DNA from: Clostridia bacterium
GTDB lineage: Bacteria > Bacillota > Clostridia > Oscillospirales > Acutalibacteraceae
DNA length: 64,000 nucleotides
Reading direction: 5' to 3'
Assembly (NCBI GenBank): GCA_017560255.1
Contig: JAFYOI010000055.1
Coordinates: 1 to 64,000, forward strand
This document shows, piece after piece, positions 1 through 64,000 of this stretch. The position numbers and the translations under genes are program-made. Below the pieces are notes generated by a model that did not search any database, was not told the DNA's origin, and saw nothing but the letters and a program-made list of their open reading frames with translations. Numbering within the stretch: the stretch's first letter is position 1; each line of letters starts with the position of its first letter.

Positions 1-1023
1 GCTCCGACATCGAAGACAGAGTATGCGCTTGATATTCGTGTAAAGAGCACGAACAAATATGCAAAGGATTACTACTACTTCACAATTGATCCGTCAACAG
101 TTGCGCCCGAACCGGATACAAACACGATTTTCAAATCTGCAACTTATACAATCAGTGACGGCAAGGTTACAGTAACGGTTGTAACACCCGCAGGGGATTA
201 CAACAGAGTAAAGATTTCTTTGCCGAGTGCGATTGCAAGTTATGTAAAATATGTTGACAAGTATACAGTAAATGCAGATGGTGACTACGTATGGACTCTC
301 ACTTTTGATGCTCCGACATCAAAGACGGAGTATGCGCTTGATATTCGTGTAAATAGCACAAGTAAGTACGTAAAGGATTACTATTACTTTACAATAGACC
401 CGTCAACTGCTCCTTCTGTGCCTGAAACAAATTCAATCTTCAAGTCCGCAACTTACAAGATTGATGATGGCAAGGCTATAGTTACAATCACAACTTCATC
501 CGGTGACTACAACAGAATTAAACTTGTTGCCGCAAATGCGCTTGGCACCAGCCTTGCAGTTGTCAGTAAGTACACTGTAAATGCAGACGGTGACTATGTA
601 TGGACTCTTACTTTTGATGCACCTGCGACAAAGACGGAGTATGCTCTTGATATGCGTATCGCAAGCACGGGCAAGTATGTAAAGGATTACTATTACTTTA
701 CAATAGATCCGTCAACAGCGACACCCGAGCCTGAACCGTCAACGGTGTTTGTAAGTGCAACAAGCACTGTATCGGGTGGTAAACTTACCCTTACAATTGT
801 TACCAAGCCGGCTGAAATCAACAGAGTGAAAGTAATGCTCACAAGCGACCAGAGTTCCTACGTAAAACTTATCGACAAGTACACAGTTGATGCAAACGGT
901 AACTACGTTTGGACAGCAACAACTACCGCTCCCACGGAAACAACGTCATATACCTTTGACGTTCGTTCTTCAGTGACAAGCAAGTATATGAAGGACTTCT
1001 TTGAATACACAGCGGTAATCTAA
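1..1023 (+). CDS. 3' end of a secreted protein with tandem 103-residue repeat domains
   Basis: The reading frame is open from the first base, so the N-terminus lies outside the window. What remains is the tail of one repeat followed by three full ones, beginning at I/V codons 127, 436 and 745. Each unit has the pattern I/V-F-x-S-A-T, then NRVKV/NRIKL, YTVNADGDYVW, a T-rich strand ending in Y-A-L-D-x-R, and KYVKDYYYFTID. A short proline-rich linker joins the units. The look is of a beta-sandwich stalk domain, but I do not recognise a named family. The same domain occurs four times at the C-terminus of the large CHAP-like protein at 24977-27739. No anchor motif follows the last repeat. A role as a surface or secreted adhesin or enzyme stalk is inference. 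Confidence 0.75.
   Translation, partial: APTSKTEYALDIRVKSTNKYAKDYYYFTIDPSTVAPEPDTNTIFKSATYTISDGKVTVTVVTPAGDYNRVKISLPSAIASYVKYVDKYTVNADGDYVWTLTFDAPTSKTEYALDIRVNSTSKYVKDYYYFTIDPSTAPSVPETNSIFKSATYKIDDGKAIVTITTSSGDYNRIKLVAANALGTSLAVVSKYTVNADGDYVWTLTFDAPATKTEYALDMRIASTGKYVKDYYYFTIDPSTATPEPEPSTVFVSATSTVSGGKLTLTIVTKPAEINRVKVMLTSDQSSYVKLIDKYTVDANGNYVWTATTTAPTETTSYTFDVRSSVTSKYMKDFFEYTAVI
127..1020 (+). repeat. Three in-frame tandem repeats, 309-nt period
   Basis: Repeat units begin at 127, 436 and 745, exactly 309 bases apart, and each encodes one copy of the stalk domain. The first two are very similar at DNA level in the YTVNADGDYVW and KYVKDYYYFTID regions. The third has diverged and ends at the stop codon. 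Confidence 0.8.
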
Positions 1024-1036
1024 ATTTCCCAAATCT

Positions 1037-1064
1037 AAGGGGCAGGATTTTTCCTGCCCCTTGT
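1037..1064 (+). terminator. Intrinsic terminator-like hairpin after the repeat-domain gene
   Basis: An 11-bp perfect stem (1037-1047 with 1052-1062) encloses a TTTT loop and is followed by only a short T stretch. It sits 13 bases after the stop codon. The Rhs fragment starts directly at its 3' side. Confidence 0.6.
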
Positions 1065-1608
1065 TAACGACTCAACGGGTAACTACGTAACTTCCGTAAT
1101 AGACCAGCGAGGCAACGAAACAACCTATGATGTCAACACAACAATTACTTTGGGTGCAGCAGGATATGGAATTTATCAAGCAGCACAGACTATATCTCTA
1201 TTTTCATCATCAAGTTTTTCTAGTACTACCACACAAACGCAGACTGTAGCTGGAGATATATCTACTTCTCTCCCCATGAATGATAGAATCCCTAGAGTAT
1301 ATTATGGCGCATCAGTATATAAGACGTTTCATTTTGTTACAGGTCCGATGAGTGAGAGTGAGGCTATTGCATGGAGTTACCAAAGCACATCATCATCGTC
1401 ATATTCTTCTTACGGGTTGTATACACCCTTGGCAAAGGGTGTTTTGCATATGACTATTAAACTGGGTTATGGTTGGCCTGAAGGTCCAGAGGTGCATTTC
1501 CCCATAACGAACAGGGATCCAGCAGGACATTATATGCATTACCATCCATATACACGAAGATTTAATGGTAATGACTTTCATTTATGGTATGGTGTACCAA
1601 TATATTAA
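1063..1608 (+). CDS. Rhs/YD-repeat C-terminal toxin fragment (cassette A), 5'-truncated
   Basis: The open frame begins right after a terminator and first encodes a YD-repeat remnant (NYVTSVIDQRGNETTYDVNT, from 1081). It then switches to a Ser/Thr-rich linker and an unrelated tip. No ATG or ribosome site precedes the frame; the first possible start is a TTG at 1150. The last third is rich in His and aromatic residues (HYMHYHP, then FHLWYGVPIY). This resembles tips found at the ends of Rhs/WapA proteins, and a metal-dependent nuclease is possible but unproven. The gene directly downstream fits a cognate immunity gene. The most likely status is a silent, displaced toxin tip that could be reactivated by recombination with a full Rhs gene elsewhere. 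The size of the tip argues against chance coding. Confidence 0.6.
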   Translation, partial: VNDSTGNYVTSVIDQRGNETTYDVNTTITLGAAGYGIYQAAQTISLFSSSSFSSTTTQTQTVAGDISTSLPMNDRIPRVYYGASVYKTFHFVTGPMSESEAIAWSYQSTSSSSYSSYGLYTPLAKGVLHMTIKLGYGWPEGPEVHFPITNRDPAGHYMHYHPYTRRFNGNDFHLWYGVPIY

Positions 1609-1623
1609 TAGGAGATTAGTTAT

Positions 1624-2223
1624 ATGCGTTTGGTTAAGGAGTATGTATTTTTGGATTCCAATATTTATGTTGGTAAAAATGAAAAATATGATATCTTAGG
1701 AGAACAATACAAAGATTTAATCAAGAAATGTTGTGAGTATAGTGCTTTTTTCTCCTTAGATATAACTTATGGCAAACCTTCATTCTTCGATACTCTGTGT
1801 GAGTTTGAAATGATTGATATGTCTTTCGTTCATCGTATACGTGATATATCTGACACCAATTTAAAAGGGGCTGTTGGTGTTGGTTTTGAGGATATGTCTC
1901 AAATGATAGAAGCAGCTCAAAATGGTTGGTTGAAGTTTTATAATGTATCTGAAAAAAGCTGTGAACTGTTAACAAATGTTACGAACAGTATTTTTAGTTG
2001 GAAATTTGGAAGAGATGGAGTAAATGCAGAACGTTTATCGTTTTATAGAGCGGATGGTAGTATTATCTTTTGCTCTAACTCCAAAATATGTTTTTTGGAT
2101 TTGCGTGAAAATGAAGATTTTGACGATATTATTTCAAAATCTCCATGGCTTTCAGCTAATGGTTGGAGTCTTACTTATCTCGACAAAGGATTGCATTCAG
2201 ATAGTCCAATGAAAATTGTGTAA
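1624..2223 (+). CDS. Candidate immunity protein for Rhs tip A
   Basis: This is a 199-residue soluble, acidic protein without signal peptide or membrane segment. It starts at an ATG with GGAG about ten bases upstream, and only 15 bases separate it from the toxin tip stop codon. I do not recognise its family. Position and orientation are those of an immunity gene in a polymorphic-toxin module, where the protein would bind the toxin tip in the cytoplasm; that role is inferred from context only. It ends 12 bases before a GGGGACGG repeat, as the other two immunity candidates do. Unlike the toxin fragment it has its own ribosome site and looks intact, so it may still be translated and protect against toxins of kin cells. 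Confidence 0.5.
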   Translation: MRLVKEYVFLDSNIYVGKNEKYDILGEQYKDLIKKCCEYSAFFSLDITYGKPSFFDTLCEFEMIDMSFVHRIRDISDTNLKGAVGVGFEDMSQMIEAAQNGWLKFYNVSEKSCELLTNVTNSIFSWKFGRDGVNAERLSFYRADGSIIFCSNSKICFLDLRENEDFDDIISKSPWLSANGWSLTYLDKGLHSDSPMKIV

Positions 2224-2235
2224 AGGAAAGACAAA

Positions 2236-2355
2236 ATAACACAAGGGGACGGTTCTATGTCTGGGTAAAGACAGGGGACGGTTCTGCGTCTTGATAACCA
2301 GTCACTAAATTAAAGGTAAAGGGCGGTACACCACCGCCCTTTATTGATGCAATTT
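2236..2355 (+). repeat. GGGGACGG-type repeat, double copy with terminator-like hairpin
   Basis: Two GGGGACGGTTCT cores (near 2244 and 2274) are followed by a block that matches 5383-5467 at 83 of 85 positions (2271-2355). The block contains a perfect 10-bp stem (2318-2327 with 2333-2342). The form resembles the REP-like elements mobilised by Y1 transposases in Clostridia, but no transposase gene is in the window. Confidence 0.75.
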
Positions 2356-2359
2356 CACA

Positions 2360-2414
2360 GGCTCCCTCTGACGAGGGAGCTGGATTTTGCGAAGCAAAAG
2401 ACTGAGGGAGAGAT
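2360..2414 (+). repeat. GGCTCC...GAGGGAG repeat, copy 1
   Basis: This is a short palindrome-rich element beginning GGCTCCCTCTGACGAGGGAG and ending ACTGAGGGAGAGAT. The second copy is at 4526-4580. The truncated Rhs frame of cassette B opens just after it. Similar elements are widespread between genes in gut Ruminococcaceae (general knowledge, not searched). Confidence 0.7.
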
Positions 2415-2450
2415 ATGGTAAATCATTGATTTTCGCCGTTCTCTCCTTTT

Positions 2451-4190
2451 TTCGACACCTATGACGAATACGGCAGAGTAACAAGCGTTGCAGTAAACGG
2501 AATTACAAAATTCAACACCGTTTACAACAATAAGGGACAGGTTGCGTACATTTACGATATTGCAAATAACAGAAAATTGGTGTATAATTATGACATCAGC
2601 GGACGTGTGCTGAGTCTGACTTACACAGGCTATGCAAAAATTGCCACAACCTACGACGAATTCGACCGCCCCAACGGCGTAACTTACACCTTTGCGGGTG
2701 AGGAAAAGTCGGTTTCCTTTACCTATGGCGAAGGCGGACGAAAGGGCACAACTGTTCTTCTTTCGGGCGCAACAGTGTCTGTTCAGTACGATGACTTCAG
2801 CCGTGAAGAAAAGGTAGCCGTAGGCAATGTCTATGAAAAAGAAATTACCTACTTAGGCGCAGGTGGCAACAGGACGACAACCCTGCCCGCAAGCGTAAAA
2901 TACTCCAAAAACAGCCAAACTATTTTCAATGAAATCTATACTTACGATGATATAGGCAATATTAAGACCGTTACAAACAACGGCGTTACAACAACGTATT
3001 TCTACGATACGTTGAATCAACTTACAAGAGCAAGTGGCTCTGACGGCACAGTAACAAAATATTTCTACAACGACGGTGGAAATATCAACTACAAAGTCAA
3101 TGCTGACGGTTCAAAAACTCACTACGTCTACGACAGTGAGTGGAAAGATTTGCTCGTTGGATTTGGTGGTCAGAGTATTACTTATGACACCATCGGCAAC
3201 CCGATAAACTACCTTGGTAACACAATGTCGTGGACGGGTAGAACTCTTGACAGCATCACAAAGGCCGACGGAACACAGATTTCCTACACTTATGACCTTG
3301 ACGGCATAAGAACAAAGAAAACTGTAAACGGCGTTACAACCGAATATTTTGTCAACGGAACAACTATCCTTGCGCAGAAAACAGGTAACGATATTATCTG
3401 GTTTATTTACGATAGCGACGGACAGATTTTAGGTTTCACCTATAACGATGTTCCGTATTACTATGTCAAAAATTTGCAGGGTGATGTAATCAAAGTTGTT
3501 GATACCAACGGTACAGTAGTTGCTTCTTATACCTACGACCCATGGGGTAAAGTCACATCTTCCACAGGCACAATGGCAGAAATCAATCCGATTCGTTACC
3601 GTGGTTATTATTACGATGTTGAAACAGGATTGTACTACCTCAACACCCGTTACTATGACCCCGATACTTGTAGGTTTATTAATGCGGATACTACGGCCGT
3701 TTTAACTGCAAGCCCAATGAGTATGACATATAAAAATCTGTATGCTTATTGTGATAATAATCCCGTTGTTCGTGTTGATATCGGCGGACAGCTTTGGGAG
3801 TGGATAAAAGAATTATACGGGCGCAATATGGCGATCCAGCAACAGCAGCAAGCCGTAGATACTCAAATCAGGCAACAGTATATTGATGCGGTGTATGATG
3901 GGGTAACAGCTTTTTGGGATGCGTACGTACAATCAAATGAATTGGCGGCAGAAAGAAAATATCAGCAAGATATAGCTATTAAAAACGCTATTGAACAAGA
4001 GCTTAGCAAGTGGCAAGAAGATCCAGCATTAGCAGGGGATTTTACTTTTATGGCAATAGGAAATATGGGTGCTTATGCGTCTTATGTTTCGTTTGTAATT
4101 AATCCTTGTCTTGGGGCGGGTGTTGGTTTATTGGTTGGTTTGTCAGGTGCCGTTTGGTCTACTCTAAGATATTTCGAGGTTGTTGATTAA
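2451..4190 (+). CDS. RHS repeat-associated core protein, 5'-truncated, with variable C-terminal tip (cassette B)
   Basis: The frame opens at about 2430 with YD repeats already in progress (YDEYGRVTS). It continues through many YD repeats to the conserved Rhs core end (RYRGYYYDVETGLYYLNTRY, then YDPDTCRFINADT). The first possible start codon is a TTG at 2577 with no ribosome site, so the 5' part of a much larger secreted Rhs/WapA-type gene is missing. After the junction (YAYCDNNPV) comes a tip of about 120 residues: a Gln-rich helical segment, then a Gly/Ala-rich hydrophobic stretch (CLGAGVGLLVGLSGA) that could insert into a membrane. The tip family is not recognised. A small two-helix membrane protein follows and is the likely immunity partner. 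A membrane-acting toxin is inferred from that pairing. Confidence 0.75.
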   Translation, partial: FDTYDEYGRVTSVAVNGITKFNTVYNNKGQVAYIYDIANNRKLVYNYDISGRVLSLTYTGYAKIATTYDEFDRPNGVTYTFAGEEKSVSFTYGEGGRKGTTVLLSGATVSVQYDDFSREEKVAVGNVYEKEITYLGAGGNRTTTLPASVKYSKNSQTIFNEIYTYDDIGNIKTVTNNGVTTTYFYDTLNQLTRASGSDGTVTKYFYNDGGNINYKVNADGSKTHYVYDSEWKDLLVGFGGQSITYDTIGNPINYLGNTMSWTGRTLDSITKADGTQISYTYDLDGIRTKKTVNGVTTEYFVNGTTILAQKTGNDIIWFIYDSDGQILGFTYNDVPYYYVKNLQGDVIKVVDTNGTVVASYTYDPWGKVTSSTGTMAEINPIRYRGYYYDVETGLYYLNTRYYDPDTCRFINADTTAVLTASPMSMTYKNLYAYCDNNPVVRVDIGGQLWEWIKELYGRNMAIQQQQQAVDTQIRQQYIDAVYDGVTAFWDAYVQSNELAAERKYQQDIAIKNAIEQELSKWQEDPALAGDFTFMAIGNMGAYASYVSFVINPCLGAGVGLLVGLSGAVWSTLRYFEVVD

Positions 4191-4208
4191 AAAAGGAGTT
4201 TATTAGTA

Positions 4209-4454
4209 ATGAACATACTTGTAATTATTCTATATATTTTGGGGATTGTTTTTGATGTATTATACATTAATACAGATATATTTGCATTTCATGTTGTTTA
4301 TTGGATTATGATTTTTTTGGCCTGTGTTGGAGTTGTAGTAAATGCTGTTTTGTCGTATCGTAAAAAGAAAAATGTTTCCTCAGTTGAACAATTCAACTCT
4401 GAAAACACACAAATAGTGGACGATGAAAAGACAGAAAACACAGGGGACAGTTAG
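4209..4454 (+). CDS. Small membrane protein, candidate immunity for Rhs tip B
   Basis: This 81-residue protein has two hydrophobic segments (about residues 3-22 and 26-48) and a basic then acidic cytoplasmic tail. GGAG lies about ten bases before the ATG, and the gene starts 18 bases after the Rhs stop. A membrane immunity protein suits a tip with a hydrophobic region. The last residues (ENTGDS) are encoded inside a GGGGAC repeat copy, which also supplies the stop codon, so the natural C-terminus may have been replaced when the repeat inserted. The family is unrecognised and the role is inferred from position. Confidence 0.5.
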   Translation: MNILVIILYILGIVFDVLYINTDIFAFHVVYWIMIFLACVGVVVNAVLSYRKKKNVSSVEQFNSENTQIVDDEKTENTGDS

Positions 4455-4506
4455 AAAACAAAACACACAAATAAGAAAAGACAGGGGACGGTTCTCTGTG
4501 TTGATT
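4437..4506 (+). repeat. GGGGACGG-type repeat, double core
   Basis: Two cores (ACACAGGGGACAG near 4438 and GACAGGGGACGGTTCT at 4480) have the same layout as the pair at 2236-2300. The first overlaps the 3' end of the immunity candidate. The segment with the strong hairpin is missing here. Confidence 0.65.
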
Positions 4507-4525
4507 GAAAAATCCTAAAAATCAA

Positions 4526-4580
4526 GGCTCCATCTGACGAGGGAGCTGGCAAAATCTCTGATTTTGACTGAGGGAGAGAT
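4526..4580 (+). repeat. GGCTCC...GAGGGAG repeat, copy 2
   Basis: It matches the element at 2360-2414 in both arms, with a different loop. The truncated toxin frame of cassette C begins directly after it, as cassette B does after copy 1. Confidence 0.7.
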
Positions 4581-4582
4581 AC

Positions 4583-4957
4583 ACAAAACTTAATGAGGAA
4601 ACATATGGTTATGCGAGTGCGTGTATATATTTTTATAACAGTGTGGACGATGGCAAGGAGTTAGATATAAAACTTAAAGACGAATGGCAATTTGAAGAAG
4701 GAAAAATCTATATGTATAAAGGGATGGTATTACGTTTCGATGCCCCAGACAATATTAATTTTGGTTATTTAGGAGCTGCACTTTTCTCAAAAAGGATACT
4801 GATACCTTTCCCCAAAAGGATACTTTGTTTGGGCGCAGGTATTAATCAAGTTTTAAAGCCCAATGTGCCTCATGGGGATATATTTTCTTTTTTTGATGAT
4901 CCTAGGGACAATTTTATGATCAAATATGGTTATGGACTTTATATGGGGTGGTATTGA
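4583..4957 (+). CDS. Toxin tip fragment resembling polymorphic toxin type 44 (cassette C)
   Basis: The frame is open from 4568, directly after a repeat, with no normal start; a GTG at 4643 is the first usable codon and lacks a good ribosome site. The protein carries NINFGYLGAALF, then LGAGINQV, and ends with FFDDPRDNFMIKYGYGLY. The order GN/NFxxG, GAG and D-D-P-x-D-x-x-x-I matches what I know of the polymorphic toxin type 44 (Ntox44) family, predicted ribonucleases. Any Rhs core is gone, leaving an orphan tip. Two near-identical stretches 24 bases apart (4782-4800 and 4806-4824) add eight residues between the conserved glycine motifs and may disable it. Its stop codon overlaps the start of the membrane protein downstream. 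Confidence 0.6.
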   Translation, partial: TKLNEETYGYASACIYFYNSVDDGKELDIKLKDEWQFEEGKIYMYKGMVLRFDAPDNINFGYLGAALFSKRILIPFPKRILCLGAGINQVLKPNVPHGDIFSFFDDPRDNFMIKYGYGLYMGWY

Positions 4958-5406
4958 TGAAGATTAGCAATATATTAACAGGTATTATAGGTGGGGTACT
5001 CTTAAGTGTACCAGTTATGTATGTTAGTTATATTCCATATCTGGAATTTCAAAAAAATGAAATTCATCTTATGCTTTCTATATTTGCTGGCGCTTTGATT
5101 GTTGCATTCGTGCTTATTTATAAGAATAGTTCATTTAAATTTGCAGCTTTAAGAATGCTTGCTATGATGTTTTTTTGTTATGTGTTTATTCGTTTGTTGG
5201 CATATACGGGTGTTTTAGAAGCGATAAACAATTTTTTGCTTATACATGAAAACGAGGCAAGTAGCAGGGTGTCAGGTTTGGGTATGGTCTTTTTGTTTAT
5301 AACTATTTTATGCGAAAGTGCTATTATAGGAATTGTACTGTTGTTTAAAGAAAAGTTTTGGAAAAAGTCAAAAAAGGGACACACAGGGGACGGTTCTGTG
5401 TCTTGA
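4957..5406 (+). CDS. Four-helix membrane protein, candidate immunity for cassette C
   Basis: The ATG at 4957 overlaps the previous stop by one base (TGATG), so translation is probably coupled. An upstream GTG at 4948 is possible. The protein has about four hydrophobic segments and a basic tail (KEKFWKKSKK). Its last residues (GHTGDGSVS) are read from the GGGGACGG repeat, which provides the stop. Immunity proteins for cytoplasmic nucleases are usually soluble, so a membrane partner for a type 44 tip is unexpected. The pairing may be secondary, or the protein may be unrelated to the toxin. The family is not recognised. Confidence 0.45.
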   Translation: MKISNILTGIIGGVLLSVPVMYVSYIPYLEFQKNEIHLMLSIFAGALIVAFVLIYKNSSFKFAALRMLAMMFFCYVFIRLLAYTGVLEAINNFLLIHENEASSRVSGLGMVFLFITILCESAIIGIVLLFKEKFWKKSKKGHTGDGSVS

Positions 5407-5467
5407 TAACCAGTCACTAAATTAAAGATAAAGGGCGGTACACCACCGCCCTTTATTGATGCAATTT
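5383..5467 (+). repeat. GGGGACGG-type repeat with terminator-like hairpin, second long copy
   Basis: It differs from 2271-2355 at only two of 85 positions. The perfect stem is at 5430-5439 with 5445-5454. The copy overlaps and ends the upstream membrane-protein gene. Confidence 0.8.
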
Positions 5468-5470
5468 TCA

Positions 5471-5520
5471 GCGCCCCTTGCCCAAAGGGGAGAGGGCCGC
5501 GCGTAGCGTGGCGAGGGGAT
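5471..5520 (+). repeat. Palindromic CCCC/GGGG intergenic element
   Basis: Two nested hairpins are visible: CCCCTTGCCCAAAGGGG and CCGCGCGTAGCGTGG. The element is GC-rich against AT-rich surroundings and abuts the preceding repeat. It looks like a third intergenic repeat family; only one copy is seen here. Confidence 0.5.
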
Positions 5521-5573
5521 GTCATAAAACAAAGTTACAGTTGTCTTGTATTAACGAAAAATCATAAAAAACA

Positions 5574-5605
5574 TTGCAGCGAAGATGTTTCCATCTTCGC
5601 TGCAA
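5574..5605 (-). terminator. Terminator of the SASP gene
   Basis: A 14-bp perfect stem (5574-5587 with 5592-5605) has a four-base loop. On the minus strand it is followed by a T-rich run. It begins six bases past the SASP stop codon. Confidence 0.8.
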
Positions 5606-5611
5606 GCATTA

Positions 5612-5803
5612 TTATTTCATGTTGTTCTCGTAAGACTCAATCATCTTTTTAACCATCTGGCCGCCGATAGAACCAGCCTGTCTGGAAGTGAGATCGCCGT
5701 TGTAACCCTGCTTGAGGTTTACGCCAACTTCGTTTGCTGCTTCCATCTTAAAACGGTTAAGTGCTTCTCTTGCCTGAGGCACCAAGTTCTGATTTCTTGA
5801 CAT
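5612..5803 (-). CDS. Small acid-soluble spore protein, alpha/beta type
   Basis: This 63-residue protein has both family signatures: KMEAANEVGVNL (N-terminal half, with the E-V germination-protease site region) and G-D-L-T-S-R-Q-A-G-S-I-G-G-Q-M-V-K-K-M (C-terminal half). Alpha/beta SASPs coat and protect DNA in the dormant spore and are degraded by the GPR protease at germination. Length is normal. The gene stands alone between a sigma-G-like promoter and a strong terminator. The ribosome site is AGGAG upstream of the ATG. This gene is direct evidence that the organism makes endospores. Confidence 0.95.
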   Translation of the reverse strand: MSRNQNLVPQAREALNRFKMEAANEVGVNLKQGYNGDLTSRQAGSIGGQMVKKMIESYENNMK

Positions 5804-5849
5804 ATATTTGCACTCCTAAATTTTAATTTTGTTTTGCGTTTGCAATAGT

Positions 5850-5878
5850 TAGTATGTTTCCTAAAATAAAATATATTT
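5850..5878 (-). promoter_or_regulatory. Sigma-G-like promoter of the SASP gene
   Basis: On the minus strand, AAATA (5874-5878) lies 17 bases before CATACTA (5850-5856). This matches the forespore sigma-G/F pattern (GNATA and CATNNTA), where SASP genes are expected to be transcribed. Confidence 0.6.
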
Positions 5879-5935
5879 AAGAAAAAAATTGGAAAATGAT
5901 TTTTAAAATTTGGCGTTTGATTTTAGACGTTGCCC

Positions 5936-5964
5936 TTGACATATAAACTGCTATTTTGTATAAT
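5936..5964 (+). promoter_or_regulatory. Perfect-consensus vegetative promoter
   Basis: TTGACA (5936-5941) and TATAAT (5959-5964) are separated by exactly 17 bases. Both hexamers equal the sigma-A consensus. It drives the zinc-ribbon membrane protein. Confidence 0.85.
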
Positions 5965-6004
5965 TTAATTGATACTTTTTTTAACACTATAAGGGGGTAA
6001 TAAA

Positions 6005-6637
6005 ATGTTTTGTAGTAAGTGTGGTACAGAATTAGTTGAGGGCGCTGCTTTTTGTGCTTCGTGTGGACAGCCCGTTGGTCAACCGGTAGTAAATCAGACT
6101 ACGGTCGAGCAGCCTGTTGAACAACCCATTGCACCCGCTCCAAGTGCTAATATCAACAATGATATTTTTGCTTTGCCAAATATTGCAGGCTGGATTAAAA
6201 TCGGTATTTCTGTGCTGATGTTTATTTTTATGTTCTGCCCGTGGTTTAAATTCTCCTTCTGGGGTTTGTCGGAGACTTTCACAATTTTTACAAAAAATTT
6301 GTTTGATCTTTCTTTCTTTATAGGTCTTGCAAAGGTGTTTGCAATTATCAACATCTTTGTTTTCGTTATCTATGCCGCTCTCCGCTTTATTGATATTAAG
6401 AAAATTATTCCCGCACTTCCGCAGAATATTGATTTCAAGCAATATTCCGAATACGCTTTCGGTGGCGTATACGCTTTGCAGTGGGTGCTCACACTTATCG
6501 GCATCATCGCAACTGAATACGTTGGAATTACAGTTTGTCTTATACTTGCATTCGTTTTCACAGCGGCATTTGCTGTGACGGTATTCAAAGCGGATATAGT
6601 TGACGGAATTGTTTCAAACGTAACTGAAAAGAAATAA
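6005..6637 (+). CDS. Zinc-ribbon membrane protein
   Basis: The 210-residue protein starts with a zinc ribbon (MFCSKCGTELVEGAAFCASC, Cys3, Cys6, Cys17, Cys20). A Pro/Gln/Val-rich linker to about residue 45 follows, then four to five hydrophobic segments. This layout is common in Firmicutes and its function is generally unknown. A GGGGG ribosome site precedes the ATG and an optimal sigma-A promoter lies 40 bases upstream, so strong expression is expected. It has no operon partner; the pyr genes begin about 100 bases downstream beyond a hairpin. Confidence 0.8.
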   Translation: MFCSKCGTELVEGAAFCASCGQPVGQPVVNQTTVEQPVEQPIAPAPSANINNDIFALPNIAGWIKIGISVLMFIFMFCPWFKFSFWGLSETFTIFTKNLFDLSFFIGLAKVFAIINIFVFVIYAALRFIDIKKIIPALPQNIDFKQYSEYAFGGVYALQWVLTLIGIIATEYVGITVCLILAFVFTAAFAVTVFKADIVDGIVSNVTEKK

Positions 6638-6652
6638 CCGTTTCAGACACTC

Positions 6653-6691
6653 AATCCATCAAAGAGCGGTGCGCCGTTAATTTGGTGGATT
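6653..6691 (+). terminator. Long hairpin between the zinc-ribbon gene and pyrC
   Basis: An 11-bp stem with one G-T pair (6653-6663 with 6681-6691) encloses a smaller CGG/CCG hairpin. Only a loose T-rich stretch follows, so it may be a weak terminator. No PyrR-binding motif was found, so pyrimidine attenuation is not supported. Confidence 0.4.
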
Positions 6692-6738
6692 AAGTTTTAT
6701 CTATTTATTATTATTGAAAGGCAGCAGAGATTAAATTT

Positions 6739-8010
6739 ATGAGCATTTTAATTAAAAACGCCCGCATTGTTGATCCTAAAAACGATTTTGATTTTGTCGG
6801 TGACATCTTTGTTGGTGACGGAAAAATTAAAAAAATCGCTGAAGAAATCAATTGTAGCGCCGATGAGGTGATTGATGCAAACGGTCTTGTCGCTTGTGCC
6901 GGACTTGTTGATATGCACGTTCATCTCAGAGATCCGGGCGTTACACATAAAGAGGATATAATAACGGGTTGTAATGCTGCGGTAGCGGGTGGAGTTACTT
7001 CAATGGCGGCTATGCCTAATACAAAACCTGTTACTGATAACGTTGAAACCGTGCGATATATCATTGAAAAATCAGAGGGCGCAAGCGCAAGAGTTTATCC
7101 TGTTGCTTCCGTTACACGCGGTATGGCGGGTGAGGCGATTTGTGATTTTACTTCTTTGAGTCAAGCGGGGGCAGTAGCGTTTTCCGATGACGGTGTGCCC
7201 GTTGCGACACGTGAACTTCTCAGAGAGGGTATTGCTGAAACAAATAAAATTAATAAAAAAATATTGGCACATTGCGAGGAACTCTCTCTTGTGCGTGGCG
7301 GCATAATCAATCTTGGTGAGGTTTCTGAAAAACTCGGTGTTAAGGGAATCACACCCGATGCGGAGGACGTTGGAACGCTTCGTGAAATTGAGGAGGCCGA
7401 AAAACTAGCCGCACCGATTCATATCTGTCACGTCAGCACAAAGGGCTCGGTTGAAATAATCCGTCAGGCAAAAGTGCGTGGAGTAAAAGTTACGGCTGAA
7501 ACCGCTCCGCATTATTTCTGGTTTACGGAAGAAAAACTCCTTTCAAGGGATGCTGATTACAGAATGAACCCTCCACTTCGTTGTGAAGAGGATAGGCTTG
7601 CGATTATAGACGGCATACTTGATGGTACGCTCGATGCAATTGCAACCGACCATGCGCCGCATACGGTTGAAGATAAGTCGGATTTTGAAAAAGCACCCAA
7701 TGGGGTTGTCGGAATGGAAACTTCATTCTCCGCTTCATACACCGCACTTGTAAAAACGGGGCTTATTTCACTTAAAAGATTGCTTGCACTTATGTCATTT
7801 AATCCCGCACAAATATTGGGAATTTCCGCGGGCGTGCTTGCGGAAGGGGAGAATGCGGATCTGTTCTTGTTTGATGAAAACGAGAAATGGACAGTTGACG
7901 TAAATAAACTTCACGGCAAGTCAGTAAATTGTGTGTTTAAAGACGTTGAACTTCTCGGCAAGGTAAAGTACACTGTTTGCAGAGGTAAAATAGTATATAA
8001 AGATAATTAG
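6739..8010 (+). CDS. pyrC: Dihydroorotase
   Basis: This 423-residue enzyme catalyses the reversible cyclisation of carbamoyl aspartate to dihydroorotate, the third step of UMP synthesis. The metal-binding start is clear (DMHVHLRDPG near residue 58), as are the later histidines (HICHVSTKGS, TAETAPHYF) and the ATDHAPH motif with its catalytic Asp. Length fits class I dihydroorotases of the PyrC/AllB fold. It is the first gene of a tight pyrC-pyrF-pyrK-pyrD run. The aspartate transcarbamoylase, carbamoyl phosphate synthase and pyrE genes are not in the window. Confidence 0.95.
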   Translation: MSILIKNARIVDPKNDFDFVGDIFVGDGKIKKIAEEINCSADEVIDANGLVACAGLVDMHVHLRDPGVTHKEDIITGCNAAVAGGVTSMAAMPNTKPVTDNVETVRYIIEKSEGASARVYPVASVTRGMAGEAICDFTSLSQAGAVAFSDDGVPVATRELLREGIAETNKINKKILAHCEELSLVRGGIINLGEVSEKLGVKGITPDAEDVGTLREIEEAEKLAAPIHICHVSTKGSVEIIRQAKVRGVKVTAETAPHYFWFTEEKLLSRDADYRMNPPLRCEEDRLAIIDGILDGTLDAIATDHAPHTVEDKSDFEKAPNGVVGMETSFSASYTALVKTGLISLKRLLALMSFNPAQILGISAGVLAEGENADLFLFDENEKWTVDVNKLHGKSVNCVFKDVELLGKVKYTVCRGKIVYKDN

Positions 8011-8022
8011 GAGTGTTGAAAA

Positions 8023-8949
8023 ATGTCGCTTGATAGGTTGATTGAAAAAATTGTTAAAACAGGAAATCCCAGTGTTGTGGGTCTTGATCCGAAAATTGAG
8101 GATATTCCGAAGTATATCCTCGACAACGCTATTGCGCAGTACGGAGAAACTCTTGAGGCGGCGGGCGCGGCTTTGTTTGAGTTCAATAAAGGACTTATAG
8201 ATGCGATTTATGATATTGTTCCCGCAGTTAAACCGCAGTGCGCTTACTACGAAATGTATGGATGGCAGGGCGTAAAAGCGCTTTATGATACAATTGCATA
8301 TGCAAAATCTAAGGGTATGTTCGTTATTACCGATGGCAAGAGAAACGATATTGGTAGCACTATGGAGGCTTATTCAAACGCTCATCTTGGAACAATTAAA
8401 GTCGGTTCAACTGAGTTTGCTCCCTTTGGTGGTGATGCATTGACAGTTAACGGCTATCTTGGATCAGATGGCATCAAGCCGCTTCTCAAAGCGTGTGATG
8501 AGAAAGATTGCGGAATCTTCGTTCTTGTAAAAACTTCAAATCCCTCGTCAGGTGAACTTCAGGATCAGAAGATGGGTGATAAAACTCTCTATAACGTTAT
8601 GGGCGATATGTGTGAAAAATGGGGAGAAATGCTCCCGATTGGTAAATATGGCTATTCTGCAGTCGGCGCGGTTGTTGGTGCAACTTACCCCGCTCAACTT
8701 GATGAACTTCGCAAGACTTTAACAAAAACGTTCTTCCTTGTTCCCGGTTACGGCGCACAGGGCGGCGGCGCAGCAGACGTTGTCGGTGCGTTTGATAAAA
8801 ACGGCCTTGGCGCAATTATCAACTCCTCCCGAGGCGTAATGTACGCTTATAAGAAAGCGGGAATGGATGAGCGTGATTATGCCGTGGCTGCAAGAAACGA
8901 AGCAATCAGAATGAGGGACGACATCACCGCGCATATAAAAAACAGATAG
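8023..8949 (+). CDS. pyrF: Orotidine 5'-phosphate decarboxylase, long (type 2) form
   Basis: The protein is 308 residues, longer than the 230-240 of the short PyrF type, and matches the second subfamily. It has SVVGLDPKIEDIPKYI at the N-terminus, the catalytic DGKRNDIGST motif (the D-x-K-x-x-D chain) and a late VPGYGAQGGG phosphate-binding loop. It decarboxylates OMP to UMP in the cytoplasm, the last step of the pathway. The gene begins 12 bases after pyrC and is followed closely by pyrK. Confidence 0.93.
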   Translation: MSLDRLIEKIVKTGNPSVVGLDPKIEDIPKYILDNAIAQYGETLEAAGAALFEFNKGLIDAIYDIVPAVKPQCAYYEMYGWQGVKALYDTIAYAKSKGMFVITDGKRNDIGSTMEAYSNAHLGTIKVGSTEFAPFGGDALTVNGYLGSDGIKPLLKACDEKDCGIFVLVKTSNPSSGELQDQKMGDKTLYNVMGDMCEKWGEMLPIGKYGYSAVGAVVGATYPAQLDELRKTLTKTFFLVPGYGAQGGGAADVVGAFDKNGLGAIINSSRGVMYAYKKAGMDERDYAVAARNEAIRMRDDITAHIKNR

Positions 8950-8962
8950 TGAGGGAACGGCA

Positions 8963-9730
8963 TTGAAGTATATTCAGGACGATTTTAAAATTGCTCAGGT
9001 AAATAAACTTACCGAAAATATTGTTGAGTTTTATATTGATTGTCCGCTGGTTGCAGATGTGGCAACTTCGGGACAGTTTGTTCATATTTTGTGCGGCGAT
9101 CTGACTTTGAGGAGACCGATTTCAATTTGTGAAATTCTGAAAGAAAAAGGTCAGTTGCGCATAGTTTTTGAAATCAAGGGAAAGGGTACACAGTGGCTTG
9201 CCGAAAGGCGAGAAGGTGACGTAATCAATATGCTCGCTCCTATTGGCAGAGGATTCAATATTACGCCCGATAAAAAGGCTGTTATTATCGGTGGAGGTAT
9301 CGGTGTAATTCCGATGCTCGACGTTGCTAAAAATTGCTCCGCCGACGCTTGTGCAATTCTTGGATTCAGAAACAAGCAGGCGGTAATTCTTGAAGAAGAT
9401 TACAAAAATGCGGGCGTAAGCGTTGAAATTACAACGGATGACGGCTCTTACGGTAAGCACGGTTTTGTTACCGACGTTTTAAAAGATTACATAAAAAATC
9501 AGAAAATTGATGTAATTTATGCTTGTGGTCCGACTCCGATGTTAAAGGCTGTGTCCGCTATCGCTAATGAATCGGATATTGAGTGCTATGTATCTCTTGA
9601 AGAGAGAATGGGCTGCGGGATTGGTGCTTGTCTTGCTTGCGCTTGCAAGACAAAGGATGCAAACGGTGAGCATTATAAGCACGTCTGCAAGGATGGCCCC
9701 GTGTTCAACTCCAAGGAAATTGAATTTTAG
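8963..9730 (+). CDS. pyrK: Dihydroorotate dehydrogenase B, electron transfer subunit
   Basis: It starts at TTG behind GAGGG. The order is an FAD-binding beta-barrel (RRPISICEI, residues about 52-60), an NAD-binding fold with GGGIGVIPML, and a C-terminal 2Fe-2S loop (CGIGACLACACK, then a further Cys in HVCKDGP). PyrK passes electrons from dihydroorotate, oxidised on PyrD, to NAD+. The 255-residue length is normal. The gene directly precedes pyrD, so the pair forms the NAD-dependent class 1B enzyme, which suits an anaerobe without quinone-linked PyrD. Confidence 0.94.
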   Translation: MKYIQDDFKIAQVNKLTENIVEFYIDCPLVADVATSGQFVHILCGDLTLRRPISICEILKEKGQLRIVFEIKGKGTQWLAERREGDVINMLAPIGRGFNITPDKKAVIIGGGIGVIPMLDVAKNCSADACAILGFRNKQAVILEEDYKNAGVSVEITTDDGSYGKHGFVTDVLKDYIKNQKIDVIYACGPTPMLKAVSAIANESDIECYVSLEERMGCGIGACLACACKTKDANGEHYKHVCKDGPVFNSKEIEF

Positions 9731-9743
9731 AGGTGAATGAATT

Positions 9744-10655
9744 ATGGCAGATTTGTCGGTTAAGATAGCGGGCGTTGAATTTAAAAACCCCGTAATTACA
9801 GCGTCGGGAACTTTCGGTTTCGGTAGAGAGTATGCCGAACTCTATCCCCTTGAAAAATTGGGCGGAATTTCCTGCAAAGGTATAACTTTAAAGGAACGCC
9901 TCGGAAACCCTCCTCCGAGAATTGCAGAAACCGCATCGGGCATACTCAATAGCGTTGGATTACAGAATCCCGGAGTTGAGAAATTTGTTTCCGAGGATTT
10001 GGGATGGCTTAAACAGCAGAATACTGTTATAATTGCAAACTCGGCGGGTCATTCACTTGAAGATTACTGCAAAACCGTTGAAGTGCTTGAAGCAAGCGAC
10101 GTTGATATGATTGAACTTAATCTTTCCTGCCCTAACGTAAAAGAGGGTGGAATAAACTTTGGTACTTCCTGTACAAGCGTTGAAAACGTAACGCGTGAAG
10201 TGCGTAAACGTACTTCAAAGCCGCTCATCGTAAAATTAACACCCAACGTTACGGATATTACTGAACTTGCTCTTGCTGCTGAAAGTGCCGGTGCAGACAG
10301 TGTTTCTCTTATTAACACGCTTACCGGTATGAAAATTGATATAAATACCAGACGTCCTGTTTTAAGAAATAATACGGGTGGTTTGTCGGGTAGAGCAGTT
10401 TTGCCCGTTGCTATCAGAATGGTGTGGCAGGTTGCAAACAAGGTTAAAATCCCGGTAATCGGTATGGGTGGTATAAGCACTTGGGAGGATGCCGTTGAAA
10501 TGATGCTTGCCGGTGCAAGTGCAATTCAAGTCGGTACTGCTATTTTCCACGACGTTTACGCACCGATAAAGATTGTTGACGGATTGAATGCTTACCTTAA
10601 CAAAAACGGTATCGCTTCCGTAAACGACATTGTTGGAAAAGTTCAGGTTTGGTGA
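9744..10655 (+). CDS. pyrD: Dihydroorotate dehydrogenase B, catalytic subunit
   Basis: The 303-residue FMN-binding TIM barrel has the N-terminal PVITASGTFGFG motif, the catalytic cysteine in ELNLSCPNVKEGG and the phosphate-binding IPVIGMGGI. A Cys base is the mark of class 1 enzymes, and pairing with pyrK makes it class 1B. It oxidises dihydroorotate to orotate in the cytoplasm. GAGGTG precedes the ATG by nine bases. It ends the pyrimidine run, and the next gene starts six bases later. Confidence 0.95.
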   Translation: MADLSVKIAGVEFKNPVITASGTFGFGREYAELYPLEKLGGISCKGITLKERLGNPPPRIAETASGILNSVGLQNPGVEKFVSEDLGWLKQQNTVIIANSAGHSLEDYCKTVEVLEASDVDMIELNLSCPNVKEGGINFGTSCTSVENVTREVRKRTSKPLIVKLTPNVTDITELALAAESAGADSVSLINTLTGMKIDINTRRPVLRNNTGGLSGRAVLPVAIRMVWQVANKVKIPVIGMGGISTWEDAVEMMLAGASAIQVGTAIFHDVYAPIKIVDGLNAYLNKNGIASVNDIVGKVQVW

Positions 10656-10661
10656 TTTTGA

Positions 10662-11324
10662 ATGACTCGTATTTTACTTATACGTCATGCTCAGGCGATA
10701 GGTAACGTCCATGGAGTGTTTCAAGGGCATCTTGACAGTGGGCTTACAGAAATCGGGAAAAAACAACTTGAAGCGTTGGCGGAAAGGATGAAAAGCGTTA
10801 ACGTCGATGCGGTTTATTCGAGTCCGCTGATTAGGGCGAAGGAAACCGCACTTGCCGCAAATAAATACCACAATGCTCCGTTTGCATTGGTTGATGATTT
10901 GATGGAGATTGACGGCGGTGACTGGGAGGGGGTTCCTTTTGAGGATATTCCCAAACTTTATCCCGAACCCGCAGGTGTCTGGATGAATGAACCTTACAAT
11001 TTCCGCGCGCCAAGCGGAGAAACAATGCAGAGTGTGTGCAACCGAATGGTTTCTTCAATCGCAAAAATTGCACGAGAAAATGAGGGTAAGACCGTTTGCG
11101 TTGTGTCCCATGGATGTGCTATAAGGAATTATATCGGATATATCCGATATGGTACGCTTGAAAGACTTGCTTACGTAGAGTGGTGCGATAATACCGCGAT
11201 TTATACTATCGACTACGATAACGGAGTTGCAAAACTTGTAGGTGAAGCAGATAATTCCCATCTTGACAAAAATATATCCACCTTTAAGAAACAGAGTTGG
11301 TGGAAGAAGATAAAAACTGATTAG
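10662..11324 (+). CDS. Histidine phosphatase family protein
   Basis: The first residues, ILLIRHAQAIGN, are the RHG-type phosphohistidine motif, here R-H-A. The second catalytic His appears in VVSHGCAIRN near residue 150, and E87-like acids sit in EIDGGDWEG. At 220 residues it fits the phosphoglycerate-mutase-like (CobC/GpmB) branch, whose members dephosphorylate a range of small substrates; the sequence alone does not define which. It lies between pyrD and ruvX with very short gaps, so it is probably co-transcribed with them. Confidence 0.85.
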   Translation: MTRILLIRHAQAIGNVHGVFQGHLDSGLTEIGKKQLEALAERMKSVNVDAVYSSPLIRAKETALAANKYHNAPFALVDDLMEIDGGDWEGVPFEDIPKLYPEPAGVWMNEPYNFRAPSGETMQSVCNRMVSSIAKIARENEGKTVCVVSHGCAIRNYIGYIRYGTLERLAYVEWCDNTAIYTIDYDNGVAKLVGEADNSHLDKNISTFKKQSWWKKIKTD

Positions 11325-11337
11325 GAGGTGTGCGCCA

Positions 11338-11763
11338 ATGGTTATTCTTGCCGTTGACTACGGTGACACAAGGACGGGCATAGCCGTGTGTGATAAAACT
11401 GAAACGTTGGCGTCACCCGTCTGTGTTATTACCGAAAAATACCAGCCCCATCTTATTGAAAAGATAAAGGCAATTGTTATTGAAAGAAAAGCGGAGCAGA
11501 TTGCGGTCGGCTATCCGCTTAATATGGATGGAAGCGCGGGCGAAAGGGCGCAGAAATGTGCTGATTTTGCAAAGGCACTTCAGGAAGCAACGGGTGTGGA
11601 AACAGTGTGCAGGGATGAACGCTGTACTACTCTTTATGCAAGTACACTTCTTTCCCAGGCAGACGTTTGGGGCAAGAAGAGGAAGGCGGTAATCGATGCT
11701 GTTGCGGCGGTAGAGATTTTACAACAGTATCTTGATTACAGGAGAAATACTAATGGTAAATAA
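11338..11763 (+). CDS. ruvX: RuvX/YqgF family Holliday junction resolvase-like nuclease
   Basis: This 141-residue protein has an RNase H fold: the first acidic motif is in LAVDYGDTRTGIAVCD, and the later ones in GYPLNMDG and DERCTT. Known roles in the family are pre-16S rRNA 5'-end maturation and possibly junction resolution. GGAGGTG precedes the ATG. Its 3' end overlaps the next gene by 11 bases, which suggests translational coupling. Length is standard. Confidence 0.9.
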   Translation: MVILAVDYGDTRTGIAVCDKTETLASPVCVITEKYQPHLIEKIKAIVIERKAEQIAVGYPLNMDGSAGERAQKCADFAKALQEATGVETVCRDERCTTLYASTLLSQADVWGKKRKAVIDAVAAVEILQQYLDYRRNTNGK

Positions 11764-12643
11764 AGTGCGGGCATTTGTAGAGGGGCATAAAGCGGTGGTT
11801 TCTTCGTTTTTTTGCTCCCTTCTTCTGTTTATAACAATCTTTCCGGTGTTTATTCATAATATGACGATACCGCGGCAAATAGGCGCAGTGTGCGCATTGT
11901 CTCTTGCTTCGCTTTACGTTATGTGGCTTTTGAAAATCAAACTTGAATTTGTTGGCAGGGGAATAAAGTGGTTTACTATTGCTTGTGTGATTATCACTGT
12001 TATCTGGCAGATAATAACCCAAATCAGATACCATTCTTTTGGTGTGCCATTCGCTTTGTGGAGATTTATTTTTTATTATGATAAACCGTTTGATGTTGCT
12101 GTTGCACTTACTGTTGTTGCACTTGTGCCAACCTTGTTTCGCCTTTTTTTAAGGGGAAAGAGGGATACTGCCGAGTGGCGCAAAACGTATAGGGTGTTCT
12201 TAAAAGATGCTTTGACAGCCTTTTCAATTCTTTATATTTCGATTCTGATTTTTGGATTTATCCTCAACAGACAATCAAGTGAGCAGGTAACGATTAATCT
12301 TGTCCCATTCAAAACTATGTTTGAGTATATTACTTCCGATAAGGAGTTTGCTTATGAAAATACATTTTTGTTTATGGGAAACGTTGCGATATTGTTGCCG
12401 TTAGGTTTTTGGTTTGCAATAAAAAAGAAAAAAAGAAGGATTTTACTAACCCTTCTTTTGCCTGTTTTTGTAAGTTGCCTTATTGAGTTTTCGCAGTATT
12501 TGCTGAAAAACGGACATATAGATATTGATGACGTAATTCTAAACGTTGTTGGTTTTTATATAGGCGTATTGCTCAAAGCGTGCGTTGATTTTATTCGTAA
12601 AAAGGTAACGCGCGGAGAAGAAAAGACTATTTTTTCTCTTTGA
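11753..12643 (+). CDS. VanZ-like membrane protein
   Basis: The chosen ATG at 11753 has AGGAG eight bases upstream. The longer frame would start inside ruvX without a ribosome site. The protein has about seven hydrophobic segments. The C-terminal half carries the VanZ pattern: INLVPFKTMFEYI, NVAILLPLGF, then FSQYLL and IDIDDVILNVVGF. VanZ relatives are linked to low-level teicoplanin resistance in enterococci, but most copies in Clostridia have unknown roles and no vancomycin genes are nearby. Its 3' end overlaps the convergent TauE half-gene by 17 bases. Confidence 0.8.
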   Translation: MVNKVRAFVEGHKAVVSSFFCSLLLFITIFPVFIHNMTIPRQIGAVCALSLASLYVMWLLKIKLEFVGRGIKWFTIACVIITVIWQIITQIRYHSFGVPFALWRFIFYYDKPFDVAVALTVVALVPTLFRLFLRGKRDTAEWRKTYRVFLKDALTAFSILYISILIFGFILNRQSSEQVTINLVPFKTMFEYITSDKEFAYENTFLFMGNVAILLPLGFWFAIKKKKRRILLTLLLPVFVSCLIEFSQYLLKNGHIDIDDVILNVVGFYIGVLLKACVDFIRKKVTRGEEKTIFSL

Positions 12644-12998
12644 TTTTTGGCTTTGTGAGCAATTCTCTTAAACCTATGAAAATGATAAATACGGCAAATA
12701 TTTTGCTCAGTATATTCGTGTCTATCAGGGTTGAAAGGTAGTTTCCGACAAGCACACCTACTACGCCGCCGCAAATGAGCGGAATGGAGTATGCTTTATC
12801 AATCAATTTGTTTTTTAAATGAATTATAAGCGCTATTATGCCGCAGGGGATGAAGAATAATAAGTTCAGCCCCTGCGCTTTTAATTGCTCCATTGAAGCA
12901 AAGAGCGTGAGGTAGATTATCAGTATTCCACCGCCGCCTATACCTAACGAAGCCGCCATTCCCGAAACGACAGCGGCAATTATGTCAAATAAACTCAA
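12627..12998 (-). CDS. Half-size TauE/SafE family membrane protein, second half
   Basis: It has 123 residues with about four transmembrane helices. The start (AAVVSGMAASLGIGGGGIL) is the glycine-rich repeat motif of TauE/SafE permeases. Full-length family members of about 250 residues contain two such four-helix repeats; here each is a separate gene. The TTG start has AGGTG six bases upstream, so it is translated independently of the upstream half, whose stop lies ten bases away in the same direction. The two products probably form a heterodimeric permease for sulfur-containing or other organic anions; the substrate is unknown. Confidence 0.8.
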   Translation of the reverse strand: MSLFDIIAAVVSGMAASLGIGGGGILIIYLTLFASMEQLKAQGLNLLFFIPCGIIALIIHLKNKLIDKAYSIPLICGGVVGVLVGNYLSTLIDTNILSKIFAVFIIFIGLRELLTKPKIKEKK

Positions 12999-13007
12999 TA
13001 GTTACAC

Positions 13008-13370
13008 CTACTTTAACAGAAGTCGTATCCCCGCCCAGATTATAAAACCTGCAAAGATATTTTTTAGTATTTTATTGGAGATTTTAGGCAACAGAAACGC
13101 ACCTATGATTGCTCCCAATGCGCCGAATGGGATAAACCACAGATTTGAATCAAGTGCAATATGTCCTTTGAGATAATAAATGAATGAACTGATAGCGGTC
13201 AGCGGCAGAATGATGCTTATTGCGGTTGCCTGTGCTTTTTGTTGGCTTAGTCCGTAGTGCTTCAGTAACGGGACTACAATAAGCCCGCCGCCTGCGCCGA
13301 GCATTCCGTTCATAATGCCCGCAAGAAAACCGAATGCGGACAAACGAAAACGTTTTTTCAAAAAAATCAC
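13008..13370 (-). CDS. Half-size TauE/SafE family membrane protein, first half
   Basis: The 120-residue protein has a basic N-terminus and four hydrophobic helices. The family motif GIMNGMLGAGGGLIVVPLL is near residue 17, and a second glycine turn is at GALGAIIGAFLL. It corresponds to the N-terminal repeat of normal TauE/SafE proteins and is transcribed just before the second half. Both genes have their own start and stop with no shared frame across the gap, so this is a stable split rather than a sequencing frameshift. The gene starts divergently from the sigma-factor gene. Confidence 0.8.
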   Translation of the reverse strand: MIFLKKRFRLSAFGFLAGIMNGMLGAGGGLIVVPLLKHYGLSQQKAQATAISIILPLTAISSFIYYLKGHIALDSNLWFIPFGALGAIIGAFLLPKISNKILKNIFAGFIIWAGIRLLLK

Positions 13371-13490
13371 ATCCTCTGTTTTATTATTGCGCCGATGATG
13401 CGATTTATTTAAAATAAATTAAGTGTGAGTTTTTTGTGATTTTGTTGTGTAATAAGTGAAAGGTAAAACTTTTCGGAAAGGAGAATGTCA

Positions 13491-14048
13491 ATGGGTAACG
13501 GTGCCGGCAGTTATCGACGTTTTCTTGACGGTGACGAGAGCGGATTAGCGGAAATAATAAAAGAATATCGCGACGGACTTGTTTTTTATCTTAACAGTAT
13601 AGTCGGTAATATCAATATTGCGGAAGAACTCGCCGAAGACACTTTTGTGCTTCTTGGAACAAGGAAACCCAAGGACAAGGGTAAAAGTTCTTTCAAAACG
13701 TGGCTATATACAATCGGCAGGAATCTGGCACTCAATTACGTAAAAAGAGTGTCGCGCAAGATCGAAGTACCGATTGACGTCTGTGCGGATATTTCCGATT
13801 GCAAAAACACCCCCGAAGCATTGTATATTAAGGAGGAACGCAAGATAATTCTCCACAATGCGATGAAGAAACTCAAGTCAGAATATCGTCAGATACTTTG
13901 GCTGATATACTTTGAGGGCTTTACGAATAAAGAGGCGGCCGTTGTGTTGAAAAAGTCGGTTCATAACGTAGAAACCCTTGTTTACCGCGCTCGCAAATCT
14001 CTAAAATCACAACTTGAAACGGAGGGCTTTGTTTATGAAGAATTATGA
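13491..14048 (+). CDS. ECF-type RNA polymerase sigma factor
   Basis: The chosen ATG at 13491 is seven bases after AAAGGAG; the ATG at 13485 is only one base from it. Region 2 spans about residues 10-85 (FLDGDESGLAEIIKEYRDGL, FKTWLYTIGRNLALNYVKR). Region 4 spans about 125-180 with a helix-turn-helix (FEGFTNKEAAVVLKKSVHNV). The size of about 185 residues fits an extracytoplasmic-function sigma factor. The next gene overlaps its 3' end and encodes a membrane protein, the usual place for a cognate anti-sigma factor. Target genes cannot be told from the window. Confidence 0.88.
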   Translation: MGNGAGSYRRFLDGDESGLAEIIKEYRDGLVFYLNSIVGNINIAEELAEDTFVLLGTRKPKDKGKSSFKTWLYTIGRNLALNYVKRVSRKIEVPIDVCADISDCKNTPEALYIKEERKIILHNAMKKLKSEYRQILWLIYFEGFTNKEAAVVLKKSVHNVETLVYRARKSLKSQLETEGFVYEEL

Positions 14049-14826
14049 TGAAACAATCAATATTGTTTTTGAACGTATTGCTGAAAACGAGCGAACGAAA
14101 AGAAAAAACAGAAAAACAATTATGAGAGCGGTTTGCTCATTCGGTTGTGTATGTCTGATTGCGCTTGTGGGAATAGGCGTATGGCATAACGGAAAAACAC
14201 CTGTTAGTTCAACACAGGGTAGTCAATCTACGACTATTGCAGGTGAGAATAATGATTTGCAGATAGGGACAAATACAGGTGAAGTTATTTTTGGTAATGG
14301 TGAGATATTTTTTAATACTATTACCGAAAAAATTCCCTTTGAAAATCCCGATCAAAACGGTATCGCTGTTTTCAGGGATGATGAAATTCCTATGACAAAG
14401 GAAGAGATTAACGAATATTTTGGAATTAACGTTTTCCCGACCTGCCCCTATGGCTTTGAAGAAACTCCGCATTGGCTGGGCATATTCAAAAGGAATAAAG
14501 GCACGGGGGATGTCTATTTTGATACTAACCAACTTCAATATACCAACGCTGATAACTCAAAAACAATCGCTGTGACCTTTGGCACAAACTGTGTAAGATA
14601 TCTTAATGAGGATTTTTGGAGCGATATGTACGAAGATTTCTTTGGCGTTAAGTACGACGATATTAAAAAATCAAATATAGATGGCGTTGAATTTTTGATC
14701 GTTGAAATGGCGCATAATCAATATTATGCTGAATTTACGTATGAAGGCGTTATGTTCAGTGTATTCTCCGAAAATGCAACACGTAACGAGTTTCTTTTAA
14801 CAATATCTTCAATAATATCTCAATAA
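14035..14826 (+). CDS. Single-pass membrane protein, probable partner of the sigma factor
   Basis: The ATG at 14035 has GGAGG nine bases upstream and lies inside the sigma gene, so translation is coupled. Residues 1-27 are charged and cytoplasmic. One helix follows (about 28-50, CSFGCVCLIALVGIGVW), then a Ser/Thr linker and an extracellular domain of about 180 residues with no motif I recognise. Position and topology fit an anti-sigma regulator. The short cytoplasmic part has no zinc-finger HxxxCxxC motif of classic ECF anti-sigma factors, so the mode of control is unknown. Confidence 0.6.
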   Translation: MKNYDETINIVFERIAENERTKRKNRKTIMRAVCSFGCVCLIALVGIGVWHNGKTPVSSTQGSQSTTIAGENNDLQIGTNTGEVIFGNGEIFFNTITEKIPFENPDQNGIAVFRDDEIPMTKEEINEYFGINVFPTCPYGFEETPHWLGIFKRNKGTGDVYFDTNQLQYTNADNSKTIAVTFGTNCVRYLNEDFWSDMYEDFFGVKYDDIKKSNIDGVEFLIVEMAHNQYYAEFTYEGVMFSVFSENATRNEFLLTISSIISQ

Positions 14827-14831
14827 AAAAG

Positions 14832-14866
14832 AACACCTTGAGAGCACTGGCTTTTCAAGGTGTTTT
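14832..14866. terminator. Bidirectional terminator between the sigma operon and uvrA
   Basis: A ten-bp stem (14832-14841 with 14855-14864) is followed by T7 on the plus strand and has an A-run before it that serves the minus strand. It separates two convergent operons. Confidence 0.8.
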
Positions 14867-14871
14867 TTTGT

Positions 14872-17709
14872 TTAAAGCATCTTTTTGAGATATTGTCCTG
14901 TGTATGAAATTTCGCACTGAGCGACTTGTTCGGGCGTGCCCATTGCAACAATATTTCCGCCCATATCTCCGCCTTCTGGTCCCAGGTCAATTATATAATC
15001 CGCATTTTTTATCATATCAAGATTATGCTCAATTACTATTACAGTGTTGCCACTGTCAACAAGTGTTTGTAAAACGTCAATCAGTTTGTGTACGTCCGCC
15101 GTGTGAAGCCCTGTCGTCGGCTCGTCAAGAATATAAACAGTCTTGCCCGTCGCTTTTTTTGAAAGTTCGGTTGCAAGTTTAACTCTTTGTGCTTCACCTC
15201 CCGAGAGGGTAGTTGCACTTTGACCGATTTTAACGTAACCCAATCCTACGTCGTAAATCGTCTTTAATTTCCTGTGTATCTTCGGCACAAACTGAAAGAA
15301 GTCCATACCTTCCTCAACCGTCATATCAAGCACTTCGCTGATGTTTTTGCCCTTGTATTTTACTTCAAGCGTCTCTCTGTTGTAACGCGCGCCTTTGCAA
15401 ACGTCACAAGTTACGTATACGTCGGCAAGGAAGTGCATTTCTATCTTTACAATACCGTCGCCCTGACACGCTTCGCATCGGCCACCTTTGACATTGAATG
15501 AAAATCTTCCGTTTGAATATCCGCGCATTTTAGAGTCCTGCGTTGATGCAAATAATTCTCTGATATCGTTGAAAACACCTGTATAGGTTGCAGGATTTGA
15601 ACGTGGTGTGCGGCCAATGGGGGATTGGTCAATCTGAATAACTTTGTCAAGATGTTCAAGACCCGTTATATCGTCGTGCTTTCCGCAAAATTTCTTTGCA
15701 CCGTTCAATTCGGCGGCAAGTTTTTTGTAAAGAATTTCATTTACAAGCGATGATTTACCCGAGCCAGAAACACCCGTTACACAGGTGAACGTGCCAAGTG
15801 GTATCTGTACGTCAATGTTCTTAAGGTTGTTTTCTTTTGCGCCCTTAATGGCAAGAAATTTTCCGTTGCCCTCACGTCGTATTTCGGGTACGGGGATTTT
15901 TTTCTTTCCACTGAGGTATTGACCCGTGATGGAGTTGGTGCAGTCAAGAATATCTTGCGTCGTTCCCGCACAGATTATTTCACCGCCATTTATTCCTGCG
16001 CCCGGGCCGATGTCGACAACGTAGTCCGCCTCTAAAATCGTTTCGTCGTCGTGTTCAACAACAATTACCGTATTGCCTAGATCACGCAATTTTTTGAGTG
16101 TGGCAAGCAGTTTGTAGTTGTCGCGCTGATGTAAGCCAATGCTCGGCTCGTCAAGAATGTAGAGTACACCCGCAAGGGAAGAACCGATCTGTGTTGCCAG
16201 ACGTATTCTCTGGCTTTCTCCTCCCGAAAGCGTACCCGAACTTCTTGAGAGTGAGAGGTATTCAAGCCCGACACTACTGAGAAAACTGAGCCTTGCCTTT
16301 ATTTCCTTAATAACAAGTTTTGCAATCTGTTCATCGCGCTCGGATATTTTAAGTTCGTCAAAGAATTTGACGGCGTTTTTGACGGATAGATTAGACAGTT
16401 CGTTAATATTTATTCCGCCCACAGTGACCGCTAATGCTTGTTTCTTGAGCCTTGCGCCGTTACATTCGGGACAGTTGTGCTGAGTCATCTTTTGCTCGAT
16501 TTCCGCTTTTGACCATTCGCTTGTGGTTTCCTTATATCTTCTGTTGAGGTTATTTATTACGCCTTCAAAATCCGTTGTGTATGTTCCTGTGCCATACTCG
16601 TTTGTTCTTGTCATCTGTATCTTTTTGCCGCCCGTGCCGTAAAGTATTGCGTGTACGGCTTCTTTGCTCATTTCACATATCGGAGTGTCGAGCGTAAAGC
16701 CGTAATGTTTGCCCAGTGCGGTATAGTACATTGCAGCGATTGTGCCGCTGTCAGAAATTGACCAGCCCGTTGCTTGAATTGCACCTTGATTTATGGAAAG
16801 TGAGCGGTCGGGGATTACAAGGTCTTCACTTACCTCATACAAAATACCGAGTCCCGAGCATTTGTCGCACGCGCCGTAAGGGTTGTTGAACGAGAACATT
16901 CTCGGGGACATTTCCTCAATACTTGTTCCGTGTTCTGGGCAAGCATAATTTTGAGAGAAAAGTATTTCGGTTTCACCCACGATGTCGCAGATTACAAGTC
17001 CCGATGACAGTTTTGATGATGTTTCAATTGAGTCGGCGAGGCGACTTTCAATGCCTTCTTTTATTACAAGTCGGTCAACGACAACCTCTATGGAGTGTTT
17101 TTTGTTTTTATCAATTTCAATCTTGTCCGATAAATCGTAAGTGATTCCGTCAATTCTCACTCTTACAAAGCCCGATTTACGAAGTGAATCAAGTTCCTTT
17201 ACGTATTCTCCCTTCCTGCCTCTTACGATGGGGGCAAGAATCTGTATCTTGCTTTTTTCGGGCAACTGCATTATTTTGTCAACAATCTGGTCAACGGTCT
17301 GTTTCTGAATTTCTTTTCCGCAAACAGTACAGTGGGGGACACCTATCCTTGCATAAAGCAAACGCAGATAGTCATAAATTTCCGTAACCGTACCGACGGT
17401 TGAACGAGGATTCTTTGAAGTCGTTTTCTGGTCAACCGAGATTGCGGGAGATAAACCCTCGATGTAGTCGACATCGGGTTTTCCCATCTGACCTAAAAAT
17501 TGCCTTGCGTAAGATGAAAGTGATTCTACGTATCGTCTCTGACCCTCCGCATATATTGTATCAAAAGCAAGGGAAGATTTTCCCGAACCCGATAATCCCG
17601 AAAATACAATCAGGCTATCTCTCGGCAGTTCAATGTCAACGTTTTTTAGGTTGTGTTCCCTTGCGCCCTTGATTATAATTTTTTTAGCACCCATAAACTC
17701 ACCAATCAT
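14872..17709 (-). CDS. uvrA: Excinuclease ABC subunit A
   Basis: At 945 residues it has the two ABC ATPase modules of UvrA: Walker A in [16 protein letters not shown] near residue 35 and [13 protein letters not shown] near 640, with signatures [12 protein letters not shown] and [12 protein letters not shown]. Three zinc-binding Cys clusters are visible. UvrA finds bulky DNA lesions and loads UvrB in nucleotide excision repair. The ATG overlaps the uvrB stop by one base. A second ATG five codons in, after GGTGAG, is an alternative start and gives the more typical [16 protein letters not shown]-terminus. Confidence 0.97.
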
Positions 17710-19676
17710 TATTTTGAATTTCTTAATTTTTGAATTTTGTCGCGCAGATATGCCGCGTGTTCAAATTCGAGCAGTTTTGCGGCGGCGCGCATTTCAACGG
17801 TCAATTTTTTGATTAATGCCTCTTTTTCCGCTCGTGTCATTTTCTTTCCTTCGGTAGATTTTTCGAGATTGTCCCTTGATGTGATTTCGATTATATCGTG
17901 GACATCCTTCTTTATCGTCGTCGGAATAATGCCGTGAGTTTCGTTGTATCTTGCCTGCTTTTCACGACGTCTGTTCGTTTCTGTAATTGCTCTCTCCATT
18001 GATGGAGTAACTTCGTCGGCGTACATTATAACTCGTCCTTCGGAGTTTCTTGCCGCACGTCCTATTGTCTGGATAAGAGACGTTTCAGAACGCAGGAATC
18101 CCTCTTTGTCCGCATCAAGTATTGCTACAAGTGATACTTCAGGAATGTCAAGACCTTCTCTGAGAAGATTGATTCCGACAAGTACGTCAAACTCACCCGA
18201 ACGTAAATCTTTTATTGTCTGCATTCTTTCGATTGTGTCAATATCGTGGTGCATATATCGCACCTTGATGCCGTAGTCGGTCAGGTATTCCGTCAGACTT
18301 TCCGCCATTTTCTTTGTCAGCGTTGTGACAAGAACGCGGTTACCTTTTGCGGTAACTTCATTGATTTCCGAAATCAAATCATCAATCTGATTCTCCGTCG
18401 GTTTTATTATAATTTCAGGGTCAAGCAAACCTGTCGGTCTGATTACCTGCTCCGCAATCTGTTGGCTTTTTTCTCGTTCGAAATTTGACGGGGTTGCGCT
18501 TATAAAAATCTTTTGTCCTAAACGCTCATAAAATTCATCAAAAGTGAGCGGTCTGTTATCGTATGCGGAGGGGAGTCGGAAACCGAACTCAATGAGCGAA
18601 CTTTTCCTTGAACGGTCGCCGCCATACATAGCGCGTGTTTGGGGCAACGTTACATGGGATTCGTCTACGAAGAAAAGGAAATCTTTCGGGAAGTAGTCAA
18701 GCAGAGTGAACGGCGGAGCGCCTGCGGGTCGCCTTGAAAGTACTCTTGAATAGTTTTCTATTCCCGAACAGAATCCCGTCTCCCTCAGCATTTCAATGTC
18801 GTATTCCGTTCTTTGACGGATTCTCTGCGCTTCAAGGAGTTTTCCGTTTTCTTCAAAATATTTTACCCTCTCCTGCATTTCTTTAAGTATATCTGCTATT
18901 GCGTCTTCCAGAACCTCGGGTGCTACTACGTAGTGGGAGGCGGGGTAGATTGCGACGTGCTGCATAACGCATTTGACTTCACCCGTGAGGGGTACGATTT
19001 CGCTTATTCTGTCAATTTCGTCACCGAAGAATTCTACTCTTATCGCAGTGTCGTTTGAATAAGCGGGGAATATCTCAACAACGTCACCGCGAATGCGAAA
19101 CTTGTTTCTCGTGAAACTAAGGTCATTTCTTTCATACTGTATTTCAACTAATTTTTTCACTAAATCGTCCCTGCTTTTCTCCATTCCGGGTCGCAGAGAG
19201 ATGACCATATTGCGATAATCAATAGGGTTGCCGAGGCTGTATATGCACGAAACACTGGCAACGATTATTACGTCCCTTCTCTCCGAGAGGGAGGAGGTTG
19301 CCGAATGGCGCAATTTGTCAATTTCATCATTTATTGATGAGTCTTTTTCGATATAAGTATCGGTGGTCGGAATGTATGCTTCGGGCTGATAGTAGTCGTA
19401 ATAGGATACGAAATACTCAACCGCATTTTCGGGGAAGAATTCACGAAACTCCGAACACAACTGTGCGGCAAGAGTTTTATTGTGAGCAAGGACAAGCGTA
19501 GGACGGTTTAGGTTTGCAATTATATTCGCCATTGTAAACGTTTTGCCCGAGCCTGTAACGCCGAGCAAGGTCTGTTCGGTCAACCCGTTTTTGATGCCTT
19601 CCGTAAGTTTGGCAATCGCTTCGGGTTGGTCACCGGTCGGCTTATATTTTGAATGTAAAACAAACTTGTCCATCAT
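17709..19676 (-). CDS. uvrB: Excinuclease ABC subunit B
   Basis: The 655-residue helicase-like protein has Walker A in [12 protein letters not shown] near residue 42, the beta-hairpin region ([10 protein letters not shown]), DESHVTL, motif [11 protein letters not shown] and a C-terminal UVR domain that contacts UvrC. It verifies damage after delivery by UvrA. The ATG is six bases after GGAG. A 17-bp-spaced sigma-A promoter precedes it, and uvrA follows with a one-base overlap, so the two form one operon. uvrC is not in the window, and no LexA-type operator was recognised. Confidence 0.97.
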
Positions 19677-19703
19677 GCTTCACTCCTTTCATTCTATTTT
19701 ATT

Positions 19704-19732
19704 ATTATATCACGAAAACGATAATAAGTAAA
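19704..19732 (-). promoter_or_regulatory. Probable sigma-A promoter of uvrB-uvrA
   Basis: On the minus strand TTTACT (19727-19732) is 17 bases before TATAAT (19704-19709), which lies 27 bases upstream of the uvrB ATG. Confidence 0.65.
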
Positions 19733-19821
19733 CAAATTTTAAGAAATGAACGGTTGTTTTGAGCAAGTGTGCGCTTTCTGGAATTACTACATCTATGACG
19801 TTTCAATATGATAAAACAAAT

Positions 19822-19858
19822 AAACGGCAGGGAAATCCTAAAAAATTCTCTGCCGTTT
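19822..19858 (-). terminator. Terminator of the TIR-domain gene
   Basis: Stem AAACGGCAG/CTGCCGTTT (19822-19830 with 19850-19858) is extended by GAA/TTC pairs across one G-T pair. It begins 13 bases past the TIR stop codon. Confidence 0.7.
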
Positions 19859-19870
19859 GTATTTTTTATG

Positions 19871-20908
19871 TTACGGTAAAACCACGAGCCATTTGAAAGA
19901 GTTGCACACCGCGTCGCCCAAAGGGTTTTCTATTGTTACAACGCTTACGTAGTCTTTAAAGTCTTCTATGCCGTTTTCGCGCTTTTCCCATTCGGACGTA
20001 TAGACCAAATAAATGATGTCGTCAATATTGTCGTAGTAAATTTGCATATCCCGTGCTTCAACAAGCGCACCGATTGTGTAGATGTTTTCGCCGTTTCTCC
20101 AGACGTTAATTATATGAGCGTCGCCATAATTACCCCTGTGGAAAAGGAAGGAATTGCCGAAAGTGAAAGAAATTTCGCCAAGTGTTAACCGTCGACACTC
20201 GAAAAACGAGTCTATTGGCTCTCCAAGATGATTTTTGAGCGGAGAGGGGAGTTTGCCCTTTATTTCTTTTGCAGATGATTTAAGGGCGTTTTCTTCAATT
20301 TTTCCACTGAATAAATTTGCTATGCACTGTGCTTTGCCGAATAAACTCTTGCCTTTGAGGTATTCCGATAAGTAGTTTTCGGCATCGTCAACTTTTCCGC
20401 ACTCGTATAATGAACGGTAATTTTCTATTATTTGGTTCATTTTTGCTTCGTGAGTGCTAAGCCCGATTGCAGATGATATCTCGTTTGAAATCTTGTCCAA
20501 ATCATTTACGCCCACGATATTTATGCACTGCTTTTCCTGTATATCTATTACCCAAGGCACTTTGTCAAACGGTACGGCCTTGTTGTCGATAGCATCCATA
20601 AGTACGACGTAAACCTTTTTGTCAAAAAACTCTGTCGCCATCTTGTACTCTTTTCTGACGTATGAATTGTCCTTAGACAGAATTCCGCTTGTAAAGAATA
20701 AAATCACACCCTGTGCATTTGCGAGTTTTTCCGAAATTTTAGGCTCCCATCCCTCACCGTATTCAATTCCGTGGTCGTACCAGAGAGGAATGTTGCTGTG
20801 AGCAAGCCTCTGTGTTATCGTTCCGACACGTTGTGCATCCTCATTGTTGTAACTGACGAAATAGTAGTTAGGTTTATCGCACGGTGTAAATCCAAGATAG
20901 TTTGACAT
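19871..20908 (-). CDS. TIR-domain protein
   Basis: Residues about 14-135 form a TIR domain: YYFVSYNNEDAQRVGTITQR (strand A and helix A), LWYDHGIEYGEGW (BB loop), ILFFTSG (strand C) and NSYVRKEYKMA, where E87 lies at the position of the catalytic Glu of NAD-cleaving TIR enzymes. The C-terminal 200 residues hold a helical stretch and then a mixed beta region that I do not recognise. Bacterial TIR proteins act in NAD depletion during phage defence, in signalling, or as secreted effectors. No signal peptide is present and no defence partner (Thoeris ThsA, STING, SIR2) adjoins it. It is a single-gene unit with its own promoter and terminator. Confidence 0.8.
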   Translation of the reverse strand: MSNYLGFTPCDKPNYYFVSYNNEDAQRVGTITQRLAHSNIPLWYDHGIEYGEGWEPKISEKLANAQGVILFFTSGILSKDNSYVRKEYKMATEFFDKKVYVVLMDAIDNKAVPFDKVPWVIDIQEKQCINIVGVNDLDKISNEISSAIGLSTHEAKMNQIIENYRSLYECGKVDDAENYLSEYLKGKSLFGKAQCIANLFSGKIEENALKSSAKEIKGKLPSPLKNHLGEPIDSFFECRRLTLGEISFTFGNSFLFHRGNYGDAHIINVWRNGENIYTIGALVEARDMQIYYDNIDDIIYLVYTSEWEKRENGIEDFKDYVSVVTIENPLGDAVCNSFKWLVVLP

Positions 20909-20958
20909 TTCCTTTTCCTCCGTATTCTATGGGGAATATCTGATGCATTGTGCTTTAA

Positions 20959-20987
20959 ATTGTAACATATAACGTGTTGTGTTGCAA
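20959..20987 (-). promoter_or_regulatory. Sigma-A-like promoter of the TIR gene
   Basis: On the minus strand TTGCAA (20982-20987) and TACAAT (20959-20964) are 17 bases apart. The ATG follows 50 bases later, with GGAGG upstream of it. Confidence 0.65.
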
Positions 20988-21001
20988 GGATAGTTAATTA
21001 A

Positions 21002-21040
21002 AAATAGTCCGCACTTGCAATAAGCAAGTGCGGACTATTT
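21002..21040. terminator. Strong terminator downstream of tRNA-Leu
   Basis: A perfect 17-bp stem (21002-21018 with 21024-21040) is followed on the minus strand by a T-run. It starts four bases after the encoded CCA end of the tRNA. Confidence 0.85.
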
Positions 21041-21043
21041 AAT

Positions 21044-21130
21044 TGGTGCTGGTGACCGGACTTGAACCGGTACGGTGTCACCACCGAAGGATTTTAAGTC
21101 CTTTGCGTCTGCCGATTTCGCCACACCAGC
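21044..21130 (-). tRNA. tRNA-Leu (anticodon UAA)
   Basis: The acceptor arm GCTGGTG (5' end at 21130) pairs with CACCAGC. The anticodon arm is AAGGA-CTTAAAA-TCCTT with anticodon TAA. A long variable arm, diagnostic of a class II leucine tRNA, and a GGTTCAAGTCC T-arm are present. The 3' CCA is encoded (21044-21046). Length is 87 bases. Confidence 0.96.
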
Positions 21131-21216
21131 GCGGTTAAATACTTATGCTATTATATTAAAATAAACCCGTTGTGTCAATATAAATTTTGACTAAAATAAT
21201 TATTTTTTAAAACCTA

Positions 21217-21245
21217 TTGACAAAATATCACTTATGTGCTAAATT
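21217..21245 (+). promoter_or_regulatory. Sigma-A promoter of the 88-residue gene
   Basis: TTGACA (21217-21222) is 17 bases before TAAATT (21240-21245). The gene starts about 40 bases further on. Confidence 0.6.
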
Positions 21246-21283
21246 GTAGGTGATGTATAACCACACAGATAGGGGATGATGTT

Positions 21284-21550
21284 TTGAAATTTCAAAATAC
21301 TATGCAGGTGAATGACAAGATTTATAATTTAGATTATGACGTGATGAGAACGGAAAACGATGCAATAATTCTTTCCGTCTCAAAAGTGTATGACGGAGAA
21401 GCGCTTGATATATCAACAGTTAGAATTAAACCCATTACTTTTGAAACAATAGTTGAATGCGTTGATATTATGTGCCGCAATACAGTAACCCCGTCAAGTT
21501 TTCACGACGTTATAACCGATATGATTTATGACAAGATTATTGTTGATTAA
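21284..21550 (+). CDS. Small hypothetical protein
   Basis: This is an 88-residue acidic protein beginning at TTG with AGGGG upstream; no in-frame ATG is better placed. It seems to be an alpha/beta fold with no transmembrane segment, signal peptide or cysteine cluster. I do not recognise the family. It has its own consensus-like promoter upstream and a strong terminator downstream, so it is expressed as a single gene. That makes real coding likely despite the size. Confidence 0.65.
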   Translation: MKFQNTMQVNDKIYNLDYDVMRTENDAIILSVSKVYDGEALDISTVRIKPITFETIVECVDIMCRNTVTPSSFHDVITDMIYDKIIVD

Positions 21551-21582
21551 TGTCACATAAAAAAGAAAAGAGAAGAAAAAAC

Positions 21583-21622
21583 AAAGGTTGAGTTTCGGTT
21601 TGTGATGAAACTCAACCTTTTT
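21583..21622. terminator. Bidirectional terminator between the small gene and the carboxypeptidase
   Basis: A perfect 13-bp stem (21583-21595 with 21608-21620) is flanked by an A-run and a T-run, so it can serve both convergent genes. Confidence 0.8.
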
Positions 21623-21627
21623 GTCAA

Positions 21628-22650
21628 TTAGTTTTTAATTGTTACAATGAAACCATCAACGTTGTTTCCCGAAACAGTGTATTCTCTGTCAGTGGGGACT
21701 TGAATAGTGAGAGAGTTTGAAAAAAAGATTTCGTATTTTTCTCCGTTGTCACATTCTACGTGGAGATGTTCGCCATCAAAGGTGAAGTTGCGGAGATATT
21801 CAATGTAGGTCTCGTAGCAACTTGCGTTGTTTTTCTTCATTGCCGTTGCGTGTGCAACTCCAATATATCTGAAGTGACCAAGTTCAGTGTTAACACCGGT
21901 AATTGAGGTTTTACCCTCGGGGTAACGCTGGATAAATCCGTATTTGTACGCGTTATCAACGAGCCATTTGTACTCGCCCTCACCTGTAAATTCATATACA
22001 ACCTGCTTATCGCTGTCCCAAATCTGCAAATCGATGCAAAGCCCCGAATGATGTTCGGAATAGCCGGGTTTCTGAACATGTTTGAGGGCCTCCGCTTCGC
22101 TACCGTAACTGTCAACGTATGAATTGAACAAATGCATCTGGTCGGTGTGAGAACGGAATGCGCCGATAATGTTGATGCTTCGCTTTTGTGTTGCTTCGTA
22201 GAAACCGTCAAACAAAGCATTAACAGCGGGCCAGATATTTTTGTTTACAAGTATTGTGTTTGCATCTTTAAGATAATAGGAACTCGTCTTTACGTCGTAG
22301 AGGTTTTTGAGTCCTTGCAGTGCATCGTACTCATAGTAATGTTTACTGTTTATAAGCACAAGTTCACCTTTTGCAATATCTTCTTGTGAGAGTTCAAGCG
22401 TTGTAAAATTCTGGGGCAGGGTAGTGGTTGCTTGTGTGGATGACGTTGTGGTGTCATCAGTATTGTCGCCGCCAATAGAGTTTTTGACGACTATAATTAC
22501 CAGTACGATTACAACAATGAACAATATTGCTAATATTATGTTTGAAGATGAGGTCTTTTTCTTTCCGCTTTTGGTTGCAGTATAACTCTGATAAGTTACG
22601 TCGTCATCATTTTCAAAATCAAAACTGTTATTTTTCTCGTAATTATCCAT
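21628..22650 (-). CDS. Membrane-anchored D-alanyl-D-alanine carboxypeptidase, VanY/M15B type
   Basis: The ATG at 22650 follows a GGGGGG ribosome site; the longer frame has no such site. An Asp-rich cytoplasmic N-terminus is followed by one helix (about residues 42-62), a Thr/Ser linker, and a zinc peptidase domain with GYSEHHSGLCIDL (S-x-H-x-x-G-x-x-x-D) and GHFRYIGVAHA. These give the His, Asp and His zinc ligands. Such enzymes trim the terminal D-Ala from peptidoglycan stems outside the membrane. No vancomycin-resistance genes adjoin it, so a housekeeping wall role is likelier than resistance. It is divergent from the DUF1653 gene. Confidence 0.88.
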   Translation of the reverse strand: MDNYEKNNSFDFENDDDVTYQSYTATKSGKKKTSSSNIILAILFIVVIVLVIIVVKNSIGGDNTDDTTTSSTQATTTLPQNFTTLELSQEDIAKGELVLINSKHYYEYDALQGLKNLYDVKTSSYYLKDANTILVNKNIWPAVNALFDGFYEATQKRSINIIGAFRSHTDQMHLFNSYVDSYGSEAEALKHVQKPGYSEHHSGLCIDLQIWDSDKQVVYEFTGEGEYKWLVDNAYKYGFIQRYPEGKTSITGVNTELGHFRYIGVAHATAMKKNNASCYETYIEYLRNFTFDGEHLHVECDNGEKYEIFFSNSLTIQVPTDREYTVSGNNVDGFIVTIKN

Positions 22651-22700
22651 TTTTATTAACCCCCCGTTATATTCTTCCTCAAAAATATCTCTTTTGTACG

Positions 22701-22729
22701 AGTATATCATATACAGATATTGAATGCAA
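22701..22729 (-). promoter_or_regulatory. Sigma-A promoter of the carboxypeptidase gene
   Basis: On the minus strand TTGCAT (22724-22729) and TATACT (22701-22706) are separated by 17 bases. Confidence 0.65.
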
Positions 22730-22737
22730 AGAAAAAA

Positions 22738-22766
22738 TTGAATATCTGACAAAATAATGTTATATT
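22738..22766 (+). promoter_or_regulatory. Sigma-A promoter of the DUF1653 gene
   Basis: TTGAAT (22738-22743) and TATATT (22761-22766) have a 17-base spacer. It lies back to back with the divergent carboxypeptidase promoter, nine bases apart. Confidence 0.6.
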
Positions 22767-22783
22767 ATTGGTGAGGTGATTTT

Positions 22784-22999
22784 ATGGCAGAGATTAAGAA
22801 GGGTAAGTACCGCCATTTTAAAGGTAACGAATATGAGGTTTTGTTTATTGCAAAAAATTCTGAAACTTTGGAGGATATGGTTGTCTACAAGGCGCTTTAC
22901 GGTGAAAACGGGGTTTGGGTACGCCTAGCATCGATGTGGGATGAAACAATTGAACGGGATGGGATGACGTATAAACGCTTTACTTATATAGGTGAATGA
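22784..22999 (+). CDS. DUF1653 family protein
   Basis: The 71-residue protein matches the DUF1653 pattern: GKYRHFKGNEYEVL at the start, then SETLEDMVVYKALYG, and WVRLASMWDETI. It is a small all-beta domain found across bacteria, often as a single-domain protein; its biochemical function is not established. GAGGTG precedes the ATG. It is a monocistronic gene with a promoter upstream and a strong terminator directly after it. Confidence 0.9.
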   Translation: MAEIKKGKYRHFKGNEYEVLFIAKNSETLEDMVVYKALYGENGVWVRLASMWDETIERDGMTYKRFTYIGE

Positions 23000-23002
23000 T
23001 AA

Positions 23003-23040
23003 AAACAGTCTTGGAAATTTTGTTTCCAAGACTGTTTGTT
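23003..23040. terminator. Bidirectional terminator
   Basis: A perfect 15-bp stem (23003-23017 with 23023-23037) lies between convergent genes, with A-rich and T-rich flanks. Confidence 0.85.
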
Positions 23041-23045
23041 TTTGA

Positions 23046-23996
23046 TTAGAAAACTTCGTTTTGCGGTGTGCCATTCAAGAAGTTTTCAATATTTTTTGCA
23101 ACGATTCCGACAAGTCTTTCTCGTGTTTCAACTGCCGCCCAGGAAATATGGGGTGTGATAATGCAGTTTTCAAGGCCGAATAAAGGATTGTCTGTAGGCG
23201 GCTCAACTGTGAGCACATCAAGACCTGCGCCCCTTATTTTACCGTTTTTAAGCGCTTGTGCCAAGGCTTTATCGTCAACAAGTTTTCCTCTTGCGGTGTT
23301 TATGAGTAAAGCGCCGTTTTTCATTTTATCAATAGTATTCGCGTTTATAATCAGATTTGTTTGCTCGTTGAACGGAGCGTGTAGACTCAGAATGTCGGAA
23401 TTTTTGAGTAAATCTTCAAAACTTACACTCTCAACACCGTTGTATTCAAATGGGCTTCTGCTGTATGCGATTACATTCATTTTGAATGCAAGAGCAACGT
23501 CGGCAACTGCTTTTGCAATTTTTCCGAAGCCAAAAAGACCGATTGTTTTTCCTCTCAATTCTGAAAGGGGACTGTCCCAGAAACAAAAATCAGGGCAACT
23601 TGACCATGCACCGCTGTGAACAAGATTGCTGTGGTGTTCCGCTTTGTTATAAAGCGCCAATATGAGCGCAAAGGTCATCTGGGCAACGGCGTCCGTTGTG
23701 TAAGTCGGTACGTTACAAACTGTGATTCCCTTTTTTCTTGCTGCTTTTACGTCAACGGCATCAAAACCCGTAGACATAAGACCGATATATTTACACGATG
23801 TCAGTTCGTCAATTATATCCGCTGTAATAGGTGTTTTGTTTGTTATAATTAAGTCGGCATCTTTTGCTTTTTCAAGTACGCCCGCTTTTGTTTTTTCGGT
23901 TCTGTCATAGTAAATGAATTCGCCGAATGACTTAAAAACGTCGTAACTGAGATCACCGGGGTTAGTTGTGTACCCGTCGAGCATTACGATTTTCAT
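23046..23996 (-). CDS. D-2-hydroxyacid dehydrogenase, glycerate/hydroxypyruvate reductase-like
   Basis: The 316-residue protein has the NAD-binding motif GLFGFGKIAKAVA near residue 155, the substrate Arg in LINTARGKLVDD, the Glu in LDVLTVEPP and the catalytic His in ITPHISWAA. Specificity within the family cannot be fixed from motifs; glycerate dehydrogenase (HprA-like) is the closest guess. It reduces a 2-oxoacid with NAD(P)H. It follows an AEC permease by 15 bases on the same strand, so the pair may handle one organic acid. Confidence 0.88.
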   Translation of the reverse strand: MKIVMLDGYTTNPGDLSYDVFKSFGEFIYYDRTEKTKAGVLEKAKDADLIITNKTPITADIIDELTSCKYIGLMSTGFDAVDVKAARKKGITVCNVPTYTTDAVAQMTFALILALYNKAEHHSNLVHSGAWSSCPDFCFWDSPLSELRGKTIGLFGFGKIAKAVADVALAFKMNVIAYSRSPFEYNGVESVSFEDLLKNSDILSLHAPFNEQTNLIINANTIDKMKNGALLINTARGKLVDDKALAQALKNGKIRGAGLDVLTVEPPTDNPLFGLENCIITPHISWAAVETRERLVGIVAKNIENFLNGTPQNEVF

Positions 23997-24011
23997 ATTG
24001 ATCTCTCCTTG

Positions 24012-24950
24012 TTAAAAATTGAATAGCACATACGAAATGAACGGAATTGTCAGCACGGACAATACAGTTGACAAAAACAACCCCTGTGAAACAAATTCGC
24101 CGTTTCCGCCGTATTCGTTTGACAACATAATTGTAAGACTACCCACGGGCATTGAAGCCATAATTACGATAACTCCACGCAGTAAAGTGTCATCAATCAC
24201 AAACTTTGTTACAACCCAGACAATGAGAGGGATAACGATAAGTTTTATAAAAGAGAATAAATATAATCTGGGAGTTTTGAGGATTTTCAATGCCGAGTAT
24301 GAAGCAAGGTTCGAACCAATCAAAATCATTGCAAGGGGAGTTGTGACGCCTCCGAGCATATCAAGTGAATTGGTTACAAGTACTGGCGGAGTGAAATCAA
24401 AGAAATACAATATAACCGCAACTATTGCAGAAATTGTTCCCATATTAAAGAAACTTTTTAATGAGAATTTTACTTTTTTCCCGCCTTCACTACCAAGCAA
24501 CCAGATCCCGTAAGTGAAGATGAATAAATGATAGAAAATCAAAAAAATTGCCTGGAAAAGAATGGCTATTCCTTGTTGGTCAGGAAAAACTGCTCTTAAA
24601 ACGGGTATGCCCATAAAAGATATGTTTCCAAATGCCATAATACATTCGTATGAGCGCCTTAGATCCTTTTTAACTCTCAATACTCTTACAATGATTTTTG
24701 AGAAAATAAACATAAATATAAAGAATGCGAAAGCAGCAATGAAAACAGTTATAAGAACATATTTGTTACTTATTCTGCCGCCCGTAAAAATTGAATGAAA
24801 AATCAATGCGGGGCAGGTGATATTAATAATAAGTTTTGATATAGCCCTGTTGCTTGTCGGGTTAAGAATTCCAACTTTGTGCGCAATAAAGCCGATAATC
24901 ATCAAAATGAGCAGAATGATCATTTGATTCAGTACGAGTGATAAATTCAA
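24012..24950 (-). CDS. AEC family (auxin efflux carrier-like) permease
   Basis: The 312-residue protein has about ten hydrophobic helices in two inverted five-helix halves. Typical features are the N-terminal IIGFIAHKVGIL, ITCPALIFHSI after the second helix, and MASMPVGSLTIMLSNEYGG in the second half. The TTG start has AGAGGT upstream. Bacterial AEC proteins include malate and malonate carriers. The 2-oxoacid reductase gene next to it suggests an organic acid substrate (inference). Confidence 0.85.
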   Translation of the reverse strand: MNLSLVLNQMIILLILMIIGFIAHKVGILNPTSNRAISKLIINITCPALIFHSIFTGGRISNKYVLITVFIAAFAFFIFMFIFSKIIVRVLRVKKDLRRSYECIMAFGNISFMGIPVLRAVFPDQQGIAILFQAIFLIFYHLFIFTYGIWLLGSEGGKKVKFSLKSFFNMGTISAIVAVILYFFDFTPPVLVTNSLDMLGGVTTPLAMILIGSNLASYSALKILKTPRLYLFSFIKLIVIPLIVWVVTKFVIDDTLLRGVIVIMASMPVGSLTIMLSNEYGGNGEFVSQGLFLSTVLSVLTIPFISYVLFNF

Positions 24951-24976
24951 TAAAAGTTTACCTCTTTTCGTTAGTA

Positions 24977-27739
24977 CTATGCTTTGAAATTATAAACGAA
25001 ATGCTGGTTTATGTATTTGCTTGTGGTTGCATCTCGCAGGTCAAAATAAAGCGTTGTGTCGTCTGCGGGGGTTGTGATGCTTATTGTCCATACGTAGTTA
25101 CCCGATGAGTTAACGGTGTATTTTGTGCTTATAGCAAGATTGTTGGCGGTTGTTTTCTGTGTGCCAACACGAAGCCTGCTGTAATTTCCTGCTGCTGTGA
25201 CAACGGTAAAAACTGTTTTGCTGCCGCTTTGTGTCGCATTCACAGATTTTATTGTGGTTTCGCTAAAATTTGAAACATCAAGTTTGTATGCATAGTGGTT
25301 TTCGATGTATTTGTTTGTTTCGGCATCGCGCAAATCAAAATATAAAGTATTGTTTTTGGTTGGCGCATCAATGCTTATTGTCCATACGTAGTCGCCCGAT
25401 GGGTTAACGCTGTATTTTGTGCTTACGGCAAGATTATCGACGAGATTTTTGTTAAGACCAACACGAAGTCTGCTATAATTTCCCGCCTTTGTAACAACCG
25501 TGAATACGATTTTGTCTTCGTTCTTTTTTGAATCAACAGATTTTATTACGTCATCCAGAACGTCAACGTTGTATTGATAAAATTTCTTTATATATTTGCC
25601 GCTTTCTGCATCACGTAAGTCAAAGTACAGAGTTGTACCTTCGTCTTGAGATGAAATAGATATAGTCCATACGTAATCGCCGTCATCATTGACCGTGTGA
25701 GCGGAAGTTACGGAAAGATTGTCGCTCAGTGTCTCAGACAGACCTACGCGGAGCCTGTTGTAATTTCCTGCTTCCGTGATAACTGTAAAATTAGTTTTTC
25801 CACCGGAAACAGGTGCGGAAACTGATTTTATAATCTTTGATTCTTCAACTGTAACGGTGTGATAGTAGTAGTCTTTCAAATATTTGCCACTTTCGTAACT
25901 TCTTGCATCAAAAGCGTACTGCGTAGTGGTTGCAGGCGCAGGGACTTTCATTGTCCATACGTAATCACCGTTTTCGTTTATTTCATAGTCGGAATCGTAT
26001 TTGATGTAACCCGCTGTGTCGTTTGCGTAGGTAACTTTAACTCTGTTTATTGTTGTTGAAGGGGTTGTTATAGTGAAAATGAGGTCGTCACCGACAATTT
26101 CAGAAGTGATTGATTTAAAAAGATTATCGTATTCTGTGACAATAGCAGGCAGTACGTTAACTGCGAAAGTGGCGCTTAATCCGCCGTAAGAAATCGTTAC
26201 GGTTGTTTCACCAATAACTGTAAAGGTTGTGGGGGAGTAGGTAAAAACAGTTACCGTTTCTTCACTGCCGTCGCTGTATTTAGCGGTAAGAACTAGTCCC
26301 GTAACGTTGAGGCTTTCACCCGTATAATATTCCGTTTTTGAAGGCGGAGCGGTAACGGCGAGTGATTCAAGCGTTTTCTCGACAGAAGCGATGAACTCAA
26401 CATAGTCAAGATGAACCCAACCTGAATAACCAAGATAAGTTGTTTTGCCCCACGTGCCTTGCATTTCAGTTATAACGAGTTCTGTATTATGGGGTATTGA
26501 AAAAATAACGGACGAGGAAGTTGAGGGTTCAGAGCGGAAATTCAACGCGGAATCGGGAGTGTTTACCCTGTACTTTCCAAGTGTTATTTGTTTCCACTGA
26601 GGCTCGAAAGTGAAAGTTTCCTCTTTTGTAACGTCATTAATCCAAGAGTCTTTGAACAAGATTTTTGTGCCAACCGTGAAAAGTGTTTTTTCATATCCGT
26701 TTTTGGTTATTTCGTCTTCGGTGTACCAGCCTTTAGAAGTAAACCATTTTCCGTCAGACTTTCTGTTAGCAAACCAGCCTGTAAAAGAGTAGCCTTCTTT
26801 TACATCAGCGCTACCGCTGACGGACAGGGTAGTTCCATAGTGTATTTCAATTGATGATGAATTGCTTGTGTTGTATTCAACAGTGTAGGTGAAAGGTTTA
26901 ATAAGTTCTGCAAAATCAAGTGAAACCCATCCCGAAACGTTGTTGTAAACGGTATAACCCCAGTTACCCTGAATTTTTGTTATTGTAAGTTCTGTTTTAT
27001 CGGGGATAGATGCAAGCACCACTGAAGATGTTGTCGGCTCTGAACGGAAGTTGAGGGTTGAAGAGGGGGTAGCCGTTTTATATAATCCAGGCGCTTTTGA
27101 AACGGCGCTGTTGTCTTCGGGAAATGCGTTATAGTAATTTGCGTAATAGTTGCAGTAGTAAACAGAGCCAAACAAACTTGCAAAATCGCTCCAACTGAGT
27201 GTTGCAAATTTTACCATACAGGTTTTACCCCAGTTGCAGTGGAGGAAAGTTACACCTTCGCTGTCTTGCGAAAGGTAAAGAATAGAGTGGTTAGAGAATC
27301 TGATGTGTGCACCGGGGTGCAATTTGTCTTTATTCTTCTGAAACCAATTCTTACAGTTTGTTGCCGTTGCGTTACTGTAACCCGATAATTCAACAAATTC
27401 GGGATTATACATTTCATGGAAACCAAATAGTTGATACTGTACCCAACGCACGTATCCGAGACACTGCCAGGCAAGTCCGAAATAACCGCAATCGTTACCG
27501 TAAGCGGTACAGGGTTTGTTTTTGTTTCCGTTGATATTATCGCCGCCGTCACTTACAAAGTAGTGTTTACCTGGAACGTACTCCGATACAACGTAGTCAA
27601 GCGCCGAAGCAATTGAAGCGTTGCTGGAATAATCACTTCCGGAGAAACTGAAATCACTTGCGGCGGATGCGGTTGATATCGGTAGAGAGGTTAATATGAT
27701 GAGTAAAATCAGGAGTATTGAGAGAAGTCTTTTATTCAT
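24977..27739 (-). CDS. Large secreted CHAP-like/SH3 cell-wall protein with four stalk repeats
   Basis: The ATG at 27739 follows AAAGGA and gives a clear signal peptide (about residues 1-27, ISTASAA). The 920-residue protein reads: a CHAP-like amidase domain (WQCLGYVRWVQ with Cys93 and SNHSILYL with His151, about 45-200), an SH3b domain (219-282), an InlB/Flg-type insert (284-385, EGYSFTGWF), a second SH3b (389-450), a bacterial Ig-like domain of group 3 type (457-530) and four copies of the 100-residue stalk repeat (540-920) also found at 1-1023. It probably cleaves or binds peptidoglycan outside the cell. No LPXTG or membrane anchor is present; SH3b domains may hold it to the wall. Confidence 0.85.
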   Translation of the reverse strand: MNKRLLSILLILLIILTSLPISTASAASDFSFSGSDYSSNASIASALDYVVSEYVPGKHYFVSDGGDNINGNKNKPCTAYGNDCGYFGLAWQCLGYVRWVQYQLFGFHEMYNPEFVELSGYSNATATNCKNWFQKNKDKLHPGAHIRFSNHSILYLSQDSEGVTFLHCNWGKTCMVKFATLSWSDFASLFGSVYYCNYYANYYNAFPEDNSAVSKAPGLYKTATPSSTLNFRSEPTTSSVVLASIPDKTELTITKIQGNWGYTVYNNVSGWVSLDFAELIKPFTYTVEYNTSNSSSIEIHYGTTLSVSGSADVKEGYSFTGWFANRKSDGKWFTSKGWYTEDEITKNGYEKTLFTVGTKILFKDSWINDVTKEETFTFEPQWKQITLGKYRVNTPDSALNFRSEPSTSSSVIFSIPHNTELVITEMQGTWGKTTYLGYSGWVHLDYVEFIASVEKTLESLAVTAPPSKTEYYTGESLNVTGLVLTAKYSDGSEETVTVFTYSPTTFTVIGETTVTISYGGLSATFAVNVLPAIVTEYDNLFKSITSEIVGDDLIFTITTPSTTINRVKVTYANDTAGYIKYDSDYEINENGDYVWTMKVPAPATTTQYAFDARSYESGKYLKDYYYHTVTVEESKIIKSVSAPVSGGKTNFTVITEAGNYNRLRVGLSETLSDNLSVTSAHTVNDDGDYVWTISISSQDEGTTLYFDLRDAESGKYIKKFYQYNVDVLDDVIKSVDSKKNEDKIVFTVVTKAGNYSRLRVGLNKNLVDNLAVSTKYSVNPSGDYVWTISIDAPTKNNTLYFDLRDAETNKYIENHYAYKLDVSNFSETTIKSVNATQSGSKTVFTVVTAAGNYSRLRVGTQKTTANNLAISTKYTVNSSGNYVWTISITTPADDTTLYFDLRDATTSKYINQHFVYNFKA
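24980..26122 (-). repeat. Four stalk-domain repeats in the CHAP-like protein
   Basis: The repeat units start with LFKSITSE, IIKSVSAP, VIKSVDSK and TIKSVNAT, and each contains NRxRV/SRLRVG, NxxGDYVWT and K-Y-x-x-x-x-Y. The unit length is about 95 residues. The layout equals that of the protein at 1-1023, though the sequences have diverged. Confidence 0.8.
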
Positions 27740-27802
27740 AACGTAATCCTTTCGTAATTGCGACAATATGGGTGGTATTTCTACAAAAAACATACAAGTA
27801 TA

Positions 27803-27831
27803 AATATACCATATATATGTATTGCATGCAA
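27803..27831 (-). promoter_or_regulatory. Sigma-A-like promoter of the CHAP-like gene
   Basis: On the minus strand TTGCAT (27826-27831) and TATATT (27803-27808) are 17 bases apart, with a 60-base leader before the ATG. Confidence 0.6.
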
Positions 27832-27876
27832 ATGTTTTTTACGATTTTTTTGATTGGAAATAGGGAGTTGTATAAT

Positions 27877-27905
27877 TTGCATTTTTCTTAATGAAGTGGT
27901 ATAAT
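27877..27905 (+). promoter_or_regulatory. Sigma-A promoter of the lipoprotein array
   Basis: TTGCAT (27877-27882) and TATAAT (27900-27905) are separated by 17 bases. A GGGGACGG repeat copy lies between this promoter and the first lipoprotein gene, so it would be part of the leader RNA. Confidence 0.7.
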
Positions 27906-27940
27906 TAAAAAGAACACATAGGGAAGCACATATTTCACGC

Positions 27941-27960
27941 TAACCGTCCCCTTGTGTTTT
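27941..27960 (-). repeat. GGGGACGG-type repeat core, inverted copy
   Basis: The minus strand reads AAAACACAAGGGGACGGTTA, matching the core at 2238-2256. It is in the opposite orientation to the copies at the far end of the lipoprotein array. Confidence 0.65.
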
Positions 27961-27992
27961 CTAATTTTGTTTGTGGTTTGGAGGATGAATAT

Positions 27993-28673
27993 ATGAAAAT
28001 CATAATTTCTAAGGTTATTGTAATTGTGTTGATACTTGCAGTTGTCCTAAATTGTGTGGCTTGCTCTAACATAATTGGGCAAGCGGAGAAAGAAAATGAT
28101 GCTGCATCCCAAGACCAAGCAAAAGAACAAAAGATAAAATATGTAGAAGACTATATGAAGGAAAAATTTCCTAAAGATGTTAGTTTTAGCGTAGAAAAAA
28201 TTTCACAAGAATCAGAGTGTTATGTTGCAGAGGTAGATGTGTATACTGCAACATCGGGCTTTATTTATGAAAATGTCGCATGGATTACGGTTTGGGTGGA
28301 TAACGAAGGCAACATAATCGATGATTATTTTTTGGTTGATTTCAATGACGATATATCAAGTTATTTTTCATTGATCGCGAGGGAAGAAATTCCAAATTGC
28401 GTAGTTTATGTTGCTCCTCAGTTCAGAAATATGCCTACAAAAGAGTGGGATATTTCTCAGGATAATGTTGAAGAAATGATCAAAACAGAAGATATGTATT
28501 ACTTTATAAACATATACATAAATGATTCCGACAAGGCTACACAGGATAATATAAATAATTTATCAAGTAAATTTAGCTTTTGTAATTCGAAACTGACAGT
28601 CTACAACTGTGATTATTATGAAAATGGTAAGGATAGCGCCATAGAGTATGAAGTTATAATAAACAAAAAATAA
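27993..28673 (+). CDS. Lipoprotein of a local paralogous family, member 1
   Basis: The ATG at 27993 (GGAGGA nine bases upstream) is preferred over the longer frame. A signal peptide ends in the lipobox CVAC, so Cys21 would be lipidated and the 200-residue domain exposed outside the membrane. Shared family features are a helical start (IKYVEDYMKEKF), a W-I-T-V-W-V-D-N-E-G-N strand, a CVVYVAP region, a PTKEWDI turn and a late FSFCNSKLTVY strand. Members 2 and 3 follow at 28712 and 30601. The function is unknown. The repeats bounding the array resemble those around the Rhs immunity genes, so an immunity role is conceivable but unproven. Confidence 0.65.
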   Translation: MKIIISKVIVIVLILAVVLNCVACSNIIGQAEKENDAASQDQAKEQKIKYVEDYMKEKFPKDVSFSVEKISQESECYVAEVDVYTATSGFIYENVAWITVWVDNEGNIIDDYFLVDFNDDISSYFSLIAREEIPNCVVYVAPQFRNMPTKEWDISQDNVEEMIKTEDMYYFINIYINDSDKATQDNINNLSSKFSFCNSKLTVYNCDYYENGKDSAIEYEVIINKK

Positions 28674-28711
28674 TTTTATATTTTTGTGATTTTTGTGAGG
28701 TGAAATTATAT

Positions 28712-29383
28712 ATGAAAAAATATATTTTAAAGAGCATAGCATTAATAATGTTATCGATTATAGTGTTTAATTTTTCTGGATGTTCTGTTTTTGAAAACAC
28801 ACCTGAAAACGACTCATCGTATTCTTCTATGACACCCCAACAGAAACAAAAACATGTTGAAGCATTTCTTCTAAAAAAATATGGACAGTATTATTATGTT
28901 GATTTTGTCGATAGTGAGAAAACAGGTTGTTTTAAAGTGATAAGAGATGGTTATACGGGTTATATTAAGGTATGGTGTGACGATTATGGTAATGTAATAG
29001 ATGGTAAGTTTTTAAATGATTTAGCTGACGAAATAAAAAGCACCATAGAGTCTGTTGTGAAGACAGAAATAGACGAGTGTATTGTTGATGTAAATTGTAG
29101 AGATTTAGAGAAGAAACCAACAAAATTGTGGACAGCTTCTGATGACATGAAAGAGTTGCTTTTAAAGGAAACCTTTGATGTTTACATAAAGGTTTTTGTA
29201 AGTGAATCGGAAAATGTTACAGACGATACACTGAATACGCTGATTGAAAAACTTGATTTCTGCGAAGGAAAATTGCATGTGTATATTTGCAAAGATTTAG
29301 ATGATTTAAATACGGACAGTTATAATTATTCTTCTGCGGATTATGTAGAAGCGATAAAAAAAGATGACAGTTATTTTAATTAA
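28712..29383 (+). CDS. Lipoprotein of a local paralogous family, member 2
   Basis: The ATG at 28712 follows GAGGTG; the GTG at 28700 overlaps that site and is rejected. The lipobox is FSGC. The mature domain parallels member 1: KHVEAFLLKKYG, IKVWCDDYGNVIDG, DECIVDVN, KKPTKLW and FCEGKLHVY occur in the same order. It lies 38 bases after member 1 and 28 before the DUF5104-like gene, so all four array genes are probably co-transcribed. I do not recognise a named domain. A lipidated extracytoplasmic protein is well supported; the role is not. Confidence 0.65.
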   Translation: MKKYILKSIALIMLSIIVFNFSGCSVFENTPENDSSYSSMTPQQKQKHVEAFLLKKYGQYYYVDFVDSEKTGCFKVIRDGYTGYIKVWCDDYGNVIDGKFLNDLADEIKSTIESVVKTEIDECIVDVNCRDLEKKPTKLWTASDDMKELLLKETFDVYIKVFVSESENVTDDTLNTLIEKLDFCEGKLHVYICKDLDDLNTDSYNYSSADYVEAIKKDDSYFN

Positions 29384-29411
29384 GACGGAATAATAAGGAT
29401 GGGGCGATTAT

Positions 29412-30533
29412 ATGGTTTTAATTAATAATTTAAAGATCAAAAAAGTTGTGGTTATTTTAATTATTATAATTCAAATTTTAACTTTGACCTCGTGTGTTGA
29501 AACAGAAGGTAGTATCAGAAAATATGTTGACAACACAGTAGAGCGAATATTCACATCGATAAAGAATGATGACAAAGAGATGTTTGGTAATTTGTTTTGT
29601 AAAGGTGTAAGAAATGACGATTTTACTGGCGACATTGACAAATTATTTGAACATATTTCTGGCGATGTAATTTCGTATGAATTTGATGGGTTAATCAACC
29701 AAGGGCGGACTCAACAGGATGGCAGTACAGAGATTGTTGCATCGACTAATTTTACTCTCTGCACAAGCACGAATGAATATTACATAGGCATTCGTGTATA
29801 TCCGCGAAATGATTTTGATGAGAATAAGGTTGGTATAGAGTGTTTTTCGATTATAGATACCTATGACTGGAATTACGATTATCGATACGGAGCACACAGG
29901 GAGAATAGGGGAATTTATATTGATTTGGGCTATACTAAACTTTTTGCTGTCTCTGAAGCGGACGATAATAGGGATTTTATAAATGAAATTTCAGGATTAG
30001 TAGAAAGAAACAACACTTGTGTAAACAAAATGTTTATCAATGATAGTTTGCCATATGAAAAAACGAACATAACTGATGAGTACGCTTTGGTGAATTCTGA
30101 TGATTTTAAAACTTTGGATGATATTAAAAGTATTTTGAACATTACCTATACTGGCGATGTTGTGAACAGTCTGATTGATGGAACTGACGGTAAGCCACAA
30201 TACAAAGAGATTAATGGTAAATTGTATACTCTCGTCAGAGAATTTGATGAGATAAGCCAATGGAGTAATTTTATTATTGAGAGTTATTCTCTCAAAGAAA
30301 TCTGTGAATTTTCAGTATTGGCTCAGTATCAGTTCCAGGATGGTGCAGATGTAATCGTTAGATACACATACAAGGCGGTATATGTTGATGGTCAATGGAA
30401 ACTTGATGAAATTGTCAGCGATTACAGGATGGTTGGAAAAGGCACTATCGAAGATAATAGTGTAATGATTGTAGGCCATATGGAAGGTGAAAAAATGAAA
30501 GGTTATAGGCCTGATGAGTGTTACAAAAAATAA
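29412..30533 (+). CDS. DUF5104-like lipoprotein
   Basis: The signal peptide ends in the lipobox LTSC, followed directly by SIRKYVDNTVERIFTSIKN and DKEMFGNLFCK...IDKLFEHISG. This is the pattern I associate with DUF5104 domains of Firmicute lipoproteins. The rest (to 373 residues) holds a second alpha/beta domain of NTF2-like appearance (VIVRYTYKAVYVDGQWKLDEI). It sits between members 2 and 3 of the paralogous lipoprotein family. GGGGCG precedes the ATG. Function is unknown; the DUF assignment is from memory and needs a profile search. Confidence 0.6.
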   Translation: MVLINNLKIKKVVVILIIIIQILTLTSCVETEGSIRKYVDNTVERIFTSIKNDDKEMFGNLFCKGVRNDDFTGDIDKLFEHISGDVISYEFDGLINQGRTQQDGSTEIVASTNFTLCTSTNEYYIGIRVYPRNDFDENKVGIECFSIIDTYDWNYDYRYGAHRENRGIYIDLGYTKLFAVSEADDNRDFINEISGLVERNNTCVNKMFINDSLPYEKTNITDEYALVNSDDFKTLDDIKSILNITYTGDVVNSLIDGTDGKPQYKEINGKLYTLVREFDEISQWSNFIIESYSLKEICEFSVLAQYQFQDGADVIVRYTYKAVYVDGQWKLDEIVSDYRMVGKGTIEDNSVMIVGHMEGEKMKGYRPDECYKK

Positions 30534-30600
30534 AGATATGCTTTTCCATGTTGTTTACTTGACAAATAAAAACAAGTGCAATAATTAAGGGGGATCATTG

Positions 30601-31353
30601 ATGAAAAAGATATTGAAGATGATAACTTCTGCTATTATTTGCTGTGTGATTATATTTAGTTGTACGGGGTGCTTTTCTAGCCCCGATATCACACAACCGG
30701 AATTTAACTTTTTTGAGCTTTCCCAAGAAAAAAGAAATGAATATGTATTAAATTATTTAGAAGAAAAATACGACGAAGAATATGAAGTTTTACATGATGT
30801 ACAGCAAGTTCAAGAAACGATTTATTCTTTGACTGATTATTGCACAGGCTCTGTTGTTCCTAAATCTAAAGCAAATATAGAAATAAGTTCATTTATAGAT
30901 ATTTCTAATCGATGTAGGGAAACAATTTATGTATGGGTTGATAAAAGTGGTGATATAACGGACAGCGCTTTTCTAAGTGAGTTTCAAGAAGAATTTCACG
31001 AAATATACTGCGATATACTCAAAGAAGTTTACCCTGAGTGTGTTGTGTATAGTGCCACGGCATTGTCTGCTTCGCCTGATAAAACTTGGCAACGGGGAGA
31101 GGACGCAAGGAAACTGCTTGAGACGGAGTATGTCTATGCAACAATAGATGTTGTTGTAAACAAATCCGATGAAATGACAAATGAAGAATTTCTTGCATTG
31201 TCAGATGCTATAGATTTTTGCGCAGGTAATATAACTGTATATGAGGTGGACGATATCAACAATATTGATGAAAATGGCTTGAGTATGACTAAAATAAACA
31301 GTAAATATGAAAGACGGTTACCATTGTATAGATACGGGAAATATGATATGTAA
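30601..31353 (+). CDS. Lipoprotein of a local paralogous family, member 3
   Basis: The ATG at 30601 is eight bases after GGGGGA; the TTG at 30598 is a longer option. The lipobox is CTGC. The mature part repeats the family order: SQEKRNEYVLNYLEEKY, ETIYVWVDKSGDITDS, PECVVYSATAL, SPDKTW and DFCAGNITVYEV. It carries an insertion near residue 75 absent from members 1 and 2. A degenerate GGGGACGG repeat starts shortly after the stop codon and closes the array. Confidence 0.65.
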   Translation: MKKILKMITSAIICCVIIFSCTGCFSSPDITQPEFNFFELSQEKRNEYVLNYLEEKYDEEYEVLHDVQQVQETIYSLTDYCTGSVVPKSKANIEISSFIDISNRCRETIYVWVDKSGDITDSAFLSEFQEEFHEIYCDILKEVYPECVVYSATALSASPDKTWQRGEDARKLLETEYVYATIDVVVNKSDEMTNEEFLALSDAIDFCAGNITVYEVDDINNIDENGLSMTKINSKYERRLPLYRYGKYDM

Positions 31354-31365
31354 TTTTATAAAAAT

Positions 31366-31450
31366 AAAACACAAGGTGACGCTTCTCCTGTGTTGACAAG
31401 TAATCACTAAACTAAAAAAAGACAGGGGAAGGTTCTGTGTCTTGACGTAT
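31366..31450 (+). repeat. Degenerate GGGGACGG-type repeat after the lipoprotein array
   Basis: Two altered cores (ACACAAGGTGACGCTTCT and GACAGGGGAAGGTTCTGTGTC) flank AGTAATCACTAAACTAAA, which corresponds to the GTCACTAAATTAAA spacer of the copies at 2271 and 5383. The strong hairpin is absent. A further fragment (CACAGGGTGA) follows near 31460. Confidence 0.6.
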
Positions 31451-31520
31451 TAATTAAGTCACAGGGTGAATTTTTCCTCTGTTGCTTTACAACCTACAAT
31501 GAGTTTAAAAAACAAACGAA

Positions 31521-31550
31521 AAAAGGCATCTTCCGTGGAAGATGCCTTTT
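31521..31550 (-). terminator. Terminator of pilT
   Basis: A perfect 14-bp stem (31521-31534 with 31537-31550) is followed on the minus strand by a T-rich run. Confidence 0.8.
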
Positions 31551-31557
31551 AAACTTT

Positions 31558-32601
31558 TTAATACATAATTCTTCTTGAGGAGTTGAAAGCGTACGTTTCC
31601 TCGGTATGTTTGGAGATTTTACCCTCCATAGACAATTTTTTGAGGTAATCATCCATAAGAATCATACCATCCTTACGTCCGTTCTGGATCATTGCGTCAA
31701 GCATATGAGTTTTACCTTCTCTGATGAGGTTTCTGACCGCATAGTTCTTTGTCATAATCTCAAATGCGGGAACTCTGCTCTTCCAGGTGAGAGAGGGTAC
31801 AAGTTGCTGATAGATAACCGCTTCCAATACGCTTGCAAGTTGCGCTCTGATCTGCTGTTGCTGGTATGAGGGGAATACGTCGATAATACGGTCAACCGCG
31901 TTTGCAACACCCATTGTGTGAAGTGTTGACAGTACGAGGTGACCTGTTTCAGCGGCCGTGATAGCGGTGCTGATTGTTTCGAGGTCACGCATTTCTCCGA
32001 TAAAGATAACGTCGGGATCCTCTCTGAGTGCGGCTTTGAGTGCACTAGCATAGTTTTTGGTATCCTGTCCGATTTCTCGCTGGTTTATCATTGATTTGTG
32101 GTGAGTGTGGAGGAACTCGATGGGTTCTTCCATTGTTATGATGTGAGCGGAACGGTTTCTGTTAATGGCATCAATAAGTGTTGCAATTGTGGTTGTTTTA
32201 CCACTACCCGTCGGGCCTGTGACGAGGATAAGACCTCTCTGCTTTTTGTAAAGATTAATTACGGTGTCGGGAATGCCGATGTCAATCGGGTTTGGAATCT
32301 CGGAGTTAACGGCACGCATCGCCATTGTGTAGTATCCCATTCTTATGTATACGCTGACACGGTATCTGAGGTCGCCGGAATTGTAGGAAAGGTCAACTTC
32401 ACCTTTCTGGTTGAGTTTTTCAAGCCATACGTCGTTCAAAACTTGCTTTGCGAGTTGCTCGGCTTTTTCGGGCGTGACGGTGGGAAATTCAAGGTCAATA
32501 AGTTGACCTGCAACTCTTGCTTTAGGCGGAAGACCAACGGTTATATGAACGTCGGATGCCTTTTCTTTATGTGCTGCTTCAAGTATTTTGTTAATATCCA
32601 T
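31558..32601 (-). CDS. pilT: PilT-type twitching motility ATPase
   Basis: This 347-residue AAA+ ATPase has the PilT N-terminal domain (ASDVHITVGLPPKARVAGQL), Walker A in LVTGPTGSGKTTT near residue 128, the Asp box REDPDVIFIGEMRD, the His box STLHTMGV and an AIRNLIRE-like motif, here AVRNLIREGK. PilT retracts type IV pili. No pilin, PilB or PilC genes are nearby, so the pilus is encoded elsewhere or the protein serves another secretion system. It is monocistronic with its own promoter and terminator. Confidence 0.92.
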   Translation of the reverse strand: MDINKILEAAHKEKASDVHITVGLPPKARVAGQLIDLEFPTVTPEKAEQLAKQVLNDVWLEKLNQKGEVDLSYNSGDLRYRVSVYIRMGYYTMAMRAVNSEIPNPIDIGIPDTVINLYKKQRGLILVTGPTGSGKTTTIATLIDAINRNRSAHIITMEEPIEFLHTHHKSMINQREIGQDTKNYASALKAALREDPDVIFIGEMRDLETISTAITAAETGHLVLSTLHTMGVANAVDRIIDVFPSYQQQQIRAQLASVLEAVIYQQLVPSLTWKSRVPAFEIMTKNYAVRNLIREGKTHMLDAMIQNGRKDGMILMDDYLKKLSMEGKISKHTEETYAFNSSRRIMY

Positions 32602-32648
32602 TAAAATGACCGTCCTCTAATACACTATTTTTGAACATAACCTTGTTA

Positions 32649-32677
32649 AATTTAACATATAAAACAAAAATAGTCAA
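32649..32677 (-). promoter_or_regulatory. Sigma-A-like promoter of pilT
   Basis: On the minus strand TTGACT (32672-32677) and TAAATT (32649-32654) have a 17-base spacer. Confidence 0.55.
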
Positions 32678-32754
32678 TACGAAATGCTTTGCTATCGTCA
32701 AAATAATACAAGATTTTTTATAAATCAGAATTAATTTTTGTTTTGACGGTTTGT

Positions 32755-32783
32755 CATATAGGTCTTGAGCGGGGCATAAGAAT
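32755..32783 (+). promoter_or_regulatory. Sigma-E-like mother-cell promoter of spoIVA
   Basis: CATATA (32755-32760) and CATAAGAAT (32775-32783) have a 14-base spacer. They resemble the sigma-E elements ATATT and CATACAAT. spoIVA is a sigma-E gene in Bacillus, so the fit is expected. Confidence 0.6.
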
Positions 32784-32817
32784 GTACAAAATGAATATGT
32801 AAGCGGAGGAAAAACAA

Positions 32818-34296
32818 ATGGCAAATACAAGCATATACCAAGATATTGCAGCCCGTACCGGAGGGGACATTTATATCGGCGTAGTTGGCCCTGTGCGCAC
32901 GGGCAAGTCAACGTTTATCAAAAGGTTTATGGATACGCTTGTAATCCCGAATATCGTTGGTGATTACAAGCGTGAGCGGGCATTGGATGAGTTGCCGCAG
33001 TCGGCGGCGGGTAGGACGATTATGACAACCGAACCCAAATTTATTCCCGAAAATTCTGTTGAAGTGAATCTGGAGGGTAACGCAAGCCTTCGTGTGAGGA
33101 TGATTGATTGCGTTGGCTATATTGTGCCAAGTTCGTTGGGGTATATTGAGGATGATATGCCACGTATGGTTATGACACCTTGGTACAGTGAAGAAATTCC
33201 GTTTAATATGGCGGCAGAAATAGGAACAAAAAAGGTTATAATGGAGCATTCTACAATCGGGCTTGTTGTTACAACGGACGGTAGTATCAGCGATATTCCA
33301 AGGCAGGAATATGAGCAGGCGGAGGAAAGAGTTATAAATGAACTCAAACAGATAAAGAAACCGTTTGTCGTATTGCTTAATTGTACGTATCCCGAGTCAA
33401 GCGCTACGATGAGTCTTGCTGCTGAATTGACGGAAAAGTATAATGTGCCGGTCATTCCCGTTAACTGTACGGAAATTGAGGAAGATATGATTCGCGACAT
33501 TATTTCTCAAGTGCTTTTTGAATTTCCTGTAAAAGAAATTTCCATCGATATGCCAAAGTGGATGATTGGTTTGCCGAAAAATCATTGGCTTCGATCGGCT
33601 GTTTACGGAGATATACAGTCTTGCGCAAAGAATATCAGTAATATAAGGGGTATTTCAAAGTTTTCACGTGAAATATGCAGGTGTGAATATATTGAATCTT
33701 CCAATGTATCCGCGGTAGATTTGGGTGTTGGCAGTTCCAGAGTCAGCGTTTCGATGAAAAACGAGTTGTTCTATACTATTCTTGGTGAATCAACCGGACT
33801 CAAAATTTCCGATGAGCAGGAGCTGATGGACAGTCTGCTTGAACTTGCGGCGGCTAAGAAAGAATATGACAGAATAAAATATGCCCTTGATGAAGTTGAA
33901 GCAACCGGTTACGGAATCGTAATGCCAACAATTGAGGAACTGACTTTGGAGGAGCCTGAAATCATGCGCCAAGGCGGCAAATACGGTGTGCGGTTACGCG
34001 CATCTGCACCGTCAATTCATATGATGCGCGCCGATATCGTAACGGAAGTTGCGCCTCTTGTCGGGACAGAATCACAGTCGGAGGATCTGATACTGTATTT
34101 GCTTAAAGAATTCGAAGAAAATCCCACTGATATATGGCAATCAAATATTTTTGGTAAATCTCTGCATTCCTTGGTAAATGAAGGACTTCACAACAAACTT
34201 GCGCGTATGCCTGCCGATGCTAGAATGCGCTTGCAGGAAACTATAGAAAAGATTATAAACGAAGGTTGCAGCGGCCTTATCTGTATTATTTTGTAA
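32818..34296 (+). CDS. spoIVA: Stage IV sporulation protein A, spore coat morphogenetic ATPase
   Basis: The 492-residue length and full-length similarity are typical. The start (YQDIAARTGGDIYIGVVGPV) leads into the altered P-loop GPVRTGKSTFIKRF. The distinctive SAAGRTIMTTEPKFIP and the C-terminal GCSGLICIIL are both present. SpoIVA hydrolyses ATP to polymerise on the outer forespore membrane and forms the coat basement layer, recruited there by SpoVM. It stands alone behind a sigma-E-like promoter. The partner spoVM gene lies at 63822-63911. Confidence 0.97.
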   Translation: MANTSIYQDIAARTGGDIYIGVVGPVRTGKSTFIKRFMDTLVIPNIVGDYKRERALDELPQSAAGRTIMTTEPKFIPENSVEVNLEGNASLRVRMIDCVGYIVPSSLGYIEDDMPRMVMTPWYSEEIPFNMAAEIGTKKVIMEHSTIGLVVTTDGSISDIPRQEYEQAEERVINELKQIKKPFVVLLNCTYPESSATMSLAAELTEKYNVPVIPVNCTEIEEDMIRDIISQVLFEFPVKEISIDMPKWMIGLPKNHWLRSAVYGDIQSCAKNISNIRGISKFSREICRCEYIESSNVSAVDLGVGSSRVSVSMKNELFYTILGESTGLKISDEQELMDSLLELAAAKKEYDRIKYALDEVEATGYGIVMPTIEELTLEEPEIMRQGGKYGVRLRASAPSIHMMRADIVTEVAPLVGTESQSEDLILYLLKEFEENPTDIWQSNIFGKSLHSLVNEGLHNKLARMPADARMRLQETIEKIINEGCSGLICIIL

Positions 34297-34300
34297 AGAA

Positions 34301-34329
34301 AAAACCCGACTTTTTTGGTCGGGTTTTCA
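34301..34329 (+). terminator. Terminator of spoIVA
   Basis: A ten-bp stem AAAACCCGAC/GTCGGGTTTT (34301-34310 with 34318-34327) follows the stop codon by four bases. Confidence 0.8.
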
Positions 34330-34379
34330 ATTTGATTATTGTTATTTTTTCAAATATGTGGTAAAATATATTAAGTTAA

Positions 34380-36368
<1,989 letters not shown>

Positions 36369-36416
36369 CAGTATAAATAAACAAATATATGTCGAATTTG
36401 TACATCTCTTGGGGTA

Positions 36417-36445
36417 TTGACTTTTGTGTCGAAGAGGTATATACT
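36417..36445 (+). promoter_or_regulatory. Sigma-A promoter of the sortase locus
   Basis: TTGACT (36417-36422) and TATACT (36440-36445) are separated by 17 bases, 62 bases ahead of the first gene. Confidence 0.65.
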
Positions 36446-36507
36446 ATATACGGCTTTATTACAAGTATGGGCAACAAGTAAAATTTTAGAATGGATGATG
36501 ATTAAGA

Positions 36508-37095
36508 ATGAAAAAGTTTTTTGTAGCCGTTTTGGCGGTTGTACTCATGATGACTATGTTCGTTGGCTCTGCTTCAGCGGCAACAAAGGCTGACTTGGTT
36601 AACAAGATTAAGAACGACTCAATCATTGGTAACTATGAGCATATCGTGAACATTGTTGTAAATCAGATGGACAATTTTAATTTTACTTCTGACGAGTGCG
36701 ACTATCTCCTTGCTAAGTTCGATGAGGCTAAAGCGATTATCGAAGCAGCGGGTGGAGACAAGGGTTCCAGTGCTCACTCCTATGACCCCGTAACTATTGA
36801 ACAGATTGTCGATATCGTAGCAGATGTTGTTACAACTCTTGGTTACACTTACGAGTACCTTCCGTCACAGAATCCTTTGCACACAGGTGACGATGTTTTC
36901 CGTGTTTATGATGCAGATGGCATCATCGTTTTTGAGTTCGACGGTGACTACGTTAAGCACACAGGCGGCGAGGTTGCTTCTGACAACGGAAAGATTATGG
37001 CGGGTGCTGCTCTCGGTGGCGGCGTTGTAGTTTTGGCTTTGGCTGTTTTCTTTGCAGTAAGAAGCAGAAAAAACCTTAACGAAACTGAAGCATAA
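36508..37095 (+). CDS. Secreted acidic protein with C-terminal membrane helix, candidate sortase substrate
   Basis: The 195-residue protein has a signal peptide (cut near SASA/ATKA), an acidic helical domain (about 25-80), a short linker and a small beta-rich region (YLPSQNPLHTGDDVFRVYD). It ends in a Gly/Ala/Val helix (about 165-184) and the tail RSRKNLNETEA. That C-terminal layout equals a cell-wall sorting signal, but no LPXTG is present. The best candidate motif is YVKHTGGE just before the helix. A sortase gene follows within nine bases, which strengthens the substrate idea. No family name is recognised. Confidence 0.6.
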   Translation: MKKFFVAVLAVVLMMTMFVGSASAATKADLVNKIKNDSIIGNYEHIVNIVVNQMDNFNFTSDECDYLLAKFDEAKAIIEAAGGDKGSSAHSYDPVTIEQIVDIVADVVTTLGYTYEYLPSQNPLHTGDDVFRVYDADGIIVFEFDGDYVKHTGGEVASDNGKIMAGAALGGGVVVLALAVFFAVRSRKNLNETEA

Positions 37096-37103
37096 TTCGA
37101 GTT

Positions 37104-37871
37104 ATGAATAAAACTGATACAAAACAGAATAACAAAAAAATTATAAGGAGCGGACTCAATTTGAGTCTGCCCTTTATACTGTGTGCAATTGCTCTTTTAC
37201 TGTTTTCTGTCTGGCTGTTTAAGGGCGTAATTGAAACAAACAGTTTCTATAAACTTCTTATGAATGCTTCTGGGCCGGTCATGGAGAATGATTTGTCGTT
37301 TGATAACGGTTTGCATCTTGAAAACGTTGCACCCACACCCGAAGAAACCGACAAAACACTTGAGTCAGAAGATGAAAAAATCGTATCGCCGGAACTTTTG
37401 CCGCTGTTTAAATACGGACAGAGATGGGGTACGTTCAACCTTGACAAATACGAGTATTACGGTCGTCCGATTTATAACTGTGATAATCCGAACGTTTTTG
37501 GTTATGGTGTTGGCAGAGCGCTTTACGGAATGCTTCCGGGACAGGGGCAAAATATCGTTCTTTGCGGCCATTGCGTAAACTCTTTTATTTATCTTGAAAT
37601 GTTAGAAATCGGCGATATAATAAAAATAAAAACCGTTTACGGTGTATATGAATATGAGGTTGTTAAGACGGTTGTTTTTGAGCCCGATGATACACGCTAT
37701 GTTTTGGCGCAGTATGATGAGGAAATGCTTACCTGTTACACTTGTTATCCCTATCTTACAACTATGCCAAGAACGAAGAGATATGCTGTTATATCAAAGA
37801 AAATTTCTGGTCCGGACTATCGTTACAATTCTTCAACGGGCAGATGGCATTTGGTAGGTGAGAGCGAATGA
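37104..37871 (+). CDS. Sortase family transpeptidase
   Basis: The 255-residue protein has one N-terminal helix (about 20-42), an acidic spacer and a sortase domain from about residue 110. Catalytic residues are visible: His in VLCGHCVNSF, Cys in LTCYTCYP, and Arg in MPRTKRYAVI. The His is followed by Cys-Val rather than the usual Arg-Asp or Asn, and a second Cys sits three residues before the catalytic one. Size and lack of a class B insertion suggest class D or E. It lies between the putative substrate and a membrane protein that overlaps its stop codon, so the three work as a unit. Confidence 0.85.
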   Translation: MNKTDTKQNNKKIIRSGLNLSLPFILCAIALLLFSVWLFKGVIETNSFYKLLMNASGPVMENDLSFDNGLHLENVAPTPEETDKTLESEDEKIVSPELLPLFKYGQRWGTFNLDKYEYYGRPIYNCDNPNVFGYGVGRALYGMLPGQGQNIVLCGHCVNSFIYLEMLEIGDIIKIKTVYGVYEYEVVKTVVFEPDDTRYVLAQYDEEMLTCYTCYPYLTTMPRTKRYAVISKKISGPDYRYNSSTGRWHLVGESE

Positions 37872-38803
37872 AGAAGGTTATAAAGAGTATAGTCAGCGTT
37901 ATTTTGTCGGTGCTGATTTGTCTTTCGGCATTCGTCACAATAGCAACGGCTATCATTAAATTTAAAATATCAAATATTGAGCATTATGTTGAATCCGTTA
38001 TTGATGACAAACATATTGATGCTTTGTATGAAGACATCAGATACAGCGTAGGCACAGTGTGCGAAAATCTTGAGGTTGACCGTGATACTGTTATGACATT
38101 TGTTAATAAGGAAGAAATCAAAAGCATTTCACAGAACAATTTCAGAGCACTTTTTCACAGCGTTCTTGATGGAACACCTCTTAGTTATAAGCGTTTTGAT
38201 AACGTAGCGATGAAAGATGAAATTTATCGTGAACTTGAGGCGTTTGCAAATGAAGTTGGTATTGTAGAAGAGGATCTGAATCATGCAACCGACGTTACTT
38301 ATGAATACATTGTTGATGAGATAAATAAATCTCTTATATATTTTACACAGGACGACGTAAATATGGTTGGTTTTGTGTCAGAGGTTCAGATACTGGATTT
38401 TGCAATAAACGATTCATTTTATGTAATGCTTGCGGTTTTCATTGTACTTTGCATTCTGAAAGTTTTGCTCGGCAGAAAACAGAGTTTAAGAACGATGTAC
38501 AATGTTGCTTTTATGAGTTGGCTTGCAAGTGCTTGCTGGTTTTTCCCTGTATTGATTATTAAAATTGTTGACGTTGCAGCAGGAATAATCCTTGCACACG
38601 GCGGATTTAAAATCTATGTTCAAAACCTTATAAACGTTGTTATAGATGGATTTTTTTATGTTTCATTGTTTGCCTTTATTTTAACTACGATTTTGGTTAT
38701 CACTATGATTGTGCTTGTTATTATACAGATTGCAAGAAGAACGAAAACATCTTTAAAAACTGATGATACAGACGTCACCTGCGAAAGCGAACAAACAGCA
38801 TAA
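37868..38803 (+). CDS. Multi-pass membrane protein of the sortase locus
   Basis: The ATG overlaps the sortase stop (ATGA). The 311-residue protein has one N-terminal helix (about 5-28), an acidic extracellular domain of about 150 residues rich in helices, then three C-terminal helices (about 185-205, 212-240, 258-290) and a polar tail. I do not recognise the family. Translational coupling with the sortase suggests a role in presenting or anchoring the substrate; that is inference. Confidence 0.6.
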   Translation: MKKVIKSIVSVILSVLICLSAFVTIATAIIKFKISNIEHYVESVIDDKHIDALYEDIRYSVGTVCENLEVDRDTVMTFVNKEEIKSISQNNFRALFHSVLDGTPLSYKRFDNVAMKDEIYRELEAFANEVGIVEEDLNHATDVTYEYIVDEINKSLIYFTQDDVNMVGFVSEVQILDFAINDSFYVMLAVFIVLCILKVLLGRKQSLRTMYNVAFMSWLASACWFFPVLIIKIVDVAAGIILAHGGFKIYVQNLINVVIDGFFYVSLFAFILTTILVITMIVLVIIQIARRTKTSLKTDDTDVTCESEQTA

Positions 38804-38808
38804 AAAAT

Positions 38809-38840
38809 AAAGCCTTGTGGAAAATTTCCACAAGGCTTTT
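38809..38840. terminator. Bidirectional terminator between the sortase locus and the 6S RNA candidate
   Basis: The stem AAAGCCTTGTGGAAA pairs with TTTCCACAAGGCTTT (38809-38823 with 38825-38839; the innermost bases must open as the loop). T-rich flanks occur on both sides, so it can end both the sortase operon and the minus-strand RNA. Confidence 0.8.
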
Positions 38841-38845
38841 GCTTT

Positions 38846-39012
38846 TCAAGAAACCCCACCATGCCGTATCACGGATAATGATAACCTGCTAATTGCAGGT
38901 GGGTGCGTCCTCGTAACTTTGGCTCCCTTCGTCCGACAATAAGTCGGGAGGTCTGCATTCCCCATTACAAGAGATTTAGCTCCCTTAATAAAGAACGTTG
39001 GGTTATAGAACC
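38846..39012 (-). ncRNA. ssrS: 6S RNA candidate
   Basis: The gap between a terminator and the DUF1292 gene has no reading frame but strong structure. On the minus strand it reads CTCCCGACTTATTGTCGG..GAAGGGAG, then TTACGAGGACGCACCCACCT, a GCAGGT hairpin, and GATACGGCATGGTGGGGTTT. This order parallels the 3' half of Escherichia coli 6S RNA (CGACGACACATTCACCTTG ... GCGGCGGCATCTCGGAG), and the 5' AACCC region can pair with the 3' GGGGTT. 6S RNA sequesters sigma-A RNA polymerase in stationary phase. The ends are approximate and no clear promoter was found. Confidence 0.7.
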
Positions 39013-39041
39013 CGTTACTCGAACACAGCAGGGTATATGAA

Positions 39042-39341
39042 CTAATCTTCAATATTAAGTTCGAAAAGTTCAGAGAGATTTTCCTCAAAAATTGTTGCAA
39101 CTTTGTTGAATTCGTCATCGTCATCAATTGTGACAAGTACGTCTTCACCTTCGTCGTCAATGACTTTGAGAATTACAAGTTCACCGTCATCATTGAGGAT
39201 TTCTTCTGCTTCCTCGTAAACGGGGAGAAGAGCGACGTAACGCTCGCCGTCCACTTCAACGGTATCAAGTATCTCAAAGCTATGTTTTTTTCCTGATTCG
39301 TCCTCAACAGTTATGAGGTCGGGATTGTATTCGTTATCCAT
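39042..39341 (-). CDS. DUF1292 family protein (YrzB-like)
   Basis: The ATG at 39341 is taken over an upstream TTG. The roughly 100-residue, very acidic protein has the DUF1292 pattern ITVEDESGKKHSFEILDTVE, then ERYVALLPVY and the EILNDDGELVILKVIDDEG segment. In many Firmicutes the gene is next to ruvX and alaS; here it instead precedes the 6S RNA candidate. Its function is unknown. The C-terminal 25 residues are helical and acidic. Confidence 0.88.
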   Translation of the reverse strand: MDNEYNPDLITVEDESGKKHSFEILDTVEVDGERYVALLPVYEEAEEILNDDGELVILKVIDDEGEDVLVTIDDDDEFNKVATIFEENLSELFELNIED

Positions 39342-39527
39342 GTTTATTTGCACCGACTTTCTTAAATCTTAAATCAACATTATTCTATCCGTTTTGTTTG
39401 AAATAGTCAATAGATTTTTGCTAACATTATTTGTAAAAAACTATTGCTTTAATTGCATATAATATGGTATATTATAATGAATAATTAAATATACTTAGAA
39501 TTTTCGTTTTAGTAAGGAGAGTCTGCT

Positions 39528-39791
39528 ATGAAAATAAAGGATGGTTACCTCATTCGTGAGATTGCTGGCGCGTACGTTGTAGTGCCGGCAGGGGAACAGG
39601 TCGTTGAATTTAACGGGCTTATGACGCTCAATGAAACAGCGGCGTTTATCTGGAATATCTTTGTTGATGGCGCAGATGAGGATGCGGTTGTTGCGAAAAT
39701 GCTTGATGAATATGATGTTGATGAAGAAAAGGCAAGAGAGGATGTAAAAAAAGTTATAGAGTTACTAAAATCCTATAACGTGTTTGAATAA
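39528..39791 (+). CDS. PqqD family (RiPP recognition element-like) protein
   Basis: At 87 residues it is a single PqqD-like winged-helix domain: YLIREIAGAYVVVPAG strands, then FNGLMTLNETAAFIWNIFVDG and a C-terminal helix bundle (VVAKMLDEYDVDEEKAREDV). Related domains bind RiPP precursor peptides and hand them to modifying enzymes. No radical SAM enzyme, precursor peptide or cyclase is near. GGAG lies nine bases before the ATG. It is followed by a lipoprotein and a two-component system, with which it may be co-transcribed. Confidence 0.82.
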   Translation: MKIKDGYLIREIAGAYVVVPAGEQVVEFNGLMTLNETAAFIWNIFVDGADEDAVVAKMLDEYDVDEEKAREDVKKVIELLKSYNVFE

Positions 39792-39837
39792 TAAAACATA
39801 AATCCGTATTTTTATGATGGAAGGAGGGCGATGAATA

Positions 39838-41229
39838 ATGTTCGGTAAATCCAAATTTTACTCTGTAATACTTTTGACTATATGCGTGATAGGCTTTATT
39901 TTCAGTGGATGTGATGCCTTGGATGGATTTTCAAGTAAAGGCATACAAGAACTTTTGCAGCCGCCCGTGTCTTCCGAAGAAAATGCGAAGATAAAAGAGG
40001 CGCTTGAGAAACATGTGAGCGGTTCTTTCGTCCTTATGTCACCAACATCAGGTGACTATCGCTCTGCCTACGTTGTGCAGGATCTTGACCGTGATATGTC
40101 AAATGAGGCTATTGTTTTTTATAAACAGAGAGCAAATATGTTTCTTGGATTCATTGATAAAAACACAGAAAACGACTCTTGGGTAACTAAACAGGTTATT
40201 CAAAGTGAAGCAAGCGATATATACAGCATTAGTTTCTGTGACTTTGATAATGATTCCGTAAAAGAAATTCTCGTTATGTGGGAACGTAATGACAGTCAGA
40301 CTATGAGACTGCTTGAAGTCTACAAAGTTGTTAGCGGAGATACAATCCATTTGGTCGGCAGTGTTGAATGTAGCGAAGCACTTGTTTTGGACTTGATACC
40401 GTCAAATGATGATTTGGAGATTGTGACGTTGACACTTGAAACAATTGTTGGTGTTTCTTCTCAATCGATTGCACGATTATATACGTATGACACAGATGCT
40501 GAAGATATTGAATTTGAAAGTGGTATTGTTCTTAACAACTTGGCAATAGGATATGCGAAGATTTCTGCTGCGCCCGAAGCGGAAGGCTACGGCCAGGTCT
40601 GTCGTGCGCGTGTGGTGGTTGATAGTTATTGCCGTGACAGTCAAAGTATGATGACTGAAATGATTTATTGGAGTCAGAATGATAACGACAGCAGTGGCTC
40701 GCTTGCACTACATAAGTGGGGGACTTTTGAAAGAGTAAGTACGGTAACATCAATGGATGTCAATAATGATGGTTTGATTGATATTCCGCAACTGATAGAA
40801 TTTGCCAATACAAATGCGGTTGGTATAACTGATAATAAATACATAACCGATAAACATATTGTTGCATGGACTTCGTACGATTTTGAACCACAACAAAGGA
40901 CGATTAAATACACTGTTGTGAATCCCGACTTTAACTATATGATGGTTATTCCGAAAGAATGGATTGATGATGCTGCTCTTATAGAAAATGATCTGGATAA
41001 TGAATATATCATTTACAAATGGGACAAAGAGAAACAGAATCCCTCGGAAATTTATATGGCATCTAAGGTTTTTACCTTATCTGAATGGACGGATTATGAA
41101 GAAAAAAACAAGGATAATGAGGAAAAATATCGTCTTGTAAAGGTTTATGGTTCATTAGTTTACGCGGTTCGTTTTGGTAAAATCGGATATCCCGGATACT
41201 ATCAGACGGCGATAGAAACCATTAATTAA
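39838..41229 (+). CDS. Lipoprotein with FG-GAP/VCBS-like repeats
   Basis: The lipobox FSGC at the end of the signal peptide gives a lipid-anchored protein of about 440 residues. Several Asp-rich loops of the D-x-D-x-D/N-x-x-x-E/D-I type occur (QDLDRDMSNEAIV, CDFDNDSVKEILV, DVNNDGLIDIPQL). They suggest a calcium-binding beta-propeller like integrin FG-GAP domains. A C-terminal segment resembles PsbP-like strands (NYMMVIPKEWIDD). GGAGGG precedes the ATG. It lies directly before a response regulator and kinase and could be part of that sensory unit. Confidence 0.7.
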   Translation: MFGKSKFYSVILLTICVIGFIFSGCDALDGFSSKGIQELLQPPVSSEENAKIKEALEKHVSGSFVLMSPTSGDYRSAYVVQDLDRDMSNEAIVFYKQRANMFLGFIDKNTENDSWVTKQVIQSEASDIYSISFCDFDNDSVKEILVMWERNDSQTMRLLEVYKVVSGDTIHLVGSVECSEALVLDLIPSNDDLEIVTLTLETIVGVSSQSIARLYTYDTDAEDIEFESGIVLNNLAIGYAKISAAPEAEGYGQVCRARVVVDSYCRDSQSMMTEMIYWSQNDNDSSGSLALHKWGTFERVSTVTSMDVNNDGLIDIPQLIEFANTNAVGITDNKYITDKHIVAWTSYDFEPQQRTIKYTVVNPDFNYMMVIPKEWIDDAALIENDLDNEYIIYKWDKEKQNPSEIYMASKVFTLSEWTDYEEKNKDNEEKYRLVKVYGSLVYAVRFGKIGYPGYYQTAIETIN

Positions 41230-41249
41230 ACAGTTCGGAGTGATACGTT

Positions 41250-41954
41250 GTGAAAAAAATACTTGTCGTTGAAGATGAACGCTCTATACGTGAGTTTATT
41301 GTAATAAATCTTGTGCATAATGGTTACAAGACTTTTGAAGCGGCAAATGGTGTTGAGGCTCTTGAGATTTATAATAATAACACGGATATTGATATTGTTC
41401 TTTGCGACGTTATGATGCCCGAAATGGATGGTGTGACGTTAAGCAAGATACTCAGAGAGAAAAATCGCACTCTTGGAATTGTTATGCTGACCGCCAAAAC
41501 ACAGGAAGAAGATAAAATTACAGGACTTTTTGCCGGTGCAGATGATTATATAACAAAACCGTTTTCTCCGTCCGAACTTATGGCGCGACTTGAAGCAATA
41601 TACAGACGTGTAAGCGTAAGTCGTGAATCATTAACTGATGATAAGAAATCTAACTTGATTAAGCAAGGATGCTTTACTCTTAATAAAATAGATCGAACGT
41701 TTATGAAGAACAGAGAACGCATTGAGTTGACTCAGGTTGAATTTCAGATTATGTATCTCTTCTTTGAACATAAAGGAGAAACACTTAAACGTTCCTTCAT
41801 TCTTGAAAAAATATGGGGAGATAATTATTACGGCGATGAGAAAGTTGTTGATGTAAACATTCGAAGGCTCAGATTGAAGATTGAGGACGACCCGAATGAG
41901 TGTCGTCATCTAACAACCGTCTGGGGACTTGGCTACTGCTGGATTGCTGATTAA
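41250..41954 (+). CDS. OmpR-family response regulator
   Basis: The GTG start yields ILVVEDERSIREFI with the acidic pocket, the phospho-acceptor Asp in VLCDVMMPEMDG (about residue 52), Thr in MLTAKT and Lys in YITKPFSP. Residues about 130-230 form a winged helix (RTFMKNRERIELTQVEFQIM, VVDVNIRRLRLKIE). The 234-residue length is typical. It is followed by its sensor kinase 40 bases downstream. Targets are unknown. Confidence 0.93.
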   Translation: MKKILVVEDERSIREFIVINLVHNGYKTFEAANGVEALEIYNNNTDIDIVLCDVMMPEMDGVTLSKILREKNRTLGIVMLTAKTQEEDKITGLFAGADDYITKPFSPSELMARLEAIYRRVSVSRESLTDDKKSNLIKQGCFTLNKIDRTFMKNRERIELTQVEFQIMYLFFEHKGETLKRSFILEKIWGDNYYGDEKVVDVNIRRLRLKIEDDPNECRHLTTVWGLGYCWIAD

Positions 41955-41994
41955 GTAATTTTGTTTAAATTCGCTTAAAGGGGGTGCAGTATAT

Positions 41995-43479
41995 TTGTTT
42001 TTCAAAGGAATAACAAAGAGATGGTTTGTCAATATCTTTTTGGTTGTATTTTTGCTTTTAACCGTAATTGCGGTATGTGGTTGCATAGTTTTTAATAACT
42101 ATTATTACAACGGTGTGCGCGATGAGTTGATCGTTAGCGCTGAAGAAGTTGTATCAGATTTAATGCCATATACCGATTCCGCCACAAAGTTTCAAATCGG
42201 CGCGGTAGAAATTGCTCAGTCGTTTGAATACGCTCATTATATGGAGTTGAGAATAGCGGATAAATACGGCGATGTTATTGCAACATCTTCCGGATTTTCC
42301 GTACGCACTGAGGCAGATTTAACTGTTTCCGATCAGGCAAACGAATATATACGTGCATCTGAAGCGGGGGATTATTCAAGCACCTGGAAAGGTGAACTTT
42401 CTACGGGAGAATCCGTGATGGTGTATACAAAGATTATAAAAGACGGGTCATCTATTGAATCGGGCGAGGTTGCTCGGGCTGAAGATAATAGTATTGAAGT
42501 CGGAGTTATACGTTTGATGGTTTCTCTTGAAAAGATTGAAGACAGAATATTGCAGAGTTGTCTTGCAGTGGTTTTGGCTTGTGTTGCTGTTTTGGCTATT
42601 TCTCTCATTTCAAGTATATACTTTATTCGTTCGATCGTTAGACCTATACGAGACGTTGAGGTTAAGACTTCGCTAATTGCTCAAGGTAATTTTGATGTGC
42701 GAATAAGTAAATCCTATGATGATGAGATAGGAGAATTGAGTGATTCAATCAACAATATGGCGAGCGAACTGAGCGAAACGGACAGAATAAAGAACGAATT
42801 TATTTCTACCGTTTCTCACGAATTGAGAACTCCGCTTACCGCAATCAAAGGTTGGGGTGAAACTCTCTTATCGTTGGGTGTCGACAATCCCGAACTTACC
42901 GAGAGGGGATTGCAGGTGATGGTTGAAGAAACCAATCGTTTGACACAGATGGTTGAAGAATTGCTCGGGTTTTCAAAAATTCAAGGTAATCGCTTCAAAA
43001 TGGTGTTCGGGGAAACGGATTTGATTGCTCAACTTAACGAAGCGTTTTATATGTACCGTGAACGCGCAAGACGTGAAGACAAAACAATGTCATATCAGGT
43101 TTCTTGTGAATCCGCTATTGCTGTCGCAGACGGCGGACGTATCAGGCAGGTTTTTGTCAACATTATTGATAACGCGATTAAGTATACGCAGTCGGGCGGG
43201 ATTATTACCGTAACCGCGCGTGTTGAAAATAATTCATTTATTGTTGCTATCAAAGATAGCGGAAAGGGAATCGCAAAAGAAGATTTGCCGTACGTAAGAC
43301 AAAAATTTTATAAGGGTAGAAATTCAATGAGTGGTTCTTCAGGAATCGGTCTTGCGGTTGTAAACGAGATTATAAATCAACATAACGGAAGTTTAAAAAT
43401 TGATAGTGAGGTTAACGTCGGAACGACGGTCAGCATCACTATTCCATTAAATCACAATAAAGATGGAGGGGATAATTAA
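41995..43479 (+). CDS. Sensor histidine kinase
   Basis: The TTG start follows GGGGGTG. The 494-residue protein has a first helix (about 10-32), an extracytoplasmic sensor of about 150 residues, a second helix (about 188-210), a HAMP domain, the H box STVSHELRTPLTAIKGW, N box NIIDNAIKYT and the G boxes DSGKGI and GSSGIGLAVV. The architecture is that of PhoR/ResE-type kinases. The signal is unknown; the upstream lipoprotein could be a partner. The stop overlaps the DUF1385 start by one base, so downstream genes may share the transcript. Confidence 0.93.
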   Translation: MFFKGITKRWFVNIFLVVFLLLTVIAVCGCIVFNNYYYNGVRDELIVSAEEVVSDLMPYTDSATKFQIGAVEIAQSFEYAHYMELRIADKYGDVIATSSGFSVRTEADLTVSDQANEYIRASEAGDYSSTWKGELSTGESVMVYTKIIKDGSSIESGEVARAEDNSIEVGVIRLMVSLEKIEDRILQSCLAVVLACVAVLAISLISSIYFIRSIVRPIRDVEVKTSLIAQGNFDVRISKSYDDEIGELSDSINNMASELSETDRIKNEFISTVSHELRTPLTAIKGWGETLLSLGVDNPELTERGLQVMVEETNRLTQMVEELLGFSKIQGNRFKMVFGETDLIAQLNEAFYMYRERARREDKTMSYQVSCESAIAVADGGRIRQVFVNIIDNAIKYTQSGGIITVTARVENNSFIVAIKDSGKGIAKEDLPYVRQKFYKGRNSMSGSSGIGLAVVNEIINQHNGSLKIDSEVNVGTTVSITIPLNHNKDGGDN

Positions 43480-44696
43480 TGGGAAAAGGATGTAACAACG
43501 CTTGTCCTAAGGTTTCTGTCGGTGGTCAGGCTTTGATTGAAGGAATTATGATGAAAGGACCTAAGGGTACAGCGCTTTCAGTCAGACTTCCAAATAATGA
43601 AATTGAAACGGAGTACAGGGACGTTGTACCATTTACATTGCGTCATAAGTGGCTTAATATTCCGGTTATAAGGGGTGTAGTTGCTTTTGCGGACTCTATG
43701 GTAGAGGGATATAAATGCCTTATGGATTCTGCGGAAAAATCCGGAATGGATTTGGAAGAAACAGAGGAATCCAAAGTTGAAAAGTTTCTAAAAAAAGGAC
43801 TTGGCAAGGCATTTATGCCAATTATTTGTCTTATTGTAATCATTTTTGCCTTGGCTGCGGCAGCGGGCATCTACGTGCTTGCAAGCGGCCTTGTAACAAA
43901 ACAGAGCGGTTTTCTTTTTGCGGGTACGATCGCGGGAGTGGTAGTCTGCGGAGTGTTATTTTTGTACTTCGGTCTGATTGCTCTTGCAAACGTAGGCGGT
44001 GCAGCATTTAAAAATGCGATTGGTATAATCTCAATGTTTTTAGGGCTTGCGCTTTCAATTTTCTTGTTTGTATATTTGCCGTCTTTTGCTTTTGACCTTG
44101 TTGATGATTATATCTTTGTTAATAGGGATATAAGTTCGTGGAAGCCTTTTTTTGAAGGTTTTTTAAAGGTTGCTATCTTTGTATTATATATCTTCCTTGT
44201 GTCAAGAATGAAAGAGATAAAGCGTCTTTTTATGTACCACGGAGCAGAGCATAAGACAATTTTCTGTTACGAGCATGGGCAGGAACTTACTGTTGAGAAC
44301 GTGAGAAAAGAGTCAAGATTCCACCCCCGTTGTGGTACGAGTTTCTTGCTTATATCAATTCTTGTAGGTATTTTTGTTGCGATTGTAATAAGCAGAATTT
44401 TTCCGACTTTAACACAAAACAGAGCGCTTTGGGTAATTGTGAAGTTGCTTATGGTTCCCATTATTATGGGTATTGGTTATGAATTTATCAAACTTGCGGG
44501 AAAACATGACAATAAATTTACAAGAGCGTTGTCACAACCCGGCTTGTGGATGCAAAGACTTACAACCAAAGAACCCGAGGACGATATGATTGAGGTTGCA
44601 ATTGCCTCCGTTCTTGCGGTAATTCCCAACGACAATGAAGTATCCGATGAAGAAATAGTAGATTCTGACGTTGTTGAGAATTCAGAAAATGAATAA
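43479..44696 (+). CDS. DUF1385 family membrane protein (YqhQ-like)
   Basis: The 405-residue protein shows the family start KVSVGGQALIEGIMMKGPKG, then PVIRGVVAFADSMVEGY, four or five helices and the later HGAEHKTIFCYEHGQELTVE and SRFHPRCGTSFLL motifs. The conserved His, Glu and Cys residues suggest metal binding, but no function is established. GAGGGG precedes the ATG. It overlaps the kinase gene by one base and precedes prmC, a common neighbour in Clostridia. Confidence 0.9.
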   Translation: MGKGCNNACPKVSVGGQALIEGIMMKGPKGTALSVRLPNNEIETEYRDVVPFTLRHKWLNIPVIRGVVAFADSMVEGYKCLMDSAEKSGMDLEETEESKVEKFLKKGLGKAFMPIICLIVIIFALAAAAGIYVLASGLVTKQSGFLFAGTIAGVVVCGVLFLYFGLIALANVGGAAFKNAIGIISMFLGLALSIFLFVYLPSFAFDLVDDYIFVNRDISSWKPFFEGFLKVAIFVLYIFLVSRMKEIKRLFMYHGAEHKTIFCYEHGQELTVENVRKESRFHPRCGTSFLLISILVGIFVAIVISRIFPTLTQNRALWVIVKLLMVPIIMGIGYEFIKLAGKHDNKFTRALSQPGLWMQRLTTKEPEDDMIEVAIASVLAVIPNDNEVSDEEIVDSDVVENSENE

Positions 44697-44705
44697 GTAG
44701 AGTAG

Positions 44706-45563
44706 ATGTGCGCAATGACTTATGGTGAACTTTATAAATTCACTTTGAATGAATTAAAGGATTGTACGGATTCTCCGTCGGTGGAAGCGGGAATGCTTTT
44801 CAGGCATTGTTTTGGTTTTGATAGGGTTAAAATATCTGTCAACAGCGATAAAAGTGCGGATGGAGAGGCGGTAGAACTGCTTTATAAATGTATCTGTAAA
44901 CGTAAGAAGTTTATTCCCATACAATATATTTTGGGTGAAAGCATCTTCTATGATTTTGATTTTATTGTCGGAGACGGAGTGCTTATTCCGCGTCCTGAAA
45001 CTGAGATTCTTGTTGACGAGGCATTGAACTTTATCAAAGAATCGGGGATTGCCAATCCCGTCGTATATGACCTTTGTTCAGGCAGTGGTTGTGTGGGTAT
45101 CAGTATTGCAAGACTTTTACCTTATGCAAAAGTTTATTTGTTTGAAAAGTCCGATTCGGCACTTGAATTTATTAAACAGAATGTTGAACTTAACCAGGTA
45201 ACCAACGTGCAGGTGTTTAAATGTGATATTTTTGACGGTGTTTCAAGTGAATTGCCGTTACCCGACGTTCTCGTATCAAACCCGCCGTATATTCCAAGGG
45301 CGGATATTGAAACGTTACAACCGGAAGTAAAGAAAGAACCTGTAATGGCGCTTGACGGCGGTGATGACGGCTTGGATTTTTACCGTTGTATACGTAATAA
45401 GTGGTTGTCAGAGATTAATACATCAGTTTTTTTTGCTCTTGAATTTGGAATTTATCAGAGTGATGATGTTTTAAAATTATTCAGTAGCGTATCTGACGAT
45501 GCGCGAATTATAAAAGATTTTAATTGTATTGACCGTGTAATCTGCGGCAATACAGTGAAGTAG
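44706..45563 (+). CDS. prmC: Peptide chain release factor N5-glutamine methyltransferase
   Basis: The 285-residue enzyme has the SAM-binding VYDLCSGSGCVGISIA near residue 120 and the catalytic VSNPPYIPRADIETLQPEV with the NPPY motif that holds the Gln side chain. The N-terminal helical domain (about 1-80) binds the release factor. It methylates the GGQ glutamine of RF1 and RF2. The prfA gene usually beside it is absent here; an M50 protease gene follows instead. Confidence 0.93.
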   Translation: MCAMTYGELYKFTLNELKDCTDSPSVEAGMLFRHCFGFDRVKISVNSDKSADGEAVELLYKCICKRKKFIPIQYILGESIFYDFDFIVGDGVLIPRPETEILVDEALNFIKESGIANPVVYDLCSGSGCVGISIARLLPYAKVYLFEKSDSALEFIKQNVELNQVTNVQVFKCDIFDGVSSELPLPDVLVSNPPYIPRADIETLQPEVKKEPVMALDGGDDGLDFYRCIRNKWLSEINTSVFFALEFGIYQSDDVLKLFSSVSDDARIIKDFNCIDRVICGNTVK

Positions 45564-45574
45564 GAGGAATGGTT

Positions 45575-46234
45575 TTGCTCAGTATATTACTTTCAGATTT
45601 CAATATTACGGCTCTGATAACGTATTTGTTGTCCGCTGTATTTGTAGTTTTCTTCACAATGCCTATACACGAATTTGCTCACGCTTTAACTGCTCATTTG
45701 TTGGGCGATAATACTGCGAAATATCAAGGTAGACTTACTTTGAACCCTCTTGCACATATTGATCCTCTTGGTGCGGTTATGATTGCGCTCGTCGGTTTTG
45801 GATGGGCAAAACCTGTGCAGGTAAATCTCAATAATTTTAAAAAGCCGAAACTCGGTATGGCTATTACCGCGGCTGCCGGACCGATAACAAATCTCATTTG
45901 TGCTTTTTTATTGATCGTGATTTTGAAAGTTATTTTGATGTTCACAGATCTTAATATTATAATTGTTGAGTTCATTATGATTGCGGCATATATCAACGTC
46001 AGCCTTGCTGTATTTAATCTTATTCCCGTGCCGCCGCTTGACGGTTCAAAGATTTTGAATGCTTGCTTGCCTTTTAGGTGGTATTACAAAATTTTACAGT
46101 ATGAGGGATACGTGAGAATTGCTCTTTTAATATTGCTCGCAACTAATATTTTGTCCCGTCCTCTTTCTTGGCTGAGTACAACTGTATTCAATGGACTTGG
46201 TTCACTTGTAAATTTACCCTATCATTTTATTTAA
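45575..46234 (+). CDS. Site-2 protease family (M50) membrane metalloprotease
   Basis: The TTG at 45575 is chosen because GGAGG (45563-45567) is seven bases upstream; the ATG at 45569 is one base from it. About five hydrophobic segments are present. The zinc motif PIHEFAHALTAHLLGD lies in the first third and the third-ligand motif NLIPVPPLDGSKIL in the second half. It is a compact rhomboid-sized member without a PDZ domain, and its substrate is unknown. Intramembrane proteases of this type often release membrane-held regulators. It sits between prmC and scpA. Confidence 0.87.
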   Translation: MLSILLSDFNITALITYLLSAVFVVFFTMPIHEFAHALTAHLLGDNTAKYQGRLTLNPLAHIDPLGAVMIALVGFGWAKPVQVNLNNFKKPKLGMAITAAAGPITNLICAFLLIVILKVILMFTDLNIIIVEFIMIAAYINVSLAVFNLIPVPPLDGSKILNACLPFRWYYKILQYEGYVRIALLILLATNILSRPLSWLSTTVFNGLGSLVNLPYHFI

Positions 46235-46248
46235 CAGAGTGGTGACTT

Positions 46249-46956
46249 ATGGAAAAACTTTCGTTTAAACTTGAGTGCTTTGAAGGTCCGATGGACCTGC
46301 TTTTGCACCTTGTAAATAAACGCAAATTGAATATTAATGATATTCCGATTTCTGAAATTGTTGACCAATACATAGAGTGTGTCCGCAATATGCAGGAAGA
46401 GAATATGGAGGTTGCAAGTGAGTTTCTTGAAATGGCGGCAAGGCTTGTTTATATCAAGACAGTGTCGCTTTTGCCTTCGCCCAATGAAGCAGAGGAACTT
46501 AAACGTGAACTTGTCGGTCAACTTCTTGAGTATCGTGATTGCAAGATTATGGCGGCAAAATTGTCACAGATGGCAAAGGGCGGAGATTATCTCTTGCGTG
46601 ATCCGATGGAGATACCCCGTGATATGACGTATAAACGCCAGCACAATGCTATGGAACTTGTTGAGAAGTATATGGAGGCGGTTGGCAGAGGGCAGAGAAA
46701 TATTCCGCCTTCCGAGGCTACGTTCAGACCACTTGTTTCAAAAAAGATTGTCAGTGTTGCTTCAAAGATAGTTTATCTTCTGAGAAGGCTTTGGAGTGGC
46801 GAAAAAGTTGAGTTTGATTCGCTGTTTGTTCAGTGCAAGAGTCGATCGGAAATGGTTGCGATTTTTCTTGCTGTGCTTGAACTTTCAAAGGTGAATCGAA
46901 TCAACGTTGATACTGATAATGACGATGTTCAAATTCAGATTGTTAAGGGGAGTTAA
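46249..46956 (+). CDS. scpA: Segregation and condensation protein A
   Basis: The 235-residue kleisin begins with the characteristic FKLECFEGPMDLLLHLVNKR and DIPISEIVDQYI. It also has EFLEMAARLVYIKTVSLLP, and the C-terminal winged helix with FLAVLELSKVNRINV. ScpA links the SMC heads and ScpB in the condensin complex that organises replicated origins. It is followed two bases later by scpB. Confidence 0.95.
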   Translation: MEKLSFKLECFEGPMDLLLHLVNKRKLNINDIPISEIVDQYIECVRNMQEENMEVASEFLEMAARLVYIKTVSLLPSPNEAEELKRELVGQLLEYRDCKIMAAKLSQMAKGGDYLLRDPMEIPRDMTYKRQHNAMELVEKYMEAVGRGQRNIPPSEATFRPLVSKKIVSVASKIVYLLRRLWSGEKVEFDSLFVQCKSRSEMVAIFLAVLELSKVNRINVDTDNDDVQIQIVKGS

Positions 46957-46958
46957 AA

Positions 46959-47534
46959 GTGACGTTTAAAGAGTTACGTGCCGCCGCAGAAGCAGTTTTG
47001 TTCGCTTCCGGAGAGCCTGTTGAGGCGGAAAAAATTGCGGAGGCTTTGGAAATTTCCGTTGAAGACGTAGAGAAACTTGTTGCAAGTATAATTGACGAAC
47101 TCAACAGCAGAAACAGCGGTATATGTGTTATTAAACTTGATGATAAATATCAGATGTGCACTCGTCTGGAATGTGCAAAATACGTAAGAAATGCTCTTGA
47201 AATCAAGAAAAATACGCCGTTGTCGCAGGCAGCGTTTGAGGTGCTTGCGATTGTCGCATATAATCAGCCGGTTACAAAGTCTTTTATAGAGCAGGTTAGA
47301 GGCGTTGACTGTTCGGGCCCGATTGCTAATCTTGTCCAGAAGTCGTTGATTGAGGAAAAGGGCAGGCTTGACTTGCCGGGCAGACCGCTTTTGTACGGTA
47401 CGACGGATGGGTTTTTAAGATGTTTCTGTATATCTTCACTTTCGGAGTTGCCGCCCTTACCGGAAAAAGAAACGGATGTGGAAACTCCCGTGAAATTAAA
47501 CGATGAGGAAAATAAGGAAGAAACGGCAGAGTAA
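46959..47534 (+). CDS. scpB: Segregation and condensation protein B
   Basis: The GTG start follows GGGGAG. The 191-residue protein has two winged helices: AAAEAVLFASGEPVEAEKIA at the start, then PLSQAAFEVLAIVAYNQPVT and FIEQVRGVDCSG. The end (GRPLLYGTTDGFLRCF) is conserved, followed by an acidic tail. ScpB dimers bind ScpA in the SMC complex. The gene continues into ytfI-like and ytfJ-like sporulation genes. Confidence 0.95.
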   Translation: MTFKELRAAAEAVLFASGEPVEAEKIAEALEISVEDVEKLVASIIDELNSRNSGICVIKLDDKYQMCTRLECAKYVRNALEIKKNTPLSQAAFEVLAIVAYNQPVTKSFIEQVRGVDCSGPIANLVQKSLIEEKGRLDLPGRPLLYGTTDGFLRCFCISSLSELPPLPEKETDVETPVKLNDEENKEETAE

Positions 47535-47557
47535 ATTCTATTGTCAGAGGTGATTGG

Positions 47558-48277
47558 ATGATAGTTTTATATATTATCGGAGCAATATTAGCACTTGGTG
47601 CCTTTGTTCTTTTTGCGCCCGTTACCTTTGAACTTGAATATGACGAAACGTTCAATGTGAAAGTTCGTTATCTTTTTATTCGATATAAGATTCCGAGCGA
47701 TGACGTTGAAGATGAAGATAAACAAAAGCGTAAAAAGAAAAAAGAAAAAAAACCAAAGAAGAAAAAAGCGAAAACAAAAGAAAAGGAAGAAACAAAGTCC
47801 CAATCTTCAATTGAGAAAAATCTTGGCATTATCAAAACTGCATTTAAATTCAAGGGTTTCGCTGGCGCAAAGAAGATTATCAGGCTTGCGGCTTATGCCG
47901 TTAAAAAGGTTTCAAGGCTTGTTAAACGGCATCTGATAATCAAAGATTTTCAGGTTGTGATGGCTGTCGGTGATGATGACGCTGCACAGACAGCGGTAAG
48001 TTACGGGAAGACGTGTGCGTACGTTTTCCCACTTCTCGGACTTATTTGCAATACGATGAAAGTCAGAAGATATCATGCCGATATTTTCCCCGATTTTATG
48101 AGGACAAAAAGTAGGGCGTACATATACGCTAAACTTAAAATCAGACCGATTTTTGTGCTTGGTATGGGGATTTCAGCCCTGTTCAAAATAATAGTTTCCC
48201 CTTTGATAAAAAGCAAAATAGACACAACTATAAAAAATAAGGCGGTGCAACAAAGTGATGAAACAGAACAAAAATAA
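47558..48277 (+). CDS. DUF2953 family protein (YtfI-like)
   Basis: The 239-residue protein has an N-terminal helix (about 1-22), a strand region typical of DUF2953 (FELEYDETFNVKVRYLFI) and a very Lys/Glu-rich linker (about residues 50-85). The C-terminal part has VMAVGDDDAAQTAVSYG, the family core motif. In Bacillus ytfI and ytfJ are adjacent and expressed in sporulation; the same pairing is kept here, with the ytfJ start inside this gene. Function is unknown. Confidence 0.85.
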   Translation: MIVLYIIGAILALGAFVLFAPVTFELEYDETFNVKVRYLFIRYKIPSDDVEDEDKQKRKKKKEKKPKKKKAKTKEKEETKSQSSIEKNLGIIKTAFKFKGFAGAKKIIRLAAYAVKKVSRLVKRHLIIKDFQVVMAVGDDDAAQTAVSYGKTCAYVFPLLGLICNTMKVRRYHADIFPDFMRTKSRAYIYAKLKIRPIFVLGMGISALFKIIVSPLIKSKIDTTIKNKAVQQSDETEQK

Positions 48278-48686
48278 CGTAGGCGAACTTTTTGGTATCA
48301 CAACCGAAAAAATCAAGGCAATGGTAGATGTGGATTCAATCCTCGGTACACCCATAAAAATTGAGGACGTAACAATTATCCCTGTTTCAAAAGTTACTTA
48401 TGGCTTTGGATCGGGAGGCTCGGATTTTGCAACAAAGAACAAAACCGACCTTTTCGGCGGAGGCGGAGGCGCGGGAATTACAATTGCTCCCGTTGCTTTC
48501 ATAGTTATATCCAACGGCGACGTAAGAATTAAACCGATTTCTACCGGCGATGATCCGCTTGAGAGGGCAATCACACTCATCCCCGATGCGATTGACAAAA
48601 TTGTTGATCTTGTTGACAAATTTAAAAGCCGTAAGAATAACGACACAGAGGAAAAAGAGGGCGAAGATACCACTGAGCAGGAGTAA
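48258..48686 (+). CDS. ytfJ: Spore protein YtfJ/GerW
   Basis: The ATG at 48258 is used; a GTG lies directly before it. The family core is clear: FGITTEKIKAMVDVDSILGT, then ITIIPVSKVTYGFGSGGSDF, a Gly-rich loop, and GAGITIAPVAFIVISNGDVR. The acidic C-terminus is variable. GerW is needed for the SleB cortex-lytic enzyme to work at germination in Bacillus. It overlaps the DUF2953 gene by 20 bases. Confidence 0.93.
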   Translation: MKQNKNNVGELFGITTEKIKAMVDVDSILGTPIKIEDVTIIPVSKVTYGFGSGGSDFATKNKTDLFGGGGGAGITIAPVAFIVISNGDVRIKPISTGDDPLERAITLIPDAIDKIVDLVDKFKSRKNNDTEEKEGEDTTEQE

Positions 48687-48732
48687 TAATTTTTGATCAT
48701 CCGTTCGCATATAGTTGATATGGGTGATTGAT

Positions 48733-49890
48733 TTGTTTAAAAAATTTATTTGTGTTTTTTTAGTGTTATCGACTATTACTTGTATTTTACCAATTTGTAC
48801 CGTTGCTTATGATTCTTTGGGATTGTCTGCTCAGGCAAGCGTTGTTATTGAGGCTGATAGCGGCAGAGTGGTTTACGGTAATAATATTGATAAAAAACTT
48901 TCTATGGCAAGTACAACGAAGATAATGACTTCTTTACTTGCGCTTGAAAACTGCAATCTTGACGAAAAATTTTGCGTTACGGATGAAATGGTGCGTGTTG
49001 AGGGTACTTCAATGGGTCTTGTCGGTGGCGACATAGTTACTATGCGTGCGATTGTTTACGGAATGTTGCTTCAATCGGGAAACGATGCTGCAAACGTTGC
49101 CGCTTTCACTATGGCGGGTTCGCTTGAAGATTTTTCAAAAATGATGAATCAACGCGCTTGTGAAATCGGTATGAACAACACCAATTTCGTAACCCCATCG
49201 GGACTTGATGCCCCTGAGCATTATTCAACCGCTTACGATATGGCTTTGCTTGGTGCTCAGGCAATAAAAAATCCCGATTTTGCAGAAATCTGCTCGTCAA
49301 AAACCGCTAGCGTGGAGTATGGCAATCCGCCGTATTCGAGAAAACTTTATAATCACAACAAGTTTCTTTTGCAGTATGAGGGTGCTTTCGGAATAAAAAC
49401 GGGATTCACAAAAAAGAGCGGTCGTTGTCTTGTGACTGCTGTTACCCGTGACGGAGTCACGCTTGTTGCCGTTACGCTGAATGCACCTGACGACTGGAAT
49501 GATCACGCAAAACTTTATAACTACGCGTTTTCCAAAGTTAAATCATATAATCTTAAATCGGATTTGTCGGACATAACGCTTGATATAGTCGGTTCAGCTA
49601 ATTCAAGCGTCGGTGTTGAAATGATTACACAGCCTATCGCTTCACTTTTTGATGGCGAGGCCGAAAAAGTGAAGTATGATGTTCTGATAAAAAAGTTCGA
49701 ATACGCCCCCGTTGAAATGGGGAGAATTGTCGGATGTGTAAGATATTATCTGAATGGTGAGGTTTTGTGCGAGGCACCGCTTACCGTATGTGAGGATGTT
49801 GCTTGCATAACTGAAATTAGTGAAAACGGTACAACTCAGTTTTGGTGTACTGTTTTGAAAAGTTTTTTAAGATTCTTTGAGTCTTTATAA
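48733..49890 (+). CDS. D-alanyl-D-alanine carboxypeptidase, DacB/DacF type
   Basis: The TTG at 48733 is preferred: GGGTG lies six bases upstream and it gives a proper signal peptide (LFKKFICVFLVLSTITCILP). The penicillin-binding motifs are SMASTTKIMTSL (S-x-x-K), LLQSGNDAANV (S-G-N) and IKTGFTKKSGRC (K-T-G). A C-terminal beta domain follows. It removes terminal D-Ala from peptidoglycan. In Bacillus the spore-cortex enzyme dacB occupies this place between scpAB and rluB, so a sporulation role is likely. The spmA and spmB genes expected after dacB are missing. Confidence 0.9.
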   Translation: MFKKFICVFLVLSTITCILPICTVAYDSLGLSAQASVVIEADSGRVVYGNNIDKKLSMASTTKIMTSLLALENCNLDEKFCVTDEMVRVEGTSMGLVGGDIVTMRAIVYGMLLQSGNDAANVAAFTMAGSLEDFSKMMNQRACEIGMNNTNFVTPSGLDAPEHYSTAYDMALLGAQAIKNPDFAEICSSKTASVEYGNPPYSRKLYNHNKFLLQYEGAFGIKTGFTKKSGRCLVTAVTRDGVTLVAVTLNAPDDWNDHAKLYNYAFSKVKSYNLKSDLSDITLDIVGSANSSVGVEMITQPIASLFDGEAEKVKYDVLIKKFEYAPVEMGRIVGCVRYYLNGEVLCEAPLTVCEDVACITEISENGTTQFWCTVLKSFLRFFESL

Positions 49891-49918
49891 TTTTACGGAA
49901 TAACAGGTGAATGGAATT

Positions 49919-50668
49919 ATGAAAAATGAGGCTGTAAGACTTCAAAAATACCTTTCCGATTGCGGTATTGCTTCCAGAAGAAAGGCTGAGGAAATGATAA
50001 TTGACGGTCAGGTCAAGGTCAATGGCAAAAAGGTTGAACTCGGCACGAAAATCGTTCCTGAAAAAGACATAGTCACTGTCAATGGCAAGAAAGTACAGCA
50101 GAACGATGAAAAAGTTTATATTATGTTGCATAAACCGAGGGGATACATAACAACTATGAGTGACGAGCGTGACAGAAAGTGTGTTGCGCAACTTGTAAAG
50201 GACGTCGGAGCGAGAGTCTATCCGGTTGGTCGCCTTGACAGAGAATCGGAGGGTCTTTTACTCTTTACCAATGATGGTGAATTTGCAAATGCGATTACTC
50301 ATCCTGCTAAGCATATTCCAAAAACGTACAGGGTAACAATTCGCCCGTCAATCACTGAGGAGGATATTACTAAACTTCAACTCGGTATAGAACTTGACGG
50401 CAGGATGACCGCTCCTGCGGAGGTTTTAGTTATTGAAAAGCAGGAGGGCAGAGTGGTACTTGAGGTTACGATATACGAGGGTAGAAACCGTCAAATAAGA
50501 AGGATGTTTGAAAGTCTTGATATTGAGGTTGCAAGACTTAAAAGAATTTCAATCGGTGGAGTTAAACTCGGTATGTTACAAATCGGTAGTTGGAGGAACC
50601 TTGACGAGCGTGAAGTAAGGCGACTCATATCTGCCACGAAAGGCAAAAACAAAAGTGCCAACAATTGA
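49919..50668 (+). CDS. rluB: RluB/RsuA family rRNA pseudouridine synthase
   Basis: The ATG at 49919 has AGGTG nine bases upstream; the GTG at 49907 is part of that site. An S4 RNA-binding domain (RLQKYLSDCGIASRRKAEEM) is followed by the catalytic domain with VYPVGRLDRESEGLLLFTND containing the active-site Asp. The C-terminal region has the EGRNRQIRRMFE motif. The enzyme makes pseudouridine in 23S rRNA near position 2605 (E. coli numbering), by family inference. It closes the scpA-rluB run. Confidence 0.93.
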   Translation: MKNEAVRLQKYLSDCGIASRRKAEEMIIDGQVKVNGKKVELGTKIVPEKDIVTVNGKKVQQNDEKVYIMLHKPRGYITTMSDERDRKCVAQLVKDVGARVYPVGRLDRESEGLLLFTNDGEFANAITHPAKHIPKTYRVTIRPSITEEDITKLQLGIELDGRMTAPAEVLVIEKQEGRVVLEVTIYEGRNRQIRRMFESLDIEVARLKRISIGGVKLGMLQIGSWRNLDEREVRRLISATKGKNKSANN

Positions 50669-50738
50669 CAAATAACGTAAAAATAAGTAAAATAATAGAG
50701 TTATTTTACTTTTATCTAAAGGGAAGGAATGACATGCT

Positions 50739-51620
50739 ATGATAAAGAGTATGACAGGATATGGACGAGCACAGAAAATTGTCGACGGCATTGATATTAC
50801 CGTTGAAGTTAAGAGTGTGAATCATAGGTATTTTGAGTTTTCTTCAAGAGTACCAAGAGCGTACGGATTTCTTGAGGATAAACTTAAATCACTTTTCCAG
50901 AAAAGTATTTCAAGAGGTAAAGTTGATTGCTACGTGCAGATTGACTGCTTAGATACACCGGATGCGCTCGTAGAAGTTAACTTCTCTCTTGCTGATGGCT
51001 ATATAAAGGCGTTGGATGAAATATCATCAAGATACGGAAATGTCAAAAACGACATTACCGCTTCAATCGTGTCCCGTTACCCCGACGTTCTTTCCGTAAG
51101 AAAAAAGCCCGAGGATGAGGAAAAGATATGGGCAGCGGTGGAAACGGTTGCATCAATGGCGCTTGATGCCTTCGTTAATATGAGAAAAGTTGAAGGCAGC
51201 AGAATGTACGATGATATTATGAGCCGTTGCGACACAATTCTCGGTTACGTTGAGTTTGTTGAGAAGAAATCGCCTGAAACTGTTGGTCTGTACGTGGATA
51301 AACTCAAGGCAAGAATGAGGGATTTGATTGGTGACGTTAACGTTGATGAGCAAAGGCTTCTCACCGAGGCGGCTATCTTTGCCGATAAGATTGCCGTTGC
51401 GGAGGAAACAGTGCGTCTTAAGAGCCATATTGAACAGATGAGAACTTTCCTCAATGCCGAGGAAGCAATCGGCCGAAAAATGGATTTTCTTGTTCAGGAG
51501 TTTAACAGAGAGGCAAATACTATCGGTTCTAAATCTCAGGAAATTGAACTTTCAAGAACTGTTGTTGAAATCAAATCGGAAATTGAAAAAATCAGAGAAC
51601 AGGTGCAGAACATAGAATAG
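50739..51620 (+). CDS. yicC: YicC family protein (endoribonuclease-like)
   Basis: The start [10 protein letters not shown], the motif [19 protein letters not shown] and the C-terminal [21 protein letters not shown] are diagnostic. The 293-residue length is standard. YicC from E. coli and its Bacillus relative YloC have been reported as endoribonucleases. The gene heads the conserved yicC-remA-gmk-rpoZ order. Confidence 0.93.
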
Positions 51621-51631
51621 GTGGGATTGTA

Positions 51632-51886
51632 ATGAAACTTATCAATATAGGTTTTGGTAATATGGTTAATGCCAATCGTTTGATTGCTGTTGTTTCTCCC
51701 GATTCTGCGCCCGTTAAAAGAATTGTTCAGGATGCTAAGGAAAAGGGTAATCTCATTGATGCAACTCATGGCAGGCGTACAAGAGCGGTTATCATCACTG
51801 ACAGTGACCACGTAATATTGAGTTATTTGCAAACGGAAACAGTTGCGAATAAGTTTGATGGCGATACAGTGGAGGAGGAATTGTGA
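51632..51886 (+). CDS. remA: RemA/DUF370 extracellular matrix regulator-like protein
   Basis: The 84-residue protein contains [20 protein letters not shown], then [22 protein letters not shown], the RemA core that forms a DNA-binding ring in Bacillus. There it activates biofilm matrix operons. GGTGG precedes the ATG. It overlaps gmk by one base and follows yicC by 11. Confidence 0.93.
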
Positions 51887-52500
51887 TGTCAGATAAAGGG
51901 TTGCTCATTATTTTATCCGGTCCGTCGGGTTGCGGTAAGGATACGGTTATTAATGAGTTGATGAAACGTGATCGTAACGTTGTTGTTTCAATTTCTTCTA
52001 CAACAAGGGCAAAAAGAGAAAATGAAATTGATGGCGTTAATTACAATTTCCTGACCAAGTCTGAGTTTGAAGAATTAATTTCAAATGATAAAGTTTTGGA
52101 ATATGCGGAATATAATGGTTGTTATTATGGCACACCAATTGGGCCGATTGATAAAATGCTTTCCGAGGGGAAGGATGTAATTCTTAAAATTGAAGTACAA
52201 GGTGCTCAGAAAGTTATGAAAAAACTCGGTGACGAGGTTGTTTCAATCTTTTTACTCCCACCGTCTTTTGAAGAACTTGAACGCCGTCTCAGAGGCAGGA
52301 ACAGTGACACTCAGGAGCAGATTGACTCGCGACTTAAAATTGCTTGCGATGAATTGAAACGCGCTCCGTATTATGATTACGTTGTTGTAAACGATGACCT
52401 TTCGGTTGCCGTTGAAGATATTTTGTCCGTGTTCAAAGCGGAAAAAAGAAAAACAAAAAGAAATACTAAAGTAATAAGAGAGGTATGTAAAAATGCTTAA
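51886..52500 (+). CDS. gmk: Guanylate kinase
   Basis: The ATG at 51886 has GGAGG upstream within remA. The P-loop reads LSGPSGCGKDTVINEL, with Asp in place of the more usual Ser or Gly after the Lys, a variant compatible with Thr-based Mg binding. STTRAKRENEIDGVNYNF is the GMP-binding part, and ILKIEVQGAQKVMKK follows. It phosphorylates GMP to GDP. Length is 205 residues. The rpoZ start lies within its last codons. Confidence 0.94.
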   Translation: MSDKGLLIILSGPSGCGKDTVINELMKRDRNVVVSISSTTRAKRENEIDGVNYNFLTKSEFEELISNDKVLEYAEYNGCYYGTPIGPIDKMLSEGKDVILKIEVQGAQKVMKKLGDEVVSIFLLPPSFEELERRLRGRNSDTQEQIDSRLKIACDELKRAPYYDYVVVNDDLSVAVEDILSVFKAEKRKTKRNTKVIREVCKNA

Positions 52501-52699
52501 ATGTGATTTGAGAGCGTTGCTCGAGGAAAATAAGGTCAGCAAGTATTCACTCGTTGTTGCTTGTGCAAAGCGCGCAAGGGAGATTGCGGATAACGCAGTT
52601 GAAAATGAAATTGAAATCATTGAGAAGCCTGTGACACTTGCTATTGATGAGTTTTTTGCAGGCAAATACAGAATTGTTGAAGGCGAAGACGCAGAGTAA
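52493..52699 (+). CDS. rpoZ: RNA polymerase omega subunit
   Basis: The 68-residue protein matches the omega core: SKYSLVVACAKRAREIAD (helix 2) and KPVTLAIDEFFAGKYRIV. It helps assemble the beta-prime subunit. The start overlaps gmk by eight bases. In Bacillus coaBC follows; here priA starts 12 bases later. Confidence 0.93.
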   Translation: MLKCDLRALLEENKVSKYSLVVACAKRAREIADNAVENEIEIIEKPVTLAIDEFFAGKYRIVEGEDAE

Positions 52700-52711
52700 T
52701 TCAGGAGCATT

Positions 52712-55183
52712 ATGTGCAAGGAAAAGTATGTAGTTGACAATATCGCAAAGATTTCCCTTGACAATACCGTTTACCATATCGATAAATTATATGATTATCG
52801 TATCCCCCATACTCTTTTGAGCAAAATTCAAAAGGGTGTGAGGGTTACTGTTGGTTTTGGCAGAGGTAACAGAAAGTGTCAGGGAATGGTGTTTTCTACG
52901 TATTTTTCGGATGAAACGGATAATCTTAAGCCGATTATTAATGTTTTGGATGAAACTCCCATTTTAAACGATGAGATGCTTGAACTTGCCGCGTGGATGA
53001 AAAATAGAACGTTTTGCCGATATTATAATGCGGTGAAAACAATGCTTCCGTCGGGTTTGCAAATGAAGATTGTAAACAATTATTCTGTGAATCCAGATTT
53101 TGACGTTGAAAAGATTTCTGATGTAAGTGAAAAGGAAGTTTTTAATCTTGTTAATCATGCTAAAACTGCATTGAGTGAGAAACAGATATGTGACAGTCTA
53201 GGGCTTGAAAATTGTACGGAATTGCTTGGTTCTCTCGTGAAGGCTGGAGCGTTACTCAAGGATTACGATAGCGTTAGACGAGTTAATGATGCAACCGAAA
53301 AGATGGTGCGGCTTTGCGTTGATGATGAAACGGTGTCGTCCGTTTTACCAAAACTTACCTCAAAACAAAAAGCCGTTGTTAAAGTTTTGCTTGACGTTGG
53401 CTCCGCTTCCGTCAAAGAATTGTGCTATTTTTCGGGTTGCACCGCAAATGTAGTTTCAACTCTTGAAAAGAAGGGATATGTTGAAGTTTTTTCAAACCGT
53501 GTGTACAGACGTCCCTCTGCTATGCCAACGGTTACTTGTAACAGGCCAAAGGGCGTTACGCTAAACGACGAGCAACAGTGCGCTTATGAAAATTTGCTTT
53601 CACAGTATCGATGCGGTCGTGCGGGTGTTTCGTTGTTGTATGGTGTTACAGGTAGCGGAAAAACGCAGGTTTTTCTGAAACTTGTTGATGAGGTTGTACG
53701 TGAAAATAAGGGTGTAATTGTTATGATTCCCGAAATTTCACTTACTCCGCAGACATTATCTATTTTCTATTCGCGTTATGGCGATAAGGTTGCTGTATTT
53801 CATAGTGGTTTGTCAATGGGTGAAAGACTTGATGAGTGGTACAGGGTCAAGAAAGGGGAAGCGTTTATTGCTATTGGTACACGCTCAGCGGTATTTGCGC
53901 CCTTTGAAAATCTTGGTCTTATAATAATTGATGAGGAGCACGAGCATACTTACAAATCTGAGGCTTCTCCGAGGTATCACGCGCGTGACGTTGCAAAGTT
54001 CCGCAGTGTAAAAAATAATTCTTTGCTTGTGCTTGCTTCTGCTACGCCTAGCATTGAGTCATACACAAATGCCGTACACGGTAAATACACACTTAATAAA
54101 TTAACAAAAAGATATTCGGGCGCAGAACTCCCGAACGTCACAGTAATTGATATGCAGAATGAGCGGGTTCACGGTTCAATAAGTGAAACTATGCTCTATG
54201 AATTAAAAACTTGTATTGATGAGGGACATCAGGCAATTATTCTGATGAATCGACGCGGATACAGTACCTATGCTGCTTGTAAATCCTGCAAAGAGGTTGA
54301 ACAATGCCCAAATTGCAGTATTTCATTAACTTATCACAATGCTAACGGAAGGCTGATGTGCCATTATTGTGGCTACAGTTTTTCTGTTTCGGACGGATGT
54401 AATAAGTGCGATGGTAAAGAGTTTTCGTTTTTTGGTAGCGGAACTCAGCGCGTTGAAAGCGATATTTCCCAAATGGTTGTCGGCGCAAAGGTTTTGCGTC
54501 TTGATGCAGACACCACAATGTCCAAATTCGCTTATGAGAATAAACTTAAACAGTTTGCAAACGGTGAGTATAATATTCTTATCGGAACGCAAATGGTTGC
54601 CAAAGGTCTTGATTTTGCTAACGTAACATTGGCGGGTGTTTTGTCCGCAGACCAGATGCTTTACAGCGACGATTTCAGAAGTGTTGAACGAACTTTTGAT
54701 TTGCTGACACAGGTTGTTGGCAGGTCCGGCAGAGGCGAATTCAAAGGTCGAGCCTTGGTGCAGACTTATACTCCCGAAAGTCCTATTATCAGACTTGCTT
54801 CTGCACAGGATTATGAATCGTTCTACGAAACGGAGATTGCAACAAGAAAACTTTTGGTATATCCACCGTTTTGTGATATGTGCGTTCTTTCTTTTACCGC
54901 CAAGGACGAGGGCAGGGCGGTTACAACGGCGTATTCTTTCCTTGAAAGGATAAAGAGTATCAATGAAAAGAGAGAAAATCAACTTAATATGATTGTTCTC
55001 GGACCTGTTTCGGCAAGAGTTGCGAAAATCAGCAATAAGTACAGGTACCGAATTATAATAAAATGTAGAAACTCAGTTGATTTCCGCAATATGATTTCGG
55101 GAATCCTTTGTGAATTTGATAAGTCAAAACAGTATTCAGACGTATCCATATACGCCGATATTAACCCCGATAGCATAATATAG
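52712..55183 (+). CDS. priA: Primosomal protein N', replication restart helicase
   Basis: The 823-residue protein shows an N-terminal DNA-binding domain, Walker A in [16 protein letters not shown] near residue 310, the DEEHEHTYKSE box, four CxxC zinc pairs (CKSCKEVEQCPNC, CHYCGY, CNKC) and the motif QVVGRSGRGE. PriA reloads the replicative helicase at stalled forks. An ATG eight bases after GGAG starts the gene. coaBC, its usual upstream neighbour in Bacillus, is absent. Confidence 0.96.
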   Translation: MCKEKYVVDNIAKISLDNTVYHIDKLYDYRIPHTLLSKIQKGVRVTVGFGRGNRKCQGMVFSTYFSDETDNLKPIINVLDETPILNDEMLELAAWMKNRTFCRYYNAVKTMLPSGLQMKIVNNYSVNPDFDVEKISDVSEKEVFNLVNHAKTALSEKQICDSLGLENCTELLGSLVKAGALLKDYDSVRRVNDATEKMVRLCVDDETVSSVLPKLTSKQKAVVKVLLDVGSASVKELCYFSGCTANVVSTLEKKGYVEVFSNRVYRRPSAMPTVTCNRPKGVTLNDEQQCAYENLLSQYRCGRAGVSLLYGVTGSGKTQVFLKLVDEVVRENKGVIVMIPEISLTPQTLSIFYSRYGDKVAVFHSGLSMGERLDEWYRVKKGEAFIAIGTRSAVFAPFENLGLIIIDEEHEHTYKSEASPRYHARDVAKFRSVKNNSLLVLASATPSIESYTNAVHGKYTLNKLTKRYSGAELPNVTVIDMQNERVHGSISETMLYELKTCIDEGHQAIILMNRRGYSTYAACKSCKEVEQCPNCSISLTYHNANGRLMCHYCGYSFSVSDGCNKCDGKEFSFFGSGTQRVESDISQMVVGAKVLRLDADTTMSKFAYENKLKQFANGEYNILIGTQMVAKGLDFANVTLAGVLSADQMLYSDDFRSVERTFDLLTQVVGRSGRGEFKGRALVQTYTPESPIIRLASAQDYESFYETEIATRKLLVYPPFCDMCVLSFTAKDEGRAVTTAYSFLERIKSINEKRENQLNMIVLGPVSARVAKISNKYRYRIIIKCRNSVDFRNMISGILCEFDKSKQYSDVSIYADINPDSII

Positions 55184-55197
55184 AAAGGCTGATGAAA

Positions 55198-55692
55198 ATG
55201 GGTATCAGAAAGATAGTAACACGTGGCGACGATGTGCTCAGAAAGAAGAGCAGACCCGTTGAAAATTTCAACAAAAAACTTTGGAATTTACTCGACGATA
55301 TGAAGGATACTATGTATAGTGCTGATGGCGTTGGTCTGGCGGCGGTTCAGGTTGGTATTTTGCGTCGAGTTGTTGTTATTGACGTCGGAGAGGGGTATAT
55401 GGAACTTGTAAACCCTGAAATCATTTCTATGGAGGGTGAGCAGTTTGAGGCCGAAGGTTGTTTGTCCTGCCCCGGTGAGAGCGCGGTTACAAAACGTCCG
55501 TTTACCGTAAGAGTAAAAGCACAGGACAGAAACGGTAATTGGCATATCTATAAAGGTTCCGGACTTAAAGCACGTTGTTTCTGCCATGAGATTGACCACC
55601 TTGACGGCTTTCTTTTTACTGACAGAGCGGCAAGCGACGAAGAAAAACTCAAAGCATTTGAAGATAAAAAGAAATTAGAGGATAACGATTAG
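55198..55692 (+). CDS. def: Peptide deformylase
   Basis: The ATG at 55198 gives the usual MGIRKIVTRGDDVLRKKSRP start and is ten bases after AAAGG. The three motifs are GVGLAAVQVG (motif I, Val for the common Pro), EGCLSCPGE with the metal-binding Cys, and HEIDHLDG with two His ligands. It removes the formyl group from nascent proteins and belongs to type I. fmt follows closely, giving the classic def-fmt pair. Confidence 0.95.
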   Translation: MGIRKIVTRGDDVLRKKSRPVENFNKKLWNLLDDMKDTMYSADGVGLAAVQVGILRRVVVIDVGEGYMELVNPEIISMEGEQFEAEGCLSCPGESAVTKRPFTVRVKAQDRNGNWHIYKGSGLKARCFCHEIDHLDGFLFTDRAASDEEKLKAFEDKKKLEDND

Positions 55693-55705
55693 TTGGTGAT
55701 TGAAT

Positions 55706-56635
55706 TTGAAGATAATTTTTATGGGGACACCCGATTTTGCTGTTAAATCTCTTGACAGAATAGTTAACAGTGGGCACGAAATATGCGCTGTATATACTCA
55801 ACCTGATAAACCTAAAGGCAGAGGACACAAACTGATGCCGTCCGAAGTTAAAGAATACGCTTTAAATAAAGGGTTTACAGTGTATCAGCCGTTATCCTTG
55901 AAAAATGAAGAAGAAATATCTCTCATACACGGTATGTCGCCCGATTTGATTGTTGTTGCGGCATACGGCAGAATTTTGCCGAAAGAGATTCTTGATGTAC
56001 CTAAATATGGATGTATCAACGTGCACGCATCGATTCTTCCAAAATATAGGGGGGCTGCACCCATCCAGCGTGCCGTTATCGATGGCGAAAAGAAAACGGG
56101 TGTAACCATTATGCAGATGGCGGAAGGACTTGACACGGGAGATATTCTCTGTATTGAAGAGATAGAGATAACCGATACCGATACTGCGGGAACAATGTTT
56201 GAAAAACTAGGTATTCTTGGCGCTGAATTGGTTGTTAAAGTCATTAATGATATTGAAAATTACCGTTTGAATGCTGTGGCACAAAATGACGGAGAGTCAA
56301 CGTATGCGGCGATGCTTAACAAGAGTATGACGAATATCGACTGGTCTTGGGATAGTAGAAAAATCGACTGCCTTATCAGAGGACTCAACCCGTTTTATAT
56401 TGCAAAGACAACAGTTGGCACATCGTTGATTAAAATTCATAAGGCGGTATGTTGCGAAGGCAAAGGCAAATTCGGTGAGGTTATAGAGAGCAAAAAGAGG
56501 CTCGTTGTCGCTTGCGGTAAAGATACAGCACTTGAACTCGTTATGGTTCAAGGGGAGAACGGCAAGACAATGGCTGCTGCTGATTACCTGAGAGGTCATC
56601 CGATTGCGGTCGGTACAATTTTAGGAGAGGAATAG
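55706..56635 (+). CDS. fmt: Methionyl-tRNA formyltransferase
   Basis: The TTG at 55706 follows GGTG by seven bases and gives the normal KIIFMGTPDFAVKSLDRI start. The formyl-THF site HASILPKYRGAAPIQRAVI and the following GVTIMQMAEGLDTGDI are intact. The C-terminal OB-type domain binds tRNA. It formylates initiator Met-tRNA, the counterpart to Def. Length is 310 residues. Confidence 0.95.
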   Translation: MKIIFMGTPDFAVKSLDRIVNSGHEICAVYTQPDKPKGRGHKLMPSEVKEYALNKGFTVYQPLSLKNEEEISLIHGMSPDLIVVAAYGRILPKEILDVPKYGCINVHASILPKYRGAAPIQRAVIDGEKKTGVTIMQMAEGLDTGDILCIEEIEITDTDTAGTMFEKLGILGAELVVKVINDIENYRLNAVAQNDGESTYAAMLNKSMTNIDWSWDSRKIDCLIRGLNPFYIAKTTVGTSLIKIHKAVCCEGKGKFGEVIESKKRLVVACGKDTALELVMVQGENGKTMAAADYLRGHPIAVGTILGEE

Positions 56636-56638
56636 TTT

Positions 56639-57337
56639 ATGTATTTTAATTTTAATTATCTGGTATTTATGTTGCCGGCGATAATTATCACACTAATTGT
56701 TCAACTTAGGCTTAAATCAACTTATAATAAGTTTTCAAAGATAAGAAACTCAAGGGGAATTACAGGTGCGCAAGCGGCCCAGGAAGCGCTCAGAAATGCG
56801 GGCGTTTATAACGTCAGAATAGAACAGACGTCGGGCAATTTAACAGACCATTTTTCACCTAATGAGAACGTTATAAGACTTTCAAAGGACGTTTATGAGG
56901 GGACAACAATTGCCGCTATTGGCATCGCTTGTCATGAGGTAGGCCACGCAATTCAGTACGACAGGGAGTATGCCCCCATTAAGTTGCGTAACATGTTGAT
57001 TCCCGTAACAAATATCGGTTCAAAACTCGGACTGATACTGATTGTACTTGGTATTATATTTGCGAATACTTTTTATTTTTCCGAGACATTGTTTTTAATC
57101 GGTATCATTCTTTATTCGCTCGTTGTTGTGTTACAACTGGTAACTTTACCCGTTGAGTTTAATGCAAGCAAGCGGGCTATGGAAAGTATAAGAAGTTCGG
57201 GAATGTTACGTGATGATGAATGCGTTGGAGCGCGCAAGGTTTTGAGCGCTGCTGCATTAACCTATGTTGCCGCTCTTATTTCTTCGATTATGACACTTTT
57301 ATATTACGTTGCACTTGCAAACAGGAGAAGAAGATAA
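56639..57337 (+). CDS. YugP-type zinc metallopeptidase
   Basis: The 232-residue membrane protein has an N-terminal helix, the GITGAQAAQEALRNAGV segment, the zinc motif AIGIACHEVGHAIQYDRE near residue 100, and two or three C-terminal helices. Motif and layout match the Zn_peptidase_2 (YugP) family, whose substrates are unknown. It is inserted between fmt and rsmB, which are adjacent in Bacillus, and has one base between its stop and the rsmB start. Confidence 0.9.
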   Translation: MYFNFNYLVFMLPAIIITLIVQLRLKSTYNKFSKIRNSRGITGAQAAQEALRNAGVYNVRIEQTSGNLTDHFSPNENVIRLSKDVYEGTTIAAIGIACHEVGHAIQYDREYAPIKLRNMLIPVTNIGSKLGLILIVLGIIFANTFYFSETLFLIGIILYSLVVVLQLVTLPVEFNASKRAMESIRSSGMLRDDECVGARKVLSAAALTYVAALISSIMTLLYYVALANRRRR

Positions 57338-57338
57338 A

Positions 57339-58655
57339 ATGAAAACTCCAAGACAAACGGCATTTGAAATCTTGATGAAAGTTGAGAAAGATAAAGCGTT
57401 TTCCAACAAGGCGCTCGATAATGCGCTGAAAAAACTTGAATATTCCCATCAAGACAGCGTTTTTGTTTCTGCCCTTGTTTACGGTGTTTTGGAGAGAAAG
57501 ATAACGCTTGATTATCAGATTTCACGTTTTCTTACAAAGTCTATAAAAAGGCTTAAAGCAGATGTTTTGACGATTTTGCGAATGGGCGTGTATCAACTTT
57601 ATTTTATGGATAAAGTACCCGATTCAGCGGCTGTTAATGAGTCTGTCAAACTTGCAAAAAGTAACCGATGTGAATATTCATCCGGACTTATTAACGCTAT
57701 TTTGCGAAAAGCATCAAAAACCGACGTTATATATCCTGATATGGAAGACTTAATTGAGTATCTGAGTGTCAGATATTCGGTTGAAAAATGGATTGCAAAA
57801 CTTTTCATTGATTCTTACGGTAAAGAAAATGCAATCGCTATCCTAGAGGATTCTTTTGGCAGAGCGCCTATTTATATAAGAGTTAATAATTTAAAAACGA
57901 CCAAAGAAGAACTTAAAAATATTCTTTTATCTCAATGTGTTGACGTTGAGGAAACAGATGTCGCGCCCGATGCGCTTATGATAAAGAATTTTGATTCACT
58001 GAATAAAAACGAACTTTATCAAAAGGGGTATTTTCATATTCAGGACTTGGCTTCACAATTGTGTTGTGCGGCATTGAATGCGAAAAGCGGAGAAATTATT
58101 ATTGATATGTGTTCCGCACCCGGAGGGAAAAGTTTCACTGCGGCTCAATTTATGAATAACAAGGGTGAAATTCGCTCGTATGATCTTTATGACCATAAGA
58201 TTGATTTGATAAAAAGCAGTGCGGATAGACTTGGTATAAAAATTATCAACGCACGTGTTCGAGATTCATCCGTTTTTGATCAAAACGAGATAAAGGCAGA
58301 CAGAGTTTTGTGCGATGCTCCTTGTTCCGGGCTTGGTACAATCCGTAGAAAGCCCGAAATAAGATATAAATCTTCTGAGGAAGTGTCGGGGCTTCCGGAT
58401 ATTCAGTTGCAAATATTGAAAAATGCTGCAGAATATGTTAAAATAAAAGGAATTCTTGTTTATTCAACGTGTACGCTTAATCGTGATGAGAACGAAGGCG
58501 TTATTGAACGTTTTCTTGCTGACAACTCTGATTTTGATATTGTTCCGTGTTTAACCAATCTTGATTGTTATCGTAATAACGAGATGGTGACACTTATGCC
58601 TCATAAGAATTCAACAGACGGATTCTTTGTCTGTACAATGGTGAAAAAACAGTAG
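57339..58655 (+). CDS. rsmB: 16S rRNA (cytosine-967-C5)-methyltransferase
   Basis: The ATG at 57339 follows GGAGAAG; the longer frame would start inside the upstream gene. The N-terminal NusB-like domain (RQTAFEILMKVEKDKAFSN) spans about residues 1-140. The methyltransferase has MCSAPGGKSFTAAQF (SAM site), CDAPCSGLGTIRRKPEIRY with the first active Cys, and VYSTCTLNRDENEGV with the second. Length is 438 residues. Gene order rsmB-rlmN-prpC-prkC-rsgA is that of Bacillus. Confidence 0.95.
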   Translation: MKTPRQTAFEILMKVEKDKAFSNKALDNALKKLEYSHQDSVFVSALVYGVLERKITLDYQISRFLTKSIKRLKADVLTILRMGVYQLYFMDKVPDSAAVNESVKLAKSNRCEYSSGLINAILRKASKTDVIYPDMEDLIEYLSVRYSVEKWIAKLFIDSYGKENAIAILEDSFGRAPIYIRVNNLKTTKEELKNILLSQCVDVEETDVAPDALMIKNFDSLNKNELYQKGYFHIQDLASQLCCAALNAKSGEIIIDMCSAPGGKSFTAAQFMNNKGEIRSYDLYDHKIDLIKSSADRLGIKIINARVRDSSVFDQNEIKADRVLCDAPCSGLGTIRRKPEIRYKSSEEVSGLPDIQLQILKNAAEYVKIKGILVYSTCTLNRDENEGVIERFLADNSDFDIVPCLTNLDCYRNNEMVTLMPHKNSTDGFFVCTMVKKQ

Positions 58656-58670
58656 AGCGGGGGGAGAATT

Positions 58671-59720
58671 GTGGGAAAAATTGATATCGCATCTTTGTCA
58701 CTCGATGAACTTATATCAGCATTTTCCAAAATAAATCTCCCTAAATTCAGGGCTAAGCAGGTTTATGAATGGATTCATAAACACTTTGCTCAAAGTTTTG
58801 ACGAGATGACAAACATAAATAAGTCAATGAGAGTGCAATTGAATGAACAGTTTGAAATCTTGTCTTGCACAGTGGAAAGAAAACTTGTATCATCAATTGA
58901 TGGCACGATAAAATACCTTTACAAAATGAATGACGGTGAATTTGTTGAATCCGTATTGATGCAGTATAAGCACGGATATTCAATCTGTATCTCAACTCAA
59001 GTTGGATGTAAAATGGGATGTACTTTCTGCGCGTCAACAATCGGAGGATGCCGTCGCAATCTTTCTGCTTCTGAAATGCTTGCACAGATATACTCCGCCC
59101 AGCGAGACTCGGGTGTGAGAATTTCCAATATCGTACTTATGGGTATGGGAGAACCGCTTGATAATTATGACAACGTTATGAGGTTCCTCAATCTTGTAAG
59201 CGACGAAAACGGAGTGAACATAGGTTTAAGACATATTTCGCTTTCAACTTGCGGCATAGTACCAAAAATTTATGAACTTGCCAACAAAAAACTTCAGCTG
59301 ACACTTTCGTTATCATTACACGCGCCGAACGATGAGTTACGTTCAAAGACAATGCCAATAAACAGGCGTTGGGGTGTAAACGAAGTTATAGAAGCATGTA
59401 AATATTATTTTGCACAGACGGGCAGACGGATCTCGTTTGAATATGCACTGATTGATGGTGTAAACGATGGTGCATTGTGTGCCGCTCAACTTGTCAATTT
59501 GCTCAAAGGAATGGTGTGTCATGTTAATCTGATACCGGTAAATACCGTTGCTGAGAGTGGATACAGGAGGAGTAATAAAAAGAACGTAAAAGAATTTTGC
59601 GATTATCTTAATGATAACGGAATCAATACAACTGTCCGAAGGACTCTTGGTTCCGATATAAATGCATCGTGTGGACAGTTAAGAAAAACAACGATGGACA
59701 GTAGGGGGGAGAATACATGA
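58671..59720 (+). CDS. rlmN: 23S rRNA/tRNA adenine-C2 methyltransferase (radical SAM)
   Basis: The GTG start follows GGGGGAG. The radical SAM motif CKMGCTFCAS holds the three cluster cysteines. The preceding ICISTQVG and following IVLMGMGEPLDNYDNV are typical, and a conserved Cys near the C-terminus (DINASCGQLR) is the methyl-carrying residue. It methylates A2503 of 23S rRNA and A37 in some tRNAs. prpC overlaps the stop by four bases. Confidence 0.95.
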   Translation: MGKIDIASLSLDELISAFSKINLPKFRAKQVYEWIHKHFAQSFDEMTNINKSMRVQLNEQFEILSCTVERKLVSSIDGTIKYLYKMNDGEFVESVLMQYKHGYSICISTQVGCKMGCTFCASTIGGCRRNLSASEMLAQIYSAQRDSGVRISNIVLMGMGEPLDNYDNVMRFLNLVSDENGVNIGLRHISLSTCGIVPKIYELANKKLQLTLSLSLHAPNDELRSKTMPINRRWGVNEVIEACKYYFAQTGRRISFEYALIDGVNDGALCAAQLVNLLKGMVCHVNLIPVNTVAESGYRRSNKKNVKEFCDYLNDNGINTTVRRTLGSDINASCGQLRKTTMDSRGENT

Positions 59721-60445
59721 AAATACTTGGTAAGACCGATATAGGCCGTGTACGATCTACTAATCAGGACTGCTATTGTGCGGGTGAGCACGATTCGGGA
59801 ATGATCTGGGCTGTTGTTTGTGACGGTATGGGCGGTCATGCAGGCGGCAATATTGCAAGTTCAACCGCCGCTAAAGTTTTAAGTGATAATATAAACCTAA
59901 AGTATAAAAAAAATATGAGCAGCCGCTCGGTTAAAAATTTACTCTTGACTTCCATAAGTGCCGCTAACGTCAATGTTTACGATATGGCAAAATTAAATGA
60001 TGAACTTGATGGTATGGGTACAACTGCGGTTGCGGCAATTATAGTCAAGAATGTTGCGCACATTATAAACGTAGGTGATAGCCGCGCCTATGTTTTGAAT
60101 GATTCCGGTATAACGCAGGTTACCAAAGATCATTCGCTTGTTCAGCAGATGATAGATTATGGTAAATTGACAGCGCAAGAGGCAAAAACACATCCTCATC
60201 GCAATATAATTACAAATGCAGTAGGAATACACGAAGATATTCAGGCGGATTATTTTGAACTAGATATGTGTGAGGGTGACATACTTCTTATGTGTACAGA
60301 CGGACTGACAAATAACGTTTCTGATGAAGAGATATATGGTCTTGTAAAAGATAATCAATCATGTGATTTTATAGAAAAACTGGTTGAACGCGCTAACGAA
60401 AACGGAGGCAGCGACAACATAACGGTCGTTGCTGTTACGGCTTAA
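59717..60445 (+). CDS. prpC: PP2C-type protein serine/threonine phosphatase
   Basis: The 242-residue enzyme has GRVRSTNQDCYC, VCDGMGGHAGGNIAS, NVGDSRAYVL and MCTDGLTNNVSDEEI, giving the metal-binding Asp residues of the PPM family. It reverses phosphorylation by PrkC. The ATG overlaps rlmN (ATGA), and prkC begins 29 bases downstream, the standard phosphatase-kinase pair. Confidence 0.95.
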   Translation: MKILGKTDIGRVRSTNQDCYCAGEHDSGMIWAVVCDGMGGHAGGNIASSTAAKVLSDNINLKYKKNMSSRSVKNLLLTSISAANVNVYDMAKLNDELDGMGTTAVAAIIVKNVAHIINVGDSRAYVLNDSGITQVTKDHSLVQQMIDYGKLTAQEAKTHPHRNIITNAVGIHEDIQADYFELDMCEGDILLMCTDGLTNNVSDEEIYGLVKDNQSCDFIEKLVERANENGGSDNITVVAVTA

Positions 60446-60474
60446 TCAGTGTTGACGAGATAAGGAGTGATAAA

Positions 60475-62661
60475 ATGGATAATTACGTTGGAAAAACTCT
60501 TAACGGATGCTATGAAATTCAAGAGATTATCGGCGTAGGTGGTATGGCGGTTGTTTATAAGGCGTATGACAATATGTCGCAGAAAACAGTTGCTATCAAA
60601 GTTATGAAGGATGAATTCCTTGCTGATGAAGATTTCAGAAGAAGATTTAAAAACGAATCCAAAGCAGTCGCGTTGTTGTCCCATCCCAATATTGTAAAGG
60701 TTTATGACGTAAGTTTTGGCGATAAACTTCAGTATATGGTTATGGAGTACATCGATGGTATTTCTCTTAAAGAGTATATCGAGCAACAGGGTAAACTAAC
60801 TTATAAGGAAACTGTGCACTTCACAACCCAGATTTTGAAGGCAATGCAGCACGCTCACGATAAGGGAATCGTTCACAGGGACATAAAACCACAGAATATT
60901 ATGTTGCTTCACAACGGCACAATCAAAGTTACCGACTTTGGAATTGCAAGATTCAGCCGTAGCGAAACAAAAACAATGACGGGTAAGGCTATTGGCTCTG
61001 TTCACTATATCAGTCCCGAGCAGGCGAGGGGAGAAACAACTGATGAGAGAGCGGATATCTATTCTGTTGGTGTAATGCTCTACGAGATGCTGACGGGACA
61101 AGTGCCCTTCCAGTCCGATAATGCGGTTTCAGTAGCGATTATGCAACTTCAGGCGGATGCAAAGAAACCTACAGAACTTAATCCCGATATTCCGCCCGCG
61201 CTTGAAGAGATAACAATGAAAGCGATGAAGAAGAATCCTGCTGAGAGATATTCTTCCGCCTCCGAAATGCTTGCAGACTTCAAAATGTTCAAAGAGAATC
61301 CAAACGTCCGATTTAATTACGACTATTTTGCGGATAATCAGCCGACACGTCATATTGACGTAAACGAAGTTAAAGCAGGACTTAACAAAAAAGAAAACGG
61401 AAGCGAAAATAAAATTGTCACGAGACAGATGAAGAGTAAACTCAAACTACTTAAATATATCGCTATTGCGTGTGTTACCGTTTGTATTGTTTTACTCATT
61501 GTGTTTATTGCAACGGCAAGTGGCGGTAATAAATATGAATGTCCCGATCTTGTTGGTCAGACGTATGAAGAAGTTGAAGGTTCGTACGGTGACTTCTTTG
61601 GTAATATTGTCATTGAAGAGAAATATGATAATACTCATCCCATCGGAACCGTAATCGGGCAGTCGATATCTGTTGGAGAAAAGATAAAAGAGGGTACGAA
61701 TATTACCGTTACAATAAGTAAAGGTACGGCGGGTGATGAAACAAGAGTTCCAAATCTTGCAGGAAAGACTCTCGAAGAAGCAACCGAACTTATTAATATT
61801 GCTGATCTTGTTATTAAGGTTGTAAGAGAAGACAACAAACTTTATGCGCCGGGTACTGTAATTCGCGCAGAGCCTGGATATAATACGCTTGTTTACAAAA
61901 AGTCGGTGGTTACCGTATATGTTAATGAGGAACAAGGCAATACAAAAACCAACAAAGTTCCCAACGTTAAGTTCCAGACTTACGAGGATGCTGTAAGAGC
62001 GCTTGAAATTGCAGGACTTGAAGTCGGAGAGGTAACGGAGTCGAATAGTAATTACCCTAAGGGAATGGTAATCACTCAAGCGATAAAGGGTGATACTATG
62101 GTTGAGAAAGGGGCAAAAATCGACCTTGTAATCAGTAATGGAGTTAAAGTACCCGTCATGGAGATTACATTGCCCAAATTCCCAACCAGAGTGGAGGGTG
62201 ATATAGTTGTTTACTGTAACAGCCAGCGTCAGGATGATATGACTCTCAAAGGAATGCTTCTTGCGGGTAATAAGATAACAATCGATCTTACAAACGTTTC
62301 AAATACAATTGACCCTGAAGCGGGTCCGTACAGATATGAGGTTCACGTTGTTTCTTCACGTATTGATAAGGTGATTTTTGTTTGTGACGTTGACTTTAAA
62401 ACAGGTGAAATGGAGAATGCGGCTTCCTACGTTTATTCTTATATTCCCGATGTTACGGGTAGGGGAATTCAGGAGGCAAGAGATCTTCTTGAATCGTACG
62501 GCTTCACTGTTGAAGTCGAAAGAGTTACCATTGAGGGTGCGGCGGCACCAATTGTTTCCGCGCAGTATCCTGAGTCTAGTGACGAAGTTTACCTGACAAG
62601 CGATGTAACGGTTCGTCTTACAGTCGTATATGGTGAAGACTACTTATCAAGTTTGTCATAA
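60475..62661 (+). CDS. prkC: PASTA-domain serine/threonine protein kinase
   Basis: The kinase domain (about residues 10-275) has GVGGMAVVYKAYD, VAIKVMK, HRDIKPQNIMLL and the DFG in VTDFGIARFS. After a linker comes one helix (about 328-348). Three PASTA repeats follow (starting near PDLVGQTYEEV, VPNLAGKTLEEA and VPNVKFQTYEDA), then an unusual beta domain of about 100 residues and a fourth PASTA-like unit (IPDVTGRGIQEARDLLESYG). PASTA domains bind muropeptides and link germination or growth to cell-wall signals. It follows prpC and precedes rsgA. Confidence 0.95.
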   Translation: MDNYVGKTLNGCYEIQEIIGVGGMAVVYKAYDNMSQKTVAIKVMKDEFLADEDFRRRFKNESKAVALLSHPNIVKVYDVSFGDKLQYMVMEYIDGISLKEYIEQQGKLTYKETVHFTTQILKAMQHAHDKGIVHRDIKPQNIMLLHNGTIKVTDFGIARFSRSETKTMTGKAIGSVHYISPEQARGETTDERADIYSVGVMLYEMLTGQVPFQSDNAVSVAIMQLQADAKKPTELNPDIPPALEEITMKAMKKNPAERYSSASEMLADFKMFKENPNVRFNYDYFADNQPTRHIDVNEVKAGLNKKENGSENKIVTRQMKSKLKLLKYIAIACVTVCIVLLIVFIATASGGNKYECPDLVGQTYEEVEGSYGDFFGNIVIEEKYDNTHPIGTVIGQSISVGEKIKEGTNITVTISKGTAGDETRVPNLAGKTLEEATELINIADLVIKVVREDNKLYAPGTVIRAEPGYNTLVYKKSVVTVYVNEEQGNTKTNKVPNVKFQTYEDAVRALEIAGLEVGEVTESNSNYPKGMVITQAIKGDTMVEKGAKIDLVISNGVKVPVMEITLPKFPTRVEGDIVVYCNSQRQDDMTLKGMLLAGNKITIDLTNVSNTIDPEAGPYRYEVHVVSSRIDKVIFVCDVDFKTGEMENAASYVYSYIPDVTGRGIQEARDLLESYGFTVEVERVTIEGAAAPIVSAQYPESSDEVYLTSDVTVRLTVVYGEDYLSSLS

Positions 62662-62709
62662 TCTGGCAGTCTTGAAAACAATTAATACATTTTTGGAGAA
62701 GTTTATTCT

Positions 62710-63594
62710 ATGCTTAGTGATTTGACAGAAAAATTTACAGGCAGAATAATCAAGGGTATAGGCGGTTTCTATTACGTAGAAGCCGCCGGCTCGCTTTATG
62801 AGTGCAAGGCTAAGGGTATACTGCGGAAAAAGCGAATTACCCCGCTTGTAGGAGATTTTGTAACAATCTCTGTTAAGGAGCAGAGCGAAAATACCATTGA
62901 CGATATATTGGAGCGTAAAAACAGCCTTGTAAGGCCCCCGCTTGCCAATATTGACGTATTAGCGATTGTTGTGTCTACTTGCTCACCGATGCCTAATTTT
63001 CTTGTTATTGATAAATTGATTTCAATCGCTGAAAATAAAGGTATTGAGCCGATAATTATCGTAACAAAAAACGATTTGGTCTGCGGTGAGGATATTCAAA
63101 AAATATACTCTGATTCGGGATTTAATGTTTTCTCAAACGACGAAGTCGATAAGATTAAAGAGTTTTTCAATGGAAAAGTTGTTGCTTTTACGGGTAATTC
63201 GGGCGTTGGAAAATCTACCTTGCTCAACAAAATCGATTCACGACTCGGTTTGTCAACCGGCGAAATCAGTGAAAAACTGGGCAGAGGTAGGCATACCACA
63301 CGTCACGTAGAACTTTTTAAAATTGGTGATGGGTATATTGCTGATACACCCGGTTTTTCTTCTGTAGATATGGAACGTTGCGAACAGGTTTTTAAGGCAG
63401 ACCTTGCATATTGTTTCAGGGAGTTTAAGCCGTTTTTGGGCAAATGTCGGTTTACTTCATGCGCTCATATTAATGATTTGGGTTGCGCAGTCACACAAGC
63501 ACTCAATGATGGTAAAATTGCAAAATCAAGATACAATAGTTATACTTCTCTCTATGAAGATGCTAAAAAAATAAAAGAATGGGAGAATAAATAA
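62710..63594 (+). CDS. rsgA: Ribosome small subunit-dependent GTPase A
   Basis: The 294-residue circularly permuted GTPase shows an OB domain (about 1-70), the G4 motif VTKNDL, the P-loop FTGNSGVGKSTLLNKI, and DTPGFSS after it. A C-terminal zinc site follows (CRFTSCAHINDLGCAV). It aids late maturation of the 30S subunit. It lies in the same place as cpgA in Bacillus, after prkC, but rpe and thiN do not follow. Confidence 0.95.
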   Translation: MLSDLTEKFTGRIIKGIGGFYYVEAAGSLYECKAKGILRKKRITPLVGDFVTISVKEQSENTIDDILERKNSLVRPPLANIDVLAIVVSTCSPMPNFLVIDKLISIAENKGIEPIIIVTKNDLVCGEDIQKIYSDSGFNVFSNDEVDKIKEFFNGKVVAFTGNSGVGKSTLLNKIDSRLGLSTGEISEKLGRGRHTTRHVELFKIGDGYIADTPGFSSVDMERCEQVFKADLAYCFREFKPFLGKCRFTSCAHINDLGCAVTQALNDGKIAKSRYNSYTSLYEDAKKIKEWENK

Positions 63595-63655
63595 TCACCT
63601 CTATTCAAAACGGTCATATATTGTATTATCAGACTGTTTTTCGGGGTGATACATA

Positions 63656-63808
63656 ATGCGTAAAACGGAATGTTTAAAAGGCGCTTTTTACGCGGCGTTT
63701 GGCATAGGCATACTTATCTCTTTCTGGCTTTCTGCTAAAATTTTGGTAATCATCTTGGCAATTGCATTAGTCTTAACGGGATTTAACCTGTTGACAAAGC
63801 ATAGTTAA
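63656..63808 (+). CDS. 50-residue membrane protein upstream of spoVM
   Basis: This short frame starts at ATG with GGGGTG upstream. After MRKTECLKGAFYA come two hydrophobic stretches (residues about 13-25 and 29-46) and the tail NLLTKHS. It lies between rsgA and spoVM where rpe and thiN sit in Bacillus, and ends 13 bases before the spoVM start, so the two are probably co-transcribed. I do not recognise it. Link to sporulation is inferred only from the neighbour. Confidence 0.6.
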   Translation: MRKTECLKGAFYAAFGIGILISFWLSAKILVIILAIALVLTGFNLLTKHS

Positions 63809-63821
63809 AGGAGGGATATAT

Positions 63822-63911
63822 GTGAAAGTCGTCGTTGTAAAGAGTCCTAAATTTTTACGAGGAATATTGAGAATGATATTTGGGATAAAAAAAGAAACTG
63901 ACTGTGAATAA
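63822..63911 (+). CDS. spoVM: Stage V sporulation protein M
   Basis: The 29-codon frame starts at GTG six bases after AAAGGAGGG, one of the best ribosome sites in the window. KVVVVKSPKFLRGILRMIFG matches the SpoVM pattern (Bacillus: KFYTIKLPKFLGGIVRAMLG), including the Pro-Lys-Phe-Leu break and the amphipathic helix. SpoVM recognises the positive curvature of the forespore membrane and anchors SpoIVA there. Its place after rsgA is conserved. A terminator follows. Confidence 0.9.
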   Translation: MKVVVVKSPKFLRGILRMIFGIKKETDCE

Positions 63912-63927
63912 CGCTGGTAATAAATTT

Positions 63928-63956
63928 AACGGCAGAGTTTTTGCTCTGCCGTTTTT
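63928..63956 (+). terminator. Terminator of the spoVM operon
   Basis: A ten-bp stem AACGGCAGAG/CTCTGCCGTT (63928-63937 with 63944-63953) is followed by a T-run. Confidence 0.85.
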
Positions 63957-63969
63957 ATATGTAAAAAAT

Positions 63970-63997
63970 GAAGCGCCATTCTGATGAATGGCGCTTC
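63970..63997 (-). terminator. Terminator of a minus-strand gene beyond the window
   Basis: A 12-bp perfect stem GAAGCGCCATTC/GAATGGCGCTTC (63970-63981 with 63986-63997) has an A-run before it, giving a T-run on the minus strand. This suggests a convergent gene past the right edge. Confidence 0.65.
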
Positions 63998-64000
63998 GAT

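Follow-up and report, generated by a model that had tools for sequence, protein, structure and literature searches.

A low-G+C operon of four lipoprotein genes in a Clostridia bacterium as a candidate set of orphan immunity genes

A block of four lipoprotein genes, all on the plus strand of the 64,000-nucleotide stretch of Clostridia DNA analyzed here (the window), is probably an operon of orphan immunity lipoproteins, judging from sequence comparisons. Both the paralogues that make up three of its genes and the remaining gene, which carries DUF5104 and IseA-like domains, are homologous to genes that are paired with toxins. The initial annotation had described three lipoproteins that are paralogues of one another, together with a DUF5104-like lipoprotein, lying between opposite-facing repeats. 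This gene content is borne out, with all four genes in one operon, and the repeats are likewise recovered by a covariance model, which places one minus-strand copy on the left of the block and two plus-strand copies on its right (Table 1).

Table 1. Positions of the operon genes, flanking elements and repeat copies in the window
Feature	Position	Strand	Remark
Lipoprotein paralogue 1 (gene 1)	27993-28673	+	TilA-like immunity candidate
Lipoprotein paralogue 2 (gene 2)	28712-29383	+	TilA-like immunity candidate; structure modelled
DUF5104 + IseA-like lipoprotein (gene 3)	29412-30533	+	Candidate immunity to DUF4474-type toxins
Lipoprotein paralogue 3 (gene 4)	30601-31353	+	TilA-like immunity candidate
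Possible sigma-A-like promoter (TTTGCA/TTGCAT, TATAAT, TG before -10)	27876-27905	+	10/12 matches
Stem-loop of 13 bp	31521-31550	no strand	Terminator candidate common to the block (+) and the PilT-like gene (-)
Left REP-like copy, a variant whose core is followed by GGTTAGCG	27910-27963	-	In presumed 5' UTR; E 0.0093 (window), 0.059 (genome)
Right REP-like copy 1, degenerate	31363-31397	+	E 2e-4 (window), 0.0063 (genome)
Right REP-like copy 2	31413-31447	+	E 1.6e-8 (window), 5.1e-7 (genome)
Two REP-like copies	2243-2296	+	After Rhs-locus gene 1624-2223
REP-like copy	4472-4506	+	After ORF 4209-4454, Rhs locus
REP-like copy	5374-5408	+	Encodes final residues of ORF 4948-5406

The four genes are separated by gaps of 38, 28 and 67 nt, and their G+C content is 30-34%, compared with 41-45% for the flanking genes. 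Genes 1, 2 and 4 are the paralogues (31 and 28% identity to gene 1), and Cys24 is common to all three; the lipoprotein signals of the four genes were judged by eye from signal-peptide-like starts. None of the three paralogues matches a Pfam family at E<=0.1. The promoter-like site upstream of gene 1 is the joint best of 17 sites, where shuffled sequences lead one to expect 20.3, and the promoter call is only suggestive. On the left, the divergent neighbour gene (24977-27793) encodes an SH3-domain protein. On the right, the PilT-like gene has versions in relatives at no more than 55% identity, and none of 29 fetched PilT loci (approximately 1.5 kb per side) has SpoIVA, LigA or a wall protein adjoining, so that the flank order is not comparable between these genomes.

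The immunity reading of the paralogues comes mainly from the surroundings of their distant homologues. In a context-blind search, a profile made only from the window reached into a different genus, where it matched a type VII locus (E 2.1e-6; G030) that encodes YukC, an EssC-like protein of 1453 aa and a Mbeg1-like lipase. Class-wide, 22 homologous genes were counted at 15 loci, and 12 of these are followed immediately, in the same orientation, by a lipase gene or a piece of one (nine calls are PF11187 matches over the cut-off, and three were made only by alignment, profile or likeness). The lipase-adjacent homologues occupy 8/15 loci in 7/13 genomes. The lipases themselves are of the type VII kind, being Mbeg1-like with a GHSxG motif and the lipase domain first. 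A profile of the three mature window proteins aligns with the 12 lipase-adjacent proteins over 154 mature-domain columns (hhalign 96.6%, E 6.8e-10), at a low identity of 14%. Weak, mainly signal-peptide matches (most of the 27 first-search genomes; G876, G955 and G823) and a short match at G858:C4 were dropped before counting. Viral contigs contain no relatives of the paralogues, and a scan of genome contigs with the window-only profile gave zero matches.

Structure adds little to this picture. Paralogue 2, modelled in AlphaFold together with the two other paralogues, gave a structure of middling confidence (pLDDT 70); Foldseek gave no PDB match to it at E<=0.001, and sequence searches among solved structures returned nothing convincing. 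A second structure comparison (VIA) placed the DUF5037 protein 4gl6 first (Z 7.4, rmsd 8.6, 176 aligned), with unrelated chains scoring equally, and we draw no conclusion as to a possible fold relationship from this modelled structure.

Gene 3 matches PF17117 (DUF5104) with 51 bits, over the cut-off, and PF16800, the IseA endopeptidase inhibitor family, with 33.2 bits against a cut-off of 29.9. This combination of domains is absent from the three other DUF5104 proteins that were scanned. A DUF4474 toxin domain occurs within approximately 1.5 kb in 7/29 other DUF5104 lipoprotein loci, in one case on an LXG protein and in another on a protein whose end is of the Rhs type, and two further DUF5104 loci carry Rhs fragments. 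The confinement of DUF4474 neighbours to these seven loci counts against the immunity reading. No DUF4474 was found in the window, L009 or L076, and neither viral contigs nor phage records contain relatives of gene 3. Taken with the lipase neighbourhoods, the homology and the DUF4474 neighbourhoods lend support to the suggestion of the initial annotation that these lipoproteins may be immunity proteins.

A somewhat unlikely alternative is that the lipoproteins are general cell-envelope proteins, which act in ligand binding or in the control of wall hydrolases through the IseA-like domain, and that type VII lipase loci recruited the family secondarily. Seven of the 15 homologue loci, in six genomes (G098 twice, G477, G383, G480, G216 and G765), have no adjoining lipase, and no lipase at all was found in G098, G477 and G480, so the family may have a role other than toxin immunity. 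Six loci have single homologue genes in apparently housekeeping neighbourhoods, and both the IseA-like domain of gene 3 and the SH3-domain protein of the divergent neighbour would suit an envelope function. However, the tandem, divergent paralogy, the low G+C content and the patchy distribution of the paralogues (matches in 6/394 and 11/391 genomes) fit immunity better than housekeeping.

The repeats at the two ends of the block belong to an element that also occurs at gene ends of the Rhs locus, as had been proposed, in the three places given in Table 1. The covariance model was built from 38 copies, 10 of them from this genome, with the block's three copies left out. The left copy, with its core at 27942-27954 on the minus strand, is a divergent variant located 3' of the promoter-like site and before gene 1; it scores weakly, and we take it as real because it has an exact 21-mer in common with a copy at L009:~9484. 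A third degenerate copy on the right, near 31457, was rejected: its 12/25 matches are equalled in 11% of shuffles, and it is absent among the covariance-model matches in the window with E<=10.

The palindrome of the repeat covaries, with double changes in 7/7 pairs and 69 cells changed on both sides, compared with 31.5 in shuffles. In three other genomes (at L112, L113 and L115), intact RAYT/Y1 transposase genes sit between inverted copies. In these respects the repeat resembles the REP/REPIN elements and RAYT (TnpAREP) transposases described in PMC8266576 and PMC6006769, namely in its short covarying palindromes, its mostly intergenic copies and the pairs of inverted copies that enclose a Y1 transposase gene. 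It differs in that GT[AG]G, the mark of canonical GTAG REPs, is not found at the foot of the stem, where the flanking columns are unconserved, and we therefore class it only as REP-like; here conservation lies in the loop, GGGGACGGTTCT. Also unlike REP/REPIN, the copies in this genome are few and fall into three clusters, two of which are toxin/immunity loci on other evidence. Only decayed remnants of RAYT were found in this genome, these being a truncated remnant with 69% identity over 155 aa to the intact transposase of one relative and a split Y1 match on C7. Among the 19 REP loci listed for the 23 genomes with at least two matches, five have an Rhs match, compared with 0/17 control stretches (Fisher p 0.047; two of 19 controls do not exist, one is 683 bases long, and the Rhs queries come partly from the same genomes). 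Since the other 14 loci have no Rhs match, the link between the repeat and Rhs is weak, and we reject it as a general rule.

To the initial annotation, the inverted flanks made the block look like a composite mobile unit. In such a unit RAYT or another single-strand transposase would move the four genes together between inverted REP-like ends. The evidence does not support this proposal, and we regard it as very unlikely. It draws on the inverted orientation of the copies, the low G+C content, the RAYT remnant elsewhere in the genome and the RAYT genes that relatives carry between inverted copies. However, there is no transposase among the block genes or found beside them, and RAYT proteins have no match in the window below E 0.4. 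The RAYT-flanking pairs of relatives are approximately 0.8 kb apart rather than the 3.4 kb seen here, and the left copy, which is itself a divergent variant, lies downstream of the promoter-like site and not at a proven junction. In the two other clusters most copies follow gene direction, so that a single inverted copy is weak evidence, and the RAYT-linked, REP-like nature of the repeats explains them without a composite transposon. Published REPtrons, according to PMC6006769, also appear not to transpose as a unit. It is also very unlikely that the repeats are kept as 5' and 3' UTR hairpins that stabilize or attenuate the message. Such a role would suit the placing of the copies, which on the left follow the promoter-like site and precede gene 1, and on the right follow gene 4 and precede the terminator-like hairpin, but the block's copies are degenerate, and those elsewhere in the genome occupy varied positions, some inside gene ends.

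As orphan immunity proteins, the four lipoproteins would be located on the outer face of the membrane. There the paralogues may bind competitors' incoming phospholipase toxins ahead of any toxic action, which is how TilA counters TslA in S. aureus, and the divergence of the paralogues might allow them to cover different toxin variants; the gene 3 product would bind incoming DUF4474-type toxins in the same manner. RAYT transposases would have scattered the REP-like elements, which came to rest on either side of the operon and likewise after Rhs-locus genes and in a third orphan-immunity cluster (contig 343-347 kb). The repeats would then be marks of an accessory, low-G+C region and not transposon ends.

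A close parallel is found in the TilA/Lpl (DUF576) immunity lipoprotein arrays of S. aureus. According to PMC10730906, the lipoprotein gene there immediately precedes that of a lipase which is secreted by the type VII system and has its lipase domain first, and tandem copies without a toxin exist. The block homologues are similarly placed directly upstream of lipase-domain-first lipases, and the block itself holds tandem copies with no lipase beside them. The paralogues differ in matching no Pfam family and hence not DUF576 either. A further difference is that their own genome (61 contigs) has no lipase match at E<=0.01, with none beside the paralogues in the window, and that its best EssC score, 120 bits, falls below the curated cut-off of 778. 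Acquired interbacterial defence islands of Bacteroides, reportedly described by Ross in 2019 (a reference in PMC9484751), are said to consist of orphan immunity genes whose cognate toxins are missing from the genome, to counter type VI toxins and to carry a recombinase. The block would be like them in its probable orphan immunity genes, no matching lipase having been found in its genome, but no recombinase is seen at it. A broader idea, which we consider quite unlikely, is that RAYT/REP elements in this bacterial family preferentially settle at polymorphic toxin/immunity loci and act as recombination handles, collecting immunity cassettes (Rhs, LXG, type VII lipase) into defence islands marked by REP copies, in bacteria that have ceased to produce the toxins or the secretion system.

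Our literature search found no paper for DUF5104 or DUF4474, and none joining Mbeg1 with type VII secretion, lipase and immunity. The operon would offer a candidate lipoprotein immunity family against type VII lipase toxins outside staphylococcal DUF576, and would make DUF5104 and DUF4474 a candidate immunity-toxin pair. It may also be a case of lipoprotein self-defence retained by a cell that lacks the weapon and, to the extent that the searches show, its secretion ATPase too.

The four plus-strand genes of the lipoprotein block are separated by gaps of 38, 28 and 67 nt, and are flanked by an SH3/Big_3 protein gene and a PilT-like gene. Their G+C content is 30-34%, as compared with 41-45% for the flanking genes. 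Genes 1, 2 and 4 are paralogues, with Cys24 common to all three after a hydrophobic start, while gene 3 encodes a DUF5104 domain and an IseA-like domain. The initial annotation had described a lipoprotein array bracketed by repeats, and this description is correct: the three repeat copies around the block score genome-wide E values of 0.059, 0.0063 and 5.1e-7 with a model built without them. The contig, of which the window is the opening 64 kb, is 370 kb long and belongs to a 1.96-Mb genome (98% complete), the sole member of its genus in the comparison set. Elsewhere in the window, the ORF at its start (1-1023) and the wall protein left of the block share, as judged by eye, one type of repeat unit (GDYVWT...-like), and a TIR-domain protein (19871-20908; PF13676 over cut-off) is a possible defence or signalling gene.

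Features of the window, and of L009, a stretch of the same contig
Feature	Position	Strand	Remark
Repeat cluster 1	2.2-5.4 kb		Rhs toxin locus
Repeat cluster 2	27.9/31.4 kb		lipoprotein block
Repeat cluster 3	342.8-346.6 kb (L009:7823-11546)		RAYT remnant, toxin-tip remnant, Rhs-locus gene paralogue, small lipoproteins
Repeat-coded ORF ends	4440-4503, 5379-5406		window
Repeat-coded ORF ends	9077-9120, 9519-9545		L009
SH3/Big_3 protein	24977-27793	minus	divergent, left neighbour of block
Promoter-like site	27876-27905		such sites no commoner than in shuffles
Stem-loop, 13 bp	31521-31550		could terminate transcripts arriving from both sides
PilT-like ATPase	31558-32601	minus	right neighbour of block

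All repeat copies have the loop GGGGACGGTTCT in common, and the arms vary yet remain complementary. Among 38 copies from this genome and its relatives, excluding those of the block, double changes occur in all seven stem pairs, and 69 cells are altered on both sides (31.5 in shuffles). A genome-wide search with the 38-copy model (495 first-look candidates, 150 scored) gave 12 matches at E <= 0.06; every one lies on the window's contig, and together they form three clusters. The left copy of the block is a variant in which the core is followed by GGTTAGCG; it has 21 identical bases in common with one third-cluster copy, and the variant is also present in two other genera. Several small ORFs take their C-terminal residues (for example KTENTGDS, KKGHTGDGSVS and KTGNG) from a repeat copy or a part of one, so the repeats have replaced gene ends.

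When one mismatch is tolerated, the core pattern is present in 39 of 200 genomes from the family, while the reversed-pattern control gave one match in each of two genomes (G023 and G148). One relative (G040) has 76 matches, several in tandem at 20 bp spacing, forming an amplified array. In three of the fetched loci (L112, L113 and L115), an intact Y1 (IS200-like) transposase gene is flanked by inverted copies about 0.8 kb apart, which is how RAYT genes and REPs are arranged; the third cluster has a truncated RAYT remnant between two inverted copies (155 aa aligned to the L115 protein at 69% identity). The repeats are therefore best interpreted as REP-like elements that RAYT has dispersed. Canonical REPs have a GTAG foot, whereas these repeats do not, and atypical classes lacking it are described in PMC6006769. 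The initial annotation had also proposed that the block looks like a composite mobile unit, which is unsupported, as nothing found shows movement as a unit and no transposase was found nearby; inverted copies of a dispersed element are expected around an operon now and then. Rhs genes are present near 5 of 19 REP loci and 0 of 17 controls (p 0.047), and because of this modest excess the repeats may still help to shuffle toxin/immunity loci.

A profile of the window paralogues alone matched two lipoproteins in a type VII locus of another genus (G030), which also contains YukC, an EssC-like protein (named by eye from sequence) and an Mbeg1-like lipase. Together with wider profiles, 22 homologues were collected from 15 fetched loci of 13 genomes, and 12 of these, from 8 loci in 7 genomes, are followed immediately downstream, in the same orientation, by a gene for a lipase or part of one. 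VYRGTG and GHSKGG are among the motifs of these lipases, and the complete ones also have an extended helical region at the C-terminus; nine exceed the PF11187 cut-off, and the other three (two fragments and one in locus L155) were identified by alignment, profile or likeness. In several loci, WXG100-sized proteins with WxG motifs are visible by eye nearby. Two of the sequences in the wider profiles were themselves lipase-adjacent; we therefore aligned a profile restricted to the three mature domains from the window with a profile built only from lipase-adjacent proteins, and the match had a probability of 96.6% (E 6.8e-10, 154 columns). The remaining 10 homologues, including members near the window set (G098 and G477), have no lipase next door, and searches for a lipase in G098, G477 and G480 found none. 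One genome (G922) contains two near-identical lipoprotein-lipase cassettes (L150 and L151), surrounded by truncated extra copies and transposase-like ORFs.

Across the class, DUF5104 was found in 36 of the 391 genomes searched. Among the matches listed, 30 loci were inspected, one being the window; in 7 of the other 29 (L167, L170, L171, L172, L174, L175 and L190) a DUF4474 domain lies within about 1.5 kb, its carrier having an Rhs-type end in L175 and being an LXG protein in L190, and two more (L168 and L169) have Rhs fragments. This proximity suggests an immunity role for DUF5104 lipoproteins against DUF4474 toxins, the two being a candidate toxin-immunity pair. In the genome itself, no lipase matched at E <= 0.01, and the best EssC-model match (120 bits, cut-off 778) fits an FtsK-like protein; a search for DUF4474 in the window, L009 and locus L076 found none.

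In L009, most genes are followed by a repeat copy. One is a paralogue of window gene 1624-2223, which follows the Rhs toxin end (31% identity, 187 aa, E 9e-22), and 5' of it is a remnant resembling the end of the window's Rhs toxin (38% identity in 55 aa, E 1.5e-4). This is a putative second orphan-immunity cluster. On evidence other than the repeats, two of the three clusters are thus toxin/immunity loci.

The suggestion in the initial annotation that the lipoproteins may be immunity proteins is strengthened by the position of some paralogue homologues directly upstream of lipases and of some DUF5104 genes beside DUF4474. PMC9484751 describes orphan type VII immunity genes as well as tandem recombination between such genes. 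Building on the homology, neighbourhoods, absence of a lipase match and repeat type found here, we propose that the block's genes were acquired from toxin-carrying relatives, and that their products, acting on the model of TilA of S. aureus, would be lipid-anchored outside the membrane and would bind incoming toxins, with divergence of the paralogues providing coverage of toxin variants.

Follow-up and report, generated by a model that had tools for sequence, protein, structure and literature searches.

The window analysed here, the first 64,000 nucleotides of contig JAFYOI010000055.1 (GenBank assembly GCA_017560255.1; Clostridia bacterium, Acutalibacteraceae), carries three adjoining genes for a secreted substrate protein, a class-D-like sortase and a four-helix membrane protein. 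These probably form (we put the probability at about 70%) a dedicated one-enzyme, one-substrate sorting system that reads the motif V-K-H-T-G and has the membrane protein as its partner.

All three genes lie on the plus strand. The substrate gene (36508..37095) encodes a secreted acidic protein of 195 aa and stops 8 nt before the start of the sortase gene (37104..37871), which encodes a protein of 255 aa with a single N-terminal hydrophobic helix; the stop codon (TGA) of the sortase gene and the start codon (ATG) of the membrane-protein gene (37868..38803) share bases in the sequence ATGA. This order, the spacing and the stop overlap are as given in the preliminary description. A promoter-like site matching the consensus (TTGACT-17 nt-TATACT, 36417..36445, plus strand) lies upstream, although the region holds no more matches of this type than chance would give (7, with 8.2 expected from shuffles), and a strong intrinsic terminator (38809..38839, plus strand) closes the cassette. 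With the three genes flanked in this way, the cassette looks like a self-contained transcription unit. The upstream neighbour, read from its translation, looks like a DNA-ligase-like gene. Directly past the terminator is a 6S RNA gene on the minus strand (38849-39037; Rfam RF00013, 60.6 bits), and a small PqqD-like protein of the peptide chaperone family is encoded at 39528-39791 (E 1e-15). An FG-GAP lipoprotein, a response regulator and a histidine kinase adjoin the cassette at 39838-43479; this set is again next to the cassette in a different genus of the same family (L042:6311-9954).

The substrate begins with a putative signal peptide (residues 1-25, 36508..36582, MKKFFVAVLAVVLMMTMFVGSASAA) that has no lipobox Cys and whose A24 is kept in 88% of relatives. 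The ecto-domain that follows (36583..36948) was modelled by AlphaFold2 as helices followed by three strands (block pLDDT mostly 72-89) and is acidic, with 22 D/E against 7 K/R. Next come the candidate sorting motif V149-K-H-T-G153 (36952..36966) and a C-terminal hydrophobic helix with the basic tail RSRK (36994..37092), a layout that nearly all relatives share. A T-G followed by a hydrophobic helix and a basic tail is the arrangement of LPXTG-type signals; LPXTG itself is absent from the substrate and KHTGGE is present, in agreement with the preliminary description. No family over cut-off was found for the window substrate in Pfam or NCBIfam, its full model was of moderate confidence (pLDDT 74.5) and Foldseek gave no match under E 0.6. 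Relatives of the substrate and of the membrane protein gave just weak, scattered matches in curated libraries. Two substrates are shortened at this end: one (L034:4768-5289, on a contig shared with L060) ends straight after VKRTGE, with the sortase and membrane protein downstream, and that of L094 is cut likewise after VAKTDVID, both without the C-terminal helix.

Residue T152 was the most conserved of the substrate (95% of the 77 relatives), G153 was kept in 83% and K150 in 81%, and in an alignment of 14 substrates the sole invariant residue was the Thr of V-K-H-T-G. Immediately ahead of the C-terminal helix, 56 of the 77 substrates had the pattern K.T[GDN], against 4.2 expected by shuffling and 1.3 expected from its density elsewhere in the same proteins. 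Motif and sortase residue 127 were tabulated by alignment for 94 cassettes, with nine motifs placed by eye and the placement uncertain for L143 and the DAKTD group. In this table position 2 was Lys in 69 cassettes and Arg in four (73/94 together), the preceding residue was I, V or L in 82, and the residue after the Thr was Gly in 76; Pro occupied position 2 in two cassettes (L169 and L171, both LPFTG). The preliminary description had expected a conserved HTGG-like motif before the helix. A motif is indeed conserved there in the homologous loci, as [VIL]-K-x-T-G; HTGG was discarded, since its His and second Gly are not conserved and the conserved core is K-x-T-G. Searched against the window's own genome, a profile of the substrate tail matched the cassette substrate at E 6e-7 and its next match at E 0.08, which indicates that in this genome substrate and sortase are dedicated to each other; additional weak matches came from some other genomes. 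Full-text and title/abstract searches, with most subscription literature outside their reach, returned no report of a K-x-T-G motif with a sortase, and the motifs given for sortase classes A to F in a 2026 paper are LPXTG, (N/S/P)PXTG, LPXTA or LAXTG, none with Lys at position 2 (PMC13257024).

The sortase matched PF04203 with 50.6 bits (cut-off 26.6, E 2e-13). Its best NCBIfam models were of class D, both under cut-off (NF033746, 75.3 vs 165 bits; NF058671, 68.3 vs 140 bits), and a class E profile (NF033747) was far weaker, at E 3e-6, where class D gave 4e-21. The nearest solved structures, 4d70 (C. perfringens SrtD, LPQTGS) and 2ln7 (B. anthracis SrtC/SrtD), are likewise class D. Of the predicted catalytic residues, His156 (37569..37571, plus strand) and Cys214 were invariant across the aligned cassette sortases and Arg226 (37779..37781, plus strand) was present in 99%. 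Cys214 lies in Tyr212-Thr213-Cys214 (37737..37745, plus strand), where YTC replaces the usual [VI]TC; the TCYP at the catalytic Thr-Cys is shared with 2ln7. Compared with 15 non-cassette sortases from the same order, the cassette sortases differed at Asp127 (mostly Thr in the others), at the residue after the catalytic His (N or V, R in the others), at T177-x-Y179-G180 and at Tyr212 (mostly V or I in the others). YTC rather than [TVI]TC, Asp127 and H-[NV] rather than H-R also distinguish the sortase from class D, as do, at the level of the cassette, Lys instead of Pro in the motif and the regular membrane-protein partner. The substrate of CpSrtD is encoded in the same operon, as in the cassette (PMC4498605), and the class E sortases (LAxTG) provide a precedent for loss of the motif Pro (PMC13257024), with Ala where the cassette has Lys.

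In a tree built without class D references, the cassette sortases were separated, with support 98/100, from the 23 others of the order. After class D rows were added, a single cassette clade was neither shown nor rejected (p-AU 0.44), and a clade of cassette sortases alone, with class D outside it, was unsupported; the term class-D-like sortase lineage is accordingly used here. A second cassette-type sortase lies on the opposite strand beside one cassette (L095:5629-6300), with no substrate seen next to it. The preliminary description had drawn attention to odd Cys residues in the window sortase (GHCV, CYTC). Extra Cys are present at three aligned positions near the active site, C126 (37479-37481), C157 (37572-37574) and C211 (37734-37736), where they may have a redox or disulfide effect in this one enzyme, but they are mostly peculiar to the window sequence: relatives mostly carry G126, N or V at 157 and L or M at 211, and C214 alone is invariant. 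As a functional feature they were rejected for this want of conservation.

Residue Asp127 (37482..37484, plus strand), the proposed partner of the motif Lys, is Asp in 88 of the 94 cassette sortases. Every one of the 73 cassettes whose motif has Lys or Arg in second position carries it, and the six sortases that lack it (C in L037, T in L130, N in L053, L059 and L103, A in L143) all go with motifs without Lys or Arg at that position, which is Glu in L037 and L130. The association gave a Fisher p of 7e-5 with kinship ignored, and perhaps represents four independent events. Asp was found at this position in none of 27 ordinary sortases (0/23 others of the same order and 0/4 plasmid class D); the four plasmid class D sortases carry T or A, and three of them adjoin LPNTG, LPQTA and LPNTS proteins. 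Asp127 was kept in 15 cassettes without motif Lys or Arg, including the LPFTG cassettes L169 and L171. A strict Lys-Asp exclusivity is ruled out by these 15, and Asp127, not being Lys-specific, is a family trait that is compatible with Lys reading rather than proof of it. By alignment, residue 127 falls just after the Gly, at 'GA' (GADD) in BaSrtC and 'GS' (GST) in CpSrtD. S. aureus SrtA has Ala92 in contact with the Leu-Pro portion of the motif, and its Ile182 is situated in the groove (PMC3019223); sortase positions 127 and 212 would correspond to these two residues, and residue 127 is accordingly proposed to lie near the Pro-contacting part of the groove.

The cassette recurs as a unit. A search with the substrate in 300 genomes of the same family gave 15 matches and one with the membrane protein in 150 such genomes gave 11; most of the strong matches flank a sortase, and the gene neighbourhoods vary. 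When 84,980 species were scanned with a profile built from nine of these sortases and tied solely to the stretch [END][TQM][LFV]x[LMC]YTCYP, 164 related loci emerged, of which the best 80 were retained, mostly from Lachnospiraceae, Oscillospiraceae and other Clostridia; the loci include the isolates Lachnospira multipara, Diplocloster and Thomasclavelia saccharogumia. By HMM annotation, all three genes were present in 75 of these best 80 of 164 loci, in varied neighbourhoods, and two of the other five are cut by contig ends. The cassette is scattered across many gut and environmental Clostridia, and the linked trio proposed in the preliminary description is borne out, with sortase and membrane protein travelling with the substrate. 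Two complete cassettes (L239, MT836157.1; L240, MT837175.1) lie, unannotated, on faecal contigs deposited as 'Bacteriophage sp.', which are probably bacterial sequence.

Natural fusions give independent evidence that the cassette parts work together. Substrate and sortase are fused in five loci (L091, L092, L108, L097 and L188), the fusions keeping IKNTG, IKKTG or MTYTG ahead of the first internal helix, and such proteins could sort in cis; membrane protein and sortase are fused in one locus (L094). In two loci of one genus (L043:3855-4091 and L044:4540-4700) the membrane protein stands behind a short peptide that resembles the sortase N-terminal helix, with the catalytic domain absent. Substrate homologues without a sortase, which the preliminary description had regarded as counting against a dedicated system, were confined to L181 and L182, where a remote substrate-like secreted protein (profile E about 1e-5, backed by adjacency) directly precedes a larger membrane protein (484-531 aa). 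These secreted proteins have neither the motif nor the C-terminal helix, and the joint lack of motif and sortase fits a coupling of the two. If L181 and L182 are read correctly, the secreted and membrane proteins may be a pair to which sortase anchoring was added or from which it was lost, and motif and sortase would come and go together. In L181, two such pairs adjoin proteins with cell-wall-binding-type repeats.

The membrane protein (311 aa) was modelled with confidence (pLDDT 89.8) as an all-helical protein, with four helices and an extracytoplasmic helical cap. The window protein matched no family over cut-off in Pfam or NCBIfam, and Foldseek alone gave nothing under E 0.3. After realignment, the top four fold matches were all entries of Lit (lipoprotein intramolecular transacylase, PF07314; 7b0o, 7b0p), at Z 10.4-11.7 over up to 195 of about 215 residues, with the next match at 8.5; the best of them had VIA Z 11.7, with 194 residues aligned and an rmsd of 3.7 Å, and between helical proteins Z values of this size can arise by chance. 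Comparison by hhalign with a Lit alignment built for this work gave 92.9% (E 3.6e-7, score 53) over 73 N-terminal columns only, with scores of 12-26 for reversed, shuffled and sortase controls. PF07314 did not match the window protein and matched 2 of 85 relatives (best E 0.017). Profile and model comparisons thus support, and do not prove, a distant kinship in fold. Lit is shorter (about 220 aa), and the cassette differs from it in having no extracytoplasmic His dyad, no Pfam match and no lipoprotein. The catalytic dyad of Lit is His85 and His153 in B. cereus (PMC8275575); the most His-rich column among the membrane proteins, in the basic segment that separates helix 2 from helix 3 of the model, is 46% His and is not His in the window. 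Without the dyad, Lit chemistry is unlikely for this protein.

In the mechanism that we propose, the signal peptide would direct export of the substrate, and the C-terminal helix would keep it in the membrane, where the adjacent sortase would recognise V-K-H-T-G. Cys214, helped by His156 and Arg226, would cut between Thr152 and Gly153 and the Thr would be transferred to an amino acceptor, most likely a peptidoglycan stem peptide. A remodelled subsite, to which Asp127 and Tyr212 belong, would read Lys where LPxTG has Pro, and the membrane protein would serve the sortase as scaffold, gate or acceptor-presenting partner.

It is unlikely, if the best placed of the alternatives, that the sortase cuts [VIL]KxTG and the product is then released by hydrolysis, in the manner of ectodomain shedding, or moved to the membrane protein or a lipid, as part of a processing or signalling module. 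The capped membrane protein beside the sortase in nearly all loci (best 80 of 164) and fused to it in L094, the secreted and membrane protein pairs without sortase in L181 and L182, and the capacity of the substrate-sortase fusions to act in cis would all agree with such a module; against it, the substrates have a classical sorting-signal layout and the closest sortases, those of class D, attach proteins to peptidoglycan (general knowledge; PMC4498605). Unlikely too is a sortase that reads a charged residue, the Lys via Asp127, at the position for which classical sortases require Pro, in an obligate complex with a Lit-fold membrane protein that provides the acceptor or is itself the acceptor, with a product other than ordinary peptidoglycan anchoring.

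That the enzyme is an ordinary class D sortase of LPxTG type, with KxTG incidental and its real substrates elsewhere, is disfavoured and very improbable. The class D models, though under cut-off, are its best NCBIfam matches and LPFTG occurs in two cassettes, but in the adjacent protein no residue is better conserved than the motif Thr, the three genes are linked in 75 of the best 80 of 164 loci, residue 127 is associated with the motif, and other contigs of the genome encode three more sortases, one of which has LPETG and PPPTG proteins next to it. Pilus-like polymerisation, in which the sortase would join substrate subunits together, is scarcely credible: a dedicated sortase adjoins its substrate in the style of a pilus locus, but the substrate consists of a single small domain, the tree places the sortase away from the others of the order, and, leaving aside signal peptide, motif and tail, no potential acceptor Lys is shared by as many as half of the 77 relatives (best K35, 45%; K85 is invariant solely within the window sequence and its seven nearest relatives).

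The dedicated Lys-reading sortase that we favour would, if widespread, extend the range of sortase specificity and could serve as an orthogonal ligase for protein engineering, and the Lys-Asp association offers a specificity switch that is open to direct testing. Given the conserved membrane partner, one may also ask if certain sortases depend on an accessory protein. For the gut Clostridia, the cassette would represent a surface protein system that LPXTG-based annotation has missed.
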